Assembly: GCF_012933385.1 (NCBI RefSeq)
Contig: NZ_JABBPN010000001.1
Location: forward strand, 310,001 to 374,000
Length of the DNA: 64,000 nucleotides
Origin: Paenibacillus lemnae
Lineage (GTDB): Bacteria > Bacillota > Bacilli > Paenibacillales > Paenibacillaceae
Direction: 5' to 3'
Of this stretch, positions 1 through 64,000 are shown in pieces. Under the pieces are notes generated by a model. It did not search any database and had not been told where the DNA came from. It worked only from the letters and a program-made list of their open reading frames with translations. Positions within the stretch are counted from its first letter, which is position 1; every line of letters starts with the position of its first letter. The translations under genes were made by a program, and so were the position numbers.

Positions 1-93
1 TTCAGCCGTACGGACAGCGGGATTACCGTCAATCTGCCGGCACAGGAAACGGAAGGCGCGGCACCGATTGCTCATGTGTTCCGCCTGATGTAA
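1..93 (+). CDS. C-terminal end of a gene cut by the window start
   Basis: An open frame runs from base 1 to a TAA at 91-93 and encodes about 30 residues ending in AHVFRLM. The 5' part lies outside the window. The following gene is an alpha-L-fucosidase only 81 bases downstream on the same strand, so this is probably another sugar-degradation gene in the same cluster. The short beta-strand-like tail would fit the C-terminal sandwich domain of a glycoside hydrolase, but 30 residues cannot prove a family. Confidence 0.55.
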   Translation, partial: FSRTDSGITVNLPAQETEGAAPIAHVFRLM

Positions 94-174
94 ATCACAG
101 CAAGGACAGAGGATATCCGGGCTCAGTTTGCAGGGATCCTGCCCAGAGCCTACTTAAATCGAGGTGCATTCTTC

Positions 175-1461
175 ATGCAAACATGGTTCGAAAAAGCAAA
201 GCTCGGCATATTCATCCACTACGGCATTTATGCCGTAGACGGTGTGGCCGAATCGTGGTCTTTTTATAACGGAAAAATCCCGTACGACCAATATATGAAG
301 CAGATGGATGGCTTTACGGCTTCGAAGTTTGATGCGGAAACCTGGGCTGACCTTATTGAGAAATCCGGAGCCCGGTATGCGGTGCTGACGACCAAGCATC
401 ATGACGGTGTAGCGCTGTGGGATACCGAATACAGTGATTTGAATGTGGTCAAGAAAACCCCCGCCGGCCGTGATCTTGTGAAAGAGTACGCTGAAGCGAT
501 TACCGCCCGCGGTTTGAGATTGGGGATGTATTACTCCCTGATTGACTGGTCACACCCTGACTATCCGAGCGTATATGAAGGCGGGCGGGTTCCGGAGGAT
601 CTCAGCACGGTGAACCGGTTTTCCAGCCCTGTAGACGGCATACAAGATGAGGCCAAGTGGCAGCAATTCCTGGAGTTCAACAATAATCAGCTGAGCGAGG
701 TGCTCGGTGATTATGGCCAGGTGGACCTGCTCTGGTTCGACGGAGACTGGGAGCGGAGTGCGGAGCAGTGGAATCTGCCGGCATTCAAGCAGTACCTGCT
801 GACGTTTAATCCAAATTTGATTATCAATTCCCGGCTTCAGGGCCACGGTGATTACAAGACACCGGAACAGGGAATTCCGATCACAAGACCGGAAGGTCCA
901 TGGGAGTTCTGTACGACCATCAACACCTCATGGGGTTATGTGCCGGATGACAACAAATACAAGTCGCTGAATCAGATTATCCGCATGTTCTGTGACTGTA
1001 TTTCGCTCGGCGGCAATATGCTGCTGAATATCGGTCCCCGTGAGGACGGAACAGTCGATGAGCGGCAGGAAGCTATTTTGCTGGGGCTGGGTGACTGGAT
1101 CCGTACACATGAAGAGGCGGTGTTTGGTACCGAAGAAGGCATCATGACCCGCTATTATCCCGGCGGAAGCACGGTATCTGAGGATCGGAAGACGCTCTAT
1201 CTGTTTGTGTACGATGATCCCAAAGAGAATGTATGCCTTAAAGGTCTGAGCAGCCCTATTAAAAAAATTACAGTGCTGCATTCAGGAAAAGAACTTCAGC
1301 ATGATATTCACGGCGGTGTACCTTGGTTCAATATCCCGGGCACCACTTGGATTTACATGACATCAGAGGATACCCACGAGCAGGTTACTGTTCTGAAGCT
1401 GGAGCTTGAAGAAGAACTGGAGATGTACGGCGGATCGGGTGCTGTAGTCACTCATAACTAG
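175..1461 (+). CDS. alpha-L-fucosidase, GH29 family
   Basis: Predicted to cleave terminal alpha-L-fucose from glycans by the retaining GH29 mechanism. Visible family marks in the 428-residue product are IHYG near residue 14, TKHHDG at 73-78 (substrate-binding histidines) and LLWFDGDW at 185-192, where Asp189 sits at the position of the GH29 nucleophile. There is no signal peptide, so it should act in the cytoplasm on imported oligosaccharides. The length suits a catalytic domain with a short C-terminal sandwich. It is followed 31 bases later by a CBM9-like gene and then by transglutaminase-like and GH18 genes, suggesting one glycan-use operon. Fucose specificity is inferred from the family; some relatives prefer other substrates. 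Confidence 0.9.
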   Translation: MQTWFEKAKLGIFIHYGIYAVDGVAESWSFYNGKIPYDQYMKQMDGFTASKFDAETWADLIEKSGARYAVLTTKHHDGVALWDTEYSDLNVVKKTPAGRDLVKEYAEAITARGLRLGMYYSLIDWSHPDYPSVYEGGRVPEDLSTVNRFSSPVDGIQDEAKWQQFLEFNNNQLSEVLGDYGQVDLLWFDGDWERSAEQWNLPAFKQYLLTFNPNLIINSRLQGHGDYKTPEQGIPITRPEGPWEFCTTINTSWGYVPDDNKYKSLNQIIRMFCDCISLGGNMLLNIGPREDGTVDERQEAILLGLGDWIRTHEEAVFGTEEGIMTRYYPGGSTVSEDRKTLYLFVYDDPKENVCLKGLSSPIKKITVLHSGKELQHDIHGGVPWFNIPGTTWIYMTSEDTHEQVTVLKLELEEELEMYGGSGAVVTHN

Positions 1462-1492
1462 CGAAATCATTTAAAACAAGCGGGGGATGAAC

Positions 1493-2518
1493 ATGAATCG
1501 AAGCGGTGTACCGGAGCCAAAGATACAATACGCTCCCAAGCATTATATTTGCCGGCGTGCGCAGGAGCCGCTGGAGCTGGACGGAAGGCTGGATAAGCCC
1601 TTCTGGAGCCAGGCGGACTGGACGGAAGATTTCATCGATATTGAGGGGGACGTCCGTCCGAAACCATCCAAGCAGACCCGGGTCAAAATGCTCTGGGATG
1701 ACGAGTATTTCTACTTCGGCGCTGAGCTGATCGAGGATCAGATCTGGGCCACGCTGACCGAGCGGGACTCCGTGATCTTTTATGATAATGACTTCGAGAT
1801 CTTTATTGATCCTGATGGAGATACGCATCAATACTATGAATTTGAAATCAATGCCCTGAATACGGTCTGGGATCTGCTGCTGGTGCAGCCTTACCGTGAT
1901 GGCGGACCGCCGGTGAACAGCTGGGATATCAGCGGATTGAAGACCGCTGTCCATATTGACGGCGAGCTGAATAATCCATCAGCAGATAACCGCAAATGGA
2001 GCATCGAGATCGCGATGCCATGGACCAGTCTGAAGGAATGCGCCAAGGATGGGCGTCAGCCGAAAGCGGGTGAGTTCTGGCGTGTAAACTTCTCACGCGT
2101 GGAATGGCAGACCGAGGTCGTGGACGGGGAATACCGCAAGGTGATCAATCCCGACACCGGCAAGCCTTATCCTGAGGACAACTGGGTATGGTCGCCGCAG
2201 GGCGTTATTAATATGCACTATCCCGAGCTTTGGGGTTATGTCGTGTTTGATGATGAGCACGGCAAGAGGCAGATATTTCAGCTGCCTGCAGATGAAAAGA
2301 TCAAATGGGAGCTGCGCAAGCTGTACTACCGTCAGCGGAATCACTTCGAAACGCACGGCAAGTTCACCTCTGACCTTGCGCTGCTGATGGGTGATGATGA
2401 CTGGAGCATCCATCCGGAAATTGAAATCACCCGCGGGCTGTTCCAGATCACGGTACCGGCTTCAGACGGAACGTCCATATTCTGTATCCGGGAAGACGGA
2501 AAGGTGTGGAAGGAATGA
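1493..2518 (+). CDS. CBM9-like carbohydrate-binding domain protein
   Basis: Encodes 341 residues with the family-9-like (DOMON-type) beta-sandwich pattern: a 'LDGRLDKPFW' opening, then VKMLWDDEYFYFGAEL, the segment FYDNDFEIFIDPDGD and SIEIAMPW. Relatives bind sugars or occur as modules of surface enzymes, yet this copy has no catalytic domain, signal peptide or membrane segment. ATG codons lie at 1487 and 1493; 1493 is preferred because the purine-rich GGGGGA (1482-1487) is then at a workable distance. It lies between a fucosidase and a transglutaminase-like gene whose start overlaps its stop. The role is unknown; a helper that holds the glycan substrate is the simplest guess. Confidence 0.8.
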   Translation: MNRSGVPEPKIQYAPKHYICRRAQEPLELDGRLDKPFWSQADWTEDFIDIEGDVRPKPSKQTRVKMLWDDEYFYFGAELIEDQIWATLTERDSVIFYDNDFEIFIDPDGDTHQYYEFEINALNTVWDLLLVQPYRDGGPPVNSWDISGLKTAVHIDGELNNPSADNRKWSIEIAMPWTSLKECAKDGRQPKAGEFWRVNFSRVEWQTEVVDGEYRKVINPDTGKPYPEDNWVWSPQGVINMHYPELWGYVVFDDEHGKRQIFQLPADEKIKWELRKLYYRQRNHFETHGKFTSDLALLMGDDDWSIHPEIEITRGLFQITVPASDGTSIFCIREDGKVWKE

Positions 2519-5115
2519 GTAAGGATATGAAGGAGCAAATGTCGCAGCTGGACGCCAAGTTTGAGGAAAAGCGGCACATGGCAGGCCCCCGGGAACATGA
2601 TTTGTTCCATATTTTCGATCAGGATCTGACAGAGGAAGAAGTAAGGGCTTTGAAATACCTGTACGCCTATATGCCGGTGAATGATATGGCGGATTACGAT
2701 GGGGAGCTGTTCCTGAATCATGTCCGCCAGACGCTGGACATCCGCCGCCGGGTGCCTTGGGGCCAGCGGGTACCGGATGAGCTGTTCCTGCATTTCGTCC
2801 TGCCCTACCGGGTAAACACGGAAAACATTGAGGATGTCCGGGGCCTGATGTACAGCGAGCTTGCAGAGCGCACAGCCAAGCTGTCCATGCAGGATGCCAT
2901 TCTGGAGACGAACTACTGGTGCCATGAAAAAGCAACCTATATCGGCAGCGATCTGCGGACCATGTCACCGCTGACCATTATGCGTACGGCGAGAGGACGC
3001 TGCGGGGAGGAATCGACCCTTGCGGTGTCGGCCCTCCGCAGTATCGGAATTCCTGCACGCCAGATTTATACGCCGCGCTGGGCCCACTGTGATGATAATC
3101 ACGCCTGGGTGGAGGCCTGGGCGGATGGAGAATGGTATTTCATCGGTGCCTGTGAACCGGAAGCCCGTCTGAACCAAGGCTGGTTTGGACCTCCGGCACG
3201 CCGGGCAATGCTGATCAATACCCGGATTTTTGGAGATTATCCCGGTCCGGAGAATATCACGCTGGCTGATCCGTGGTTCACGGAAATCAATGTGCTTGAG
3301 AATTATGCAAGGACCCGTACGATTGAGGTTACTGTCAAGGATGACCTGGGCCGTCCCGTAACGGGAGCAGAAGTCCGCTTCGAGCTGTACAACATGGCAG
3401 AGCTGTATCCGATCGCCATTCTGCCGACTGACGAGCGGGGCGAAGCCTCGTTTAAAACCGGTCTCGGCGATCTGGTCATCCGTGCCGTGAAAGACGGCGT
3501 ATGGCATGAAGTGAAGAACACCCCGGATGATGCCGGACAAGTGGTCGAGCTCATTCTGGATACCCGGGAGCAGCCGGTAGGAACGGAAGATCTGGATCTC
3601 GTACCGCCTCCCGAGCGGGAAGGTGAGCCTGTACCTGATCTGACCGATGCACAGATTCGTCGGCATAATGAACGTCTGGAAGAGGGAACCGGTATTCGGA
3701 ATGCTTTTGAGGCGACCTTTCCGGGCAGGGGTACTGCAGCAGACATCGCGCGTACTGCCGGGCTTCCGGAAGACCGTGTATGGGATGTGATCCGCAAGGC
3801 AAGAGGCAACGGACATGAGATCGCGGCGTTTCTTCAGCAGTATGCTGAAGCATACGGAGAGTGGCCTTTGCGTCTGTTGGAAAGTTTGAATGAGAAGGAT
3901 CTGGCAGATACGTTCATTCCGGTTTTGGAGAATCATCTGACCGGCGCTCTGCGCTACCGGGAGGAAACATCAGAGGAGATGTTCACCAACTACATCCTCT
4001 GTCCAAGAGTTCTGCAGGAAATGATCGTACCTTACCGACGTGAAATCCGTGAAGCTTTCACGTCAGAGGAAGCGGAAGGTTTCCGGGCCGACCCTCAGAA
4101 GCTTGCGCAGGTGCTGGAGCAGGATTATACCTTCAGGGAAGACATACCGAATCTGAAGGGCAGAGGGAATCCGCTTGGCACGTTCCGCATGAAAGCAGGG
4201 GATGAGATGTCGCTGGGCATTCTGTTTGTCGCTGCGGCCCGAAGCCTGGGTATTCCGGCAAGGCTGCATCCGAGCGAGCAGAAGCCTCAGTATGCTAAAG
4301 GCAGCCGCTGGATGGATGCCATGTTCGCTAATGCTTTCAAGCATAAGGAGCAGCCTGGCGAGTGGGGACGGCTTCAGCTTCTCCGTGATCCCGCTGCCGG
4401 ACCGGATACGCCGGAGGCATCTTATGAACAAACCTTTACGTTTGCCCGTCTCGAGAACGGTGCTTATAAAACACTGGTTTATCCTCATGGTAAAACCGAT
4501 GTGTACGATGAGCCGTTTGAGGTGGAACCGGGTGCGTACCGGATTACCTCCGGTGTACGGTTGAAGGATGGCTCCGTGTATGTCCGTTTCATCTATGTGA
4601 CGGTACGTGCAGGCGAGCTGTGTGAAGTCATGCTCACCTTCCGTGACGTTCAGGAAGGCATTCCGGTGCTTGGCACGATCGACCGAAGCAGTGTGCTCAC
4701 CACACTGGATGGCAGTGATGTAGGGCTCGGCGAACTGCTTGGCACCAAAGGCGCTTTGGCAGCCTGGCTGGAACCGGAACGGGAACCGAGCAAGCATCTA
4801 TTGCGAGAGCTGGGTGAGCTGGCGGAATACGTTGAACAGCAGGGCATTCCTGTCATTTTGCTGATCGGTCATAAAGAATGGACATCTTCATTCTCCCCGG
4901 TACAGTACCCGAAGCTGCCGAAGGACACCGTGTTCGTCAAGGATGACAGTTATGCGGCACTCCCGAATTTCATTCCAAACAGCGCAGCCAGTGAAGCGGG
5001 ATACCCGCATCTGTTCGTCATCGATGCTCAGGATGAAATCCGTTATACCGCCTCGGGCTACAAGATCGGGATGGGTAAGGAAGCGCTGCAGACTTTTATA
5101 CAATTGAACTCATAA
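2515..5115 (+). CDS. large transglutaminase-like domain protein
   Basis: An 866-residue protein with a transglutaminase/papain-like core. The nucleophile motif GRCGEESTLA puts Cys at residue 163 and DDNHAWVE gives His196. The usual third residue is replaced by the segment FIGACEPE, whose Glu214 may serve instead. A carboxypeptidase-regulatory/Ig-like segment follows (about 265-355), then a second, Cys-less transglutaminase-like region (about 470-580: MSLGILFVAAARSLGIPAR) and a thioredoxin-fold-like tail. The ATG at 2515 overlaps the upstream TGA (ATGA), with AAGG eight bases before it; a GTG at 2506 is the alternative. No signal peptide. Such proteins may be amidases or peptidases acting on glycopeptides, which would fit the fucosidase and GH18 neighbours, but the substrate is unknown. 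Confidence 0.8.
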   Translation: MSKDMKEQMSQLDAKFEEKRHMAGPREHDLFHIFDQDLTEEEVRALKYLYAYMPVNDMADYDGELFLNHVRQTLDIRRRVPWGQRVPDELFLHFVLPYRVNTENIEDVRGLMYSELAERTAKLSMQDAILETNYWCHEKATYIGSDLRTMSPLTIMRTARGRCGEESTLAVSALRSIGIPARQIYTPRWAHCDDNHAWVEAWADGEWYFIGACEPEARLNQGWFGPPARRAMLINTRIFGDYPGPENITLADPWFTEINVLENYARTRTIEVTVKDDLGRPVTGAEVRFELYNMAELYPIAILPTDERGEASFKTGLGDLVIRAVKDGVWHEVKNTPDDAGQVVELILDTREQPVGTEDLDLVPPPEREGEPVPDLTDAQIRRHNERLEEGTGIRNAFEATFPGRGTAADIARTAGLPEDRVWDVIRKARGNGHEIAAFLQQYAEAYGEWPLRLLESLNEKDLADTFIPVLENHLTGALRYREETSEEMFTNYILCPRVLQEMIVPYRREIREAFTSEEAEGFRADPQKLAQVLEQDYTFREDIPNLKGRGNPLGTFRMKAGDEMSLGILFVAAARSLGIPARLHPSEQKPQYAKGSRWMDAMFANAFKHKEQPGEWGRLQLLRDPAAGPDTPEASYEQTFTFARLENGAYKTLVYPHGKTDVYDEPFEVEPGAYRITSGVRLKDGSVYVRFIYVTVRAGELCEVMLTFRDVQEGIPVLGTIDRSSVLTTLDGSDVGLGELLGTKGALAAWLEPEREPSKHLLRELGELAEYVEQQGIPVILLIGHKEWTSSFSPVQYPKLPKDTVFVKDDSYAALPNFIPNSAASEAGYPHLFVIDAQDEIRYTASGYKIGMGKEALQTFIQLNS

Positions 5116-5161
5116 ACCTACTCATGAACACATAAACCTACTTTCGAATGGAGCGATTAAT

Positions 5162-6196
5162 ATGCCCGCAACCTATATAGCGGCCGGTTATGCATCTGAT
5201 CATGTGCTGCCTGATATTCCGATGGAAGATCTGCGCAAGCTGACGCATCTGAATGTAGCCTTCGGCCATGTTAAGAATGATGAAATCACCACTGCACACT
5301 TGAAAAATGGTGAAGTCCTGGAAACGATCAAGCGCGGCCATCCGGAGCTCACCCTGCTTCTGTCGGTCGGCGGATGGAGTGCCGGCGGATTTTCCGAAGC
5401 AGCTTCCACTGAAGCGGGAAGACAGTCCATGGCGGCATCTGCGGTCCGTGTGCTGAATGAATTTCCTTTTGACGGAATCGATCTGGATTGGGAATATCCC
5501 TGCTACGGTGAAGCCGAAATTGAATCCAGACCGGAAGACAAGCAGAATTTCACACTGCTGCTGAAGACGATCCGTGAAGCGCTGGATCAGAAGGGCAAAG
5601 AGGACGGACGGCATTATTTGCTGACGATTGCTGCCGGCGCCGACCAGTATTATATCGATGGTACGGAGATGGAGGAGGTTCAGAAGTATCTGGATTTCGT
5701 TCAGCTGATGACCTATGATATGCGCGGTGGATTTCAGGTGCTGACTGGTCACCATACCAACCTCTACACGCCGACAGGCGATCTGTTCCGCATCAGTGTA
5801 GAAGCTTCAGTGAAGCTGTTCCATCAGGCGGGTGTACCGAAGGATAAAATCGTGATCGGGGCAGCGTTCTATTCCCGTGTCTGGAACGGTGTTCCGGACC
5901 GCAATAAGGGACTGCACCAGATGGCGGGCACGACCGGCGGTTATGGCCCTGACTACACGGAGCTGGCGGCAGATTATATCGACAAAAACGGCTATACCCG
6001 TCACTGGGATGAGGAAGCTTGTGCGCCTTATCTGTTCAACGGATCCAGGCTCATCTCCTATGATGACGAGCAGTCCATCGCGCGGAAATGCGACTTTGTC
6101 AAAGAGCAGGGCCTCGCCGGTGTAATGTTCTGGGAATACAGCTGTGACAAGACCGGCAGACTGCTGCATGCGATGTACGAGGGATTGAAGAAGTAG
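5162..6196 (+). CDS. glycoside hydrolase family 18 (chitinase/ENGase-like)
   Basis: A 344-residue single-domain GH18 enzyme. The catalytic motif DGIDLDWEYP starts at residue 104, placing the acid Glu at 111, and QLMTYDM (about 181-187) supplies the conserved Tyr and Asp on the barrel. A late MFWEYSCD motif is the usual substrate-stacking Trp region. There is no secretion signal, chitin-binding or LysM domain, so it is unlikely to attack polymeric chitin outside the cell. With a fucosidase in the same run, hydrolysis of GlcNAc-containing oligosaccharides such as chitobiose cores of N-glycans is a reasonable inference. Last gene of the cluster; a long gap with palindromes follows. Confidence 0.88.
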   Translation: MPATYIAAGYASDHVLPDIPMEDLRKLTHLNVAFGHVKNDEITTAHLKNGEVLETIKRGHPELTLLLSVGGWSAGGFSEAASTEAGRQSMAASAVRVLNEFPFDGIDLDWEYPCYGEAEIESRPEDKQNFTLLLKTIREALDQKGKEDGRHYLLTIAAGADQYYIDGTEMEEVQKYLDFVQLMTYDMRGGFQVLTGHHTNLYTPTGDLFRISVEASVKLFHQAGVPKDKIVIGAAFYSRVWNGVPDRNKGLHQMAGTTGGYGPDYTELAADYIDKNGYTRHWDEEACAPYLFNGSRLISYDDEQSIARKCDFVKEQGLAGVMFWEYSCDKTGRLLHAMYEGLKK

Positions 6197-6339
6197 ATTT
6201 GTGTTATATAGACTGAAGTATTGAATAACATGTGAATACACAGTCGGTCATTAGCTTTATTGCTCCGGGATATACCCGTTTCATAAAGGCTGCGAGGTTA
6301 CGGTGAACGAGTGAATGCGATTTCGGCTCGATTTCGCTC

Positions 6340-6471
6340 TAACGGACATACAGTCCGTTAAAGCCGAAAATACAGGGGTCTTCAGTTTCTAACGGACATA
6401 GAGTCCGTTAGAGCATGATTTAGGGCCGGATAGAGGCTTTCCAAGTGATCTAACGGACTGAGTGTCCGTTA
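6340..6471. repeat. three copies of a TAACGGAC-N5-GTCCGTTA palindrome
   Basis: Perfect 8-bp arms TAACGGAC / GTCCGTTA separated by 5 bases occur at 6340-6360, 6390-6410 and 6451-6471. The loops differ (ATACA, ATAGA, TGAGT), so the arms, not the centre, are conserved. The copies are 50 and 61 bases apart. They occupy most of the 521-base gap between the GH18 gene and the convergent AraC gene, where no coding frame is convincing. They may be repeated protein-binding sites or a small dispersed element. Confidence 0.85.
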
Positions 6472-6517
6472 GAGTTGGCTTAAGACACTGGCCATTAATG
6501 GGTTTTAGAAAATAACA

Positions 6518-6569
6518 AAAGACATGACAGTGTGTGAGGGAGATGATCCCGGCACAACGTCATGTCTTT
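6518..6569. terminator. possible terminator hairpin, AAAGACATGAC stem
   Basis: Eleven-base arms AAAGACATGAC (6518-6528) and GTCATGTCTTT (6559-6569) are perfect complements around a 30-base loop, and the + strand continues with TATTTTTC. It lies between the convergent GH18 and AraC genes and could stop transcription in either direction. The long loop makes it weaker than a classic terminator. Confidence 0.5.
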
Positions 6570-6717
6570 ATTTTTCTCTGCCGACAGAGGAAGCAAGAGT
6601 TTAGAAGTGCTTTTCTATAGCGGAGGTAACAAGTGATTTTGGAGGCAACAGCTGTCGTAAGAACACTTGCCATCGGAGCCAACTTGAGGGGTGACTTATA
6701 ACTTCAATGGCCCGCCC

Positions 6718-9012
6718 TCAGGAATCCGTATCTTCCTCATCCTCGTCATCTCCGGAGACTGCGTTGGCACTATGCAGCTTGCGGTACTGACCGGGTGTGA
6801 CGCCTGTTTCCTTTTTAAATTTACGGATAAAGTTCGGTGTATCCAGATAACCAACCCTGGTGATAATGTCCTTCAGCGGATCCTCTGTATGCAGCAGCTG
6901 GCGGGTTACCTCATCCATACGTTTCTGCCAGATGTACTGGGAGAAATTAATCCCTACTTTTTCTTTAAAGTACCGGCTGAAATAAGAAGAAGAGATCGAA
7001 AATTTGGAAGAGATGGACCCCAGACTGAGATCATAATCCGTATAATTTTCATCAATATATTCGACAACCTGATCCATGAGCGAGCTCTCTTCGGTTTCGC
7101 TCTTGTCTTTCACTTCTTCACAGATTTGGGCGGCGAGGCTTGTCAGTTTCCGCTCCAATTCCTCCAATGTCTCAAAAGAGGTAACCTGCGGAATCTGGTG
7201 AATGACATGATGGATCCCCAGCTCGGAAGCCGTCTTCAGCATTGTATTCAAAATATCAAAGCAGATGCAGCGCAGCAGAGCGACGGCCGGCTTCTCTTCT
7301 TTCAGGTTATTCAAAGCCGTAGAAATCATCTGTGCTGCCACATCGTAGCTTCCCTGCTTCAAGCTCTGTACCAGCTTCAGGAGAACATCCTTAGGCACCC
7401 AGAATGAGGAATCGGAAGTTTCGGACAGCAGCTTATTAAAGAAAGTGACACTGCCTTCCCCGTGAAGGATAGAGGCCTCAAAAGCGGTGGAGGCTTCAAT
7501 ATAGGACTGGTTCAACTGCTCCGAGCTGTCATATACCTTGCCCACCCCGACGGCTGGAGTCAGGTCAGTCTCATCGGCAACCAGGGTGATCAAAGCCCCA
7601 ACGATCGATTCCATATGTTCGTTCACGGTATCTGTGTCATCCGAAGTGATATCGAATCCCACGATCATGGCAAGCTGGTTGGGCTGCGGCAGCTCCAGGC
7701 CGTAAGCGTGAGCGCCGTAAGACGGGAGACTGATTTCACTCACCAGATGCAGAACCGGTTCACGATCCGGATGTTCCGCATCGTAAGCGTCCTTGTTCTC
7801 CCAGCTCATGCAGATGACAAAATAGTGAGATTCGTGAAAACGGATGCCCAGTTTTTCTTTAAACTCCCGGGTGAGCTCCTCGGTATGTCCGTGCTTCAGC
7901 ATAACAAGCAGCGCATGATCACGCGCATACGGCTCCTGAAGATCCACCCGCTGGCTGAACTCGCGAAGCGTGTTCTTGATCCACTCCAGCTCGTTGCCGG
8001 GCGGGGAGGCTTCGGTTGACGTGCTGGATTTGGCAAATTCCAGCAGGTCCGAGATCGGATGGTATTGTCTCCGTGCCAAAATCATAGCCAGAATGGTACC
8101 GATCACTACAACCATGGAAAAGATCAGTACAAACACAGTCTGGATATGGACAATACGGCTGAAAAACTGACTGCTTGGCATCGCGGTCACATACGTCCAG
8201 CCATTATCTGATTTTACAGAGACGACCGAATGCTGCTCATGATTTAGCATAAGACTGTGCGTGCCGGGCTGCAGCGTGAACAGGGCAGTTACATTTTCCG
8301 GAGTGATCGTTTCTCCATGATAGTTCGCAGCCAGAACCTGTCCATTATCATCATAGATTAGAGTTAATCCGTGATAATCACTCAGGATGGAATCAATCAG
8401 ATTGGTCAGACTCGATTCATTAATCAAGAACATCACTGTTCCGTAAGGGGTCGTGCTGTTCGGTGTGATCGGGACGAGATAAGCCAGCATGGATTCATAG
8501 GAGCGTGAACCCTGATCCACCTGCTCTGCCGGACGAATCTGCGGAATAGGAACCGTATTCAAATCCCAGATGAGATCTTCGGCATCCCAGGTCTGAAACC
8601 GGTAATGATTGGTGAACACATCCAGATTCTCTTGACCGCGTGACGAGAAGATCTGGTCATCCCCCCGGAAAAACAGGAACAATTCATCAGCAATCGAGCT
8701 GGTCGCTTTATATTGGAATAAGGCATCGATCGCTTCCAGGCTGTAGTAAGGATGGTGAGTCCGGTAGCTGGTGAGCTGTTCATCATAAGAAATGCGGGAG
8801 GCGGTCTCCTGCAGTCCCTTGATGCCGTTATCAATAATGGTCTTGGCCTGTGTCAGCTGATTGACATTGCTCTGTTCGATTTCGGAACGGAGAGTATTCA
8901 CCGCATTTTGATAGATAAAAAAGGTCAGAATGACAAGAGGTATAAGAAAAATCGCAATATAAGATAATGTGTATTTTAATAGAAGTTTGGATTTGAAATG
9001 ATTCCATTTCAT
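6718..9012 (-). CDS. membrane-bound AraC-family regulator with extracellular sensor
   Basis: A 764-residue one-component regulator typical of Paenibacillus sugar-use loci. A membrane segment (about residues 10-32, YIAIFLIPLVILTFFIYQNA) is followed by a roughly 250-residue outside sensor domain, a second membrane segment (about 290-312), a cytoplasmic linker region, and a C-terminal pair of AraC helix-turn-helix motifs (last ~100 residues, with SSSYFSRYFKEKVG and GYLDTPNFIRKFKKETG). The chosen ATG at 9012 has AGGGGG about 9 bases upstream; a longer frame from 9048 lacks a site. Such proteins activate neighbouring carbohydrate transporters or hydrolases. Here the flanking targets would be the glycan cluster (convergent) or the ThuA-like gene (divergent). 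Confidence 0.88.
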   Translation of the reverse strand: MKWNHFKSKLLLKYTLSYIAIFLIPLVILTFFIYQNAVNTLRSEIEQSNVNQLTQAKTIIDNGIKGLQETASRISYDEQLTSYRTHHPYYSLEAIDALFQYKATSSIADELFLFFRGDDQIFSSRGQENLDVFTNHYRFQTWDAEDLIWDLNTVPIPQIRPAEQVDQGSRSYESMLAYLVPITPNSTTPYGTVMFLINESSLTNLIDSILSDYHGLTLIYDDNGQVLAANYHGETITPENVTALFTLQPGTHSLMLNHEQHSVVSVKSDNGWTYVTAMPSSQFFSRIVHIQTVFVLIFSMVVVIGTILAMILARRQYHPISDLLEFAKSSTSTEASPPGNELEWIKNTLREFSQRVDLQEPYARDHALLVMLKHGHTEELTREFKEKLGIRFHESHYFVICMSWENKDAYDAEHPDREPVLHLVSEISLPSYGAHAYGLELPQPNQLAMIVGFDITSDDTDTVNEHMESIVGALITLVADETDLTPAVGVGKVYDSSEQLNQSYIEASTAFEASILHGEGSVTFFNKLLSETSDSSFWVPKDVLLKLVQSLKQGSYDVAAQMISTALNNLKEEKPAVALLRCICFDILNTMLKTASELGIHHVIHQIPQVTSFETLEELERKLTSLAAQICEEVKDKSETEESSLMDQVVEYIDENYTDYDLSLGSISSKFSISSSYFSRYFKEKVGINFSQYIWQKRMDEVTRQLLHTEDPLKDIITRVGYLDTPNFIRKFKKETGVTPGQYRKLHSANAVSGDDEDEEDTDS

Positions 9013-9091
9013 TGGGAAACCCCCTGTCGCGGCTCTTACTACGGACATAGGCCTATATAAAATTGTAAGTTAAACCATGCACTAAATCAAT

Positions 9092-9113
9092 GGAAACCAG
9101 GAAAACGGTTTCC
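9092..9113. promoter_or_regulatory. inverted repeat, possible cre-like operator
   Basis: GGAAACC (9092-9098) and GGTTTCC (9107-9113) form a perfect inverted repeat between the divergent AraC and ThuA genes. The right part, GGAAAACGGTTTCC (9100-9113), resembles a catabolite-responsive element apart from its outer bases. CcpA or LacI-family control is inference. Confidence 0.4.
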
Positions 9114-9260
9114 CTCGTAAGGTCCAGATGGCGGATAACAAGGGATATTGTGAGTCCAGCGTCATCCTACCAGAGAAATGGGTAATGTATCGGGATAAAG
9201 CATCTAAAACCTGCGCAATTATAATAGTAGGTTTACACGCAGAAGGAGGCTTTCAAAACA

Positions 9261-9998
9261 ATGAATACCATCCAAGTGACGGTATGGAACGAGTATCGGC
9301 ATGAGAAACAAAATCCCCTGGTCCAGCAAATATATCCGGAAGGCATCCACCAGGCGATTGCCGGTTATCTCAGGGAAGACGAACATTTGGAAGTGCGTAC
9401 GGCTGTACTGGATGATCATGACCACGGATTGACCGATGAGGTGCTGGATAATACCGATGTACTCTTTTGGTGGGGGCATATGGCCCACGGCGAGGTGCAG
9501 GATGAGATCGTGGAGAAGGTCCGCCAGAAGGTACTCAATGGCATGGGACTGATCGTGCTTCATTCCGGTCACGGTGCCAAAATATTTACCGAGCTGCTGG
9601 GCACAAACACACAGGCGCTGAAATGGCGGGATGACGGCGAGAAAGAAAAGCTGTGGGTCGTGGAGCCCGGGCACCTTATTGTAAGTGGGCTTGGTGACTA
9701 CATTGAGCTGGAAAAGGAAGAGATGTACGGGGAGCGCTTCGAAATTCCGGCACCGGATGAGCTGGTGTTTATCTCCTGGTTTGAAGGCGGTGAAGTATTC
9801 CGCAGCGGCTGCTGCTACCGCCGAGGTACAGGCAAAATCTTTTATTTCCGTCCTGGGCATGAGACGTTCCCGACGTATCACCAGCCCGAGATCATTCAGG
9901 TACTCCGAAATGCGGTGTACTGGGCTGCCCCTACAGAGGGCGCGGATGTAACCTACGGCAGGACTGCACCGGATCGGGAGCATCAGGAGAGTCATTAG
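9261..9998 (+). CDS. ThuA-like protein (trehalose utilisation family)
   Basis: A 245-residue ThuA-domain protein with the glutamine-amidotransferase-like fold: [10 protein letters not shown] at the start, [12 protein letters not shown] around 70-80, [14 protein letters not shown] around 96-108 and the late segment [17 protein letters not shown]. The family is tied to trehalose or other disaccharide use through modified sugar intermediates, but its reaction is not well defined. A strong AGAAGGAGG site precedes the ATG and a TATAAT hexamer lies at 9220-9225. It stands alone between the AraC regulator and LipL and ends at a shared strong terminator. Confidence 0.88.
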
Positions 9999-10019
9999 AG
10001 CAAAGTGTCAGCGAAACCA

Positions 10020-10056
10020 GCAGGGCCCTGGAGAATAAACTTCTCCAGGGCCCTGC
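10020..10056. terminator. strong bidirectional terminator hairpin
   Basis: Perfect 16-bp arms (10020-10035 and 10041-10056) around the 5-base loop TAAAC. It sits between the stops of the convergent ThuA and LipL genes, 3 bases from the LipL stop, and should end both transcripts. Confidence 0.85.
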
Positions 10057-10058
10057 TT

Positions 10059-10913
10059 TCATGAGGTATAACGCTGTCTCAAGGAGCTTGTCATCTCTGA
10101 CAGGACTTCCGGCGAAGGCAGCTGAAGCCGGGAAGCAGCATCCTCCATGGCTGATGGTCCATAATGGTCCTGCTGACCGCGGATAATTCCTTTGATCAGG
10201 TTAGTAAAGTTTAGAGAGGCGAGAGAACCCATGCCAGCCAGTTCCTGGAGGCTTGCGGTCGATTCGCTTACGACCTGGGGATAATCACCGAGGTCAACCG
10301 ATTCGGCAGCTTGATTGTAGAAAGAGCGGACGAGTGCAGCTCTTTCTGATCCGGAACCCTCACATATGACAAAGGCTTGAACAATCAAGGCCTTGCTCTG
10401 CCGTCGTTGGGCGATGCCGCAAAATTTACGGCCATTTATGCTGAGATCGAATGTACCAGGACAAAAGGCCCCCTTGATTTCGCCCGTATCCACGCGCCTG
10501 CCGGTTTCCTTCAAAGCCTCGCTGATCAGTTCCGCCATCCATTGGAAGGCGGGATGGAAATCACGGTTCTCCTTGCCGGAACCCAAGGGGAGAATGAGCG
10601 ACAGATTTACAACACCGGCATCAAGGGGGACGGCAGCACCTCCGGAATGACGTACAGCCGTGTCATACCCTTGACGGCGAAGATGCACAGCTGCCTGTTC
10701 CGCAAACGGCAGCCTGCTGTCCCGAACACCCATCACGAACGCCTGTGGATGCCGCCAAATATGACAGATGGCGGGGCCGCCCATACCGGTCTGTCTGCCC
10801 AGCAGTTCATCCAGTGCAAAGGAGCCCAGAACGTCGTGTACGTGCAGTTCTGTACTCCGGTCCAGAAGCAGGACGGGACCGGCTTCTTCCGGCAGCATAA
10901 AGGGTTGATTCAT
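10059..10913 (-). CDS. lipL: octanoyl-[GcvH]:protein N-octanoyltransferase LipL
   Basis: Predicted to move octanoyl groups from GcvH to E2 subunits of 2-oxoacid dehydrogenases by amidotransfer, a step in lipoate assembly. The 284-residue protein has the BPL/LPL fold with RHSGGAAVPLDAGVVNLSL near residues 88-106, the GAFCPGTFDLSING motif with Cys151 at the place of the LipL catalytic cysteine, and the KFCGIAQRR segment with a conserved Lys. This pattern separates it from LipM and from ATP-using LplA enzymes. It is transcribed alone, away from the sulfur transport operon. Confidence 0.85.
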   Translation of the reverse strand: MNQPFMLPEEAGPVLLLDRSTELHVHDVLGSFALDELLGRQTGMGGPAICHIWRHPQAFVMGVRDSRLPFAEQAAVHLRRQGYDTAVRHSGGAAVPLDAGVVNLSLILPLGSGKENRDFHPAFQWMAELISEALKETGRRVDTGEIKGAFCPGTFDLSINGRKFCGIAQRRQSKALIVQAFVICEGSGSERAALVRSFYNQAAESVDLGDYPQVVSESTASLQELAGMGSLASLNFTNLIKGIIRGQQDHYGPSAMEDAASRLQLPSPEVLSEMTSSLRQRYTS

Positions 10914-11001
10914 ATTTCATCCTCCTCGATTACAACCTGCATGCCTATCCTGTGTGTAGTTATGATCAAGAATAGCATAATGGGTGGAAATCATAAATCG
11001 A

Positions 11002-11030
11002 TTGACAAGCTTGATCAATATCCTTATAAT
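11002..11030 (+). promoter_or_regulatory. sigma-A promoter of the sulfur ABC operon
   Basis: TTGACA (11002-11007) and TATAAT (11025-11030) are perfect consensus hexamers with a 17-base spacer, about 42 bases before the ATG of the substrate-binding protein gene. Confidence 0.85.
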
Positions 11031-11053
11031 CCTAGAAGGTTTATAGGGATTAT
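11026..11053 (+). promoter_or_regulatory. inverted repeat over the promoter, candidate operator
   Basis: ATAATCC (11026-11032) and GGATTAT (11047-11053) are perfect inverted arms 14 bases apart. They begin inside the -10 box, so a bound repressor would block initiation. Because the operon moves sulfur compounds and makes cysteine, an Rrf2/CymR-type regulator is a reasonable guess, but the protein is not known from this sequence. Confidence 0.5.
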
Positions 11054-11071
11054 ATTAGAGGAGGAAGAAAC

Positions 11072-12109
11072 ATGAGAAAGAGTGCCCGAGGTTTAAGAGG
11101 GCTGACTATAGGTCTGCTGCTGCTTGCTATGCTGGCGGTCACCGCGTGCGGATCGAAAGAAGGAAGCGGTGGTAATGACTCTGGCGCAAGCGGGGACAAG
11201 ACCGATTTTGTTGTAGGATACTTGAATGTCATGGATGATGCGCAGGCTATGCTGGCGTATGAAGCCAAGCTGTACGAGAAGCACGGTTTGAATGTCAAGA
11301 TGCAGCAGTTCAAGAGCGGCACTGACCTGATTAAGGCGATGGTCGGCAAGCAGGTGGATGCCGGCGTTCTGGGCTTTACGAATGCGGTTTCCTGGGCTTC
11401 CAAGGGGGCTGGCGTGAAGGTCGTCGGCGGTGCACAGCTTGGTTTCCACAGTGTGCTTGTCAAGGAAGACAGCGGGATATCCAAGATTGAAGATTTGAAA
11501 GGCAAGAAGCTGGCCTCGCAGGGCCAAGGCAGCACAGCTGACATCGTGCTGAATGGCGTCGTTCTGGATGAAGCGGGCTTGACCAATAAAGATCTGCAGA
11601 TGGTTTACGTGGATCCGGCACAGGCCATTCAGTCTCTGGCTTCCGGAGCGGTGGACGCCGCTTTTGTATTCGAGCCTTACGACAGCATTGCGACCCATAC
11701 GATGGGTGCGAAGCAAATCTATGAAGTCGGCAAAGTCTGGCCGTTCCCATGTATGGTTGTCATCACGACCGATGAGAATCTGGAGAATAACCGGGATGCC
11801 GTAAATCAATTGCTCGACGCTCAGAAAGAAGCGATTGAAATGCTGCAGGACGATCCCAAGAAATCCGCAGCCCTGATCATGAAGCATTTCGTCGATTCCG
11901 ATACGATGCATTCGCATCATGGCGGCACAATTGAATCTGTTGATGTGATTAAGCAAGCGATTGAAACCCAGGTATTTAACTGGGATATCACACCGGATCA
12001 AATGACCCGGATGCAGGAAATTTCGGATATGATGAAATCCCAGGGTGTCCTTGAGAAAGACGTGAACGTGAAGGACATTATTGATCTGAGCTGGCAGGAC
12101 CAACAGTAA
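11072..12109 (+). CDS. ABC substrate-binding lipoprotein, SsuA/TauA/NMT1 type
   Basis: A 345-residue binding protein of the sulfonate/nitrate/taurine superfamily. It has a lipoprotein signal with lipobox VTAC, lipidated Cys26, then an acidic linker and the two-lobed binding fold (VGYLNVMDDAQAMLAYEAKLYEKHGL, later LKGKKLASQGQGSTADIVL). GGAGGAAG lies just before the ATG. It heads an operon with permease, ATPase and cysteine synthase genes, which points to uptake of an organic sulfur compound. No SsuD/TauD-type desulfonating enzyme is nearby, so the ligand could equally be another sulfur source; nitrate or pyrimidine precursors are less likely in this context. Confidence 0.85.
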   Translation: MRKSARGLRGLTIGLLLLAMLAVTACGSKEGSGGNDSGASGDKTDFVVGYLNVMDDAQAMLAYEAKLYEKHGLNVKMQQFKSGTDLIKAMVGKQVDAGVLGFTNAVSWASKGAGVKVVGGAQLGFHSVLVKEDSGISKIEDLKGKKLASQGQGSTADIVLNGVVLDEAGLTNKDLQMVYVDPAQAIQSLASGAVDAAFVFEPYDSIATHTMGAKQIYEVGKVWPFPCMVVITTDENLENNRDAVNQLLDAQKEAIEMLQDDPKKSAALIMKHFVDSDTMHSHHGGTIESVDVIKQAIETQVFNWDITPDQMTRMQEISDMMKSQGVLEKDVNVKDIIDLSWQDQQ

Positions 12110-12139
12110 ATTATAACTTGATATAAAGGAGAGTTTCGG

Positions 12140-12958
12140 GTGATTCCTTCCAACACGAAAGTGACGCGGACCCAGCCCAAACCAGGCTCCTTTTGGCGAA
12201 AAGTGCTCCCCTATCTGCTTGCAGTCGGGAGCCTTCTTGCCATCTGGCAGGTTACCGCGTTTTTTCTTCCATCTTTTCTGCTGCCGGATGTACCGGATGT
12301 GTTCGTCCGTCTGTTTAACAGCATTCAGGATCCCGAGTTTCGGGGTCATATTGGAGACAGTCTGTTTCGCTTATTGTGGGGCTACCCGCTGGCCTGCCTG
12401 TTCGGTGCACTGCTCGGCTTAATTGGCGGTGTCTCCAAAGGCTTTGCCGTATATCTTCGCAGTTTGATTTCGATTCTGCAGGCGATCCCGCCGATCACCT
12501 GGGTGCCTTTTTTCGTTATTTTATTAGGCTTTGGAAGCAAGACGATCATTACAGTCATCATCATTGCCAGCTTCTTTCCGATGGCGCTGTCGGTGCTGAA
12601 TGCTACAGAAGGCGTTAACCGGACACATCTGGAGCTTGCACGGGTGATGGGGGCAAACCGCCGTCAGCTGCTCAGCAAGGTATTTGCGCCGGAATCCCTT
12701 CCGGCTTTCGTTACAGGAGCCCAGGTGGCGTTTGGAAATGCGTGGCGTTCCCTGATTGCCGCAGAGATGGTAGGCGGCGCTATGGCCGGTCTCGGCTTTT
12801 ACTCCAAATGGCGTGGTGAGGTTGCCGATATGGAAGGCGTGCTGATGAGCATCATTGTGATCGGGACGATTGCAGCCGTGCTGGATCTGGTTCTGCTGGA
12901 GGGGCTGAAGAAGCGGCTGCTTCGCTATCGTTATGTCAAACCGGGAGGTGAGGATTAA
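12140..12958 (+). CDS. ABC transporter permease, SsuC/TauC type
   Basis: A 272-residue inner-membrane permease with about six membrane helices. The EAA loop of BPD permeases is recognisable around NRTHLELARVMGANRRQLLSK. It starts with GTG at 12140, placed 7-8 bases after AAGGAGA. The binding protein lies 30 bases upstream and the ATPase start follows 1 base after its stop. Role: the membrane channel of the sulfur-compound importer. Confidence 0.87.
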   Translation: MIPSNTKVTRTQPKPGSFWRKVLPYLLAVGSLLAIWQVTAFFLPSFLLPDVPDVFVRLFNSIQDPEFRGHIGDSLFRLLWGYPLACLFGALLGLIGGVSKGFAVYLRSLISILQAIPPITWVPFFVILLGFGSKTIITVIIIASFFPMALSVLNATEGVNRTHLELARVMGANRRQLLSKVFAPESLPAFVTGAQVAFGNAWRSLIAAEMVGGAMAGLGFYSKWRGEVADMEGVLMSIIVIGTIAAVLDLVLLEGLKKRLLRYRYVKPGGED

Positions 12959-12959
12959 G

Positions 12960-13700
12960 ATGCAGACCATTGCGATCGACAACGTATCCAAATCCTTCGG
13001 CTCCTTAAACGTGCTGAGCCAGGTGGATTTTACGATTGCCCAAGGTGAATTTGCGGCCATCGTTGGCCCTTCCGGATGCGGGAAAAGCACAGTGCTGCGT
13101 ATGATTGCGGGGCTGGAAACCGCGAGTACAGGAGCCGTCAAGGCAAACGGAACGCCGATAACAGCTCCTGATCCCAGCCGAATGCTAATTTTTCAAGAGC
13201 ATGCACTGTACCCGTGGCGGACCGTCGCCAAGAATGTAGCTTTCGGACTGGAGCTCTCCGGGGTCTCCAAGAAAGAGTGGAGTATTCGTGTGAATGAAGT
13301 GCTGGATAAAGTCGGATTGTCAGGCTTTCAAAAATATTACCCTCACCAGCTGTCTGGCGGTATGCGCCAGCGCGCAGCCATTGCCCGGGCGCTGGTCACC
13401 GATCCGGAAGTGCTGCTGCTGGATGAGCCGTTCGGTGCGCTGGATGCGATCACCAAAATTTCGATGCAGAACGAGCTGCTCCGTTTGTGGGAAGGGACGG
13501 GTAAAACCGTCCTGCTGATCACCCATGATATTGACGAAGCCATCTATCTTGCAGATACTATTTATGTAATGAGTCCGCGTCCCGGACAGATTGTGGAGAG
13601 GATCTCTACGGAGATGCCTCGCCCCCGCAACCGGAATGGTGCCGATTTTGTTGCAGTTCGAGAGCGGATTATGAGCCATCTGGATTTGGCAAATCACTAA
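12960..13700 (+). CDS. ABC transporter ATP-binding protein, SsuB/TauB type
   Basis: A 246-residue ATPase with all motifs intact: Walker A GPSGCGKST, Q-loop FQEHALYPW, signature LSGGMRQR, Walker B LLLDEP and switch His in LLITHDIDEA. The ATG at 12960 follows GGGAGGTGAGG at good spacing; an earlier in-frame ATG at 12933 lies within the permease end and is less likely. The sequence matches the sulfonate/nitrate/taurine branch, which powers the importer encoded just upstream. Confidence 0.88.
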   Translation: MQTIAIDNVSKSFGSLNVLSQVDFTIAQGEFAAIVGPSGCGKSTVLRMIAGLETASTGAVKANGTPITAPDPSRMLIFQEHALYPWRTVAKNVAFGLELSGVSKKEWSIRVNEVLDKVGLSGFQKYYPHQLSGGMRQRAAIARALVTDPEVLLLDEPFGALDAITKISMQNELLRLWEGTGKTVLLITHDIDEAIYLADTIYVMSPRPGQIVERISTEMPRPRNRNGADFVAVRERIMSHLDLANH

Positions 13701-13716
13701 AGGAGATTTTTAGGCT

Positions 13717-14631
13717 ATGAAAATATACAACAGTGTGGCTGAGTTAATTGGCGGAACCCCCATGGTACGCCTGGGTCGTATGCTGCCAGAGGGATCTGCT
13801 GATGTTTATGTGAAGCTGGAGATGTTTAACCCGTCAGGCAGTGTGAAGGACAGGGCTGCCTATAATCTGATTCATACGGCAGAAGAGCAGGGGCTGCTTC
13901 AGCCTGGAGGCACGATTATCGAGCCGACCAGCGGAAATACCGGGATCGGCCTCGCGATGATCGCGGCTGCCAAAGGCTACCGGGCGATTCTGATCATGCC
14001 GGATAACATGTCCAAGGAACGGATCAACATTCTGAAAGCGTACGGAGCAGAAGTGGTGCTGACACCAAGCAGCCAACGGATGCCGGGTTCGATTGCCAAG
14101 GCTATGGAGCTCAAAGAGCAGATTCCAGGGGGCTTTATTCCTCAGCAGTTCGAGAATCATGCCAATCCGGACATTCACCGGGTCACGACCGCACCGGAAA
14201 TTCTGGAGCAGATGAACGGACAGCTGGATGCGTTTGTGGCCACTGCCGGCACCGGAGGCACCGTCACAGGTACCGGAGAGGAGCTGCGGCGGCATCTGCC
14301 GGACCTGCATATCGCGGTTGTGGAGCCGCAGGGCTCGCCTGTGCTGTCCGGTGGAGAGCCGGGGCCTCACAAGCTGGTGGGAACCAGCCCGGGGTTTGTG
14401 CCGGCCATCCTGAACACCGAGGTGTATAACGAGATTATTCAAATCTCGGATGAGGATGCCCTTCAGACCGTGCGGGATCTGGCGCGCAAGGAGGGAATCT
14501 TGGTTGGCCCCTCGTCCGGCGCGTCTGTATTTGCAGCCATGACGGTAGCAAGACGTCTGGGTCCGGGCAAACGTGTGGCATGCATCGCCCCGGATACCGG
14601 AGAGCGTTATCTGAGTATGGATATTTTTTAA
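13717..14631 (+). CDS. cysK: cysteine synthase (O-acetylserine sulfhydrylase)
   Basis: Makes cysteine from O-acetylserine and sulfide with PLP. The 304-residue protein shows SGSVKDRAAYN with PLP-binding Lys44, the substrate loop EPTSGNTGIGLA, the phosphate-binding TAGTGGTVTGTG and the late GPSSGAS motif. AAAGGAG precedes the ATG, 16 bases after the transporter ATPase gene. Placement at the end of an ABC sulfur-import operon makes assimilation of imported sulfur its likely job. Length is close to the usual 308. A CysM-like or cystathionine beta-synthase-like specificity cannot be excluded. Confidence 0.92.
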   Translation: MKIYNSVAELIGGTPMVRLGRMLPEGSADVYVKLEMFNPSGSVKDRAAYNLIHTAEEQGLLQPGGTIIEPTSGNTGIGLAMIAAAKGYRAILIMPDNMSKERINILKAYGAEVVLTPSSQRMPGSIAKAMELKEQIPGGFIPQQFENHANPDIHRVTTAPEILEQMNGQLDAFVATAGTGGTVTGTGEELRRHLPDLHIAVVEPQGSPVLSGGEPGPHKLVGTSPGFVPAILNTEVYNEIIQISDEDALQTVRDLARKEGILVGPSSGASVFAAMTVARRLGPGKRVACIAPDTGERYLSMDIF

Positions 14632-14704
14632 GCGGTTGTAGGGGTATAGGTGAGGGGTAAGGTAAGGAGTAAAGTAAGGAATAAGGCAAAGGTATAGCAA
14701 AGCG

Positions 14705-14741
14705 GCAAAGGGGCTGTCCTCCAGGAGGATGGCCTCTTTGC
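14705..14741 (+). terminator. hairpin after cysK
   Basis: Arms beginning GCAAAG (14705) and ending CTTTGC (14741) pair over about 18 positions with a few G-U pairs. It follows the cysK stop by 74 bases. The T-run is poor, so it may be a stability hairpin rather than a strict terminator. Confidence 0.5.
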
Positions 14742-14770
14742 TGCTGTTTATGAGGCGGGAGGTGTGATTG

Positions 14771-15058
14771 CCGAAAGTATGGCGAACAACAGGAGTTATG
14801 GTAAATAACTGAGGCGATGGCGAACATACGAGGGTACGGCATACAACCGGCACGTATGGCACATACCCCGGAAAGTATGGCTATAACTCCGAGAGTATGG
14901 CAACAACCGGCAGGTATGGAGAACTCATGAGGGCATGGCACACAACCGAAAGGTTGGTAAGCAAACCAATATGGCATGCAGCCGAAAGTATGGCGAACAA
15001 TCGGGGGTGTGGCACATACCGAAGTATGGTAAACCAACTATAGTATGCACCTGGTATG
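14771..15058. repeat. degenerate tandem array, 19-nt period, about 15 units
   Basis: The core ATGG recurs at 14779, 14798, 14817, 14836 (ACGG), 14856, 14877, 14897, 14916, 14935, 14954 (TTGG), 14971, 14990, 15009 (GTGG), 15026 and 15045 (ATGC). The step is 17-21 bases, mostly 19. The approximate unit is CCGAAAGTATGGCNAACAA, with many substitutions. No reading frame across it looks like a real protein and there is no cas gene or unique spacer, so it is neither a CRISPR array nor an obvious gene. Confidence 0.8.
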
Positions 15059-15088
15059 TCACCATGTCAGTGAAGCGGCGGCGCTAAT

Positions 15089-15287
15089 AAATAAGCTTGA
15101 AAATCAAGCTTATTTACCCCATTTTTTCCCGCTGAGCAAGTTTAAGACTGAATTTCAAGCTTAAACCTTCTCAAATGCTTGCTTCAGGCAAGATTTTCCT
15201 GAAAAAAGAAAAAATAAGCCTGAAAAACAGGCTTATTTAGAGAATTGGCTTTGTTTTTATAGAAATAAGCTTGAAAAACAGTCTTAT
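15089..15287. repeat. four AAGCTTGA-type palindromes
   Basis: Related stem-loops lie at 15089-15115 (arms AAATAAGCTTGA / TCAAGCTTATTT), 15140-15166 (GTTTAAG.. / CTTAAAC), 15211-15238 (AAAATAAGCCTG / CAGGCTTATTT) and 15263-15287 (AAATAAGCTTG.., second arm imperfect). The shared frame is AATAAG-stem, AAAA-like centre, CTTATT. They fill the gap between the tandem array and the gdhA stop. The nearest copy could help end gdhA on the minus strand; four copies is more than a terminator needs. Confidence 0.75.
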
Positions 15288-15309
15288 CGTGAGAACACCT
15301 GAACAATGA

Positions 15310-16698
<1,389 letters not shown>

Positions 16699-16720
16699 TC
16701 ATAAATATGTAATACGTTGT

Positions 16721-16748
16721 ATTTTACAAAAAACCTGACATGATGCAA
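16721..16748 (-). promoter_or_regulatory. probable gdhA promoter
   Basis: Read on the minus strand, TTGCAT (16748-16743) and TAAAAT (16726-16721) are 16 bases apart and about 40 bases before the gdhA ATG. Confidence 0.5.
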
Positions 16749-16834
16749 GTGAAAATTTATACATTGTGATTAATTATTTGTACTATTTAACTACTGATGG
16801 CATAATTACGAATATGAAAATAGTACAAATAAGA

Positions 16835-16852
16835 CGGTCCATATTTGGACCG
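16835..16852 (-). terminator. terminator of the DUF4023 gene
   Basis: CGGTCC (16835-16840) and GGACCG (16847-16852) form a compact hairpin 21 bases after the small gene's stop. On the minus strand it is followed by TCTTATTTG. Confidence 0.55.
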
Positions 16853-16873
16853 CCTGATGACATTCTCCAGGGA

Positions 16874-17005
16874 CTATGGATTTTTACTGTGCTGTTTGGT
16901 CGGCAGTTGGGCACTGGGATTGCCTTTTCCATTTTTTTCTTTGTTATGACGGGCTTTCTCGGCATTTTCATTCATTTTTTTAACAAAATCACGAGTGCTC
17001 TCCAT
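16874..17005 (-). CDS. DUF4023-like small protein, 43 residues
   Basis: A short gene of 43 codons, ATG at 17005 and TAG at 16874, read on the minus strand. It starts MESTRDFVKKMNENAEKAR and ends with a basic, Pro- and Gln-rich tail (QLPTKQHSKNP). A perfect AAAGGAGG sits about 9 bases before the ATG and a hairpin follows the stop, which strongly supports translation. The pattern matches, from memory, the DUF4023 family of tiny Bacillales proteins of unknown role. It is hydrophilic with no membrane segment. The overlapping plus-strand frame is hydrophobic only because it is the complement of this gene. Confidence 0.75.
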   Translation of the reverse strand: MESTRDFVKKMNENAEKARHNKEKNGKGNPSAQLPTKQHSKNP

Positions 17006-17255
17006 GTGTGGGATTCCTCCTTTCAAATCGACTTTTAAGGTTAGATGCATAGGTTCAGCCTATAGGTTATCCATGTGAAGGATAATATATAAAAGATCAT
17101 GTTAACGGATATACTTTACATGAAGTTTACATCACTCATAAAAGTTTCCTATCAAATGCCAAAAAAAGTCTGATGATAAGCAAAATAGCCAATTTGGCGT
17201 TTTTTTGGTCTGATAAGGGGGTGTGTATATACAGGAAACATGCATAGAAAGTAAA
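17006..17255. other. intergenic stretch without a recognised gene
   Basis: AT-rich sequence upstream of the DUF4023 gene. It should hold that gene's promoter. Two GTCTGAT words and an A-run/T-run pair (about 17160 and 17202) are the only structure seen; no convincing frame or RNA. Confidence 0.5.
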
Positions 17256-17288
17256 AATCCCGCCTCAGCGTGAGCCGAAAACGGGATT
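17256..17288 (-). terminator. terminator after the heme monooxygenase gene
   Basis: AATCCCG (17256-17262) pairs with CGGGATT (17282-17288); on the minus strand the stem runs into TTTTTAC. It lies 50 bases after the stop of the IsdG-like gene. Confidence 0.65.
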
Positions 17289-17337
17289 AGCGGGATGTGA
17301 TTACCATTTTATAAGCTGCAGTTCTTCAAGTTCATCG

Positions 17338-17649
17338 TTACTCGGCCGCCGGATGGCCCACCAGAAGCTCATATTTGTTCAGGGAAGCACCCATGATGTA
17401 CTCGCTGCTTCCGCCGCGGTGGGATTGACGGAAGGATTCGCTGGATGTCCAGCCTTTGAACGCTTCTTCGTTCTCCCAGACCGTGCACACTTTTAGCTCT
17501 TCGTGATCCGCGTCGTCCTTCGCTTCATGCCACACTTCCAGCCGGATAAATCCCGGCATGTCCTGAACGCCCTTGTTCTGCGTGAAACGCTGGGACAGCT
17601 CCTTGCCGTGACCCGGCTTGACCTTGATGGTATTGGTAACTACTAGCAT
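17338..17649 (-). CDS. IsdG-type heme-degrading monooxygenase
   Basis: A 103-residue ABM-fold protein. Asn6, Trp67 and His77 match the catalytic triad positions of IsdG/IsdI enzymes, which open heme to release iron. The segments VTNTIKVKPGHGKEL and GWTSSESFRQSHRG carry these residues. GAAGGAGGG precedes the ATG. It lies 19 bases downstream of the DUF418 gene on the same strand, so the two may be co-transcribed. No heme importer is nearby; a housekeeping heme-turnover role like HmoA/HmoB is likely. General antibiotic-biosynthesis monooxygenase relatives lack this triad, which supports the heme call. Confidence 0.85.
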   Translation of the reverse strand: MLVVTNTIKVKPGHGKELSQRFTQNKGVQDMPGFIRLEVWHEAKDDADHEELKVCTVWENEEAFKGWTSSESFRQSHRGGSSEYIMGASLNKYELLVGHPAAE

Positions 17650-17668
17650 GTTAAACCCTCCTTCTTAT

Positions 17669-18925
17669 TCACTCCTGACCCGCACCTTGCCCGGGCGGAT
17701 GTGCAATCCTGTCCATTATACCGCGTGAGCTGGGGGATTTCATGTTGGGGGACCCGGGCCTGCCGGACCAAGACCAGTAGGTGAATATCCGCAGCAGCTT
17801 CTCCAGTGGGCCGCAGCGGAATCTTTTCAGTGTCCACAGACTGAGAGCTGCCTGAAGGGCATAAATGACCAAAGTCAGCAGGACCCCAGGGAGAACTCCG
17901 AGCTTTCCGAAGAGACCAAGGCCAAACCCATAAAAGATGAAGATACATATGACGGTCTGAAGCAGATATTGAGTCAGCGACATGCGGCCGACGGCTTCAA
18001 AGGATCGGATCAGGAGTGAGCGTTTGGAAGAATATGCATACATCACAGCTAACGCATAAAGATATCCCAATGCCAGAACCTGGCCCCCTGCGCTAAACAG
18101 CATGGAACTCCAGTCATGAGCCGGACCCAGCAGAACGCCAGCCGATTTGGCTGTGAACCCGATTGGCACCATCACCAGGGCGGCGCGAAGGTACAGCCTT
18201 TTCTCCCTTCCTGGTGATTGGAATCTCCCTCGTTTGGCAGCAGCCATCCCGAACAGAAACATCGGTGCCAGCATGAAAGGAGATGCCAATACGACCACAA
18301 TCATCACCCATCCCGGAAGACCCAACGGGTCGGCATGCATACGGTGATCCATAATGTCAAGGAATGAGCCAGAACTGAAAACGTTCATCGTATCCAGTAC
18401 ATACTGCTCCATATGCCGGGTCTCCTGTGAGGATGCTGCTTCAGGTCCGTAGGTGATGGCCAGACTGAGCAGCAGGAAGAGTCCAGCCCAGATCAGCAGC
18501 GTTTTGACCCGCCGGTTCACAAACAGCAGGAGAAAGAAGCTGATACCTCCATAAAACAGCAGAATATCACCCTCCCACAGGAAGAAGGAATGCAGGAAGC
18601 CCAGTATGATCAGCAAAAGGGAGCGGCGAACCAGGGTGCGTTTGAATTTTAACCCTTTAGCAGTTAAGTGCTGCTTCATTTTGATAAGTCCATACCCGAA
18701 TATAAAAGTGAAAATAGGCATAAAGCTGCCCTCCACAAAAATCTTGAGCATATCATGGCTGATGCGGTCCAGGAATGAAGGTTCATACAAATGCAGCTCA
18801 TCTTTGCCGAATATACCGTATTGAAAAATCAGCATATTGGCCATCAGGATGCCCAGCAGGCTGAACCCCCGAATCACATCGACCACTTTCGATCTAGCTG
18901 GGGATGTTCCGTATTGCGTTGTCAT
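17669..18925 (-). CDS. DUF418 family multi-pass membrane protein
   Basis: A 418-residue protein with about ten hydrophobic helices and the DUF418 pattern: an N-terminal VVDVIRGFSLLGILMANM, a middle loop, and a C-terminal domain with AVGRMSLTQYLLQTVICIF. The family (YeiB-like) resembles membrane acyltransferase folds but has no proven activity. The ATG at 18925 has GAGGTGG eight bases upstream; an in-frame extension to 18964 lacks a site. It is divergent from the two-component system and may share an operon with the heme monooxygenase. Confidence 0.85.
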   Translation of the reverse strand: MTTQYGTSPARSKVVDVIRGFSLLGILMANMLIFQYGIFGKDELHLYEPSFLDRISHDMLKIFVEGSFMPIFTFIFGYGLIKMKQHLTAKGLKFKRTLVRRSLLLIILGFLHSFFLWEGDILLFYGGISFFLLLFVNRRVKTLLIWAGLFLLLSLAITYGPEAASSQETRHMEQYVLDTMNVFSSGSFLDIMDHRMHADPLGLPGWVMIVVVLASPFMLAPMFLFGMAAAKRGRFQSPGREKRLYLRAALVMVPIGFTAKSAGVLLGPAHDWSSMLFSAGGQVLALGYLYALAVMYAYSSKRSLLIRSFEAVGRMSLTQYLLQTVICIFIFYGFGLGLFGKLGVLPGVLLTLVIYALQAALSLWTLKRFRCGPLEKLLRIFTYWSWSGRPGSPNMKSPSSRGIMDRIAHPPGQGAGQE

Positions 18926-19081
18926 CACGTTAACCACCTCTCTAAACCCAGTATAGGAGGTCAAGTGAAAGAGAATGGAAACAGAACCTTACCATTGACT
19001 TAAGCTTGTAAAGATCAGAAAGAGCAGTTGTTTAGCTGCTGTTAAGCTGGATGTGCTAGCATAGTAACGGGTGAGGAAAAC

Positions 19082-19813
19082 ATGGAACATAACAATATCA
19101 AAATATTAATTGTAGACGACGAGCCAGCCATCATCAGCATGCTGCAGATGGTGCTGCGCAAGGAAGGCTTTGACCGCATATATACGGCAGCCAATTGCAG
19201 CGAAGCGCTGAGCGAGATGGAGAAGCGCCGCGCAGACATCGTGCTGCTGGACGTGATGCTGCCCGATGGCACGGGATTTGAGATTTGTCCGCAGCTGCGG
19301 GCTCTGGGCAGTCCGCATATTTTGTTCCTGACGGCCAAAGCATCGGATCTCGACGTATTGACCGGGTTTGCCATGGGTGGTGATGATTACATCACGAAGC
19401 CTTTTAATCCGCTGGAGATTGCAGCGCGCATTAAAGCACGCATGCGCCGCGGTGCATGGGGAGCCTCATCAGGAGCCGGCCAGCCGGAAGCCAGGCCGCA
19501 GCGGGTATGGGAATATGGGCGTTTTGCGATTGATGAGACCGCTGGAGAGCTTCGGGTGCTCGGTCAGCCTGTACCTTGTCCTGCACAGGTATTCCAGCTG
19601 CTGCTTTATTTTTGCAAGCATCCCGGCGTTGTGTTCTCCAAGTCTCAGCTGTATGAGGCAGTCTGGGGAATCGACGGCATGGGGGAAGACAATACGGTGA
19701 TGGTACATATCCGGCGGATCCGGGAGCGAATTGAGGAGAACCCGAGTGATCCGCGGCATCTGGTCACGGTGCGGGGGCTGGGTTACAAGCTGGTCAAGGA
19801 GAATATGGCATGA
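19082..19813 (+). CDS. OmpR/PhoB-family response regulator
   Basis: A 243-residue regulator: receiver domain (residues 5-120) with Asp12, Asp13, phospho-acceptor Asp57 and LTAKAS Lys, then a winged-helix DNA-binding domain (about 145-240) with VHIRRIRERIEENPSDPRHL. Its stop overlaps the kinase start by 4 bases (ATGA), showing translational coupling. The regulated genes are not evident; the MFS gene 65 bases after the kinase is the nearest candidate. Confidence 0.93.
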   Translation: MEHNNIKILIVDDEPAIISMLQMVLRKEGFDRIYTAANCSEALSEMEKRRADIVLLDVMLPDGTGFEICPQLRALGSPHILFLTAKASDLDVLTGFAMGGDDYITKPFNPLEIAARIKARMRRGAWGASSGAGQPEARPQRVWEYGRFAIDETAGELRVLGQPVPCPAQVFQLLLYFCKHPGVVFSKSQLYEAVWGIDGMGEDNTVMVHIRRIRERIEENPSDPRHLVTVRGLGYKLVKENMA

Positions 19814-21576
19814 AGCTCCGCAGAAGATTAGCCTTCCATTTTACCTACCAGCTGATCGCATTCTCTCTATTTATATTTATTTTCCTCATTGGACTGCTGT
19901 TTGTGTTGATCAAGCATCTGGCGAACGAGGAAATGCAGCAAAATCTTCATGCAGGGGTGCTGGAAAGCATCACCACGGAAACCGTAACCGATCAGGGCGA
20001 AGTACAGCTGGGAGAGCACTGGAAGCAGCTGCTGGCGGAGCAGGAGATGTGGCTTCAGGTGGTGGACATGAGCGGCCAGGTGATCTTCAGCTCCAACACA
20101 CCGGAAGATGTGCCTGACTCCTATTCTGTCAGCAGTTTGATGGAGATTAAGGAAGAGGGACGGCTTGGGCAATATACGATGGACTCTCAGATGGATCTGA
20201 TCTACGAGGATCCGCTGCTGTATTTGCTGGGACGCGTAGATGAGAGCTCTGACCGGCTGCGGTCATGGTTCAGTACGTATGAGCAGGCTGGCCTGCCGAA
20301 TCCGGAGCAGCTGAAATCCTTTGAAGACGATATTAATCAAGCCGGCGGCTATCTGCATGTTATTAATGAAGAAGGCTCGATTCTGAAGACGGTAGGGAAA
20401 TCTCCAGACGGCAAAAAAGCCTACCATCCGCTGGAGCTTATGACCATGCAGGAGCAGCCGGGAACGTATTCAACCCATGTTAACGTGTACCGTGATAAGG
20501 ATAGCGGCAATACCTGGGTGTATCACACGCCGCAGAGTCAGGTCATCGAGAAGCAGCCGATCATGAATCAGCTGCTTCAGGTGGTGCTGTGGGTGGGAGC
20601 GGCTGTACTGGCACTCGCTGTAGGCATGTCCATCTGGCACGGGTATCGCTACAGCCGTCCGCTGCTGTTGTTTACAGGCTGGTTTGAACGGATGCGCAGC
20701 GGATCTTATGAAGAGGTGCTGACCCCCAAGGACCGTAAGAAGCTGTTTCGTAAGAATGGGAAGCTCCGCACGAGGTACCGGCTCTACAAAGAAGTCATTC
20801 ACTCCTTCTATGATATGGCCGAGCAGCTGGCTGCGACAGAGCAGGAGCGCAAACGGCTGGAGCGCAGCCGGGAGGATTGGATGTCGGGGATTTCCCATGA
20901 TCTTCGCACACCGCTGTCCTCCATTCAGGGGTATGGGTATATGCTGGAGAGCGCGCCGGAGGATTGGAGTGCGGCTGAGCTGCGTGAAATGGGCCATGTG
21001 ATCCGTGAAAAGGGAGATTATATGCTGGAGCTGATTAACGATTTCTCGCTGGTGTTTCAGCTGAAGAATGCGGCCCGGCCGCAGGAGATGCAGCTGGTGG
21101 ATCTGAATGAACTCGTACGCCGCTGTGTTTTGAAATATGTGAATGATGCTACCTTGGGTGAGATTTCCTTTCAATATGAAGGCGGAGAGCATCCTGTTAT
21201 GACCGCTGCCAGTGCCAAATGGCTGAACCGGCTGATGGATAACCTCATATCCAATGCCGTCAAGCACAATCCGCCGGGGATTACGGTCACCGTGGCTGTG
21301 AAGTCTTCTGCTGATAGCGTCAGCATCCTCGTTAAGGACGACGGGGTCGGGATGGATGAAGAAACACAGCGGAACCTGTTTGAGCGCTATTACCGGGGCA
21401 CGAACACCGAGGAGAGTATGGACGGTTCAGGTCTTGGCATGAGTATTGCCAAAGCCATCGTAGATGCACATCGGGGACAGGTAGAGATACAGTCATCACC
21501 TGGCCGGGGCACGTCGATTGAGGTGCGGCTTCCGAGAACGGAGACGTCAGAGTCAGAGGGTAAGAAAAAGTTGTAG
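19810..21576 (+). CDS. sensor histidine kinase, partner of the upstream regulator
   Basis: A 588-residue membrane kinase. Hydrophobic segment one (about 15-37) and segment two (about 255-275) flank a roughly 215-residue outside sensor domain with no recognised fold. HisKA follows with SGISHDLRTPLSS, phospho-acceptor His363, then the HATPase region: N-box LMDNLISNAVKHN, G1 KDDGVGMD, G2 GSGLGMSIAKAIV. All catalytic motifs are intact. The signal is unknown. Confidence 0.92.
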   Translation: MKLRRRLAFHFTYQLIAFSLFIFIFLIGLLFVLIKHLANEEMQQNLHAGVLESITTETVTDQGEVQLGEHWKQLLAEQEMWLQVVDMSGQVIFSSNTPEDVPDSYSVSSLMEIKEEGRLGQYTMDSQMDLIYEDPLLYLLGRVDESSDRLRSWFSTYEQAGLPNPEQLKSFEDDINQAGGYLHVINEEGSILKTVGKSPDGKKAYHPLELMTMQEQPGTYSTHVNVYRDKDSGNTWVYHTPQSQVIEKQPIMNQLLQVVLWVGAAVLALAVGMSIWHGYRYSRPLLLFTGWFERMRSGSYEEVLTPKDRKKLFRKNGKLRTRYRLYKEVIHSFYDMAEQLAATEQERKRLERSREDWMSGISHDLRTPLSSIQGYGYMLESAPEDWSAAELREMGHVIREKGDYMLELINDFSLVFQLKNAARPQEMQLVDLNELVRRCVLKYVNDATLGEISFQYEGGEHPVMTAASAKWLNRLMDNLISNAVKHNPPGITVTVAVKSSADSVSILVKDDGVGMDEETQRNLFERYYRGTNTEESMDGSGLGMSIAKAIVDAHRGQVEIQSSPGRGTSIEVRLPRTETSESEGKKKL

Positions 21577-21641
21577 TCATATCCACCCAAAACAGGATAT
21601 AATGCCCTTTGTTCTTATTTTGACACAGGAGTGGGCGGTAC

Positions 21642-22865
21642 ATGGGGTTTACACAAGCTAAAAAATTAACGGGAAATGCGCGGGGCTGTCTCATATATGA
21701 GCCGCTGTTCCTGATTCCTTACAGCATGTTCAGCACGTATTCATCCATTTATATGTATCAGCTCGGTGTAACGGAGACGGGGATTGGGCTGATTACCTCC
21801 ATCGGATTGATGGTCCAGGTGCTGTCTTCATTTCTAAGCGGATACTTGACGGACCGGATGGGCCGAAAAAGAGCGCTGCTGTATTTTGATATCCTCAGCT
21901 GGACGGTGGCGACGCTGCTCTGGGCCGTGTCCCAGAACTTCTGGTTTTTCGTAGTGGCCGCGATTGTCAACGGGTTTCAAAAAGTGCCGAATACGGCTTT
22001 TTACTGTCTGCTGGTTGAGGATACGGAGCCGAAGGAACGTGCTTATGTGTTCACATTGCTGCAGCTGATTGCCGTTGTCGGCGGACTGTTTGCGCCGCTG
22101 GGGGGACTGCTGGTGTATTATTTTTCACTCGTACCGGCCGTGCGGATTATGTTTGTTCTGGCTTGTATATTGATGACGATCCAGTTTTACGGCAGGCACT
22201 TTGCCACTCGTGAAACGGACATTGGTTATCGAAAAATGGAAGAATCGAAATCCATGAGCGTGGCTGAAGGCATGAAAGACTATATCAGTGTCATGAAGGA
22301 CATGCTGGGCAATCCGGCGCTGCTGATGATTTTTGGCGTGTACATTCTGTTTCATTTTCAGACAACGGTGAAGACGACGTATGTGTCGATTTTTATGGTG
22401 GAGTATTTGCAGCTGGACAGCGGACTGATCTCGGTATTTCCCGCATTCTCGTCCATCATTATGCTGGTATTTATGAAATGGCTGATGCCCCGGATTCAAG
22501 AACATCAGATTCAGCGCACGATGATCTGGGGATTTATCATCTCGGTGATCTCGAATGTCGTGCTGATTCTGGCTCCAGAAGGCGATCTGCTGCTGCTCAG
22601 CCTGAGTACTGTTATTGCTGCGGTGGGTACGATGATGACCTATCCATACTTAGAGACGGCGGTCGCCAACGCGATTGATGATGAGAACCGTGCAAAAGTG
22701 TTTGCGCTGTTATCCGTGCTGATCCTGCTCTTTATCTCTCCGTCCGGTGTGATTGGCGGGTGGACGTATGGCATCGATCCGCGTCTTCCGTTCCTGCTGG
22801 TTGGCGGCGCGTGTGCTGTCAGCATTCCCCTGATGGCGGCTTATGGACGAAGAAGCGTGCAGTAG
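21642..22865 (+). CDS. MFS transporter
   Basis: A 407-residue major facilitator protein with about 12 membrane helices and the loop 2-3 signature GYLTDRMGRKRALL. AGGAG lies about 11 bases before the ATG. It lies 65 bases downstream of the histidine kinase gene on the same strand and may be its output. The substrate is unknown; the sequence looks like a drug/solute exporter type rather than a sugar porter. Confidence 0.85.
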   Translation: MGFTQAKKLTGNARGCLIYEPLFLIPYSMFSTYSSIYMYQLGVTETGIGLITSIGLMVQVLSSFLSGYLTDRMGRKRALLYFDILSWTVATLLWAVSQNFWFFVVAAIVNGFQKVPNTAFYCLLVEDTEPKERAYVFTLLQLIAVVGGLFAPLGGLLVYYFSLVPAVRIMFVLACILMTIQFYGRHFATRETDIGYRKMEESKSMSVAEGMKDYISVMKDMLGNPALLMIFGVYILFHFQTTVKTTYVSIFMVEYLQLDSGLISVFPAFSSIIMLVFMKWLMPRIQEHQIQRTMIWGFIISVISNVVLILAPEGDLLLLSLSTVIAAVGTMMTYPYLETAVANAIDDENRAKVFALLSVLILLFISPSGVIGGWTYGIDPRLPFLLVGGACAVSIPLMAAYGRRSVQ

Positions 22866-22914
22866 GTGAGCGTGGTGGAGCGGGTGCGTTTTAGATGTAC
22901 TTTTTACCACAATC

Positions 22915-22942
22915 TTGACTTGGCGGGCAAAAGGACTATAAT
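22915..22942 (+). promoter_or_regulatory. promoter of the riboswitch leader
   Basis: TTGACT (22915-22920) and TATAAT (22937-22942), 16-base spacer, just upstream of the purine aptamer. Confidence 0.75.
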
Positions 22943-22956
22943 TCATACAACATTGA

Positions 22957-23029
22957 TTTTATGTATATGCCCGGGAATATGGCCCGGGCGTCTCTACCGG
23001 GTTACCTTAAATGACCTGACTACATGAAA
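22957..23029 (+). promoter_or_regulatory. purine riboswitch aptamer, guanine type
   Basis: The three-way junction can be drawn fully. P1 is 22957-22965 with 23021-23029 (9 bp, one G-U). P2 is GCCCGGG/CCCGGGC (22969-22975, 22983-22989) with loop AATATGG. P3 is CGGGTTA/TGACCTG (22998-23004, 23012-23018) with loop CCTTAAA. The junction GTCTCTACC (22990-22998) matches the family core. The specificity base equivalent to xpt C74 is C at 23020, which predicts guanine/hypoxanthine rather than adenine binding. It sits in the leader of adenine deaminase. Confidence 0.9.
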
Positions 23030-23117
23030 GAGAAGAGAAGGTTGTATGGCGAAGTACGTCTTTCGTGGACGGTTGGTTTTTTCATCCTCTTTTCTCCTTT
23101 TATGGTAGGTTAGGTCA

Positions 23118-23146
23118 CCGGGCAGAGCGCTGTCCGGTTTTTTTTT
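23118..23146 (+). terminator. riboswitch expression-platform terminator
   Basis: CCGGGCAG (23118-23125) pairs with CTGTCCGG (23130-23137) and is followed by nine Ts. Just before it, GTAGGTTAGGTCA (23105-23117) is largely complementary to TGACCTGACTAC (23012-23023) in the aptamer, giving a possible switch between aptamer and alternative pairing. Direction of control cannot be settled by eye. Confidence 0.75.
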
Positions 23147-23228
23147 GCGTCCAATTAGGGTTAGAGAGACCTGGAACGGGCATACAATGCGTTAATATTC
23201 AATAGATGACAAAGGGAGAGTGCCAATC

Positions 23229-25043
23229 ATGAAGAAAGCAAACAGACAACCACGTTACGAGGTCAGCCGGCATTTGGCGCAGGTGGCTTTGGGGCAGGCT
23301 CCCGCCGATCTGGTCATCAAGAACGGTATACTCGTCAACGTCTTTACCGGGGAACTGCAGGGGCATATCGATGTGGCTGTAGCTAAAGGAAGAATTGCTT
23401 ATATCGGCCAGGCCGATCATACGATAGGGCAAAGTACGCAGGTGATCGAGGCAGAGGGGCGTTATATCACGCCGGGTCTGCTGGACGGCCACATGCACGT
23501 AGAGAGCACGATGCTGACCGTGACGGAATTCGCCAAGGCGGCAATGGTAAAAGGTACAACTGCGGTATTCATGGACCCGCATGAGATTGCAAATGTATTC
23601 GGTTCGGACGGGGTGCGCTGGATGCATGAAGAAGGGCAGCAGCTGCCGCTGAAGGTGTTCACGACCTTTCCTTCTTGTGTACCGGCAACGCAGGATCTGG
23701 AGGATGCAGGCGCTGCGCTTGGCGTAGAGGATATCGCTGCAGGTCTGACGTGGGAAAACGTAGCTGGTCTGGGCGAAGTCATGAACTTCCCCGGCGTGGT
23801 GCATGGAGATCCCGTGATGTGCGGAGAGATCGAAGCTACGTTAAAAGCGGGCAAGACCGTGACCGGTCATTTTCCGTCGGACGATGACCGGGAACTGCAG
23901 GCTTATCTGGCTTCGGGTGTCAGCTCCTGCCATGAGACCGTCACCCGGGAGCAGGCGCTGCAGAAGGTCCGGCTCGGCATGCACCTCATGATCCGTGAAG
24001 GCTCCGCCTGGCATGATGTGAAGGAAGTCATCAAGGTCGTGACCGAGGATAAGGTGCGCACGGACAACATCTCGCTCGTCACAGATGATGTGTACCCCAT
24101 GACACTGCTGGAGCTGGGGCATCTCAATCATGTCGTCCGCCGGGCGATTGAAGAAGGTGTAGATCCCGTGACGGCCATTCAGATGGGCACGATCAATGTG
24201 GCCCGCTACTTCGGCATGGAGCAGGAGCTTGGCAGCATTGCGCCAGGCAAGACAGCGGATCTGCTGTTGATCAGCGATCTGCAGAAGATGGAGCCATCGG
24301 TGGTCATTGCTGACGGCAGCGTGGTTGCCGAGAACGGTGAGCTTGTCGCCGAATTCCCGGTATATGCCTATCCGGAGCAGGCGCGCAGCTCGGTGAAGCT
24401 GCAGCGTCCGCTTGTGGCAGACGATTTCCTGCTGCGCAGCAAAACTGGCGGTGAGGAAGCTCACGTTAACGTGGTGCGTGTCATCGAGAACAGCGCCCGC
24501 ACCGCGAAGATGACAGCGGTGCTGCCGGTGTCCGGCGGCATCATTCAGCCGGATTCTTCGCAGGACATTGTTCGTATCGCCTGCATCGAGCGCCATAAGG
24601 GCACAGGGCAGATTTCGCTGGGCTTCGCCAGCGGCTTCCGGCTGGAGCATGGAGCGGTCGCTTCTACAGTGGCCCATGACAGCCATAACCTGCTGGTTAT
24701 GGGGACCAATCCGGAGGATATGGCCCTGGCAGGGAATGAGCTGGCGGCCTGCGGCGGCGGCATGATCGTAGTTCGGAATGGCCAGGTGCTGGCCAAGGTT
24801 GAAATGCCGATCGCCGGCCTGATGGCCGACCGTCCGCTGAACGTCGTCGCCCATGAGGTCAGCGCGCTGGAGGCAGCGTGGAAGGAGATCGGCTGCAGCC
24901 TGAATGCGCCGTTCATGACTTTCTCCCTCATAGCGCTGCCGGTTATCCCGGAGATCCGGATTACGAACCGCGGCCTCGCCGATGTGACGGAATTCAAGCT
25001 GATCGAAACTGAGATCGTGCCAGCTCCTGGCGAGCCGGTGTAA
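23229..25043 (+). CDS. ade: adenine deaminase
   Basis: Converts adenine to hypoxanthine and ammonia in purine salvage. The 604-residue length and two-part architecture (amidohydrolase barrel plus C-terminal adenine deaminase domain) match the bacterial Ade family. Visible metal ligands and motifs: GLLDGHMHVESTM, FMDPHEIANVFG, GHFPSDDD, SLVTDDVYP and the late TVAHDSHNLLVMGT. The ATG at 23229 is preferred over a GTG at 23220, which sits directly on the GGGAGA ribosome site. The purine riboswitch leader upstream indicates control by a purine base. Confidence 0.93.
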   Translation: MKKANRQPRYEVSRHLAQVALGQAPADLVIKNGILVNVFTGELQGHIDVAVAKGRIAYIGQADHTIGQSTQVIEAEGRYITPGLLDGHMHVESTMLTVTEFAKAAMVKGTTAVFMDPHEIANVFGSDGVRWMHEEGQQLPLKVFTTFPSCVPATQDLEDAGAALGVEDIAAGLTWENVAGLGEVMNFPGVVHGDPVMCGEIEATLKAGKTVTGHFPSDDDRELQAYLASGVSSCHETVTREQALQKVRLGMHLMIREGSAWHDVKEVIKVVTEDKVRTDNISLVTDDVYPMTLLELGHLNHVVRRAIEEGVDPVTAIQMGTINVARYFGMEQELGSIAPGKTADLLLISDLQKMEPSVVIADGSVVAENGELVAEFPVYAYPEQARSSVKLQRPLVADDFLLRSKTGGEEAHVNVVRVIENSARTAKMTAVLPVSGGIIQPDSSQDIVRIACIERHKGTGQISLGFASGFRLEHGAVASTVAHDSHNLLVMGTNPEDMALAGNELAACGGGMIVVRNGQVLAKVEMPIAGLMADRPLNVVAHEVSALEAAWKEIGCSLNAPFMTFSLIALPVIPEIRITNRGLADVTEFKLIETEIVPAPGEPV

Positions 25044-25059
25044 AATAGAGCATGGCAGC

Positions 25060-25086
25060 AGCCCGCACGCAGTGCGGGCTGTTTTT
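25060..25086 (+). terminator. terminator after adenine deaminase
   Basis: AGCCCGCAC / GTGCGGGCT (25060-25068, 25072-25080), perfect 9-bp stem, 3-base loop, then GTTTTT. Confidence 0.85.
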
Positions 25087-25199
25087 GCTGTGAGGGTGTG
25101 TGGGGTGCCGCCACACGAGCTGCCTCGAAAGAAGTTTTTTTGTGTAATAATGAACTTTTATAACATCCAACGCCTCTTATCTGTGAAAGGGGGGAAGAC

Positions 25200-25763
25200 A
25201 TGAACCCGAGACTTCTAGTCAAGCAAGCCAAGAAAGGCAGCAAAGAAGCTCTGCTGCAGCTCATTCTGGCCGATCAGGACGCCTATTATCGTCTTGCATA
25301 TACGTACATGGGGAACGAGCATGATGCCATGGATGCTATGGAGGATATGATCGTGACCCTGTATGAAAAGATTGATCAGTTAAAAAAGAGCGAGGCCTTC
25401 TACAGCTGGAGCAAGACCATTTTGGTCAACCGGTGTAAAACACTGCTGCGCAAGCGGGGGCGATTCCTTCTACTGGAAGAGGAACAGGAAGCAGCCACGG
25501 CTGCTCTCACCGAAGAGCACCCCTACCTTCATATCGAATCAGAGATGGACATGCAGGAGCTGCTATCTCATCTGAACACCCTTCAGCGGGAAGCGATCGA
25601 GCTTCGATATGTTCATGACCTTCCATACCAGACCATAGCAGACATGACAGGTGCGCCGCTCGGTACGATTAAATCAAGGGTCTCGCAAGGGATCCGAAAA
25701 CTGAAAGCCGTGATCGGAGGTGATCGTTATGACAACGATACAGGAGAAACTGCGGAAGCATAA
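25200..25763 (+). CDS. ECF-type RNA polymerase sigma factor
   Basis: A 187-residue sigma-70 family member with only regions 2 and 4. Region 2 (about 22-90) includes DAYYRLAYTYMGNEHDAMDAMEDM; region 4 (about 118-180) has LNTLQREAIELRYVHDLPYQ and the helix-turn-helix GTIKSRVSQGIRKLK. GAAAGGGGGGAAGAC precedes the ATG. The next gene overlaps its end by 35 bases and has the form of a membrane anti-sigma factor, so the pair probably answers an envelope signal. Confidence 0.9.
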   Translation: MNPRLLVKQAKKGSKEALLQLILADQDAYYRLAYTYMGNEHDAMDAMEDMIVTLYEKIDQLKKSEAFYSWSKTILVNRCKTLLRKRGRFLLLEEEQEAATAALTEEHPYLHIESEMDMQELLSHLNTLQREAIELRYVHDLPYQTIADMTGAPLGTIKSRVSQGIRKLKAVIGGDRYDNDTGETAEA

Positions 25764-27051
25764 AGAGAGCTTATCCAATTCAGTACAAGCGCCGCCAGAA
25801 CTTGAAGGAAGACTGCGATCTGCACTCGAGAAAGTCCCCACAGTCCGAAAAAAGAAGCATAGAATTAAGGCGTGGGCTGTATCTGCCGCCGCAGTGCTGA
25901 TATTGATGGTGGGCATGTATCAGTATCCGGCCTTTGCATATTATGGAAGCAAGCTGCTTGGTACAGGTGAGCTGTACTCGCTTAATTTTTCGGAGCTTAC
26001 GGAGCAGGGTTACGGACAACCGGTAGACAAAAGCAAAACACTCCCTGACGGTACCGTCATTACAATTACGGGTGTCATTGCGGATGATAATGGATTGCTC
26101 ATGTATTACTCGATTCAGCGGCCGGAAGGTTCTGTTTTTGATGACAATCGAATACTTCGTTATCACGTAGATAATATACAAGGCTTTTTGACGGACTCTA
26201 GTTCAAAGAGTGGATCTGGTAATCTCAGTGAGGACGAGACTCTTTTTGAAGCTGTTGCAAAATTCGAGCCTGTGAGTCCCTTTTCTAGGACACTAACGGC
26301 TACGTTCAGCGAATGGCTGGGTGAAGGGGAACTTGCATCTTACCCGATATCCTTCAAGTATGAAGCCAATAAAGCGATGAAAAGTATCATAAAACAGGAT
26401 ATTTCACAGGCTGTACGTATGGATGAGGGGAGTATTCACTTTGATTCCATTACCGCTTCTCCAACCGCTACCATCGTAAAAGGTCACTTTGAAATGCCTG
26501 ATGATGAATATCCTAGGCATTTTGGCTCCACGAAGCTTTTGGTAAATGGTATTGAAGTGAAATCCTGGGGGGGAGGGTCAGATCGCTATATAGAAGAGGG
26601 GGTTCTGGGATTTATACTGGAATTCGACGTGCTTCCGACTGATCAACTTGAAAGCATTGAGCTTCTATATGAAAGAGGTGAGGGTTTTCAAAAAGTGGAT
26701 GCTCCCGTCCCGCTGGACTCACCTTCAGACCGCTCCATTAAGGTGGGGAACGAGAAGCTGTGGATCAGAAGCGTGACCAAAACGGCTGCCGGTTATGATG
26801 TGGTCATTGCAAGAAAGCAATTTACGATACTGGACAGCGATCAAGTATTTGTCAGGGCTGGAGGTAAGCAGGTTCCGGTAGCGTCCGTGTCGGGGTCACG
26901 CCCATGGGACCTGAACAATGGAAATATTTTATGGGAGAACACCTACTCTTTCAACACCACAGACAAACCGGAGTCCCTACTTCTGGACGGGTTTTATTAT
27001 CTCAAGACCTACAATGAGACGGTAACAATACCGTTAGATAACAAGAAATAA
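25729..27051 (+). CDS. DUF4179 protein, probable membrane anti-sigma factor
   Basis: A 440-residue protein: a cytoplasmic N-terminal part (about 1-45), one membrane helix (about 47-65, AWAVSAAAVLILMVGMY), then a large outside domain beginning with the DUF4179 pattern (GQPVDKSKTLPDGTVITITGVIADDNGL). The ATG at 25729 has GGAGGTGAT at good spacing and overlaps the sigma gene by 35 bases. This gene order and topology is typical of sigma/anti-sigma pairs in Bacillales. The N-terminal part lacks a recognisable ZAS zinc motif, so anti-sigma action is inferred from position. Confidence 0.8.
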   Translation: MTTIQEKLRKHKESLSNSVQAPPELEGRLRSALEKVPTVRKKKHRIKAWAVSAAAVLILMVGMYQYPAFAYYGSKLLGTGELYSLNFSELTEQGYGQPVDKSKTLPDGTVITITGVIADDNGLLMYYSIQRPEGSVFDDNRILRYHVDNIQGFLTDSSSKSGSGNLSEDETLFEAVAKFEPVSPFSRTLTATFSEWLGEGELASYPISFKYEANKAMKSIIKQDISQAVRMDEGSIHFDSITASPTATIVKGHFEMPDDEYPRHFGSTKLLVNGIEVKSWGGGSDRYIEEGVLGFILEFDVLPTDQLESIELLYERGEGFQKVDAPVPLDSPSDRSIKVGNEKLWIRSVTKTAAGYDVVIARKQFTILDSDQVFVRAGGKQVPVASVSGSRPWDLNNGNILWENTYSFNTTDKPESLLLDGFYYLKTYNETVTIPLDNKK

Positions 27052-27074
27052 GATAACTTCAAACTCACAAGGAG

Positions 27075-27096
27075 CCGCGGGAAACCGCGGTTTTTT
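27075..27096 (+). terminator. terminator after the sigma/anti-sigma pair
   Basis: CCGCGG-GAAA-CCGCGG (27075-27090) followed by six Ts. Confidence 0.85.
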
Positions 27097-27340
27097 GGAG
27101 TTCGATAGCCTCGGCGGTGCTTATTGTTATAGACAGGTTTATCAAGCCAGTGAATATAGTATCTATTCATTTATTTCTGGAAGCAGCTCCTGTAAAAACC
27201 ATCTGGACACCAGTACCAAAAGGTCAACACTCCCCCAGCGCGAATGCACCTAGTGTCAGCGTATCATTGCATGTGACTGACTGCCGTCATGTGAGGCCGA
27301 ACGCTGCGCGATAGGAACTTCGCGCGCGGTGTGGAAACTG

Positions 27341-27519
27341 TTTTGTACGATTTGTCGTACAAAACATGTCCCCGTTCAGTGTATTTGCCCCACTTTGTAC
27401 GATTTATCGCACAAAGTTAGAGGCTTTTATGGGTAGTTGAAGGGATTTGTACGACGAATCGTACAAAGTGCCTCGAATAATAGATTTAGCATAAGTTTTG
27501 TGTGATAAATCGTACAAAT
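27341..27519. repeat. four TTTGTACGA-N4-TCGTACAAA palindromes
   Basis: Copies at 27341-27364, 27393-27416, 27446-27467 and 27496-27519, 51-53 bases apart centre to centre. Arms are TTTGTACGA / TCGTACAAA with 4-base centres; copies 2 and 4 have one or two changes in one arm. By their centres the first two copies run in one direction and the last two in the other. They lie in the 640-base gap before fumC, where no coding frame is convincing. Confidence 0.85.
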
Positions 27520-27572
27520 TAGCGATGTGGCAGTGCACGCCAGCGTGTCGCGCCTTGCTGTCAGAGCAAAAA

Positions 27573-27597
27573 GGCGGACAACTATCCGCCTTTTTTT
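27573..27597 (+). terminator. terminator hairpin with no obvious gene upstream
   Basis: GGCGGA (27573-27578) and TCCGCC (27585-27590) with T7 following. The last annotated gene on this strand already has its own terminator 480 bases earlier, so this one ends either a non-coding transcript from the gap or a leader of fumC. Confidence 0.75.
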
Positions 27598-27691
27598 CTT
27601 TTGGAAAGAGATTGTGCCATAATAGGAGCATATGGAATTTTAAAGCGTTTTCCAAAATGTCAGGGCGGGCATGCCCAAGGAGGAAGATGAG

Positions 27692-29080
27692 ATGGATTAC
27701 CGGATTGAGAAAGATACATTAGGCGAGATGAAGGTGCCGGCGGACAAGCTGTGGGCGGCACAGACGCAGCGCAGTCTGGAGAATTTCCGGATCGGCACGG
27801 AGACAATGCCGCTGGAAGTGGTGCAGGCCTTTGCCATGCTGAAGAAAAGCGCGGCCTTGGCTAACCGCCAATTGGGCAAGCTGGATGAGCATAAAGCGCA
27901 GGCCATCGCAGATGCAGCGGATGAGGTGCTGGCCGGGAAGTGGGATGAGCATTTCCCGCTGGTCGTCTGGCAGACAGGAAGCGGCACCCAATCCAATATG
28001 AACATGAACGAGGTGCTGGCTGCCCGCGGCAACCAGCTGCTGGCGGAGCGGGGGATTGCTGCATCCATTCATCCGAATGATGATGTCAACAAATCGCAAA
28101 GCTCCAATGACACCTTCCCCACTGCAATGCATATGGCTGCACTGATCGCCCTTGAGGACAGAGTGCTCCCTGCGCTGCAGAAGCTGAAGCATACGCTCAA
28201 AACAAAGAGCGAGGAATACATGGATCTGATCAAAATCGGCCGAACCCACCTGCAGGATGCTACGCCTCTGACGCTGGGCCAAGAAATCAGCGGCTGGCAC
28301 CGCATGCTGGAGAAGTGTGAGCGGATGATCGGTGCCTCGATCGAGCCGATCCGTGAACTGGCGATCGGCGGTACGGCGGTCGGCACCGGCATCAACGCAC
28401 ATCCGGAGTTTGGCGCGATGACCGCTTCGGAGATCAGCGCAGCTACCGGCAAAAGCTTCTCTACCGCGGAGAACAAATTCCACGCACTGACCAGTCATGA
28501 CGAGCTGGTATTCGCCCATGGCGCACTGAAAGCGCTGGCGGCCGATCTGATGAAGATCGCGAACGATGTGCGCTGGCTGGCCAGCGGTCCGCGCTCCGGG
28601 ATCGGCGAGCTGACCATACCGGCAAACGAGCCGGGCAGCTCCATCATGCCGGGCAAGGTGAACCCGACCCAGAGCGAGGCGCTGACCATGGTCGTATGCC
28701 AGGTGATGGGCAATGATGCCGCGGTCGGTTTTGCAGCCAGCCAGGGCAACTTTGAGCTGAATGTGTTCAAGCCGGTCATCATCTACAATTTCCTGCAGTC
28801 CGCGCGTCTGCTTGCGGATGGCATGACTTCCTTCGATGAGAACTGTGCAGTCGGCATTGAGGCCAATCTTGAGGTGCTTCGTGCCAACATGGAGCGGTCC
28901 TTGATGCTGGTGACAGCACTCAATCCGCATATTGGCTATGAGAATGCGGCGGCCATTGCGAAGCAGGCTCACAAGGAAGGCTTGACGCTGAAAGAAGCGG
29001 CTCTCGCCAGCGGCCTGCTGACCGAAGAAGAGTTCGATCAGTATGTCCGGCCGGAAGACATGATTCAGCCTAAAGCGTAG
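27692..29080 (+). CDS. fumC: class II fumarate hydratase
   Basis: Hydrates fumarate to malate in the TCA cycle. The 462-residue protein has all class II marks: [14 protein letters not shown], the [19 protein letters not shown] region, the [10 protein letters not shown] segment and the superfamily signature [11 protein letters not shown] with the catalytic Ser loop. The ATG at 27692 follows AGGAGGAAGATGAG; a frame extending to 27671 starts upstream of that site. It is followed 18 bases later by an unrelated membrane protein gene. Confidence 0.95.
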
Positions 29081-29098
29081 CAAGAGGGAGTGAACGCA

Positions 29099-30196
29099 TT
29101 GGATCACAATCACAATCGTGATTTGAGGAAGCATCAGTGGATTGCTATTTTACTGTCGCTTATATCAACCGGCGGAGGAATGTTTTATATTGGAACGCCC
29201 TGGATGATCTTCTGGGCGGTACTCTTTATAGCGGCCCAAGGGTTCGGGGTTATTGCGTTTTTCTATACACTCGGTTTTTTGGGCCTGATCATTCTTCCCC
29301 TGATGCTGGTGGTTCACCTCACCGGCCTCATTGTTACGGCGGTTTATTTCGGAAAGCGGCCGCGGGATGGTTATGCACAGCAGAAGCGGCAGCAGCGGTT
29401 TGACCGCCCGGGGAGGCTTTTGTTCCGTGCCATCCTGGGTGTGGCCCTGTTTGCGGGTACCGTGTATGCCAGCTATACGGTAGGGATGCTGCCTTTTACG
29501 AAGACGAAATCCGAGAGGCAGGCAGTCGCGGATGCGGCTGCCCGGCACCTGCAGCAGAAGTATGGTGAAACGTTTGAGATTACTGAAGTGAGATATAACT
29601 GGGCTAACGGCTCCTATGAACTTCAAGCCCAGCCGCTCGACAAGCCGGAGCTGAACTTTAACATGAACGCGAGAGATGATGATCCGCCGAACTTCGGTAA
29701 TGATTATTACCTGGCTATCTGGTGGTCTGCCCAATTGAAAGAGAAGCTGACACCGTATGCGGAGGCATTTCATCCTGGCAAGGCCTACTTGTATACCGAA
29801 GTCTCTTCTGAAAGAATTGGAGACAAGAATGAGAATGTGCCGCGGTATGACGAATTAGTCCGGAGCGGAGACGACCGGATCGAGAGCCAGCAGGTGGAGA
29901 TAGCCGTTTTTACGGATCTGTCTGAAGACAGTCTGCCAGAGGAGCAGGAACGGATTGTTACCCTTGTGAACCAGTTGAAGGAGAATATGATACCATCGGA
30001 TATCAAATTGAAGATTGAGTATTATCCGTCAGCCATGGACACGGATGAGAACCGGTCGCTTGTGCAGAAGGACTTCGAGGGCTTTCAAAGAGAGTTCTTG
30101 GACCAGCAGTCCCACAAAGTTCAGCTGTATAATCTGAATGATATGGATGCCATAGGACCAGTAAAGATCGAGAAGATTCAACGGAATGTAGAATAG
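29099..30196 (+). CDS. membrane protein of unknown function
   Basis: About 365 residues. The first third is hydrophobic with roughly four helices (QWIAILLSLISTGGGMFYIG, then two long stretches and one after the basic KRQQRFDRPGRL loop). The rest is a soluble domain (about 135-365) starting RQAVADAAARHLQQKYGETF, rich in charged residues and beta-type segments. The TTG at 29099 is preferred because GAGGGAG then lies 8 bases away; a GTG at 29090 overlaps that site. I do not recognise the family with confidence. It may be co-transcribed with fumC, but nothing ties it to the TCA cycle. Confidence 0.7.
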   Translation: MDHNHNRDLRKHQWIAILLSLISTGGGMFYIGTPWMIFWAVLFIAAQGFGVIAFFYTLGFLGLIILPLMLVVHLTGLIVTAVYFGKRPRDGYAQQKRQQRFDRPGRLLFRAILGVALFAGTVYASYTVGMLPFTKTKSERQAVADAAARHLQQKYGETFEITEVRYNWANGSYELQAQPLDKPELNFNMNARDDDPPNFGNDYYLAIWWSAQLKEKLTPYAEAFHPGKAYLYTEVSSERIGDKNENVPRYDELVRSGDDRIESQQVEIAVFTDLSEDSLPEEQERIVTLVNQLKENMIPSDIKLKIEYYPSAMDTDENRSLVQKDFEGFQREFLDQQSHKVQLYNLNDMDAIGPVKIEKIQRNVE

Positions 30197-30202
30197 ATAC
30201 AA

Positions 30203-30249
30203 AAAGATCGAAGACAAAAGCTCATGTGAGCTGTCTGTCTTCGACCTTT
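30203..30249. terminator. bidirectional terminator hairpin
   Basis: Arms 30203-30216 and 30236-30249 pair over 14 positions with one mismatch, with a second small AGCTC/GAGCT hairpin in the loop. It separates two convergent genes. Confidence 0.7.
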
Positions 30250-30268
30250 ATTTTTCAGCAGGTTTACG

Positions 30269-31861
30269 TTAAGCCTCCAGATTGTGCTGCTTCGAGCGTC
30301 GTCCGAGGGACATCTTGTTAACAAAGAACGTAATCAGGAATGAGCACAGCAGGCTCGCAGCCATGCAGAACAGAAAACCTGTTGCATTATTCGAGGAGAT
30401 CGGGCCAAGGAAGGAAGGAACATAGGCCGTTCCCCGGACTCCGAACAAGCCGATGAGCAGTCCGCCCAATCCCGCAGAAGCAATCGCTCCGCCAAAGACC
30501 AGCTTGTTGGAGAACATGAATGGATAAGCGGCTTCTACGAACGTACCAAAACCCATATTAATGGCAAAACCCGGAGCAGCTACAGCTGCTTCTCCTTTGT
30601 CTCTCGGTGCGACCATATTGGCCAAGGTGATTCCGGCAGATACCATAACCAGACCCACCATATCGACGGCACCCAGGAAGCTGTTGCCGGTACGTTCCAT
30701 TTCCAGCAGAACAATCGGCAGAATAGCTGCATGATATACGCCGCCGATAATGGCAGGCCAGATCAGGAGACCGGCGATCAGACCGGCGATGGCAGGGCTC
30801 CAGGATACCAGTGTCTCGATCAGGTAGCGAACTCCCTCGCCTGCGGCCAGCGCGACGGGTGCGATGAGGAAGTACACAAACAACCCGGCAATCAGGCCGG
30901 AGACACCGCCGGCGATAATGTTCACTGTTGTTGCCGGGAAGCGCCATTCCACACATTTGCGGAAAATATAATGCACCAGAATGCCGGCGCCAATGCCTCC
31001 GATCATGCCCCCGATGATCCCGCCCTCCACAGAAAGGACCCCTGCCACAATCCCTGCTACAATCGACACCTCATCCAGCTCGGACACTTGCTTCGCGGCG
31101 ATGACGGCCAGAATGACCGGCAGTGCCTTGATCATGAGATCAAAGACCGCGGAGAGCGATGATAGGCCGGGGATCTTGCTGGCTGCGAGAATTAGAGCCA
31201 TGCCGATAAAGCCGGGCAGAGAAGCCATCATAATCCCGCGGAGATTGATACGTTTCCAAGGGGACACCTGGGAACCCGACTGAGCCGCAGCTGCTGCCGA
31301 GCCTCCGATCACCGGACGGTACGGAATGCGCCAGTGCTTACACAGGGAGGTGACAAAAGCGACGGCGCGTGTCCGGTTCGTCGTCCCTGTTGTTCCGGAT
31401 GCGGAAATCACATGGACTCCCCTGGATTGAATCATGGCCATGGATGTACCGCCGGTGCCTGTGACCGGTATTTTATGAAGGGCTGCCGCTTCAAAGGCCT
31501 GGCGGTTGCTGCCTTTCGGATCTGCACTCATGACGATGATCCCGTCAATCTCCCCGAGCTTGATCTGCTCGGCGATGTCCTGGTCCAGGGTGAGGGCGGC
31601 CTTATTGACTTCTTCCAGCGTTCCTTGTGCAATAATGACAGGTTCGTTTTGAGACATCTTCCAGCTGTATAAAGCAGCCGGCGTGCCGGGTTTAGCACTG
31701 TCCATAGATGTTTCAGCGGCAATAAACTGAAGGGCAGCACAACTCAATCCTGCGCTCTCCATTTGAAGCAATATTTCGTCCAGCAGCTTGCGCGGGTCCC
31801 GGCCTCCGAGATTAAACAGGTTTCCGCCGCTGCTTCCAATGATGGCAATTTGTCGACTCAT
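30269..31861 (-). CDS. PTS fructose-type IIC-like permease with extra N-terminal domain
   Basis: A 530-residue fusion. Residues 1 to about 175 are a soluble alpha/beta domain (QIAIIGSSGGNLFNLGG.., DGIIVMSADPKGSNRQAFE, IPVTGTGGTSMA). Residues about 205-515 form a membrane part resembling the fructose-family PTS EIIC domain, with many Gly-rich helices and the loop GFAINMGFGTFVEAAYPFMFS. No EIIA His or EIIB Cys domain is visible in the protein or its neighbours, so it may not be a working phosphotransferase. The N-terminal domain resembles NAD- or nucleotide-binding folds only loosely. It stands alone between two terminators. Confidence 0.75.
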   Translation of the reverse strand: MSRQIAIIGSSGGNLFNLGGRDPRKLLDEILLQMESAGLSCAALQFIAAETSMDSAKPGTPAALYSWKMSQNEPVIIAQGTLEEVNKAALTLDQDIAEQIKLGEIDGIIVMSADPKGSNRQAFEAAALHKIPVTGTGGTSMAMIQSRGVHVISASGTTGTTNRTRAVAFVTSLCKHWRIPYRPVIGGSAAAAAQSGSQVSPWKRINLRGIMMASLPGFIGMALILAASKIPGLSSLSAVFDLMIKALPVILAVIAAKQVSELDEVSIVAGIVAGVLSVEGGIIGGMIGGIGAGILVHYIFRKCVEWRFPATTVNIIAGGVSGLIAGLFVYFLIAPVALAAGEGVRYLIETLVSWSPAIAGLIAGLLIWPAIIGGVYHAAILPIVLLEMERTGNSFLGAVDMVGLVMVSAGITLANMVAPRDKGEAAVAAPGFAINMGFGTFVEAAYPFMFSNKLVFGGAIASAGLGGLLIGLFGVRGTAYVPSFLGPISSNNATGFLFCMAASLLCSFLITFFVNKMSLGRRSKQHNLEA

Positions 31862-31942
31862 CTGACTTGATCCTCCTAGTGTTTACAATACGCATACCAT
31901 CCTATATTACAGCAGTGAGATAACACATTAAAGTGTTTCTAT

Positions 31943-31974
31943 AAAAAAAAGCGGCATCCATTTAAGGATACCGC
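31943..31974 (-). terminator. terminator after the CorC/HlyC gene
   Basis: GCGGCATCC (31951-31959) pairs with GGATACCGC (31966-31974) with one mismatch; the minus strand continues with eight Ts. Confidence 0.8.
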
Positions 31975-31990
31975 ATACATGCTGCATGGA

Positions 31991-33334
31991 TTAGTCCTGC
32001 TCTTCCGCGGCTGCTGCCGCTTCGGTGTCGGAGACTTCTTCCTCGGACTTTACAATCTCCAACTTCGTATAGCGATGGGTCTTTTTCTCCAGCACCGTGA
32101 AGGTGAGGTTGTTATACGTCCAGCTGTCCCCTTTGATCAGTTCAGAATTGTGGCCGTAGAGCCATCCGCCGATCGTATCCAGTTCTTCCGTGCTGAGATC
32201 GGTAGCGAGGGCATCGTTGATCCGGTTAATGGAAACTTTGCCGTCCACAATCAGGTGGTTGGGTTCGGGCTGAACCAGTTCATGCTCTTCATCATCATCA
32301 AATTCGTCCCGGATTTCGCCGACGATCTCCTCCAAAATATCCTCGATGGTGATCATACCGGAGGTTCCGCCGTACTCATCGATCAAAATAGCCATATGCG
32401 TGCCTTCCTGCTGCATTTTCTTCAGCAGCTTCTTGACCGGAATGGCTTCAGATACAGTCATGGCCGGATGGATCAGCTTCGAGAGATCAATGTTTGCATT
32501 GTCGTCAAATTCCAGGAAGAACTGTTTCGTATTGACCATACCGACCACCTGGTCTTTGTCGCCGCGGACCACCGGGAATCGCGTATATTGTTCCCGCTTG
32601 ATGGTCTGCAGGTTCGCCGCGAGCGGCTTATCCACATACAGACAAATCATGTCGGTCCGGGGAACCATAATTTCTTTAGCAAGCAGTTCGTCAAAAGCGA
32701 AAATCCGGCTCACGTAACCGTACTCGCTCTGATTGATTTTGCCGCTCTCATAGCTTTCGCTCAGAATCATCCGGAGCTCTTCCTCGGAATGGGCTTCTTC
32801 ATGCTCGCTGGCAGGATGAAGACCAAAAATGCGGATCAGGCCATTAGCAGAACCGTTCAGGAGCCAGATAAAAGGATACATGATGCGGTAAAACCAGATA
32901 ATCGGTGTTGCGGTCAGCAGACTGATCTGTTCTGCTTTTTGAATGGCCAGCGTTTTCGGAGCCAGCTCACCAATAACTACATGAATATATGTCATAAAGA
33001 TAAATGCAAACAGGAATGACATCGTACCGGCAAGAGCGGTGGGCAGTCCTAATGCATCGAATATCGGATGGAAGATAGCTTCAAACGTGCTCTCACCCAG
33101 GTAACCGAGTCCGAGAGCTGTAATAGTAATACCCAGCTGACAAGCGGACAGATATCCGTCAAGGTTGGTGATCACCTTTTTGGCGGCCAGGGAATTTTTG
33201 CGTCCTTCAAGCACCAGTTGGTCGATCCGGCTGGTACGGATTTTAACAATAGCAAACTCAGTCATGACGAAAAAGGCTGTAAAAGCAATAAGTAATACCA
33301 CTAAAAATAAATTTAAGCCTATACTGTCGTCCAA
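31991..33334 (-). CDS. CNNM/CorC-HlyC family protein
   Basis: A 447-residue membrane protein of the family once called hemolysin-like, linked to magnesium or cobalt export. Order: N-terminal DUF21 membrane domain (about 1-190; AFFVMTEFAIVKIRTSR), CBS pair (about 210-340; EIMVPRTDMICL and IDEYGGTSGMITIEDILEEIVGEI), C-terminal CorC/HlyC domain (about 355-430) and an acidic tail. A TTG start at 33334 is chosen because AAAGGATG lies 8 bases upstream and homologues begin near this point; an ATG at 33355 would precede the site. Confidence 0.88.
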   Translation of the reverse strand: MDDSIGLNLFLVVLLIAFTAFFVMTEFAIVKIRTSRIDQLVLEGRKNSLAAKKVITNLDGYLSACQLGITITALGLGYLGESTFEAIFHPIFDALGLPTALAGTMSFLFAFIFMTYIHVVIGELAPKTLAIQKAEQISLLTATPIIWFYRIMYPFIWLLNGSANGLIRIFGLHPASEHEEAHSEEELRMILSESYESGKINQSEYGYVSRIFAFDELLAKEIMVPRTDMICLYVDKPLAANLQTIKREQYTRFPVVRGDKDQVVGMVNTKQFFLEFDDNANIDLSKLIHPAMTVSEAIPVKKLLKKMQQEGTHMAILIDEYGGTSGMITIEDILEEIVGEIRDEFDDDEEHELVQPEPNHLIVDGKVSINRINDALATDLSTEELDTIGGWLYGHNSELIKGDSWTYNNLTFTVLEKKTHRYTKLEIVKSEEEVSDTEAAAAAEEQD

Positions 33335-33384
33335 ACAAAACACATCCTTTATCATTTTCTGGTCCGAATCCGCATTTAACTAGG

Positions 33385-33573
33385 TTACTGCAAAGCATAA
33401 GGGAAATATGCATGCAGTCTCACATAATTCGACCTGAATTTCAAAGGCTCCAGCAGCATGTGCTTAAGGAGCAAAAAGAGGCGGGAAGCCTGTTTATGCA
33501 TGTTCTGTCTGTCAGTGGATAAGGTCAGCAGATAATACTGCAGTCCACTTATCCTTCGAATGGGGTCTTCCAA
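33385..33573 (-). CDS. small hypothetical protein, TTG start
   Basis: Encodes 62 residues (MEDPIRRISGLQYYLLTLST..) with a TTG start at 33573 and AGGAG seven bases upstream. The product is basic and mostly helical with no clear membrane segment. It ends 50 bases before the CorC/HlyC start on the same strand, so it could share that promoter. I do not recognise a family. The ribosome site makes it more credible than a chance frame. Confidence 0.5.
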   Translation of the reverse strand: MEDPIRRISGLQYYLLTLSTDRQNMHKQASRLFLLLKHMLLEPLKFRSNYVRLHAYFPYALQ

Positions 33574-33730
33574 GACGTCACTCCTAAGGGATCGTAATAG
33601 TTATATTTAAACGTGAACGTGTGTTTTGACTAAGGTTATATGTAGATTTATATGTTATATGTTACTTATCATAAGAAAAACAAAGGGATTGTGTCAAATG
33701 GATGGCGGCCTGTTCTATGTTAGGAGATTA

Positions 33731-33770
33731 AAAATGGCTCACGAGCAATGTTTGCTCGTGAGCCATTTTT
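33731..33770. terminator. strong bidirectional terminator
   Basis: Perfect 18-bp stem (33731-33748 with 33752-33769), 3-base loop, T-rich on both strands. It lies 18 bases after the LTA synthase stop. Confidence 0.9.
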
Positions 33771-33787
33771 GTTTCTGCAGGATCTGT

Positions 33788-35650
33788 TTATTCCGGACTG
33801 TGCTCAGGAAGTTGGCGGATATAGCTGTCTGAGAGGTGCAGCAGCTGCAAGGCACGGTCGAATTCCTGATAGGAGGCCGAAGTTTCATCCTGGGTCCGTC
33901 CTGGAAGCGGATGAAGGGTTCCGTCCTCATAGCTGTTTCCTGGCATAAACAGTGTCGTGTTATTGATAAAAGAGCCGGAAGGGAGATAGTAACGTTCCGG
34001 CAGCAGGTTGCTATCCTTCTGATTCAGCAAATCCTGTCCGAAATGAAGCTGCTGGTCCAGAGAAAAACCCGTCAGATTCGCGATCGTTGGCAGAATGTCA
34101 ATCTGGCCGCCGATTTGTTCCTCGGTACCCGGCTCTATGCCTTCTCCGTGAATCATCAGCGGAATGTTGATCATGTCGGATGTGACGTACTCCCGCCCAT
34201 AGATTTCCTTCATCAGTTCATGGTCGTCATTGTCCAGTGAGTAAATCGGCAGACCGAGATGATCTCCATACAAGATCACAAGGCTGTTGTCCCAGATACC
34301 GTCTGCCTTGAGCTGATCGATAAACTGGCCCAGCGCGTAATCCGCATAGTTCTGCGAACGAATATAATCACCTACAAAAGTGCCTTCATAGCGCTCCGGC
34401 AGGGTCATTTTATACTTATTCTCCGGAATCGTGAACGGGTGATGCGCAGTCATGGATATCACCTGGGCATAGAACGGCTTATCCGAATCGTTCAACTTCT
34501 TCAGCTCAACCGCCGTCTTGTTATATAGGGTTTCATCCGAAGCGCCGAAGAACACCTGATCTTCTTCTCCGAAAAATGTCTTGTCAAAATACTGGTCAAA
34601 ACCCAGTGCCTTGTACAGCTCTCCGCGGTTCCAGAACTCCACCACATTCGTGTGGAAGGTTGCAGACTGATAGCCTTCCTCTTTCAGCATTTTAGGCAGG
34701 CTAGGGAGCTGTTTATCTGCATAGTGCTGGGTAGCGGCCCCGCGCGGCGGGATGTAAAAGGAGGTATTGACGACGAACTCTGCATCGGAGGTGTTGCCCT
34801 GACCCACATTTTGATAGAAATTAGGGAAATACAGGCTGTCCGCTGCAATCTTGTTCATGGTCGGCGTTACTTCCTGGCCGTCAATCTTCAGATTCATCAG
34901 AAATTCCTGAAACGATTCCATCTGGATAATGATCACATTCTTGCCTTCTGCAATCCCGTGATATTCCGATGCAGCGGCTGGTGTAATCTGCTTCAGTTCA
35001 TTGATGCGGTCCTGGGTAATGGATTTTGCATCGACCAAAACGGTCTCTTCCTGTTTCAGAATCGTATAGATTTCATAATTCAGAATACCCATACCCTGTG
35101 CCTGAACGATCTCATTCATTGCTGACCGGTTCGGAACAATCTGGAAGATGCAGACCATCAGAGAGAAGACGAAGACGATGGACGCTAGAGAACGCTTGGT
35201 CTTGCGAGCGTGCTTCTGCTTCCATGCCTTGACCTTATCATTTCTCCAGAAAAGGAAGAACAAAATTACAATATCTGTGAATATCAGCAGGAAGTATGGA
35301 TCCATGAGAGAAAATACACTGTTGCTGACAGCGGTAACCTGGTTGACCTGCTCCAGCGCATGATAATTGACCATAACCCCGTAGTACTTGTAATACATAA
35401 TCGCAGCGAAAAAGATTGCGGTAAGCAGCAGATTAACGGTCATGTAGGCCATCATTTTGCGTTTGGAAGCAAACGCCTCGATAAGGCTGAAGATAAGCCA
35501 TACAAAGGGGATTTCCGCCAGCAGCGGGCGCCAGGGCATCACGTCGTCGAAGATGACGGCCCAGGCCAGGTAACTTTTAAGCACCATAAGGACGGAAAAA
35601 AATATAAAGGGCTTCGTCAGGGATATGCGAAGCCGGTTTTTTGCAAACAC
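33788..35650 (-). CDS. ltaS: lipoteichoic acid synthase family protein
   Basis: Polymerises glycerol-phosphate from phosphatidylglycerol, or primes that chain, outside the membrane. The 620-residue protein has five N-terminal membrane helices (to about 190) and an extracellular sulfatase-like domain. Visible catalytic parts are IIIQMESFQEF (metal-binding Glu), GQGNTSDAEF with nucleophile Thr287, SMTAHHPF and LYGDHLG. A GTG start at 35650 follows AAAGGATGG by 9 bases; a longer frame to 35776 runs through a poor N-terminus and crosses sequence next to the lrgB terminator. Several LtaS paralogues usually exist, so the exact one is uncertain. Confidence 0.88.
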   Translation of the reverse strand: MFAKNRLRISLTKPFIFFSVLMVLKSYLAWAVIFDDVMPWRPLLAEIPFVWLIFSLIEAFASKRKMMAYMTVNLLLTAIFFAAIMYYKYYGVMVNYHALEQVNQVTAVSNSVFSLMDPYFLLIFTDIVILFFLFWRNDKVKAWKQKHARKTKRSLASIVFVFSLMVCIFQIVPNRSAMNEIVQAQGMGILNYEIYTILKQEETVLVDAKSITQDRINELKQITPAAASEYHGIAEGKNVIIIQMESFQEFLMNLKIDGQEVTPTMNKIAADSLYFPNFYQNVGQGNTSDAEFVVNTSFYIPPRGAATQHYADKQLPSLPKMLKEEGYQSATFHTNVVEFWNRGELYKALGFDQYFDKTFFGEEDQVFFGASDETLYNKTAVELKKLNDSDKPFYAQVISMTAHHPFTIPENKYKMTLPERYEGTFVGDYIRSQNYADYALGQFIDQLKADGIWDNSLVILYGDHLGLPIYSLDNDDHELMKEIYGREYVTSDMINIPLMIHGEGIEPGTEEQIGGQIDILPTIANLTGFSLDQQLHFGQDLLNQKDSNLLPERYYLPSGSFINNTTLFMPGNSYEDGTLHPLPGRTQDETSASYQEFDRALQLLHLSDSYIRQLPEHSPE

Positions 35651-35780
35651 GGGAAACCGCCATCCTTTCGTCCATAAGCAGCAGACCGCGTCCCACGCGT
35701 TCTGTGCTATTTTATTGTCGATTTTTTTGTAAGGGATTAACAAATGTATTATGCATCGTTTTAAGAGTGAAGTCAAAAAT

Positions 35781-35814
35781 CAAAAAGAACCCGCCATTTG
35801 ACCGGTTCTTTTTG
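35781..35814 (-). terminator. terminator after lrgB
   Basis: CAAAAAGAACC (35781-35791) pairs with GGTTCTTTTTG (35804-35814) and is T-rich on the minus strand, 13 bases past the lrgB stop. Confidence 0.75.
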
Positions 35815-35826
35815 AGGCTGCTGCAG

Positions 35827-36516
35827 CTATAGGAGATAGGACATGAGCCATGGCGCAATACCGAGGGTGAGCAGGGCGGCGAGAATCATGGAAATACTGG
35901 AAATGGTGCCTGTAAGGGCGCTGAATTCAAACGCTTTGGACGTTCCTGTACCGTGTGCTCCGGTCCCGAACAGGACCCCGCGGGCAATATCGCCCCTGAT
36001 CCGAAACACCTTGACGATCGAAGGCCCGAGGATGGAGCCTAAAATACCGGTCATGATGACAAATACAGCCGTCATATTCGGCACGCCGCCGATGACCTGG
36101 GAGACATTCATGGCAATCGGTGTCGTGATGGAGCGCGGGACGAGGCTGCTGGTGAGCGAGCTGCTCAGATGCAGCCATTTGGCCAGCAGCGCGGACGACA
36201 AGATAGCGATGGCGGATCCCATCGTTACGCTGACCATGATTTCAGCGGCGTGCTTTTTCAGAGTTTTGAAGTTTTTATACAGAGGTACGGCAAAAGCGAC
36301 CGTCGCCGGCTGCAGCAGCTTGCTGAGCCATTCCGCTCCTTCGTTATAAGCTTCGTACGAGATACCTGTCTGCGTCAGCATCACGACGAGAATGATCGGC
36401 GTGATCAGGAGCGGGGACAGGTAGACGCGGTTTTTACGCAGATACAGCTTTTTGGAAGCCGCATAGACTAACAGGGTCAGAGGCAGGCCGAACAAGGCGA
36501 TCCATGCTGTCATCAT
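35827..36516 (-). CDS. lrgB: LrgB/CidB family membrane protein
   Basis: A 229-residue multi-pass protein with the LrgB pattern: LVPRSITTPIAMNVSQVIGG in the middle and LFGTGAHGTGTSKAFE near the end. The family modulates murein hydrolase activity or exports small overflow metabolites (pyruvate in some Bacillus homologues). The ATG at 36516 overlaps the lrgA stop (ATGA) after GGAGCGG. A longer frame to 36600 lies inside lrgA. Confidence 0.9.
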   Translation of the reverse strand: MMTAWIALFGLPLTLLVYAASKKLYLRKNRVYLSPLLITPIILVVMLTQTGISYEAYNEGAEWLSKLLQPATVAFAVPLYKNFKTLKKHAAEIMVSVTMGSAIAILSSALLAKWLHLSSSLTSSLVPRSITTPIAMNVSQVIGGVPNMTAVFVIMTGILGSILGPSIVKVFRIRGDIARGVLFGTGAHGTGTSKAFEFSALTGTISSISMILAALLTLGIAPWLMSYLL

Positions 36517-36887
36517 GAGGGTGTCCGCTCCTTTCGTTTTTTGGATATGAACGTCGCAATGAGTCCTGAACTGGTCATGACCACAACGGTACTGATACAT
36601 ACAACAAGTAGTATTGAAATGCCGTCGCTTTCAAACAGCGAGAAATATTTCATAATGCTTACAGCGGCAGGAATAAAGAACAACAGCAGCTCAGCGAGCA
36701 GCCAGCTGGCGCCAAGCTCGATCCACTGCAGGCGCAGTATACCGGTCTCCAGCAGGATAAACAGCACGGCAATGCCCAGGATACTGCCTGGCACGGGGAT
36801 TTGGAGCCACTGGGCCGCTTGATCCATACCCAGCGAGAACAGCATCAGTCCGGCCACCTGGAGCAGACCTTTCAATATGTTTTTCAT
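36513..36887 (-). CDS. lrgA: LrgA/CidA family holin-like protein
   Basis: A 124-residue protein with four membrane helices and the CidA/LrgA motifs LQIPVPGSILGIAVLF and LLFFIPAAVSIM. It is the holin-like partner of the overlapping lrgB gene. GGAGAGACC precedes the ATG. The divergent LysR-type gene 131 bases away is the likely regulator, as in cidABR arrangements. Confidence 0.9.
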   Translation of the reverse strand: MKNILKGLLQVAGLMLFSLGMDQAAQWLQIPVPGSILGIAVLFILLETGILRLQWIELGASWLLAELLLFFIPAAVSIMKYFSLFESDGISILLVVCISTVVVMTSSGLIATFISKKRKERTPS

Positions 36888-37018
36888 GACAGGTCTCTCC
36901 TTTTCGATAATGTTTCGTTATATGAAAATTTTACATCGGTTTCTTTCATAGGTAAAATGCATATATCGAATGCGTATCATTCCGTTTGGCTATAGTGCAG
37001 AGGGAAGGGGAGTGAGTC

Positions 37019-37918
37019 ATGGATATTCGGCACATGCAGTATTTTTTGGAGGTAGCCCGCCACCGGAGCTTTACCAAAGCAGCGGAGACACTGTATATTA
37101 CACAGCCCACGATCAGCAAGACCATCCGGAACATGGAAGATGAATGGGGTGTCACGCTGTTTTACCGTCAGGGGAAAAAGGTGGAGCTGACCGATGCCGG
37201 GCGCATCATGTATCAGCAGGCCCAGCAGATGGTGGAGGCGTTCCAGCAGATGTCTTACGAGCTGGAGGATTTGATGGAGCTGCGGCGCGGTCATCTGGTC
37301 ATCGGACTTCCGCCGATGATCGGGTCAAGCTTTTTCCCGGTGGTCATTGGCCAGTTTCACCAGAAATACCCGCAGATTACGATTCAGCTGATTGAAGACG
37401 GAGCGAAGAAAGTAGAGATGGATGTGGAAAGCGGTTTGATCGATATCGGTGTGGCGGTGCTTCCTGTGCGGGAGGAGCTCTTTCATTATTACTCCTTTAT
37501 TGAGGAGAATCTGAAGCTGCTGCTTCATCCGTCGCATTCTTTCGCGGCAAGGGATAGCGTGTCTCTAAAGGAACTGGCGGAGGAGCCCTTCGTCTTGTTC
37601 CGCGAAGATTTCACACTGCATGACCGGATTATTCGGGAGTGTGTTCAGGCCGGATTTGAGCCGAAGGTGGTTTACGAAAGCTCGCAGTGGGATTTGATCA
37701 GCGGTATGGTGGCCGCCAATCTCGGCATCGCACTGCTGCCAGAAACGATCTGCCAGGAGATCGATGCGTCGCGGGTGGCCATTGTGCCGCTGGATCATCC
37801 TTCGATCCCGTGGCAGCTCGGCATGATTTGGAGGAAGGACCGGTACATGTCGTTTGCCGCTCGTGAATGGATCTCGTTTACGAGGAATCTGCTGGCAGAG
37901 AAGCCGGAATCCGTATAA
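37019..37918 (+). CDS. LysR-family regulator, CidR-like
   Basis: A 299-residue LTTR: winged helix at residues 1-60 (YFLEVARHRSFTKAAETLYI, then QPTISKTIRNME) and a periplasmic-binding-like effector domain (about 90-290). It is divergent from lrgAB, and LTTRs usually control the neighbour they face, so overflow-metabolism control of lrgAB is likely. The shared 131-base region holds two TTTTACAT/TAAAATGC-like words but no clean operator that I can name. Confidence 0.9.
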   Translation: MDIRHMQYFLEVARHRSFTKAAETLYITQPTISKTIRNMEDEWGVTLFYRQGKKVELTDAGRIMYQQAQQMVEAFQQMSYELEDLMELRRGHLVIGLPPMIGSSFFPVVIGQFHQKYPQITIQLIEDGAKKVEMDVESGLIDIGVAVLPVREELFHYYSFIEENLKLLLHPSHSFAARDSVSLKELAEEPFVLFREDFTLHDRIIRECVQAGFEPKVVYESSQWDLISGMVAANLGIALLPETICQEIDASRVAIVPLDHPSIPWQLGMIWRKDRYMSFAAREWISFTRNLLAEKPESV

Positions 37919-37931
37919 TGCTGAACATAGA

Positions 37932-37976
37932 AAACAGGCGCTTTTCGGGAGACATGCTCTCGAACAGCGCCTGTTT
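37932..37976. terminator. bidirectional terminator
   Basis: AAACAGGCGCT (37932-37942) and AGCGCCTGTTT (37966-37976), perfect 11-bp stem between convergent LysR and MFS genes. Confidence 0.8.
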
Positions 37977-37989
37977 GTTGTTATAAATT

Positions 37990-39210
37990 CTACTCCTGTA
38001 CAGCTGCAGGCGGGACGACGACCGCTATGGTGCGGCGGGCGGACCAGGCCATGCACAGGAACACACCGCAGATCAGAATCACGGCACCGAACAGGTACGG
38101 GATGTTGATCTGGATATCGAACAGGTTGCCGGCAATGGCCGGTCCGACGATATTACCAACACTCATATAGGCATTGTTCATACCGGCGACGAAGCCCTGT
38201 TCGTTGCCGGCCATTTTGGACAGCAGTGTGTTGATCGCCGGCCGCATAATCGCTGTGAAGATGAAGAACAGCACCGAAATGCCGAGCACGTACCAGAAGT
38301 TGCTGGAGAGCAGCAGGAGGACCATGCAGACAGCGGCAGCCAGGAAGCTGGCGGAGATCAGTTTAATCTCTCCGAAACGGCGCAGCACCTTATCGATCAG
38401 CAGCGCCTGGATCAAGGTTCCGACAAGGGCACCAATGGTGATGACGACCGAGATCTCTTTTGTGGAGAAGGTGTAGCTCTCTTTGGCATAGAGCGGGAAG
38501 ATGGCTTCAAAGTTCATCAATCCCAGGGTCAGCGTGAAGACCAGAATTAACGGTACGAAATAGGGTGCTTTCGCAGAGAGGGCGAACTGTTTGAGAATGT
38601 TCTGCCTCTTCGCGGTCATCGACCGTGCGGCAAGCTGTCTCTCTTTCGTCAGAGTTTCCGGCAGAACGATCAGAGACAGGACGAGGGCTGCGCCTGCCAC
38701 AGCAGCCGAGACGTAAAGCGGTGTGCGCAGGCTGACTTCAGCGAGGAATCCGCCAACACCGGGCCCGACGACAAAACCGAGCGACATGGCGGCGCCCAGC
38801 ATGCCCATACCTTTGCCGCGGTCTTCGTCGGTAGTGATATCCGCCACAAAAGCCATCATCGGCGGGATCAAGGCTGCGCCGCCGATGCCCCCGAGCAGAC
38901 GGGATACATACAGCAGCCACACATCCCCGGCAATCGCAAACAGCAGCTGGGAGATGGTGAACAGCGCGAGGCCGGTGACAATCATGATTTTCCGGCCGTA
39001 TTTATCGGACAGCTCGCCAACGATCGGCGAGAAAATAAACTGCGTAAGACCAGATGCTGCGATAAGATAGCCTGCGGTCTGACCGCCTGCGCCGAACTCT
39101 TTCAGGAAATCGGGCAGGATCGGGATAATCAAACCGATACCCAGCATGGCGATAAACATATTAACCATCAGCAGAAGGAGCGGACCGGTTTTTTTGGACG
39201 GCACTGACAT
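37990..39210 (-). CDS. MFS multidrug efflux transporter
   Basis: A 406-residue protein with about 12 helices. The DHA1 marks are GELSDKYGRKIMIVTGL (motif A) and the motif-C-like GFVVGPGVGGFLAEVS after helix 4, which signals an antiporter of the NorA/TetA type. Substrates cannot be read from sequence. It stands alone. Confidence 0.87.
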   Translation of the reverse strand: MSVPSKKTGPLLLLMVNMFIAMLGIGLIIPILPDFLKEFGAGGQTAGYLIAASGLTQFIFSPIVGELSDKYGRKIMIVTGLALFTISQLLFAIAGDVWLLYVSRLLGGIGGAALIPPMMAFVADITTDEDRGKGMGMLGAAMSLGFVVGPGVGGFLAEVSLRTPLYVSAAVAGAALVLSLIVLPETLTKERQLAARSMTAKRQNILKQFALSAKAPYFVPLILVFTLTLGLMNFEAIFPLYAKESYTFSTKEISVVITIGALVGTLIQALLIDKVLRRFGEIKLISASFLAAAVCMVLLLLSSNFWYVLGISVLFFIFTAIMRPAINTLLSKMAGNEQGFVAGMNNAYMSVGNIVGPAIAGNLFDIQINIPYLFGAVILICGVFLCMAWSARRTIAVVVPPAAVQE

Positions 39211-39362
39211 TGAACGTTCTCCTTATATCTTCATCGTATTTTTAAGGCTACTGGCTTATATTAGCAGGATTACCGGATGTCAGGCAATAGAAACTATAAA
39301 AATTTTACATTCATTTCAGAAAATTTACATAAAGACAAGCATTCATGTGAAAAGTTCCTGTT

Positions 39363-39995
39363 TTAAGCCCTCTTGTACAGCAGAAATGAGTAGACGGTTG
39401 GAGCCAGTGCAAGCAGCAGGATCACGGGGAGAATGACGTAAACGGCATGAACCTCCAGGAAAGACATGATGATCATCAATACGCCGCCTGCCATCCAGAG
39501 GTAGCCTGCAAAGCGGTGCGTTTTATTCCAGTTGTCAGGGCTGTGAAGCGTCCAGGGAAGCTTGATCCCAATCGTATAGTTTTGTCTGCTCTTCGGCAGA
39601 TAATTACCGACTACAACAAGAATCATTCCGACGAGGGCGGGTGCAATGATTTCAATAGGCAGATCAGCACCCATCGCTTTAAATAAAGTGACAGGCGTAA
39701 TGATCAGGCTCAGTACTGGAATGAACCACAGCCCCATCGTCCTCATAACTGGCGCGGCGTTCATTTTCTTGGGGTCATTGTGCAGGACGATATGAACTAT
39801 GATGTTCAGTACAGCCAAGGATGCCGGAAGCAGGTAAGCGGCGACCGCTTTGGAAGCATATCCATCCGGATTGCCTGCAGCATCCCAGTGGATGGCGATC
39901 TGTCCAGGTAACTCAGGGTACAGCACAGCAGATAAAATCATCGGCAGCAAGCAGACCAGTGTGGCAGCAATAAACGTCGTTCTGTATTTACTCAT
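39363..39995 (-). CDS. SdpI family membrane protein
   Basis: A 210-residue protein with about six helices: an N-terminal DUF1648 region (ELPGQIAIHWDAAGNPDGYASK) and a C-terminal SdpI region (GNYLPKSRQNYTIGIKLPWTL). In Bacillus subtilis SdpI gives immunity to the SdpC toxin and sequesters the SdpR repressor. The ATG at 39995 follows GGGGGGAAG and overlaps the end of the ArsR-type gene by 8 bases. No sdpC-like toxin gene is nearby, so a broader envelope role is possible. Confidence 0.87.
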   Translation of the reverse strand: MSKYRTTFIAATLVCLLPMILSAVLYPELPGQIAIHWDAAGNPDGYASKAVAAYLLPASLAVLNIIVHIVLHNDPKKMNAAPVMRTMGLWFIPVLSLIITPVTLFKAMGADLPIEIIAPALVGMILVVVGNYLPKSRQNYTIGIKLPWTLHSPDNWNKTHRFAGYLWMAGGVLMIIMSFLEVHAVYVILPVILLLALAPTVYSFLLYKRA

Positions 39996-40263
39996 TTTTC
40001 TTCCCCCCATTAAATTGTGACAGCCAGAGCATAATTTCTTCAACAACGGATACATTGATTTCATAGTAAATATAGTTCTTGTACTTCGTCTCAAAAATAA
40101 GTCCGGCTTTTTTCAGCTGAGACAGATGATAGGAGATGGTGGCCCCCGTCATGTCAAAATGCTGGCCGATCTCTCCGGCAGACATCCTGCCTTGTCTTAG
40201 CAGGACCAGAATTTCCCGCCTGATCGGGTCCGATAACGCCTTAAATGTTTCGGGAAATCCCAA
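39988..40263 (-). CDS. ArsR-family repressor, SdpR-like
   Basis: A 91-residue winged-helix protein (ALSDPIRREILVLLRQGRMS, then MTGATISYHLSQLKKAGLI) with no metal-binding Cys pair, as in SdpR. It starts with TTG at 40263 after GAGGGA. The promoter region carries two copies of one palindrome, consistent with autorepression, and the SdpI gene overlaps its end. Confidence 0.9.
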   Translation of the reverse strand: MGFPETFKALSDPIRREILVLLRQGRMSAGEIGQHFDMTGATISYHLSQLKKAGLIFETKYKNYIYYEINVSVVEEIMLWLSQFNGGKKNE

Positions 40264-40281
40264 TGTGTATCCCTCGCATTC

Positions 40282-40303
40282 TATTTAGAATTTTATCTAA
40301 ATA
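40282..40303. promoter_or_regulatory. ArsR operator 1
   Basis: TATTTAGA-N6-TCTAAATA, a perfect palindrome overlapping the -10 box of the ArsR promoter. Confidence 0.75.
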
Positions 40304-40326
40304 CATTATCTGATGAATCCTTTCAA
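40298..40326 (-). promoter_or_regulatory. promoter of the sdpR-sdpI pair
   Basis: On the minus strand TTGAAA (40326-40321) and TATTTA (40303-40298) are 17 bases apart. Confidence 0.55.
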
Positions 40327-40337
40327 AAGGCAAGACC

Positions 40338-40359
40338 TATTTAGAGGAATTTCTAAATG
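40338..40359. promoter_or_regulatory. ArsR operator 2
   Basis: TATTTAGA-N6-TCTAAATG matches operator 1 in both arms except the last base and lies 56 bases away, just upstream of the -35 box. Confidence 0.7.
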
Positions 40360-40478
40360 ATTTGAATGACTTATTTTAAAATCATGTTTCAGCAAGTAAA
40401 AAAAGCCTGTACATGATAATATAAATCATACAGTTATTAGGAGCGGAACCAAGAAAAGAGACATAGGGGGACAAGACA

Positions 40479-41519
40479 TTGACAATACAGACAGGGATTA
40501 TCGGGTTCGGGCTTTCGGGATCCACGTTTCACGCGCCACTCTTAAGCAGCATTCCGGATTATGCGATCCGGGCTGTTGTATCTTCGAATCCAGAAAAAGT
40601 ACACAAAGATCTTCCTGGTGCGGCTGTCTATCAGGAGGTAGACGAGCTGCTCACCGATCAGGACATTGACGTCGTCGTTGTGGCCAGCCCGAATGCAACC
40701 CATTACGATTATGCACGGAAGGCTATGGAAGCCGGAAAGCATGTTGTTGTGGAAAAGCCGTTCACGGTCACCGCGAGCGAAGCGGAGGATCTCATTCAGC
40801 TGGCGAAGGACAAGGGAGTGCTGCTGACCGTTTATCAAAACCGCCGCTGGGATAACGACTTCCTGACGGTACGCAATCTGCTGGAGACGGGTGCGCTGGG
40901 CAAGCTTTCACTATATCAGGCACATTTTAACCGTTATCGTCCTGTTGTTAAAAAACGCTGGAAAGAGCAGGAGGGGCCGGGAGCGGGACAGCTGTACGAT
41001 CTCGGCTCTCACCTGATCGATCAGGCGCTGCTGTTATTCGGCAAGCCCCAAACCTTGTGGGCGGATCTTCGCGCCGAGCGGCCGGGCTCTCAGGTGATTG
41101 ATTACTTTCACCTCGTGCTGGGCTATGAATTTCACCGGGTCATTCTGCATTCAGGATCACTCGTCCGCCACGCAGGACCGAAGTTCGAACTGCATGGCGA
41201 TAAAGGCAGCTTCCTGAAGTATGGCCAGGATCCGCAGGAGAGCCAGCTGAAGCAGGGTCTTCGGCCCGGGGATTCGGGCTGGGGAGAAGATCAGCCTGAT
41301 CAATACGGAGAGCTGGCCACAGAATTCAGCGGCCTTGCCGTACAAGGGGAGATCGACACGCTGCCAGGCCGGTATCAGGCCTTTTACCAGGGCTTGGCGG
41401 ATGCCATTCTGGAAGGCTCTCCGGTCCCTGTCCAGCCAGAAGATGCCCGGGACACCATCCGGATCATTGAATATGCGATGGAAAGCCATGAAAAAGGCTG
41501 CACGATTCAGGTGAAATAG
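40479..41519 (+). CDS. Gfo/Idh/MocA family oxidoreductase
   Basis: A 346-residue NAD(P)-dependent dehydrogenase: Rossmann part first (GIIGFGLSGSTFHAPLL, dinucleotide fold), VVASPNATHYDYA, and the family's EKPFT motif with catalytic Lys, then the substrate-binding part with YDLGSHLIDQALLLFG. Relatives oxidise sugars or inositols (YdgJ/IolW-like). It starts with TTG at 40479 after GGGGGAC and is followed by a strong terminator. The substrate is unknown. Confidence 0.88.
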   Translation: MTIQTGIIGFGLSGSTFHAPLLSSIPDYAIRAVVSSNPEKVHKDLPGAAVYQEVDELLTDQDIDVVVVASPNATHYDYARKAMEAGKHVVVEKPFTVTASEAEDLIQLAKDKGVLLTVYQNRRWDNDFLTVRNLLETGALGKLSLYQAHFNRYRPVVKKRWKEQEGPGAGQLYDLGSHLIDQALLLFGKPQTLWADLRAERPGSQVIDYFHLVLGYEFHRVILHSGSLVRHAGPKFELHGDKGSFLKYGQDPQESQLKQGLRPGDSGWGEDQPDQYGELATEFSGLAVQGEIDTLPGRYQAFYQGLADAILEGSPVPVQPEDARDTIRIIEYAMESHEKGCTIQVK

Positions 41520-41571
41520 CCTCCGGATGATTGCGTGTTCTGGCAGCGCGGCGGTTTACAGTATGAGATAG

Positions 41572-41609
41572 ACAACAAAGTCCGGCACTTCGGTGCCGGA
41601 CTTTGTTGT
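41572..41609. terminator. strong terminator after the oxidoreductase
   Basis: Perfect 17-bp stem (41572-41588, 41593-41609) closed by a stable TTCG loop; shared with the convergent HxlR gene. Confidence 0.9.
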
Positions 41610-41638
41610 GTTCACAGAACTTTGTCGATGCAAGGCAT

Positions 41639-42001
41639 TCAGGGCAGCTGGATTCTGGGGTTCGGTAACACATCTTTATGAGTGCGCCCCCAATCCCGCA
41701 TCAGATAAATAATCGGTTTGAGTGACTCGCCCAACGGAGTCAATGAATAATGGACAGGCGGGGGAGAACCATCAAGAACCTCCCTTAAAATGAGCCCGTC
41801 CCGCTCCATTTCCCGCAGCTGCACAGTCAGCACCCGCTGCGTAATATTTGGCAGAAGTCTCCGTAGTTCATTGAAGCGGCGGTCCCCGGTACACAAATGG
41901 TACAGAATAACCCCCTTCCACTTTCCTCCCATAATGTCGTTCGTAATTGCGATGGGACACCCGTAATTGATGATGCCTGAATAGTAAGTCTCGCTGCTCA
42001 T
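41639..42001 (-). CDS. HxlR-family transcription regulator
   Basis: A 120-residue winged-helix protein with the HxlR opening NYGCPIAITNDIMGGKWKGV (Cys15), the helix-turn-helix RRFNELRRLLPNITQRVLT and YSLTPLGESL. Many members sense aldehydes or oxidants through the N-terminal Cys and control a divergent gene. Here the gene upstream is a large amidase 216 bases away on the other strand, which may or may not be its target. Confidence 0.9.
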   Translation of the reverse strand: MSSETYYSGIINYGCPIAITNDIMGGKWKGVILYHLCTGDRRFNELRRLLPNITQRVLTVQLREMERDGLILREVLDGSPPPVHYSLTPLGESLKPIIYLMRDWGRTHKDVLPNPRIQLP

Positions 42002-42217
42002 AATGAGGCCCCCTCTTGTAAAATGATGCCTTGCTAAGTATCCATTTGGTCCCTTAGTGACAAATAAGTGCCTTCTTGTAAGCTGGATAATGAACTAGTA
42101 TGATTCTCTTATGTTAGATTATATAACATGAAACGCAAAAAGAATCGAGGTGTTTTCATCAAAATGAACTATTTTTCATCTCGCGTAAAATAAAATAACA
42201 TATTATAGGAGGTAAGT

Positions 42218-44980
42218 ATGAATAAAACTGGAATTTCACGTATCGGAAAAAGAATGTTCGCAGCAATGTTAGCGTCAGGGCTGCTGTTTACCGCGTCTCC
42301 TTGGACCTCCTATGCAGATGTAGAGACAGCTTCCACAGTGACAGCAGCTAATCAAGCTGCGGCTGTTTCTCTATCGTCGACGGATGAAACCCTGCGATTT
42401 ACTGAAACGAAAAAAGTAATGAAAGGCACTCCTTACAAAGTAAGCATCAGCAGCGCCACAGATTTGGACAGCGCAGCAGGGAAGTTTGTAGTCGATTATG
42501 ACGCTTCCTTATTCGATTTTGATTCAGCCGAACCAGTGGACCCGTCAATCCGAGTTGTGGGTACCCGGGAACAAAACGGTAAATTGACTCTGGTAACCAT
42601 GCAGTCAAACGGAGCTGTAAAAGCGGGTCAGCCGGTCTTCACGCTGACATTTAATCCGAAGCGGGCCGCAGCGGGATCTCAATTTAAAGCTGCAGCAGAA
42701 ATGGCTCTACCATCTGGTGGAACTATTGAGCCGTCTCAAGGAACCGTACTGGGCATCAAAGGAGATTTGACAGGCGACAACATCGTTGATATTCAGGACT
42801 TGTCCCTTCTCAGTGCACATAATGGCGCTACCTCTGCCAGCGGCGACTGGGAACAGATCAAGGCAGCTGATTTCAATGGTGATGGTGCAATCCGGCTGTA
42901 CGATTTGACAGCAATGGGTAACATTATTGCCTTTCAATCCGGAAGCTCGGTTGATCTCGCAGAGTTAAGCGTGCGGGAGATTCAAAACACGATGGAAGCC
43001 GGGACACTGACGGCGGTAGAGCTTGTAACAGGATATCTTGAGCGGATCGCCAAGTATGACAAGCAGGGACCATCCATCAATTCCATGATCACAATCAATT
43101 CAGATGCGCTTAGAATTGCGTCCCTGCTGGATGCGGAGCGCATGCACTCAGGCTCCCGGGGTTTGATGCATGGCATTCCTGTCATTGTGAAAGATAACTA
43201 TAACACGATCGGGATGCCCACCAGTGCGGGATGCACATGTCTCAAGGATAACTACACGCTGACAGATGCCCAAATGGTAGAGCAATTAAGGGATGGGGGA
43301 GCCATCATTCTGGGTAAAGCCAATCTGCATGAATTTGCCCTTGGATTATCGACAGTCAGTTCCCTGGGAGGACAAACGTTAAACCCTTATGATCTGACTA
43401 AAAATCCAGGAGGATCTTCTGGCGGCACGGGAGCTGCAATAGCAGCCAACTTCGCCGTGCTGGGATTGGGTACAGACACCGGCGGATCGATCCGCATTCC
43501 TTCCTCTTATAACAATCTGGTAGGTTTGCGCCCAACTATCGGCTTAACAAGCCGTGAAGGGATTGTTCCTTTGGCTCTTTCACAGGATACCGGAGGGCCG
43601 ATGGCCAGAACAGTGGAAGATATCGCGATCTCAATGGATTATTTAAAAGGCTATGATCCGGATGATGCAGCAACTTTGTACAGCATGGGCCGGACTCCGA
43701 AGACCTATACGGATTCTTTGGACAAAGACGGGCTGAACGGGGCTCGAATCGGGGTTATCCGCGACCCGCTTGTGATGGGAACGAATGAAGGTGTCATCGG
43801 TCTGACCAATCAGGCGATTGACGATATGAAGGCAGCGGGTGCAACAGTCGTGGATGTGGAGGTTCCGAATCTTTCGGATATCCTGGCTTACCCGAGCTTA
43901 AGTTCATTTGAGTTCAAATCAGACCTGAACACCTATTTTGAAACGTATATCAACAACAACCCGGATACGAAGGTTCCATACCGCTCGTTATCGGATATTG
44001 TGGACTCCGTTACCGACATGCTGCCACATATGCTGAATGTATACAAGGGCCGCGACAGCGTAACCGATTTGAGTGAGAATCAGGATTATCGGGACATTAT
44101 CCTTAAGCGTCCAAAGCTTACCCGGGAGGCACTGCTTCAAACGATGACGGACAATCAACTGGATGCACTGCTCTATCCTTCTACGGCAAATCCGCCTGCA
44201 AACTTGAGAGACAGCAATGCTGGAAGTGCGAACCGGTTGAGCCCTTATTCCGGATTCCCGGCCATCAGTATTCCTGCAGGTTTTGTTACCGGTGGAACTG
44301 AAGAGAAGCTGCCTCAGAACATCGAATTGCTGGGCAGACCGTTTGATGAAGCTGCACTGATTAAATTAGCTTATTCCTATGAACAGCATACGCAGCACCG
44401 TGAAGCGCCTGTACATGTACCGGCGGTTAAGAAGCCAGTTGAACTGCCGCAATTTACCGATGTGCCTTCCACGCACTGGGCCTATGATACGATCAGAACC
44501 CTTGCGGCACAACAGATCGTCCAAGGAACGGGAGGATCGCTCTTCATGCCGAAGCGTACGGTGACCCGTGCTGAATTTACATCCATGCTGGTAAGAGCAT
44601 TGAAGCTGGAAGCTGCCGGTTCGGCTGATTTCTCGGATGTTCCTGCGGGAGCATGGTATGCCGGCGACGTGAGCAAAGCTGCCGGAGCGGGAATCGTCAA
44701 CGGCCGGAGCGCCACAAGCTTCGCTCCTAACGACAGTATTACGAGAGAAGAAGTAGTCATTATGCTTGTTAAGGCATACGAACTGCATTATCAAACGACA
44801 TTAAGCCCGGCTGCCCCGTCGTTTAAGGATCAGGCGGCGATCAGTTCCTGGGCATCAGAGTTTGTAGGCAAGGCACAGAAATCCGGCCTGGTACAGGGAA
44901 CTCCTTCCGGATTGTTCAGCCCTAAGAGCGAGGCAAACCGGGCGGAAGCTGCTCAATTTATTGCCAATCTGCTGGATTGA
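42218..44980 (+). CDS. secreted amidase with cohesin-, dockerin- and SLH-like domains
   Basis: A 920-residue cell-surface protein. Order: signal peptide (about 1-34, ending SYADVE), a cohesin-like beta domain (about 50-180), a dockerin-like pair of calcium loops (GDLTGDNIVDIQDLSLL and ADFNGDGAIRLYDLTAM, about 186-240), an amidase-signature domain (about 245-725) and three S-layer homology repeats (about 748-920, FTDVPSTHWAY.. and similar). The amidase triad is intact: Lys325 in VIVKDNY, Ser400 in GGSSGG, nucleophile Ser424 in TDTGGSIRIP. It should hydrolyse amides while held to the wall. Amidases of this family are normally cytoplasmic. The real substrate is unknown. GGAGGT lies before the ATG. 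Confidence 0.88.
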   Translation: MNKTGISRIGKRMFAAMLASGLLFTASPWTSYADVETASTVTAANQAAAVSLSSTDETLRFTETKKVMKGTPYKVSISSATDLDSAAGKFVVDYDASLFDFDSAEPVDPSIRVVGTREQNGKLTLVTMQSNGAVKAGQPVFTLTFNPKRAAAGSQFKAAAEMALPSGGTIEPSQGTVLGIKGDLTGDNIVDIQDLSLLSAHNGATSASGDWEQIKAADFNGDGAIRLYDLTAMGNIIAFQSGSSVDLAELSVREIQNTMEAGTLTAVELVTGYLERIAKYDKQGPSINSMITINSDALRIASLLDAERMHSGSRGLMHGIPVIVKDNYNTIGMPTSAGCTCLKDNYTLTDAQMVEQLRDGGAIILGKANLHEFALGLSTVSSLGGQTLNPYDLTKNPGGSSGGTGAAIAANFAVLGLGTDTGGSIRIPSSYNNLVGLRPTIGLTSREGIVPLALSQDTGGPMARTVEDIAISMDYLKGYDPDDAATLYSMGRTPKTYTDSLDKDGLNGARIGVIRDPLVMGTNEGVIGLTNQAIDDMKAAGATVVDVEVPNLSDILAYPSLSSFEFKSDLNTYFETYINNNPDTKVPYRSLSDIVDSVTDMLPHMLNVYKGRDSVTDLSENQDYRDIILKRPKLTREALLQTMTDNQLDALLYPSTANPPANLRDSNAGSANRLSPYSGFPAISIPAGFVTGGTEEKLPQNIELLGRPFDEAALIKLAYSYEQHTQHREAPVHVPAVKKPVELPQFTDVPSTHWAYDTIRTLAAQQIVQGTGGSLFMPKRTVTRAEFTSMLVRALKLEAAGSADFSDVPAGAWYAGDVSKAAGAGIVNGRSATSFAPNDSITREEVVIMLVKAYELHYQTTLSPAAPSFKDQAAISSWASEFVGKAQKSGLVQGTPSGLFSPKSEANRAEAAQFIANLLD

Positions 44981-45126
44981 GAAACAGAGTGACCGTATAA
45001 GCATCTATTGACTTCTGTTTTGTGCACATAACTTTCCTCCCCTCGTGGAAAAGTAGAAAGACATGTCCTTAAAGCTGCAAGTTTGCAGACTGGGGCCATC
45101 TACGACAGAGGGGAGCAACATGTAAC

Positions 45127-45921
45127 GTGAGAATTATCAAGATCGTCCGGCTTTTGCCGGTCGTGGTGCTCTGCGCCGCATTGCTGGCTGCCGTGCTGCC
45201 GGACAGTGTTCATGCTGATGGGCGTACCTTTCATTTTGGTTTCAAGAAAAGTGTAGGCGGCAAGCTGCCCTCGATTGATGAAGAAGGCTTTAAAGAGCTG
45301 TTGAAGAAACACGGTGCCGTATTCATGGGCGACCCGGCGAAAAAAGATCTGTATCTGACGTTCGATAACGGCTATGAGAACGGATTTACACCGGCGATTC
45401 TGGATACGTTAAAGGCCAAGAAGGTTCCGGCAGCCTTTTTCGTGACCGGACATTATGTGAAGACGCAAGCTGATCTACTGAAACGCATGACGGCAGAGGG
45501 GCACATTATCGGCAATCATTCGTGGAGCCACCCTGATGTTTCCGCCATTTCAGCGGACAAGCTAAAAGAAGAGCTGAGCCGGGTCAAGCAGGAAGTGAGC
45601 AATGTCACAGGCCAGCAGGAGATGAAGTATCTCCGGACACCGCGTGGAATCTTTAATGAAAGATCTCTCGCAGTCAGCAGGGAAATGGGTTATACGAATG
45701 TCTTCTGGTCGCTGGCCTATATGGACTGGGATGTGAATGCCCAAAAAGGAGCATCTTATGCCCTGCAAAAGGTGACCGCACAGCTGCACCCCGGTGCCGT
45801 GCTGCTGCTTCACTCCATTTCCCGTGATAATACGGAAGCGCTTGGTGCCATCATTGATGAAGCCCGCAGACAGGGCTACGAGTTCAAGAGTCTGGATCAG
45901 ATGGAGACACGCCTGCCGTAG
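45127..45921 (+). CDS. pdaA: polysaccharide deacetylase, PdaA-like
   Basis: Removes acetyl groups from muramic acid so that muramic delta-lactam can form in the spore cortex. The 264-residue protein has a signal peptide (about 1-30), the NodB core with the PdaA-specific TFDNGYENG (metal-binding Asp80), GNHSWSHPD with two metal His, RTPRGIFNERS and the late LLLHSISRDNTEAL. It starts with GTG at 45127, about 9 bases after GAGGGGAG; an ATG just before is followed by a stop. Expression during sporulation is expected, but no clear sigma-G promoter is seen. Confidence 0.9.
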   Translation: MRIIKIVRLLPVVVLCAALLAAVLPDSVHADGRTFHFGFKKSVGGKLPSIDEEGFKELLKKHGAVFMGDPAKKDLYLTFDNGYENGFTPAILDTLKAKKVPAAFFVTGHYVKTQADLLKRMTAEGHIIGNHSWSHPDVSAISADKLKEELSRVKQEVSNVTGQQEMKYLRTPRGIFNERSLAVSREMGYTNVFWSLAYMDWDVNAQKGASYALQKVTAQLHPGAVLLLHSISRDNTEALGAIIDEARRQGYEFKSLDQMETRLP

Positions 45922-45966
45922 TCTTCGGGTTAAAGCGCACAAGGACTGTGTGAATGGCCTAGCAAT

Positions 45967-46013
45967 AGAGCGAGTGCTTGAGACTTAACGGGTCTTAAGA
46001 GCTCGCTCTTTTT
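45967..46013 (+). terminator. terminator after pdaA
   Basis: AGAGCGAG (45967-45974) pairs with CTCGCTCT (46002-46009), with an inner GAGAC/GTCTT stem, then TTTTT. Confidence 0.75.
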
Positions 46014-46092
46014 GCTGCTGCTTTCAAAGCGGGGGGAGTCGATGTTTGGTATAATACGAGTCAGAGATTTTAATAAAAGGAGTCTGCCCGTA

Positions 46093-48381
46093 ATGCCTCA
46101 AACCATTGAAATATCCGTCAGGCCGCTGGTCGAGTATGTGTTCCGGAGCGGCAGCATTGTGTCGGGTTTCCGTACAACAACCGCATTGACCGAAGGGACC
46201 AAAGCGCATCAGCAGATTCAGAAGGATTATGGGGAGCAGGATCACAAGGAAGTGCACCTGACCGCTGAAGTGGTATGCGGGGATCTTACCTTTGTGATTG
46301 AAGGCCGCTGTGACGGACTGATTTTAAGCGACGGCGTGCCGATGATCGATGAAATCAAATCGACTTCCGGCAGCCTTGAAGATATTGGTGAAGATACCTA
46401 TCCCGTACACTGGGCCCAGGCCAAAATGTATGCCTATATGTATATCCGCAAACATGCGGTCCAGCAGATGTCTGTTCAGCTGACATATGTGGGGATCAAG
46501 ACCGATGAGGTGAAGCGGTTCCGCCGCAGCTTTAGCGCTTCCGAGCTGGAAGCCTTTGCTCTGGAAGCTGCGGAGGCCTACGCGCCGTATGCCCGGCTGC
46601 TGCTGGAGCATGCGCGGCGGCGGGATGAGAGCATCCGCAGCTTGTCATTCCCGTTTCCGGATTACCGGAAGGGCCAGCGCAGGCTGATGGGCGCCGTATA
46701 CAAAACCATTAGCGACGGCCTCAGGCTGTTTGCGAAGGCGCCGACCGGGATCGGCAAGACGATTTCCACGCTGTTTCCTTCTATTAAAGCGATGGGGGAA
46801 GGGAGCATCAAGCGGATCTTTTATCTAACCGCGAAGACGATTACCCGCACTGCTGCGGAAGAGGCGCTGGAAAACATGTCAGCCGGGGGACTGCACCTGC
46901 ATGCGGTGACCCTGACCGCGAAGGACAAAATCTGTTTTCGTGAGGGGGACGGCTGCACCAAGGAAGCCTGTGTGTTCTCGGAAGGCTACTACGACCGGAT
47001 TAACGGAGCGATTCTGGATCTTTTGCAGCATGAGACATCGATGACCCGCCCGGTGATTGAGGAATATGCCCGCAAGCATCAGGTATGTCCCTTTGAGTTC
47101 TCGCTGGATGCTGCTTATGCCGCAGATGTGGTGATCTGTGATTATAATTATATTTTTGACCCCAGGGTGTCGCTGAAGCGAATGCCGGAAGAGATGAAGA
47201 AGTCGTCCGTGCTGCTGGTGGATGAAGGCCATAACCTGGTGGACCGGGCCCGCAGCATGTTCTCGGCAGAGCTTCGGAAGTCGATGTTTCTGGAGGTGCA
47301 GCGAGCCTATAAGGAGAGGAATCCGGGCATTTATCAGGCCGCCAAAACCGTGAACAACCGCTTTATTGTCCTGCGCAAAGTCAGCGGGGAGGAAGAACGC
47401 GTGGTCGGCTCCAGCCAGCCGGAGATGATGGATGAGCTGCTGGAAGCTTTTGTGATTCAGGCGGAAGCGGAGCTGGTTACGGGACGCGGAGGTGAAGAGG
47501 CAGAACTGCTGCTGGAGTGTTATTTTGCGTCACAAGGGTACCTGCGTATTTCGAGGCTGTATGATGAGCGTTATGTGACGTATGCGGAGCTTGACCGGAA
47601 TGAGGTATTCCTCAAGCTGTTCTGTCTGGACCCTTCCCATCTGCTGAGACAGGCCGGCAAAAACTTCCGCTCCACCATACTGTTCTCCGCTACGCTGACC
47701 CCTTTGATGTATTACCGGGATATGCTGGGTGCAGAAGAAGAGGACTACAGTCTGTCGATTCCTTCGCCGTTCTCGCCGGACCAGCTGGATGTGAGGCTGC
47801 TGCCTGTGTCCACTCGGTACAAGGACCGGGAGCGCAGCAAGGAGGCTATTCTGGACATGATGGACAAGCTGGTGATGGAGAAGCCTGTGAATACGCTGGT
47901 GTTCCTGCCGTCTTATCCTTACATGCAGGAGATTTATGAGGGCTTTACCCTCCGAAATCCCGGAATGCGGACCTTACTTCAGGGCCATGCCATGAGCGAG
48001 GAGGACCGGGAAGGGTTCCTGAACGCTTTTCAAAAAGATGCCAGCGAGCCGCTGATCGGCTTTGCGGTCATGGGCGGGATATTTTCCGAAGGCATTGACC
48101 TGAAAGGGGAGCGGCTGTCATCGGTCGTTGTGGTCGGGGTGGGCCTGCCGCAGCTGTCGTTTGAAAATGATATTATCCGCACGTACTTCGGCCGCAGTGA
48201 CAAGAACGGCTATGACTACGCCTATGTCTACCCGGGCATGAACAAAGTGCTCCAAGCCGGCGGCCGCCTGATCCGTTCGGAAACCGACCGGGGCACACTG
48301 GTGCTGGTGGACGACCGGTTCCAGAACCGGCAGTACCACCATCTCCTGCCCGAGGAGTGGCGGAATTTTAGACGAGTCTAG
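46093..48381 (+). CDS. DinG/XPD-like Fe-S helicase with N-terminal nuclease domain
   Basis: A 762-residue superfamily 2 DNA helicase. The N-terminal part has a PD-(D/E)XK nuclease pattern: Asp74 in CDGLIL and Asp86-Glu87-Ile88-Lys89. Helicase motifs follow: Walker A APTGIGKT (216-223), four cysteines Cys281, Cys288, Cys293 and Cys332 placed like the Fe-S cluster of XPD and DinG, the DEGH box (377-380), and late motifs GIFSEGIDLKGERL and QAGGRLIRS. The ATG at 46093 has AAAGGAG about 10 bases upstream; an in-frame start at 46012 lies within the pdaA terminator. The cluster suggests repair or clearing of DNA structures. It stands alone. Confidence 0.87.
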   Translation: MPQTIEISVRPLVEYVFRSGSIVSGFRTTTALTEGTKAHQQIQKDYGEQDHKEVHLTAEVVCGDLTFVIEGRCDGLILSDGVPMIDEIKSTSGSLEDIGEDTYPVHWAQAKMYAYMYIRKHAVQQMSVQLTYVGIKTDEVKRFRRSFSASELEAFALEAAEAYAPYARLLLEHARRRDESIRSLSFPFPDYRKGQRRLMGAVYKTISDGLRLFAKAPTGIGKTISTLFPSIKAMGEGSIKRIFYLTAKTITRTAAEEALENMSAGGLHLHAVTLTAKDKICFREGDGCTKEACVFSEGYYDRINGAILDLLQHETSMTRPVIEEYARKHQVCPFEFSLDAAYAADVVICDYNYIFDPRVSLKRMPEEMKKSSVLLVDEGHNLVDRARSMFSAELRKSMFLEVQRAYKERNPGIYQAAKTVNNRFIVLRKVSGEEERVVGSSQPEMMDELLEAFVIQAEAELVTGRGGEEAELLLECYFASQGYLRISRLYDERYVTYAELDRNEVFLKLFCLDPSHLLRQAGKNFRSTILFSATLTPLMYYRDMLGAEEEDYSLSIPSPFSPDQLDVRLLPVSTRYKDRERSKEAILDMMDKLVMEKPVNTLVFLPSYPYMQEIYEGFTLRNPGMRTLLQGHAMSEEDREGFLNAFQKDASEPLIGFAVMGGIFSEGIDLKGERLSSVVVVGVGLPQLSFENDIIRTYFGRSDKNGYDYAYVYPGMNKVLQAGGRLIRSETDRGTLVLVDDRFQNRQYHHLLPEEWRNFRRV

Positions 48382-48435
48382 ACCGCAGCGTTGTGGTATG
48401 AGCCGCGAATGGGGGCGATGTGTGTGGAAAACCAC

Positions 48436-48480
48436 ATACAAGCCCGCAAGAGACCTATGTGGTCTTTTGCGGGCTTGTAT
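48436..48480. terminator. strong bidirectional terminator
   Basis: Arms 48436-48454 and 48462-48480 pair over 19 positions with one mismatch, between the convergent helicase and PfpI genes. Confidence 0.8.
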
Positions 48481-48510
48481 CGTAAAACGCCATCCGCCGC
48501 AGACGCGCTG

Positions 48511-49137
48511 CTACTGGATCGACTTCATCAAGTCATGGAAGTAACGGGGTTCATGCGTGTAATTGAGCTGGTACCACGCCTCCAAGGTGTCAGGCTCAAA
48601 CACATCCAGCAGCCGCAATATATGCTTCGCAAACAGCAGCGGTGCGGTTCCGGATGATGTGACGACATGTCCGTCGGTGACGGCAGGATTGGTGTCGTAA
48701 TAAGCTTCCCCGACATAATGCGGACACATCATTTTGAGGTAGCCCAGGTCATTGCTTGTGTGTCTGATAGAATCCAGTATGCCTATTTTGGCAAGCCCAA
48801 ACGTAGCCCCGCAAATTGCCGCAACAACAGTCCCTTTTACTAAGGCGTCAGAAGCTTTTTGCAAGATAGGCTCATGCGCCGCGTCCATCCAAGTGTCGCC
48901 CCCCGGAAGAATCAAGACGTCTGTACGATCCAAAACACATGCGTCAACAGAAATATGCGGGGCAATATTTAACCCTCCCATTGTCGTTATCGAGCGGTGG
49001 TCCCGGCCAACGGTCACAACTTCAAGTGGTACAACCCCTTTTTTAAAATATCTCCCGGTGCGGAGTTCAGCCATAATATAGCCAACCTCCCAGTCTGACA
49101 TGGAATCCAATACATACAGATACACTTTTTTATACAT
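48511..49137 (-). CDS. DJ-1/PfpI family protein
   Basis: A 208-residue class I glutamine amidotransferase-like protein. The nucleophile elbow AAICGATFG places Cys109, with Glu17 (DWEVG) as partner and LILPGGDTW before it. The family includes chaperone-deglycases and peptidase-like proteins; this branch (YdeA-like) has no settled activity. The ATG at 49137 follows AGGAGTGG; a frame to 49200 overlaps a terminator. It lies downstream of a WYL regulator on the same strand but behind that regulator's terminator. Confidence 0.87.
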   Translation of the reverse strand: MYKKVYLYVLDSMSDWEVGYIMAELRTGRYFKKGVVPLEVVTVGRDHRSITTMGGLNIAPHISVDACVLDRTDVLILPGGDTWMDAAHEPILQKASDALVKGTVVAAICGATFGLAKIGILDSIRHTSNDLGYLKMMCPHYVGEAYYDTNPAVTDGHVVTSSGTAPLLFAKHILRLLDVFEPDTLEAWYQLNYTHEPRYFHDLMKSIQ

Positions 49138-49180
49138 TTGACCACTCCTTAGGCGTTCATCAATTGGTATATCCCCATTA

Positions 49181-49216
49181 TAAAAAAACTTCACTGACAT
49201 CCCCCGTCAGTGAAGT
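49181..49216 (-). terminator. terminator after the WYL regulator
   Basis: ACTTCACTGAC (49188-49198) and GTCAGTGAAGT (49206-49216), perfect 11-bp stem followed on the minus strand by T7. Confidence 0.85.
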
Positions 49217-49218
49217 GA

Positions 49219-50181
49219 TCAAGCCTGATAATGATTCATCATCTCCTGCAAAACTTCCAGCATTCTCTGTTTCATACGCTCAGGTTCTACAACTTGAATT
49301 GATGTGCCATATGGAAAAAATAAATACGGTACAGCATTGTGCATATCGGTTTCTTGCAGTTCAAACGTCACTGTGTCTGGTGACCGATCCTTGACATGAT
49401 GTCCTAAAAACCAATGCTGACATAAATGGTCCAGAGAACTTGCCTGACCGGTAAGCGTGAGCAGCTTAAGTGACTGGGGATGCTCCGCACTGGAAAGGAT
49501 GTGATTCATAAAAAAATCAGCCGCCGAAAACGACGGAGGACGATCAAAGGTGTGTTCGGTTGCAGTCCAGTTTAAAATACGATCCACTCTAAAGCTGCGG
49601 ATTTCCTCTCTAAAATGACAATAACCAATGACATACCAGTTGTGATTCCAATAAAGAATGCCATACGGGTCCAGCATCCTTTGACGGGGCTTTCCTTGAA
49701 GACGGGTGTCGTATTCGATAAGTACGGCGTTTTTGCTCACAATACTTTGTGCTAGCAGGTCTAATGCCGGTTCAACCCGTGGTCTTCCTGCGGTTTGAAT
49801 GACTTCAAACCCTTCTAAACGCTGATTGATCATGGTTATCTGCTCTGGATTGGAATATTGTTTGAGTTTGGCCGCAGCCCTGTCCAGGGCTTTCCCGCCA
49901 TAATAACCGGCCTGTTCCGCAAAATCAGCTGCATGCAGCAGTGCGGCCTGCTCGTCCACATGAAACAGAAGCGGGCTTTCAATAAAACGATGCAGCAGCG
50001 TATATCCTCCATGATGCCCGGCGTCCGATATGATCGGAACACCACTGGCTGAAAGCGTATCGATATACCGGTAGACTGTTCTGATATTCATCTCCAGCCG
50101 TTCAGAGATTTGCTGGGCTGTCATTTTTCTGCCGGAGTTCAGCATCCAAAGAATCGCAAGCATACTGTCGATCTTGGACAT
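49219..50181 (-). CDS. HTH and WYL domain transcription regulator (YafY type)
   Basis: A 320-residue regulator: DeoR-like winged helix (residues 1-60; MTAQQISERLEMNIRTVYRYID), a middle WYL domain (about 140-210; GILYWNHNWYVIGYCHFREEIRSFRVDRI) and a C-terminal WCX extension. WYL domains bind small ligands or nucleic acids and often control stress or defence genes. It may regulate the PfpI-like gene downstream. No defence genes are nearby. Confidence 0.88.
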   Translation of the reverse strand: MSKIDSMLAILWMLNSGRKMTAQQISERLEMNIRTVYRYIDTLSASGVPIISDAGHHGGYTLLHRFIESPLLFHVDEQAALLHAADFAEQAGYYGGKALDRAAAKLKQYSNPEQITMINQRLEGFEVIQTAGRPRVEPALDLLAQSIVSKNAVLIEYDTRLQGKPRQRMLDPYGILYWNHNWYVIGYCHFREEIRSFRVDRILNWTATEHTFDRPPSFSAADFFMNHILSSAEHPQSLKLLTLTGQASSLDHLCQHWFLGHHVKDRSPDTVTFELQETDMHNAVPYLFFPYGTSIQVVEPERMKQRMLEVLQEMMNHYQA

Positions 50182-50311
50182 GCAAGTATCACCTCATGAC
50201 TCTAGTGTTCCGTGTTCCTCGTTTTCATAGCTTAACACATGCGCCAGGAGGAAAAGCATAAAATTCCGCATGTCACGTTGTCGCAAGCCGTGCATGAGCG
50301 CACCACTGCAA

Positions 50312-50339
50312 TTGACATGACAACTTTTTCGAGTATATA
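50312..50339 (+). promoter_or_regulatory. promoter of the MarR/ABC exporter operon
   Basis: TTGACA (50312-50317) and TATATA (50334-50339), 16-base spacer. Confidence 0.7.
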
Positions 50340-50340
50340 G

Positions 50341-50361
50341 TTAGGTTACCTAATTAATTAG
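50341..50361. promoter_or_regulatory. candidate MarR operator
   Basis: TTAGGTTACCTAA (50341-50353) is palindromic around one base and overlaps the perfect palindrome CTAATTAATTAG (50350-50361). It lies right after the -10 box, where a MarR dimer would repress its own operon. Confidence 0.65.
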
Positions 50362-50402
50362 TAAGCTATCTAAATGACACATACAAAAAATGAGGTGGTT
50401 CC

Positions 50403-50948
50403 ATGACTGATTCTGATAAGGAGCCGTCCTTTAACTGCGGTGGAGCAAGCGATGCGTCTTCCCCGGAAGATGTGCTTGGTGAGGCTTCACGCCGGCTTAT
50501 GAGAACCTTCGGGCTGTTTCGCAAAAGGCAGTGGGAGCAGATGAGCATCTCCGGTTTCACTGCCGGGGAGATCAAGGTGCTGATGGCTTTAAAATTCCAT
50601 CCGCCTGCTGAAGGAACCGACGGTTTGAAGGTGTCCGAGATCAGCGGCCATATGGGTGTAACGTCTCCTACGATCACCCAGTTTATAAACGGCCTGGAAA
50701 GCCGGGATCTGGTGACACGCTTTATGGACGCCAATGACCGGAGAGCGGTCAGAGTGAAGCTGACAGCGCAAGGACATCACATTGCGGACAAGGCGCATGA
50801 AGCGTTTAATGTCCATTTCAAAGGTTTGGTAGAGTACTTGGGAGAAGAGGAGAGCATGGAGCTCGCCCGTCTACTCACAAAGGTGTACACCTATCTGATC
50901 GAGCATGAAATTGATCTCAATCCGGCAGATGTGAAAGGAGAGTCGTAA
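50403..50948 (+). CDS. MarR-family regulator
   Basis: A 181-residue winged-helix protein with an unusually long N-terminal extension (about 35 residues, acidic). Core: MALKFHPPAEGTDGLKVSEI, MGVTSPTITQFINGLESRDLV and the wing DANDRRAVRVKLTAQG. ATGAGGTGG precedes the ATG. The ABC exporter gene starts 3 bases after its stop, so it almost certainly represses this operon until a drug-like ligand binds. Confidence 0.9.
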   Translation: MTDSDKEPSFNCGGASDASSPEDVLGEASRRLMRTFGLFRKRQWEQMSISGFTAGEIKVLMALKFHPPAEGTDGLKVSEISGHMGVTSPTITQFINGLESRDLVTRFMDANDRRAVRVKLTAQGHHIADKAHEAFNVHFKGLVEYLGEEESMELARLLTKVYTYLIEHEIDLNPADVKGES

Positions 50949-50951
50949 AAC

Positions 50952-52679
50952 ATGTTGAAGTTGTTTCGGTATATTAAGCCATATCGTGGAGCTGTGCTGC
51001 TGGTGCTAATATTTACGTTCCTTCAGACACTGTCCGAGCTGTTTCTGCCTACGCTGATGGCGGGCATTGTGGATGACGGGGTATCCCAGGGCAATATTCC
51101 ACTCATCTGGCGCATCGGAGGCATCATGGTTGCGGTTGCTGCTGGCGGTGTGATCTGCTCCATCGTGGCAAGCTATATGGCGGCGAAATCGGCCACGGGA
51201 CTCGGACGGATTTTGCGGCAAAAGGTGTTCTCCCATGTGGAAAAGTTCTCGCTGCAGGAGTTTGACCGGATCGGCACGGCGTCGCTCATTACGCGTACGA
51301 CCAATGACATTACGCAGGTGCAGCAGGTGACGATTATGATTCTGCGCATGCTGGTGCTGGCACCGCTCATGTGTATCGGGGGGATCCTGATGGCAGTTAC
51401 CCGCGATCCCGGCCTGGCCACCGTGCTGCTTGTGGTCATTCCCGTGCTGGCACTGGCGATCTTTCTGATTGCATATAAAGGTATTCCGCTGTTCAAGGTC
51501 ATTCAGACGAAAATTGATACGTTGAGCCGCGTGACACGCGAAGGCTTGACGGGTATGCGGGTTATCCGTTCATTCAACCGGACGACCTATGAAGAAAGCC
51601 GCTTCCAGGAAGCGAATGAGGATCTGACGCAGACTTCTATACGGGTTAACCAGATCATGGGTGCGATGATGCCGGTCATGATGCTGGTCATGAACCTGGC
51701 GACGATTGCGATTGTATGGTTTGGAGGAGACCGGATTCAAAATGGTCATATCCAGGTGGGCGATCTGATGGCATTTTTGCAGTATGCGATGATGATTATG
51801 TTCTCCCTGATCATGCTGTCCGTCATGTTCGTGATGATTCCGCGGGCGCAGGCCTCGGCAGTGCGGATTAACGAAGTGCTTCAGATGAAGCCGGACATCG
51901 TGGATCCTGATCAGACTGGCAGAGCTGTGCACGGAAAAGGTCATGTGGTGTTTGATGATGTGACGTTCTACTATCCGGGTGCGGAAGAGCCTGCGTTGAC
52001 GGAGATTTCTTTTGAAGCGGGCCCGGGTGAAGTGACGGCCGTCATCGGAGGCACAGGATCCGGTAAGTCCACATTGATCAGTCTGATTCCCCGTTTTTAT
52101 GATGTGACTTCGGGAAACGTAAAAATTGACGGGCTGGATATCCGGGAAATGAGCCAGGAGGACCTGAGATCCAAAATCGGCTTTGTTCCGCAGCAAGCAC
52201 TGCTCTTTACCGGCAGCATTGCGGACAATATCCGCTATGGCAAAGAAGATGCGACGGATGAAGAAATCCGGCATGCTGCTGTCGTGGCGCAGGCGGATGA
52301 ATTTATATCCGGGATGGAGGGCGGTTATGAAGCGCCAATATCCCAAGGTGGGGGCAACGTGTCAGGCGGCCAGAAGCAGCGGCTCTCCATTGCGCGGGCT
52401 CTTGTCCGCAGGCCGGAAGTCTATGTGTTTGATGACAGCTTCTCGGCGCTGGATTTCAAGACCGATGCGAAGCTGGGTGCCGCGCTGAAAAGTGAAACGA
52501 CCGCCTCCACGGTTCTGATCGTGGCCCAGCGGGTCAGCACAGTCATGGATGCAGACCGCATCATCGTGCTGGAAGAAGGCAAGGTGGCAGGAATTGGCAG
52601 CCATGCCGAACTGATGGAAAGCTGCAGTGTCTACCAAGAGATTGTGTCTTCCCAGCTGTCAGAGGAGGAGATCGCATGA
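50952..52679 (+). CDS. heterodimeric ABC exporter, degenerate-site subunit (BmrC-like)
   Basis: A 575-residue half-transporter: six membrane helices (to about 310), then the ATPase domain with Walker A GGTGSGKST and a good signature VSGGQ. Its own Walker B ends Asp494-Asp495 instead of Asp-Glu, and the switch His is replaced by Gln526 (VAQR). Such changes mark the non-hydrolysing site of heterodimeric exporters such as BmrCD and TM287/288. Its stop overlaps the partner start (ATGA). Confidence 0.9.
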   Translation: MLKLFRYIKPYRGAVLLVLIFTFLQTLSELFLPTLMAGIVDDGVSQGNIPLIWRIGGIMVAVAAGGVICSIVASYMAAKSATGLGRILRQKVFSHVEKFSLQEFDRIGTASLITRTTNDITQVQQVTIMILRMLVLAPLMCIGGILMAVTRDPGLATVLLVVIPVLALAIFLIAYKGIPLFKVIQTKIDTLSRVTREGLTGMRVIRSFNRTTYEESRFQEANEDLTQTSIRVNQIMGAMMPVMMLVMNLATIAIVWFGGDRIQNGHIQVGDLMAFLQYAMMIMFSLIMLSVMFVMIPRAQASAVRINEVLQMKPDIVDPDQTGRAVHGKGHVVFDDVTFYYPGAEEPALTEISFEAGPGEVTAVIGGTGSGKSTLISLIPRFYDVTSGNVKIDGLDIREMSQEDLRSKIGFVPQQALLFTGSIADNIRYGKEDATDEEIRHAAVVAQADEFISGMEGGYEAPISQGGGNVSGGQKQRLSIARALVRRPEVYVFDDSFSALDFKTDAKLGAALKSETTASTVLIVAQRVSTVMDADRIIVLEEGKVAGIGSHAELMESCSVYQEIVSSQLSEEEIA

Positions 52680-54565
52680 GTGAGCAGCAACGTGGCGGCG
52701 GACACCGCGGCGGAGGCGGAGGCCATCCTCGTGGTGGTCCCTTCGGCGGAGGACCGCATGGACCAGGTATGCCAGTCGAGAAACCGAAAGATTTTAAAGG
52801 CACCTTCCGGCGTTTAGCCGGTTATCTCAAGCCGCACCGGGGCAGACTGCTGCTGGTGCTGGCTGCGGCACTGCTGAGTACAATATTCGGAATTGTCAGT
52901 CCGAAAATTCTCGGAGATGCTACCGACGTATTATACGATGGATGGAGGAATATGCAGAGAACTCCTGGAGCTAGCATTGATTTTGCGGCCCTTCAGGAAA
53001 TCCTGCTCTGGCTGGGCGGACTGTACCTGTTGAGCTCGGTATTTGGCTATGTCCAGCAGTATGTGATGGCCAGCGTAGCCCAGCGGACGGTTTACGATCT
53101 GCGTGAAGAGGTGGACCAGAAGTTGAGCCGGCTGCCGCTGAAATATTTTGATGCACGTTCGCATGGCGAAACGCTGAGCCGGGTTACGAATGATATGGAC
53201 AACATCAGCAGCACGCTTCAGCAGAGCTTGACCCAGATGATTACGTCTGTTGTAACGCTGCTCGGGGTTATTGTCATGATGCTGTGGATCAGCCCGCTGA
53301 TGACCCTGGTGGTCATCCTCACGCTGCCTTTAAGCGTGATTGTAACCATCGGAGTCGCCAAGGGTTCCCAGAAGCAGTTTGCAGATCAGCAAAAATATCT
53401 GGGACAGCTGAACGGGCACGTCGAGGAAATGTATACTGGCCACCGTGTCGTGAAGGCGTTCGGCCGCGAGCAGCAGAGTATCGCGCAATTCGATGAGGTG
53501 AACAACAAGCTGTATGAAGCGGGCTGGCGCGCCCAGTTTATCTCCGGGGTTATTATGCCGCTGATGATGTTTATCGGAAATATCGGGTATGTGATCGTCA
53601 GCATTATGGGGGGTATTTTGGTAACACAGAACTCCATTTCGGTAGGTGAAATCCTGGCGTTTATCCAGTACTCGCGTCAATTTACCCAGCCGATCACACA
53701 GCTGGCTAACATTGCGAACGTCATTCAATCGACCATTGCTTCGGCGGAACGCGTGTTTGAGGTGCTGGACGCAGAGGAAGAGATTCCGGAAGCCTCGTCG
53801 CCCCGGGATCTCAAGCAGGCACAGGGCAGTGTGGTGTTTGACCAGGTGGCCTTCGGATACAAGCCGGATCAGCGCTTGATTGATGATTTGAATGTGGATG
53901 TGAAGCCGGGTCAAATGGTTGCGATTGTAGGACCAACCGGTGCCGGAAAAACAACGCTGGTCAACCTGCTCATGCGGTTTTATGAGCTGGATGATGGGCA
54001 GATCCGTATCGATGGCGTGAATATCGCCGATATGAAGCGCAGCGAGCTGCGCGGCCTGTTCGGCATGGTGCTGCAGGATACGTGGTTGTTTAACGGGACG
54101 ATCCGGGACAATATCGGTTACGGCAGGGAAGGGGTGTCTGAGGAGGAGATCGTACAGGCAGCTGAAGCTGCGCATGCCGATCATTTCATTCGGACGCTGC
54201 CGAATGGGTATGACACGGTACTGAATGAAGAAGCGTCGAACATTTCCCAGGGACAGAAGCAGCTGCTGACCATTGCCCGGGCTATTTTGTCCGATCCTGC
54301 CATTCTGATTCTGGATGAGGCGACTAGCAGTGTGGATACACGTACCGAGCTCTATATCCAAAAAGCCATGAACCGCCTGATGCAGGACCGAACGAGCTTT
54401 GTCATCGCCCACCGTCTTTCCACCATCCGGAATGCGGATTTAATTCTGGTCATGAACAAGGGCCGCATTGTGGAGCAGGGCACACATGATGAACTGCTTG
54501 CGCAGGACGGTTTTTACGCTGATTTGTACAACAGCCAGTTCAGCGAGGAACAGCAGGCGGTTTAA
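52676..54565 (+). CDS. heterodimeric ABC exporter, catalytic subunit (BmrD-like)
   Basis: A 629-residue half-transporter. It begins with a Gly/His/Pro-rich stretch of about 35 residues, not seen in the partner, followed by six membrane helices and an ATPase domain with Walker A GPTGAGKTT, Walker B LILDEA (Glu548) and switch His579, all canonical. Its signature is altered to ISQGQ (Gln525). Together with the upstream subunit this gives one working and one degenerate ATP site. Likely role: multidrug or lipid export under MarR control. Confidence 0.9.
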   Translation: MSEQQRGGGHRGGGGGHPRGGPFGGGPHGPGMPVEKPKDFKGTFRRLAGYLKPHRGRLLLVLAAALLSTIFGIVSPKILGDATDVLYDGWRNMQRTPGASIDFAALQEILLWLGGLYLLSSVFGYVQQYVMASVAQRTVYDLREEVDQKLSRLPLKYFDARSHGETLSRVTNDMDNISSTLQQSLTQMITSVVTLLGVIVMMLWISPLMTLVVILTLPLSVIVTIGVAKGSQKQFADQQKYLGQLNGHVEEMYTGHRVVKAFGREQQSIAQFDEVNNKLYEAGWRAQFISGVIMPLMMFIGNIGYVIVSIMGGILVTQNSISVGEILAFIQYSRQFTQPITQLANIANVIQSTIASAERVFEVLDAEEEIPEASSPRDLKQAQGSVVFDQVAFGYKPDQRLIDDLNVDVKPGQMVAIVGPTGAGKTTLVNLLMRFYELDDGQIRIDGVNIADMKRSELRGLFGMVLQDTWLFNGTIRDNIGYGREGVSEEEIVQAAEAAHADHFIRTLPNGYDTVLNEEASNISQGQKQLLTIARAILSDPAILILDEATSSVDTRTELYIQKAMNRLMQDRTSFVIAHRLSTIRNADLILVMNKGRIVEQGTHDELLAQDGFYADLYNSQFSEEQQAV

Positions 54566-54578
54566 TATTTTATATCGC

Positions 54579-54624
54579 ATACAGCATCGCCCCGGGGGCA
54601 GGAGACCCCGGGGCGATGCTGTAT
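54579..54624. terminator. very stable bidirectional terminator
   Basis: Perfect 19-bp, GC-rich stem (54579-54597, 54606-54624) between the convergent exporter and nos-like operons. Confidence 0.9.
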
Positions 54625-54650
54625 TTAGGCGATGCTGCAGGTTGGGTCGT

Positions 54651-55379
54651 TTAAGAGGGCTGCATAACCAAGTCGGAAAAGGCGCCGTACAGACCGCCGC
54701 TGTAGCGGTACTTTTCCTTCAAGGGCAATACGGCTCCTTGATACCGGACATGACCTGTATCCAGAAAAATAACCTCGTCAGCAGCTTGTTCGGCAACATC
54801 CAGCTGATGTGTCGAGAAGATGACGGCCTGACCTGCCTGAGCACACTGCTGCACCAGAGTGACAAACGATCGCATCCAGTACGGATCCAGGCCATTGGTA
54901 GGCTCATCCAGAATGAGCAGCGGAGGCGCTGCAAGGAGGGCTTGGGCGAACAGCAGGCGCTGGCGCATACCTTTTGAGAAGGCGGTCAGCTTCTTGCTTC
55001 TTACGGCATCAAGTCCCACAAGCTCCAGCAGCTCCTTTACGCGCTGCTTAGAAACATTACGCAGTGAAGCGTAGAACATGATGGTTTCCTGAGCAGTCAG
55101 CGCATCACCGAAGTGAAAATCATCTGGCATATAACCGATACCATCCGCACATTTCTTCCGATGCTGCTTCCAGTTCAGGCCTTGAATTGTTAGCTCACCG
55201 CTGCTTGGACGGATGATGCCGGCCGTGATTCGGAGCAGTGTGCTTTTTCCTGCGCCGTTACCTCCGCACAGAGCCAGAACCTTACCGGGCTGCAGGGAGA
55301 AGCTTAGCGGCTGAAGAAGGGTTTGCGATTTGACGATTTTGGACACTTCTCTTACTTGGAGCAGCATAGAATTAGGCAT
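54651..55379 (-). CDS. nosF: ABC ATPase, NosF-like
   Basis: A 242-residue ATPase: Walker A GGNGAGKST, a lid region with GYMPDDFHFGDALTAQE, signature FSKGMRQR, Walker B LLILDEPTNGLDP and His in STHQL. The lid and gene order fit NosF, the ATPase that works with NosY and NosD in copper-site maturation of nitrous oxide reductase. AAAGGAGGAG precedes the ATG, which overlaps the permease end by 8 bases. Last gene of the minus-strand run. Confidence 0.83.
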   Translation of the reverse strand: MPNSMLLQVREVSKIVKSQTLLQPLSFSLQPGKVLALCGGNGAGKSTLLRITAGIIRPSSGELTIQGLNWKQHRKKCADGIGYMPDDFHFGDALTAQETIMFYASLRNVSKQRVKELLELVGLDAVRSKKLTAFSKGMRQRLLFAQALLAAPPLLILDEPTNGLDPYWMRSFVTLVQQCAQAGQAVIFSTHQLDVAEQAADEVIFLDTGHVRYQGAVLPLKEKYRYSGGLYGAFSDLVMQPS

Positions 55380-56226
55380 GGGTTCTCCTCCTTTGCAGTA
55401 TCCATGAAGCTGCGGTCAACAGCAGTACAATCCAAAGCAAGCCTGCAGCCAGGAACGTAAGCGTGCCTTCCGGCTGATGCATCCAGTTCACCCAGCGGTA
55501 ATATTCAGGTCCCAGCACAGAGCCGCCACCAAGCTTGATGACCAGAAAGAGTCTGGACAGCTCTGCGGGATTCAGAAAGACCATGATCATAAGCATAGGC
55601 TTGATCAATGGGTAGGCTAGTACACCCAGAAGAGCAATGAGAAGTGTAGGCCAGCCCAGAACGAGAAAGAACCAGACCGAGACGGAAACCGTCAGCGCCT
55701 GCCATCGGTTCCTGCACAACACACCGATGAGCAGAGATAGTGCAAGAAAGAACAGTACCAGACAGCAAGAGAATACGATAAACAGACTGTATGTTTTCCA
55801 GGTGTAAGATTGTGACGTAAAGGCACTGATCAGTCCGGATATACCAAAGCCGGCTGCAACAATAATGAGCAGTACATACAGCGTCCCGATGTATTTGCCG
55901 AGCACATATCCCGCAGCACGTATGGGGTAGGTAGACAGCAGCTGCCAGCCGCCTTCCTCCTTTTCTGCAGCGATTGAAAAAGAACCCAGCAGCAAGGTCA
56001 TCAGAGGCAGCAGATATAATATGAGGTTAATCATGGCGCTGGTCGTACCGGAGTAATCCTGAAGGCCCTGCTGCTGCTGAATGAGAAGCAGGGCAAGGCT
56101 GAACAAGATAAATAAACCCATAAATGAATAAGACCAGGGATTGCGGAATCCGAGCTTGATCTCACGTCCGGCGATCGTCTGGATCGCCCGTAAGCTCAGA
56201 AAGTCCTCACCGCTTGTATTATTCAT
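55372..56226 (-). CDS. nosY: ABC permease, NosY-like
   Basis: A 284-residue permease with about six helices, of the ABC-2 type, starting FLSLRAIQTIAGREIKLGFRNPWSY, the usual NosY opening. The ATG at 56226 overlaps the NosL end by 8 bases; longer in-frame starts lie inside nosL. It should form the membrane complex with the NosF-like ATPase and the exported NosD-like protein. Confidence 0.82.
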   Translation of the reverse strand: MNNTSGEDFLSLRAIQTIAGREIKLGFRNPWSYSFMGLFILFSLALLLIQQQQGLQDYSGTTSAMINLILYLLPLMTLLLGSFSIAAEKEEGGWQLLSTYPIRAAGYVLGKYIGTLYVLLIIVAAGFGISGLISAFTSQSYTWKTYSLFIVFSCCLVLFFLALSLLIGVLCRNRWQALTVSVSVWFFLVLGWPTLLIALLGVLAYPLIKPMLMIMVFLNPAELSRLFLVIKLGGGSVLGPEYYRWVNWMHQPEGTLTFLAAGLLWIVLLLTAASWILQRRRTHA

Positions 56227-56779
56227 GTCCCGAATTGCCGCCATGCTCATCGCTTTCTGACGTGTCATGCGCCTCGGATCCATGTCCATGCTCGCCATCA
56301 CCATGCATGTCATCCATCATATCCATTCCAGATTTCCATTCATGATTCTCAAGTTCTGCGCTGGTCATAAGCGTACCCATACCATGCTCCTGCACAAATT
56401 TGTCTGCACTTGCTTGATCTTTAAAGGAGAGAACGCCAAAAGCCATCGGAGTACGGATGTTCTCATCATAAACATAGACAGCATCTTTTAAGTGAAGCCA
56501 TTCTTTCGTGTAATAATCCCGGACAAATTTTGCACCGATGTTATCCTCGCCATGCTCTTTTGTCCACACATACATGTCACCCAGATCATCGAATTTCAAC
56601 GTTTTATAATCCTTTAGCTGCAGCTGTACGGCGTATTGGTCATCCTTGATCTGCATGTTGCAGACAACACATTTGTCCACATTTTCATCAATCGGAACGG
56701 CCGCATATTCCTCTTTACCGCAGCCGGCGGTTAATACGACAACAATACTGATCAGCATGAGCTTCAACATGGTTTTCAT
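56219..56779 (-). CDS. nosL: NosL-like copper-binding lipoprotein
   Basis: A 186-residue lipoprotein: signal ending LTAGC with lipid Cys20, then CVVCNM (Cys37, Cys40, Met42), the metal motif region of NosL proteins, which deliver Cu(I). A His/Met/Asp-rich tail (about 150-186, with DMMDDMHGDGEHGHG) adds further possible metal ligands. GGGGGAAAG precedes the ATG and the start overlaps the nosD stop by 4 bases. Confidence 0.85.
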   Translation of the reverse strand: MKTMLKLMLISIVVVLTAGCGKEEYAAVPIDENVDKCVVCNMQIKDDQYAVQLQLKDYKTLKFDDLGDMYVWTKEHGEDNIGAKFVRDYYTKEWLHLKDAVYVYDENIRTPMAFGVLSFKDQASADKFVQEHGMGTLMTSAELENHEWKSGMDMMDDMHGDGEHGHGSEAHDTSESDEHGGNSGHE

Positions 56780-58107
56780 TGTGCTTTCCCCCTGAAATTA
56801 AAAATTGAGATGAGTGTAATGCCAAGCAGTATTAACGAAGCCGGAAGCACCCCTTTATGAGCTTCGGGGCTGTTTGCATCTGCCGGCAATTCCGGCGGTT
56901 TCAGCAAGGGTGAGGCATCGGACAGGCCACGCTCCTGATCGACAGGAAACAACTGCTCCAGCAAAGGCAGCCCGGGTGAATGAAACAGGAGCTGCAGCTG
57001 CGGAGTGGACCTGGTGATCTGAAGAAAAAACGGATTGACGATATAGGGAAGGTCGCTGAGACCAGATCCGTCCAAATCCAGCACCTGTGCAGAATCCCAA
57101 TAATTTTGGTCCGCCGCATTGTCGCTGCTGTCTATAGCTTGGGCGGGTACGACGTTGGCAGAGAAGAGATTCTGGCGCAGCATATTCCCCTCAGCATTCA
57201 GCATTTGAATACCGATGAAGTTACTGCTGATTTCGTTAGAGAGAAGCTGATTATCCGAAGATTGTTGAACGAAGATGCCAACCCGATTTCCCTGAATAGA
57301 ATTCCGGGCGACATACGACGCCGATACATCATACAGCAGCAGCCCCTGTGCGTTAACGCTGCTGTTCTGCTCTTCAAACCGATTGTCTGTAATTTCTGCT
57401 TCGCGCACACTCATAATCATGGCCCCCGTCACGTTCGACATACTGCGGTTGCGACTCAGGTCCAAATTCTTAGTGAACATAAAGTGAAATCCGTAGCGTG
57501 ACCAGGATACGTCATTATCTTGTACGGTAAAGGAGTTTCCGCCTTCTACATACACACCATCCTGAAGTCGTGCTATGGAATTGCCGGTTATCGTGATGTT
57601 ACTGGAATCCAGCAGATCCAAGGCATTGCCTCTGGTAGACCCGCTTTTCTGACTGCCTACAATGGTGTTGCTGTCCAGCGTAATGTCATCTGCTTCCCGA
57701 AGATAGATACCCGCCCCATACGTCTTGATACTCAGAGAGGACAAGCTGCTTCCCGGTGAAGTGATATGTATGGCGGGAACTAAAGGGTCCCGGTGCAGTT
57801 GAAGGACGGTAAAGCCGTCAAGCTGAGTCTGACCGGCTGTCAGCGATAACGCCGGCTGAGCCGAACGATTCACGATTTTGCCATCATTTCCGAGGATCTT
57901 TAACGGCTTGTCAATGACGGCAGGCCCGCTGTAGGACCTCTGCTCCAGGATGAGGGTATCACCGGGAGCTGCTGCATCAATCAGCGGCTGAAGTGGAACA
58001 GGCTGTTCTTCTGCTGCTGCCGGAACACCGATAGGGAATAAGACAGTAATCGTTATCATGAACACAAAAAAAGCACGGAATACCGTGCCTGATCGGAGAA
58101 TATGCAT
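56776..58107 (-). CDS. nosD: NosD-like beta-helix protein
   Basis: A 443-residue exported protein: signal peptide (about 1-32), a right-handed beta-helix of repeated coils (about 60-370; many D/N-rich turns such as ITGNSIARLQDGVYVEGGN) and a C-terminal membrane helix (about 420-440). NosD proteins take copper from NosL and pass it to NosZ. AAAGGAGGCG precedes the ATG. First gene of the nosDLYF run. Confidence 0.85.
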   Translation of the reverse strand: MHILRSGTVFRAFFVFMITITVLFPIGVPAAAEEQPVPLQPLIDAAAPGDTLILEQRSYSGPAVIDKPLKILGNDGKIVNRSAQPALSLTAGQTQLDGFTVLQLHRDPLVPAIHITSPGSSLSSLSIKTYGAGIYLREADDITLDSNTIVGSQKSGSTRGNALDLLDSSNITITGNSIARLQDGVYVEGGNSFTVQDNDVSWSRYGFHFMFTKNLDLSRNRSMSNVTGAMIMSVREAEITDNRFEEQNSSVNAQGLLLYDVSASYVARNSIQGNRVGIFVQQSSDNQLLSNEISSNFIGIQMLNAEGNMLRQNLFSANVVPAQAIDSSDNAADQNYWDSAQVLDLDGSGLSDLPYIVNPFFLQITRSTPQLQLLFHSPGLPLLEQLFPVDQERGLSDASPLLKPPELPADANSPEAHKGVLPASLILLGITLISIFNFRGKAQ

Positions 58108-58183
58108 GCCACGCCTCCTTTCCTCCGGCCGGTGTTCATTTATCCTAGAGGAAGGAGAAGGGATTGGGTATAGCTCTAAAGAG

Positions 58184-58822
58184 TCATTTCACCCAGCCCT
58201 GGTCATAGGCGTATCGGGTGAGCTGGACACGATTGTCCAGATGGAGCTTTTGCATAATATTTTTGAGATGGTTCTTGACCGTGTGCTCGGATATCACAAG
58301 CTCGCAGGAAATATCCCGATTGGTTTTTCCTTTGGCCACCTGCTCCAGAATTTCCTGCTCCCGCGGGGTGAGTGGCGAGCGTTCTGGCTCCAGCGGTTTG
58401 GTGGAGAATTCCTTTAACAGCTGGACTGCCAGCTCGCGGGTGAGCGGGGCCTCGTCCAGGGCAACGGCCCTGACATACTCCAGCCACGATACGGGGGAAA
58501 TGTTCTTCAGCAAATACCCTTGAGCACCCTGTTTAATAGCTTCAAAGAGGTCTGTGATGTCATCAGAGACGGTGACCATAATAATCTTGACATACGGATA
58601 ATTATTTTTAATCTGGCGGGTTGCCTCCAGCCCGGATTGCCCGGGCATGTTAATATCCATCAGGATCACGTCAGGCATATATACGGCGGTCATTTTCAGA
58701 GCCTCCAGGCCGTCCTCAGCCTCCGCAACGACCTCAAAGCTGGGATCTTCTTTCAAAATCTCCCGAATACCTTCCCTCGCATGGGCATGATCGTCAGCAA
58801 TCAGAATGCGAATGGGCTGCAT
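58184..58822 (-). CDS. NarL/LuxR-family response regulator
   Basis: A 212-residue regulator: receiver (1-120; Asp10, Asp11, phospho-acceptor Asp56, Lys in the late strand region) and a LuxR-type helix-turn-helix (about 145-205; LTPREQEILEQVAKGKTNRD and VKNHLKNIMQKL). It sits 76 bases before nosD on the same strand and next to its kinase, so the nos-like genes are the obvious targets. Confidence 0.92.
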   Translation of the reverse strand: MQPIRILIADDHAHAREGIREILKEDPSFEVVAEAEDGLEALKMTAVYMPDVILMDINMPGQSGLEATRQIKNNYPYVKIIMVTVSDDITDLFEAIKQGAQGYLLKNISPVSWLEYVRAVALDEAPLTRELAVQLLKEFSTKPLEPERSPLTPREQEILEQVAKGKTNRDISCELVISEHTVKNHLKNIMQKLHLDNRVQLTRYAYDQGWVK

Positions 58823-58828
58823 GATGCA

Positions 58829-59659
58829 TCATCCTTTCTGTATTCTCAGAATCGTGTGTTTTTCACTGCGGGACAAGCTTAGCTTCCAGCCCAGCGCCTC
58901 GGCCCGCTCACGAATGATCCTTAGCCCGAACCGGTTAGGATCATTCAGCTGTTCCTCATCAAGACCCTGTCCATTATCTTTAATGCTTACCTGCCAGCCT
59001 CCCGGAGTCGTGCACCCTTGAACGGAGACCTGACTAGCCCCGGCGTGCTTGCTGATGTTAAGCAGTCCTTCTCGTACAGAGGAATAAAGTTCTACCTTTT
59101 CTTTGATGCTCAGTGAGGCTTCGGGAATGTTCCAATCTATGGTAACCGGAATGCCGTGCTCCTGCCCAAACTGCGATATCAAATGAAATATCGCATCCTC
59201 CCAGCCGGCAGCAGACTCTCCTTTGGGCTGTGCCCTAAGGCTGCTGATCGCTTGTCTGACATAGGCATTCAGCTCCTGAGTCACTTTGTGGAGGCCGGCA
59301 TACGCAGGAGAGGTGTTCGGCGCACACGTATCCGCCGCTTTTAATTGTTCGACCTTGACACTGATCAAAAAGAGGGATTGAGCAATGCCGTCATGCAGCT
59401 CTCTCGCCAAAGCCTCCCGTTCCTCAAGAACAGCTTTAGCTGCCTGTTCTTCCCGGAGCTGAGCCTGCAGCTGTTCCATTCTTCCAAACAATTTGAGAAG
59501 CAGCGTAATACTGACCAGGAAGACAAGCACAGGAGCAAGCCAGTTCCCCAGTTCCATCGAAATATAGGGCAGAAGATACTCATGTCGGACAAACTCCCAT
59601 ACCGCGATCGTTAATGTAGGGATAATCAGAATAAGAATTTTAATGTTTTTGTAGCTCAT
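58829..59659 (-). CDS. NarX/DegS-like sensor histidine kinase
   Basis: A 276-residue kinase: two hydrophobic segments (about 7-24 and 42-58), a short coiled linker, HisKA_3 with ARELHDGIAQSL (phospho-acceptor His89), and a HATPase domain with NISKHAGASQ, KDNGQGLDEEQ and FGLRIIRERAEALG. It lacks a large outside domain, so the signal may be membrane-borne or bind the short loop. Its gene ends 6 bases before the regulator gene. Confidence 0.9.
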   Translation of the reverse strand: MSYKNIKILILIIPTLTIAVWEFVRHEYLLPYISMELGNWLAPVLVFLVSITLLLKLFGRMEQLQAQLREEQAAKAVLEEREALARELHDGIAQSLFLISVKVEQLKAADTCAPNTSPAYAGLHKVTQELNAYVRQAISSLRAQPKGESAAGWEDAIFHLISQFGQEHGIPVTIDWNIPEASLSIKEKVELYSSVREGLLNISKHAGASQVSVQGCTTPGGWQVSIKDNGQGLDEEQLNDPNRFGLRIIRERAEALGWKLSLSRSEKHTILRIQKG

Positions 59660-59744
59660 AAACAGCCGCCTTTTGTTTTATTATCGTGCGAATACTTCAT
59701 TTCTATATAGATTGAAAATAAGAATTACACGTTTAACGGAGAGT

Positions 59745-59854
59745 GAGAATCGATCTGGAGAAGCGAAGCGGTCGCCTTTATCCCCGGATTTCACCCTAAA
59801 AGTATGTAAATTCGAAAAAAATCCGGGGATAACAGCGATCGGAAGATGGTTCTC
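59745..59854. repeat. 110-base nested palindromic element
   Basis: The core stem TTATCCCCGGATTT (59778-59791) pairs perfectly with AAATCCGGGGATAA (59819-59832) around 27 bases. Outer pairs CGATC/GATCG (59751-59755, 59838-59842) and GAGAA/TTCTC (59745-59749, 59850-59854) extend it, and GCGA-N5-TCGC (59763-59775) forms a side hairpin. It fills the 371-base gap between the kinase and the divergent lipid kinase; apart from it no gene is seen there. Confidence 0.7.
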
Positions 59855-60030
59855 AATCGCAGTGGACTGTATGTTATTTTAAGTTCATCCTATATAGGAT
59901 AATGCAATACGCTATATTTTCAACTGTTCTATGGATCGTGCTCTGATGATTTGATTAAAACAAGGGGCGCTCAGGGTAATAATATAGGCAGTACGAATGT
60001 TGGAATCTTGACACATAAAGAGGAGGAAGA

Positions 60031-60924
60031 ATGATGTACGACCGGGCGATGCTGATTTATAACGGGAAGGCGGGGCAGCAGGAAGCAGCAACGCTGCTGG
60101 GCAGCGTCACGGCTGTGATCGCTCCCGAGGTTCGGGAGCTTGTCCTGTTTCAAACACAGGAGCCCGGCGATGGGGAACGAGCCTGCCGCGAGCGGGGATC
60201 TTCTTTTGATCTCGTTCTGATCATGGGAGGGGACGGAACGGTTCATGAGTGCATCAACGGACTGGCCGCGTTAAGTGAACCTCCGCTGGTCGGTATTCTA
60301 CCGGCAGGCACTTGCAATGATTTTGCGAGATCCCTTAATTTGCCTGTCGACCTTGTGCAGGCGGCGCAGCAGCTAATGCAGGGAAACCGCAGGATGATCG
60401 ATTTGGGTGCGGCAGGCGACCGGGTGTTTACTAACTTTTTCGGGATCGGTCTCATCACAGATGCTTCCGAAAATATTAATACGGGACTGAAAGGTACACT
60501 GGGGCGAATCAGTTATTTTATCAGCACGCTCCAGACGGTGAGATCGGCGGAACCGTTCAGCTACCGTCTGGATTGGGATAAAGGCACCTTGGAGGGTGAG
60601 GCCGTTATGATCTATGTGTCGAACGGGCGCTTCCTGGGAACACAGTCTCTTCCTTTTCCAGAAGAGGCTTTAGAGGATGGAGTAATGGACGTTATGATCA
60701 TCCGGGAAGCTGGAATCCCGCTGTTAAAAGAAATGCTCAGCCGCAAAAATAAAGGGGCATGGGAGCCCAAAGATGACAGTATCCATTATTTTCAGACGGC
60801 ATCGCTTAACTTGTCTACGGCAGAGCCGATGAAAGCAGACACAGATGGAGAGAAGTACATGGAAACACCCTCTGCTCTCGAGGTTAGAAAAGGTGCGCTG
60901 GAGTTCTTGACAGGTGAAGTTTAG
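60031..60924 (+). CDS. diacylglycerol/lipid kinase family protein
   Basis: A 297-residue DagK/YegS-type kinase with IMGGDGTVHECINGLA (nucleotide-binding Gly loop), GILPAGTCNDFARSL and the late DGEKYMETPSAL segment. It phosphorylates diacylglycerol or a related lipid at the inner membrane. AGAGGAGGAAGA precedes the ATG. Relatives in Bacillus include DgkB and BmrU; the exact lipid is unknown. It stands alone. Confidence 0.9.
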   Translation: MMYDRAMLIYNGKAGQQEAATLLGSVTAVIAPEVRELVLFQTQEPGDGERACRERGSSFDLVLIMGGDGTVHECINGLAALSEPPLVGILPAGTCNDFARSLNLPVDLVQAAQQLMQGNRRMIDLGAAGDRVFTNFFGIGLITDASENINTGLKGTLGRISYFISTLQTVRSAEPFSYRLDWDKGTLEGEAVMIYVSNGRFLGTQSLPFPEEALEDGVMDVMIIREAGIPLLKEMLSRKNKGAWEPKDDSIHYFQTASLNLSTAEPMKADTDGEKYMETPSALEVRKGALEFLTGEV

Positions 60925-60978
60925 AGTCTTGCAGACGGTTGATCGGTAATAGCGGTAAGCAGCAGCTGGAGATCAACG

Positions 60979-61425
60979 CTAGCATCGCTGAGGCAGTGTG
61001 AGGATGGACAGAAACCAAACGGCATGCTGCTGCTCATCGGCGGCGATTCTACGGAGCATATCCCGGGTGGCCTGATCGGGTGCTTGGTCTGACAGCGTTA
61101 AGTAGGCGTCGACCGTCTCCTGTTCATCGCGAAAGGCGGCAAGTACTCCGGTTCTATAGTCCTCTGGACAAGGCTCCGACATCTGAGGCATGCTCTGTCT
61201 GCCTGTGAGCCTGACATAGAGATCGGTAAAATAGCGATAGTGCCGAATTTCATCCTTGCGGATTTCAAGAATCAAATCCCGCTGTTCTTGGACAGGCGCC
61301 ATGGCGGCAAGCTTTTCATAACAAATGATGGCGCTGTATTCGCCGTTGATCGCTTTTTCGAGACCGCGGATAAAATCCGGGTTGATTCCTGTCTGGGGAT
61401 GAGGATAACCAGTATTTGCATACAT
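60979..61425 (-). CDS. ferritin-like diiron protein
   Basis: A 148-residue four-helix protein with ferritin-like metal residues: Glu29, Glu59 and His62 (KDEIRHY), Glu101/Glu103 and Glu131 with His134 (DEQQHAVWF). Helix spacing and length fit a rubrerythrin-like domain without the rubredoxin part. GGGAGGC precedes the ATG. Role in iron or peroxide handling is inferred. Confidence 0.85.
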   Translation of the reverse strand: MYANTGYPHPQTGINPDFIRGLEKAINGEYSAIICYEKLAAMAPVQEQRDLILEIRKDEIRHYRYFTDLYVRLTGRQSMPQMSEPCPEDYRTGVLAAFRDEQETVDAYLTLSDQAPDQATRDMLRRIAADEQQHAVWFLSILTLPQRC

Positions 61426-61631
61426 AATTCAAAAGCCTCCCATTGATCCTTCTTCTCTATCGTATGCAGGGCGAATGCCTGCGTTACTAAAGAAAGTAAT
61501 GAATGTGGGAGGCATGGCGCGGCCCAGACCTTGACGCTCGCGTGCACCAGCCCTAGCGCACGAGCTGACCGCCTGCACACCGAGGCCGAGGCAGCTCGCG
61601 CGGCGCCTGCAAACGCCAACGGACTGGAGTC

Positions 61632-62234
61632 TTACTTCTCCAGCCCGTGCCAGAACAGATCTACAATCTCGCGGGCAAGCTTTTCGGCTGTCTTTCCCTT
61701 AGCGATTTCACGGTTGCCAACCATCAGCACGGCGGAGAGCGCATAAGCGGTCAGGAGCGGATCTGTCTGCCGGATTTCTCCCTGCTCAATCGATCGGGCT
61801 AGATGCCCGGCAATGATCTCATGGATGCCTTCCTCCGCGCGCCGGATGTCATCCAGCTGCTCTTCGGAGAGCGAAGAACGCGCTTCCCGCATAATGGTCT
61901 CAAAATCCGCATGCTGCCGGCCCAGCTTGGTTTCCGAAACAAGGATTAAACGTTCGCGAAGCGGCATATCTTCCTCAAGCAGGGCTGCGGTTCGTTCACT
62001 GGCACGGCGCATGACGGCGGTAAGCGCAGCTGTAAACAGCTCAGGTTTACCTTTGTAGTAATAATATATGGAAGCCTTCGTGACACCACAGGCCTTGGCA
62101 ATCTGCTGCAGCGATACAGCTTCATAACCCAGCTCCATAAACAGCATGGAGGCTTTGAAAAGTACGGTTTCCTGAACCGATGGCTCCTGCTCCTTGCGCT
62201 TGGGTCTGCCGGGCGTTCGAAGATTGGATTTCAT
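61632..62234 (-). CDS. TetR/AcrR-family regulator
   Basis: A 200-residue repressor: helix-turn-helix at about 18-62 (AVSLQQIAKACGVTKASIYYYYKGK) and a C-terminal ligand domain. The ATG at 62234 follows GAAGGA. It is divergent from an MMPL transporter with a palindrome between them, the usual pump and repressor layout. Confidence 0.92.
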   Translation of the reverse strand: MKSNLRTPGRPKRKEQEPSVQETVLFKASMLFMELGYEAVSLQQIAKACGVTKASIYYYYKGKPELFTAALTAVMRRASERTAALLEEDMPLRERLILVSETKLGRQHADFETIMREARSSLSEEQLDDIRRAEEGIHEIIAGHLARSIEQGEIRQTDPLLTAYALSAVLMVGNREIAKGKTAEKLAREIVDLFWHGLEK

Positions 62235-62396
62235 GATGGATTCCTTCTTTCTTTCGATCTGCAAAAAGAACCATTTGATAATTAACCTTCCGGTATATAT
62301 AATTAATTGCGGACCAAATGGACATCGCTAAAGAGACGTGATGGTCTGCTGTATAAAAAGTTTAAACCGGAATCATGATTCTGAACTAGATTTTGA

Positions 62397-62415
62397 CAAA
62401 AGGCTATACCTTTTG
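62397..62415. promoter_or_regulatory. candidate TetR operator
   Basis: CAAAAGG-CTATA-CCTTTTG is a perfect 7-bp palindrome that overlaps a TTGACA (62393-62398) upstream of the MMPL gene. Confidence 0.6.
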
Positions 62416-62465
62416 CAAGTGTACACCGATTCTTACATGGATGAAAGAAGGAGGACAGGTTCCCA

Positions 62466-64000
62466 ATGAAAGAACATACCGGATTTGGCCGTTTTGTCGC
62501 AGGCCCGAAAACCAAGTGGGTCACGCTGGCTGTGTGGGTTGTGCTTGTCGCTGTGTTAAGTGTGGCATGGCCAATGGTAAATGAGAAAGAAACCAATAAT
62601 GCGCCAAACCTTCCGGAAGACAGTCCGTCTGTCCAGGCCGATCTGGTGGCGGCCCGTGAGTTTCCGAGCGGAGAAGGACTGCCCGCGCTTCTGGTGTGGC
62701 AGAGAACGGGAGGCCTCAGCGATGAGGATCTGGGCAATATCCAGAAGCTGTATGCCAAGCTGACGGAAGATCCGGTACCGTATCAGGCGGGTGAAGTGAT
62801 CCCTTTTGATAAGCTCCCGCTTCCCGCTTTGAAGCAGCAGCTCTCAGAGGATGGAGAATCTCTTGTCACGCCGGTGTTTTTTGAAGCATCGGCAGGTGCA
62901 GAGGGAACAGAGGAAGGGCTGAACCGGGTCAAGGAAATGACGACAGAAGCTTTCGGTGCCAATCCTTTTGACCAGGACCTGAACGGCACGGAGCTCGCCG
63001 CACGCATCACAGGTCCGGCAGGCATATCGGTAGACGCTACCGGCCTGTTCCAGGATGCAGACGTCTCGCTCTTGATAGCTACCGTAGTGCTGGTCCTCGT
63101 TATTTTGCTGCTGATCTATCGGTCACCGGTGCTGGCCCTGATTCCGCTGGTTGCTGTCGGCTTTGCCTATGGTGTGATCAGTCCGGTGCTCGGCTACATG
63201 GCCGGAGAGGGATGGATTACGGTAGACAGCCAGGCGATTGCCATCATGACGGTGCTGTTGTTCGGTGCAGGCACGGATTACTGCCTGTTCCTGATCTCGC
63301 GCTTCCGCCAGGATCTATATGAGGAGAAGAGCAGGAAAAAAGCTTTGTTTAAAGCTTTGACGCAAACCTCAGGCGCTATTGCGATGAGCGGTATTACCGT
63401 TATTGCGGCTATGCTGGCACTGCTGTTTGCGGAATACGGTGCTTATTACCGGTTTGCCATTCCGTTTAGCGTAGCCATTCTCGTCATGTTTATTGCAAGC
63501 CTGACCCTCGTTCCCGCCATGCTGGCGATTCTCGGCAGAGGCTCATTCTTCCCGTTTGTACCTCGTACACCGGAGATGGAAGAAGAACGTGCACGCCGAA
63601 AGAACAAGCCTGTTAAGCATCGGAAAAAACAAAAGGACGATGCCATCGGCCGTCTGGCTACCCGCAAGCCTTGGACCATTACGCTGGTCGGTCTGGTGCT
63701 GCTGGGATCGCTGGCCGCGGTAACCCCGCAGCTCCGGTTTACGTATGACCTGCTGTCTTCCTTCCCGGAAGATATGCCTTCCCGTGAAGGCTTTAATATC
63801 ATTGGCGACAAATTCTCGCCGGGTGATCTTGCTCCGGTGAAGGTCATGGTTGATTCAACGGGTCAAGAGGTCAATCTGCAGGAGTCGCTGTCTGGCCTGT
63901 CATTCATAAGCGATACTGGGGAGCCGGCTCAGGGAGCTGTGAATCCGAACATTGCTGCCTATGACGTGAAGCTGGCCGTAAATCCTTACGACCAGGAGGC
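62466..64000 (+). CDS. MMPL family (RND-like) transporter, cut by the window end
   Basis: The first 511 codons are present and remain open. A first membrane helix (about 18-38) is followed by a large outside domain (to about 195), five helices (about 200-350, with FGAGTDYCLFLISRFRQ), a charged cytoplasmic stretch (ERARRKNKPVKHRKK) and the start of the second half (AVTPQLRFTYDLLSSFP). This matches the first half and beginning of the second half of YdfJ-like MMPL proteins of about 700-1000 residues. AAGGAGG lies 11 bases before the ATG. Likely a lipid or drug exporter under the divergent TetR regulator. Confidence 0.9.
   Translation, partial: MKEHTGFGRFVAGPKTKWVTLAVWVVLVAVLSVAWPMVNEKETNNAPNLPEDSPSVQADLVAAREFPSGEGLPALLVWQRTGGLSDEDLGNIQKLYAKLTEDPVPYQAGEVIPFDKLPLPALKQQLSEDGESLVTPVFFEASAGAEGTEEGLNRVKEMTTEAFGANPFDQDLNGTELAARITGPAGISVDATGLFQDADVSLLIATVVLVLVILLLIYRSPVLALIPLVAVGFAYGVISPVLGYMAGEGWITVDSQAIAIMTVLLFGAGTDYCLFLISRFRQDLYEEKSRKKALFKALTQTSGAIAMSGITVIAAMLALLFAEYGAYYRFAIPFSVAILVMFIASLTLVPAMLAILGRGSFFPFVPRTPEMEEERARRKNKPVKHRKKQKDDAIGRLATRKPWTITLVGLVLLGSLAAVTPQLRFTYDLLSSFPEDMPSREGFNIIGDKFSPGDLAPVKVMVDSTGQEVNLQESLSGLSFISDTGEPAQGAVNPNIAAYDVKLAVNPYDQE

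Follow-up and report, generated by a model that had tools for sequence, protein, structure and literature searches.

A nosDLYF operon without nosZ in Paenibacillus lemnae, next to a two-component system that looks copper-linked

What might the copper-insertion genes of nitrous oxide reductase be doing in a genome where no such reductase is found? Work on NosDFY and NosL has treated them as factors devoted to the CuZ site of N2O reductase, and the presence of nosD or nosL could be taken to indicate N2O reduction. The 64,000-nucleotide stretch of Paenibacillus lemnae DNA analysed here (the window) raises this question with a cluster on its minus strand. It begins with a sensor histidine kinase of 276 aa (58829..59659), in which HisKA_3 and HATPase_c domains follow two hydrophobic segments, seen in a simple hydropathy scan, that flank a short loop, and continues with a response regulator of 212 aa (58184..58822) carrying a receiver and a LuxR/GerE DNA-binding domain. 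Behind this pair, at 54651-58107, the genes run in the order NosD-NosL-NosY-NosF, as the preliminary description had correctly placed them: a NosD homologue of 443 aa (56776..58107), a beta-helix protein with, by eye, a signal peptide and a C-terminal membrane anchor; a NosL homologue (56219..56779), a lipoprotein of 186 aa with a CxxCxM motif and a His/Met/Asp-rich tail; the ABC permease NosY (55372..56226, with a likely start at ATG 56226, the ORF list placing it at 56313); and the ABC ATPase NosF, 242 aa (54651..55379). The reported overlaps are real, amounting to 4 nt between D and L, 8 nt between L and Y if NosY starts at 56226, and 8 nt between Y and F. NosY and NosF lie within one operon, as belongs to the NosDFY-NosL machinery. 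No copper enzyme adjoins the cluster among the neighbours scanned (MarR, one ABC exporter, DAG kinase, ferritin-like, TetR), again in line with the preliminary description.

The assignment of the four proteins draws on both sequence and fold. NosD scored 97 bits with the Pfam NosD model (cut-off 23.6) and 244 bits with NCBIfam NosD_copper_fam (TIGR04247), under the latter's cut-off of 300; its sole PDB match at E<=0.01 was NosD 7o0y_A (E 5e-27). NosY likewise had NosY 7o0y_D (E 6e-15) as its sole PDB match at E<=1, while NosF matched 7o0y_B at E 1.6e-36, with ABCA-type ATPases scoring higher. NosL reached 57.9 bits with the Pfam NosL model (cut-off 24). A PDB sequence search with NosL matched unrelated proteins and no NosL, but the fold search did find it: the predicted fold matches NosL 7og7 (Foldseek E 9.5e-7, TM-score 0.73 by target length) and also NosDFYL complexes. 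The lipid-bearing Cys, the Cys and Met of the CxM motif and a second Met are invariant in 37 NosL sequences (C40, M42 and M112 for the last three). Residues of these kinds are named as conserved in the accessible text of PMC6530538, and M112 probably corresponds to the second Met described there. The His/Met/Asp-rich tail had been considered unusual and a sign of extra metal capacity. However, all 36 tails scored from the 41 genus loci consist of H, M, D or E to 41-67%, and the suggestion of extra capacity is weak because the tail is genus-wide. Overall, the best explanation of the operon is a complete NosDFY-NosL copper-insertion machine, with copper binding and transfer as its predicted functions.

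The same set recurs among relatives. Of the 41 genus loci, 40 have D, L, Y and F complete and in this order, as rechecked by tblastn because opposite-strand ORFs had masked some genes in the ORF calls. The same holds for 39 of the 40 class loci read (34 of the 74 NosZ-lacking genomes plus six second copies), one of the 39 having a gene between D and L.

The whole-genome search for NosZ called for in the preliminary description found none in this genome at the thresholds used. The search was extended to the genus because the genome is 91.9% complete, and NosZ exceeded the cut-off in none of the 100 genus genomes; NosD is carried by 41 of these. As a positive control, the same model detected NosZ in 21 of 299 Bacilli genomes (a single match of 798-911 bits in 20 of them, 816 bits summed in the remaining one); clade III NosZ, a group mentioned in the accessible text of PMC13274427, may be picked up less readily by the models that were applied. 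The genes nosC and nosB, neighbours of the nosZ clusters of Bacilli (loci L090-L100), are likewise missing from the gene list of the window, which therefore has neither the nosZ nor the nosC/nosB expected of a nos cluster for N2O reduction. With such results, the idea that the cluster serves a NosZ elsewhere found no support. Among the 299 Bacilli, 74 of the 94 NosD-bearing genomes lack NosZ (some of the 94 NosD matches being weak or partial), so that inferring N2O reduction from nosD fails in the Bacilli sampled. A second, NosZ-free nosDLYF copy is retained in six of the 21 genomes that bear NosZ.

A phylogenetic tree of NosD separated 11 NosZ-linked from 62 NosZ-free sequences by one branch with an SH-aLRT support of 98. 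The tree comprised 73 of the 92 loci read (23 of 41 from the genus, 39 of 40 from the class and all 11 NosZ-linked ones); it is quick and unrooted, with support given as SH-aLRT only and long-branch warnings for L143, L145, L168 and others. Since the two groups are split by a well-supported branch, we regard the NosZ-free proteins as having a lineage of their own rather than as products of recent loss. The machinery of the window belongs to this distinct and widespread lineage.

The kinase and regulator had been described as a NarXL-like pair. This label turned out to be misleading, the resemblance being only general: the kinase scores 101 bits against the NarX cut-off of 578, the regulator 168 bits against the NarL cut-off of 250, and Pfam finds no NarX sensor domain in the kinase. 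Within the short loop, E22, R25, H26, S34, M35, G38 and N39 are invariant in 20 aligned orthologues. Every one of the 41 NosD-bearing genus genomes has the kinase, which is absent or weakly matched in 14 of the 59 that lack NosD. At nine of 20 genus kinase loci situated away from nosD, a gene for SCO, YtkA, cytochrome c, CtaG, DUF1775 or a DsbD_2-cupredoxin protein adjoins; at the other 11, the models built here detected no nearby copper gene.

Searching genome contigs with a kinase profile provided a wider sample of 80 named loci (the best 80 of 506); a search with the window's NosD alone gave no match. In 55 of these 80, genes for copper handling or oxidase assembly (DUF1775/YcnI, CopC-CopD, SCO, YtkA, CtaG, nosDLYF) lie within 2.5 kb of the two-component system orthologues. 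In nine of the 80, such genes lie 2.5-6 kb away, and two of these nine have none nearer; in 25 no nearby copper gene was detected by our models. The gene labels are approximate because these models were made from few sequences: one each for CopC-CopD and CopC, and two each for CtaG and the DsbD-cupredoxin protein. Pfam gave no match for L075, the tested member of the cluster that seeded the YtkA model, although two proteins found with the model are YtkA by Pfam. As the 80 loci were picked by their kinase, promoter and neighbourhood counts among them are not independent of it. Overall, from its gene neighbourhoods the two-component system looks copper-linked. The literature that we searched contained no report of this control system or of the promoter.

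A candidate site for the response regulator is the dyad ATGACTCTTTAGAGCTAT (ATRRCY-N6-RGYYAT; 58170..58187, minus strand), which overlaps the regulator stop codon and lies 22 nt upstream of a -10-like hexamer, TAGGAT (58142..58147, minus strand), of the presumed nosD promoter. In the window alone, one dyad match stands against 0.28 expected, and the weight of this observation therefore comes from relatives. Of 53 dyad sites upstream of nosD and of kinase genes, 34 were left once near-copies and those with an insufficient flank had been dropped; in 33 of these 34 non-redundant sites a -10-like hexamer follows at 21-23 nt, while shuffled controls gave a mean of 3.3 and a maximum of nine. Of the 41 genus loci, 31 have the dyad in the 300 nt preceding nosD, or 20 of 28 without near-copies (shuffle means 0.06 and 0.025, respectively); five of the 41 lack it within 1500 nt of nosD. 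Of the class loci, 11 of 40 have it within 300 nt and the other 29 do not, and it was seen at none of the 11 NosZ-linked loci. The 300 nt upstream of the window's kinase contain no dyad, as is the case for 21 of the 33 kinase genes examined (of 41; eight without the start motif used were left out). Another candidate regulator site, the perfect palindrome ATCCTATATAGGAT that lies upstream of the kinase, was dropped because no other scanned upstream region has it.

In the 80 named loci (the best 80 of 506), composite sites (dyad plus -10-like hexamer) numbered 58, or 43 without near-copies, against none in the control, and 46 of the 58 precede genes labelled HK, RR, NosD, CopC-CopD, CopC, YtkA, DUF1775, SCO or TlpA. 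It is also important that the dyad alone is not enriched genome-wide, with 14 exact dyads in this genome against 21 in the control, so specificity rests on the composite. Here, nosD has the sole composite among the 14, and 12 of the other 13 dyads fall inside open frames. Mapping a regulon by the dyad alone was abandoned, since the reversed control gave higher counts than the dyad in six of eight genomes and slightly lower ones in the other two (G014, 23 dyads against 21 in the control; G084, 28 against 24); individual matches were considered among the matches listed for the eight genomes, and in full for this one. The conserved kinase loop, the regulator and the dyad with its -10-like hexamer upstream of nosD are all present in this genome, and the wider copper-gene set of the proposed regulon is observed in relatives. 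That the regulator contacts the dyad, in which direction it acts, and that copper is sensed are what we infer from such sequence patterns.

These observations induce us to propose a scenario whose steps from NosL to NosD and NosFY are carried over by analogy from the NosZ machine, in keeping with the accessible literature. NosL, held at the membrane as a lipoprotein, would bind Cu(I) through the Cys and Met of its CxM motif, and perhaps the second conserved Met, and would dock on NosD; ATP use by NosFY would drive a cycle of NosD, which would pass copper to an apo-cuproprotein outside the membrane. The adjacent kinase may sense copper supply, or a linked envelope signal, via its short conserved loop, and the regulator would then occupy the dyad, whose centre lies some 43 nt upstream of the presumed start of nosD transcription, and activate the operon. 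The recipient would not be NosZ but probably a respiratory heme-copper oxidase, served mainly under copper scarcity. In this genome that would be a caa3-type enzyme, whose subunit II carries a CuA motif and is the sole COX2-family match. Overall, we favour, with some reserve, a copper-regulated, NosZ-independent NosDLYF copper-delivery machine, most likely for a heme-copper oxidase and controlled by the adjacent kinase and regulator via the dyad. Delivery to a target other than NosZ finds indirect support in the separate NosD lineage, the retained copper-ligand residues of NosL and the copper-linked control system; it is the supported part of the earlier interpretation, a NosZ elsewhere being unsupported, the NarXL label misleading and the point on extra metal capacity weak.

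As to the oxidase, all eight genus genomes without a COX2-family match also lack NosD (Fisher p 0.02, uncorrected for kinship); the COX2 model, PF00116, covers quinol oxidase subunits too, the CuA motif having been checked in this genome's match only. However, 51 of the 59 NosD-lacking genus genomes have a COX2-family match, and NosDLYF is therefore not required for the oxidase. Neither can it be regarded as a replacement for SCO, an idea that we dropped because SCO accompanies NosD in each of the 41 genus genomes that bear it. In this genome we saw no oxidase gene next to the operon, and a composite site, even with up to two mismatches allowed, was absent from both the SCO locus (5 kb) and the cta locus (8 kb).

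Other explanations deserve weighing. The strongest rival, in our view unlikely yet not to be dismissed lightly, is general extracytoplasmic copper acquisition or storage, in which NosL and NosDFY would feed scarce copper to several chaperones or to a YcnJ-type importer, with no single target enzyme. To our knowledge, NosDFY homologues are insertion machines rather than importers, which fits the accessible literature, and TlpA/ResA-like, SCO and YtkA proteins, which co-occur at some of the loci, point rather to metallation of a redox site. Acquisition would nevertheless agree with NosL tails rich in H, M, D and E across the genus and with the DUF1775 (YcnI) and CopC-CopD proteins that often neighbour the control system in the best 80 of 506 loci; according to the accessible text of PMC13344008 and PMC12362106, such proteins act in B. 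subtilis in copper uptake for oxidases. Copper detoxification, with the operon exporting or sequestering an excess, is improbable: a CopA-like P-type ATPase adjoins nosDLYF by eye in two loci from other families (L167 and L179, the latter also having an ArsR-type regulator), but the neighbours found with our models, a set that covers CopZ, CsoR and CopA unsystematically, are delivery and uptake genes.

We hold it just as improbable that the client is the copper nitrite reductase NirK, as the accessible text of PMC13068155 proposes for Parageobacillus thermoglucosidasius. Three of four genus genomes with NirK-like matches at E<=1e-50 do carry NosD, two of them from the window's own subgroup. 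Yet the NirK model, whose sensitivity in Bacilli is unproven as it gave no Bacilli match at its curated cut-off, matched nothing in this genome at E<=1e-20, and NirK was rejected as the target here. It found no match in 38 of the 41 NosD-bearing genus genomes at E<=1e-50 (33 at the loose E<=1e-20, where the weaker matches lie in frames of at least 473 aa resembling other multicopper oxidases) or in 63 of the 74 NosD-bearing, NosZ-lacking Bacilli at E<=1e-30. Least credible of all is a decaying or functionless remnant of a lost denitrification cluster. One genus locus, L060, might look like such a remnant, retaining D and L without Y or F by tblastn, but the other 40 are complete, the NosD lineage is separate, the metal ligands are invariant and the promoter is conserved.

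Returning to delivery to a heme-copper oxidase, it is tempting to suppose, as a possibility that we hold with less confidence than the reading for this locus, that Bacilli harbour a second, commoner branch of Nos copper insertion that does not serve NosZ. Such a branch would load heme-copper oxidases and make up a regulon of copper limitation that has a sensor kinase and promoter code to itself, and the NosZ machine would be the specialised branch. If other copper sites are indeed loaded, another system for studying copper insertion by NosDFY would be at hand. The promoter element and kinase offer a putative copper-limitation circuit that lends itself to direct testing in Paenibacillus and its relatives.

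Finally, we would like to place the locus among known systems. All four components of the NosDFY-NosL machinery represented by structures 7o0y, 7znq and 7osf, that of P. stutzeri, are recognised here by sequence or fold. Unlike the NosZ machinery, however, the present cluster has the order D-L-Y-F with NosL included, no NosZ found and no nosC/nosB seen, and it has its own NosD lineage, two-component system and promoter element. The CXXCXM motif of its NosL is shared with clade II NosL as described in the accessible text of PMC6530538. With NarX/NarL, the control system shares the architecture of a HisKA_3 kinase and a LuxR-type regulator, differing in its scores under the cut-offs, the lack of a Pfam sensor domain and the copper-gene neighbourhood in relatives. 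NosZ-free nosDLYF clusters as such are already known: the accessible text of PMC3475470 describes NosZ-free nos clusters in Bacillus azotoformans, one of them listing D, L and Y only, and that of PMC13068155 a NosZ-free nosDLYF in Parageobacillus thermoglucosidasius, with an alternative copper recipient (NirK) already suggested. Our locus resembles them in having nosD, nosL, nosY and nosF without nosZ, and differs in the separate lineage, the adjacent, apparently copper-linked two-component system and the common promoter, with NirK not found. Homologues of the B. subtilis YcnI-YcnJ-CtaK(YtkA)-SCO route to oxidases, as outlined in the accessible text of PMC13344008, adjoin the two-component system orthologues, and some of them carry the same promoter element in relatives. 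The ycn operon of B. subtilis holds the repressor YcnK (accessible text of PMC8424229), whereas the Paenibacillus locus combines a kinase-regulator pair with NosDLYF.

The cluster on the minus strand of the Paenibacillus lemnae window comprises, in transcription order, genes for a histidine kinase (58829-59659), a response regulator (58184-58822), NosD (56776-58107), NosL (56219-56779), NosY (likely start 56226, end 55372) and NosF (54651-55379), the identities of all four Nos proteins being backed by family and structure searches. The source genome is a Paenibacillus-type assembly (4.59 Mb, 51 contigs, 91.9% complete), and genomes G061 and G014 are among its four closest relatives by NosD. 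Genes for a MarR-type regulator and two ABC exporters adjoin the cluster (50403-54565) and are retained in three of these four relatives; such synteny is probably unrelated to nosDLYF.

NosZ was not found in the source genome with three models, and none of 100 Paenibacillus-type genomes (the genus set) had a match at the NosZ cut-off. Weak matches (E<=0.001) in 33 of the 100 all lay inside model positions 439-578, the C-terminal end. As a positive control, the same model detected NosZ in 21 of 299 Bacilli genomes, in 20 as single matches of 798-911 bits and in one as 816 bits summed over pieces. NosD was present in 41 of the genus genomes and, at E<=1e-30, in 94 of the 299 Bacilli (20 with NosZ and 74 without it), some of these matches being weak or partial; one NosZ-bearing Bacilli genome had no NosD at this threshold. 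The complete ordered array NosD-NosL-NosY-NosF was found in 40 of the 41 genus loci. Of the 40 class loci read, 34 come from the 74 genomes lacking NosZ and six are second copies in NosZ-bearing genomes; NosL, NosY and NosF stood behind NosD in 39, one of which has a gene inserted between NosD and NosL, and the fortieth is a 3-kb contig. At the genus locus L060 (G011:C13:34300-54200), NosD and NosL were present, and tblastn revealed no NosY or NosF within 4.5 kb; this cluster is possibly decaying or rearranged.

The 11 NosZ-linked loci, picked by their NosZ, carried NosZ followed by NosD, NosY and NosF (NosF before NosY in one), with NosL seen in two of them, there between NosD and NosY; the order in NosZ-free loci is NosD-NosL-NosY-NosF. 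Both cluster types occur together in six genomes. In an unrooted tree of 73 NosD sequences, a branch with SH-aLRT 98 separated the 11 NosZ-linked ones from all others, and a NosZ-free set of 40 (SH-aLRT 100) included the window NosD. This topology speaks against a recent loss of nosZ; being unrooted, it sets no relative age of the two types.

Judged by hydropathy only, the kinase has a short loop flanked by two hydrophobic segments. Loop residues E22, R25, H26, S34, M35, G38 and N39 do not vary across 20 orthologues, and all of them except S34 are likewise constant in 21 others that partly overlap the 20; E22, H26 and M35 could be metal ligands. The sensor part was found in 89 of the 100 genus genomes (86 without three weak matches), including all 41 that bear NosD. 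At 15 of the 41 genus loci, no more than 7.5 kb separates the kinase-regulator pair from nosD; away from nosD, copper or oxidase-assembly genes adjoin the pair in nine of 20 genus loci. Its neighbours include YtkA, cytochrome c, SCO and CtaG together (locus L196), CtaG (L202), DUF1775 (five genus loci, one of which, L207, is partly masked and was judged by clustering), a DsbD_2-cupredoxin protein (L199) and a homologue of the latter by clustering (L210). We also read 80 loci picked by kinase, the best 80 of 506 kinase-profile matches, spanning Paenibacillus, Cohnella, Oceanobacillus, Mesobacillus and others. Copper or oxidase-assembly genes, nosDLYF included, lay within 2.5 kb in 55 of them and at 2.5-6 kb in nine, exclusively there in two. 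At loci L144, L154 and L158, a lipoprotein of ~330 aa, an OmpR-type regulator and a second kinase adjoin nosDLYF, and are candidates for a different regulatory partner or client; the L144 lipoprotein is weakly beta-propeller-like (Pfam match below cut-off).

The dyad ATRRCY-N6-RGYYAT occurs in the 300 nt preceding nosD at 31 of the 41 genus loci, or 20 of 28 without near-copies (shuffle means 0.06 and 0.025, respectively). It was also found upstream of the kinase in 12 of 33 cases examined (10 of 29 without near-copies) and upstream of nosD in 11 of the 40 class loci, and in none of the 11 NosZ-linked loci. Among the ten genus loci without a near dyad, four carry a dyad pair farther away, at 450-580 nt, ahead of a small gene that precedes nosD in this subgroup and is YtkA-related only according to our own model. 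Of the other six, one has a dyad at -352, and five have none within 1500 nt either. A TANNNT hexamer starts 21-23 nt past the dyad in 33 of 34 non-redundant sites (22 nt in 23), the shuffled control averaging 3.3 and reaching at most nine of 34. This spacing is the layout of an activator overlapping the -35 region; the dyad is a candidate regulator site. The composite of dyad and hexamer occurs at 58 sites in the 80 kinase-picked loci (43 without near-copies), with at least one in 46 loci; a reversed-arm control gave no site in the same 80. The genes downstream are labelled as kinase (12), CopC-CopD (11), NosD, YtkA and DUF1775 (five each), regulator (three), SCO and CopC (two each) and TlpA (one); eight are unlabelled, including, by eye, a cytochrome c, a CopC-CopD-like and a PepSY-like protein, and four sites have no gene downstream. 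At locus L259, a copper-type composite at minus-strand offset 6836 precedes, by eye, a PepSY-like membrane protein, which suggests a wider regulon. In the source genome, nosD's composite is the sole one among 14 exact dyads.

All 77 NosL sequences read, two of these NosZ-linked, contain CxxCxM, and C20 (the lipid anchor), C37, C40, M42 and M112 are invariant in 37 aligned NosL. One study names the Cys and Met of CxM as likely Cu(I) ligands in NosL and notes one further absolutely conserved Met (PMC6530538). An H/M/D/E-rich NosL tail is common to the genus (41-67% in each of the 36 sequences scored), whose counterpart in several other lineages is short. Loci L144, L148, L149, L162-L165, L169, L171, L173 and L175 carry next to nosDLYF an additional NosL-like lipoprotein, which stands alone and is longer (~200-245 aa).

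The cluster has the components of a copper-insertion machine, the NosZ after which it is named was not found, and in relatives the control system neighbours genes that supply copper to respiratory oxidases. Thus, nosDLYF probably loads extracytoplasmic copper sites under copper limitation, a heme-copper oxidase being the likeliest. The single COX2-family match of the source genome is subunit II of a caa3-type enzyme and carries motifs for both CuA and heme c. The oxidase target is backed indirectly, by what lies beside the control system in related genomes and by the absence of NosD in all eight genus genomes without a COX2-family match. However, 51 of the 59 NosD-lacking genus genomes do have a COX2 match, and the promoter element was not found in the cta or SCO locus of the source genome, both of which count against this target.

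Locus L170 (G109:C17:49000-68000) holds in one block CopC, SCO, YtkA, nosDLYF, a TlpA/ResA-like gene and CopC-CopD, together with two genes resembling cydAB by eye; a nosZ cluster is present at another place in its genome. An additional SCO gene and, ~5 kb away, a second, divergent COX2 match occur in genomes G061 (C21, ~273-279 kb), G096 (C1, ~2457-2463 kb), G024, G069 and G070, all of which have NosD except G070; this pair was not found in the source genome. According to the ORF caller, the gene immediately behind NosF encodes a TlpA/ResA-like thioredoxin at 29 of the 41 genus loci (e.g., L075:12722-13258), and at none of five in the window's own subgroup.

In the literature covered, with subscription papers and preprints mostly outside its scope, we found no report of the two-component system, the promoter or the nosDLYF link. 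NirK was not found in the source genome, and 63 of the 74 NosD-bearing, NosZ-lacking Bacilli gave no NirK match at E<=1e-30. NosZ-free nos clusters were reported in Bacillus azotoformans in 2012 (PMC3475470), and NirK was proposed in 2026 as the recipient for the NosZ-free cluster of Parageobacillus thermoglucosidasius (PMC13068155).
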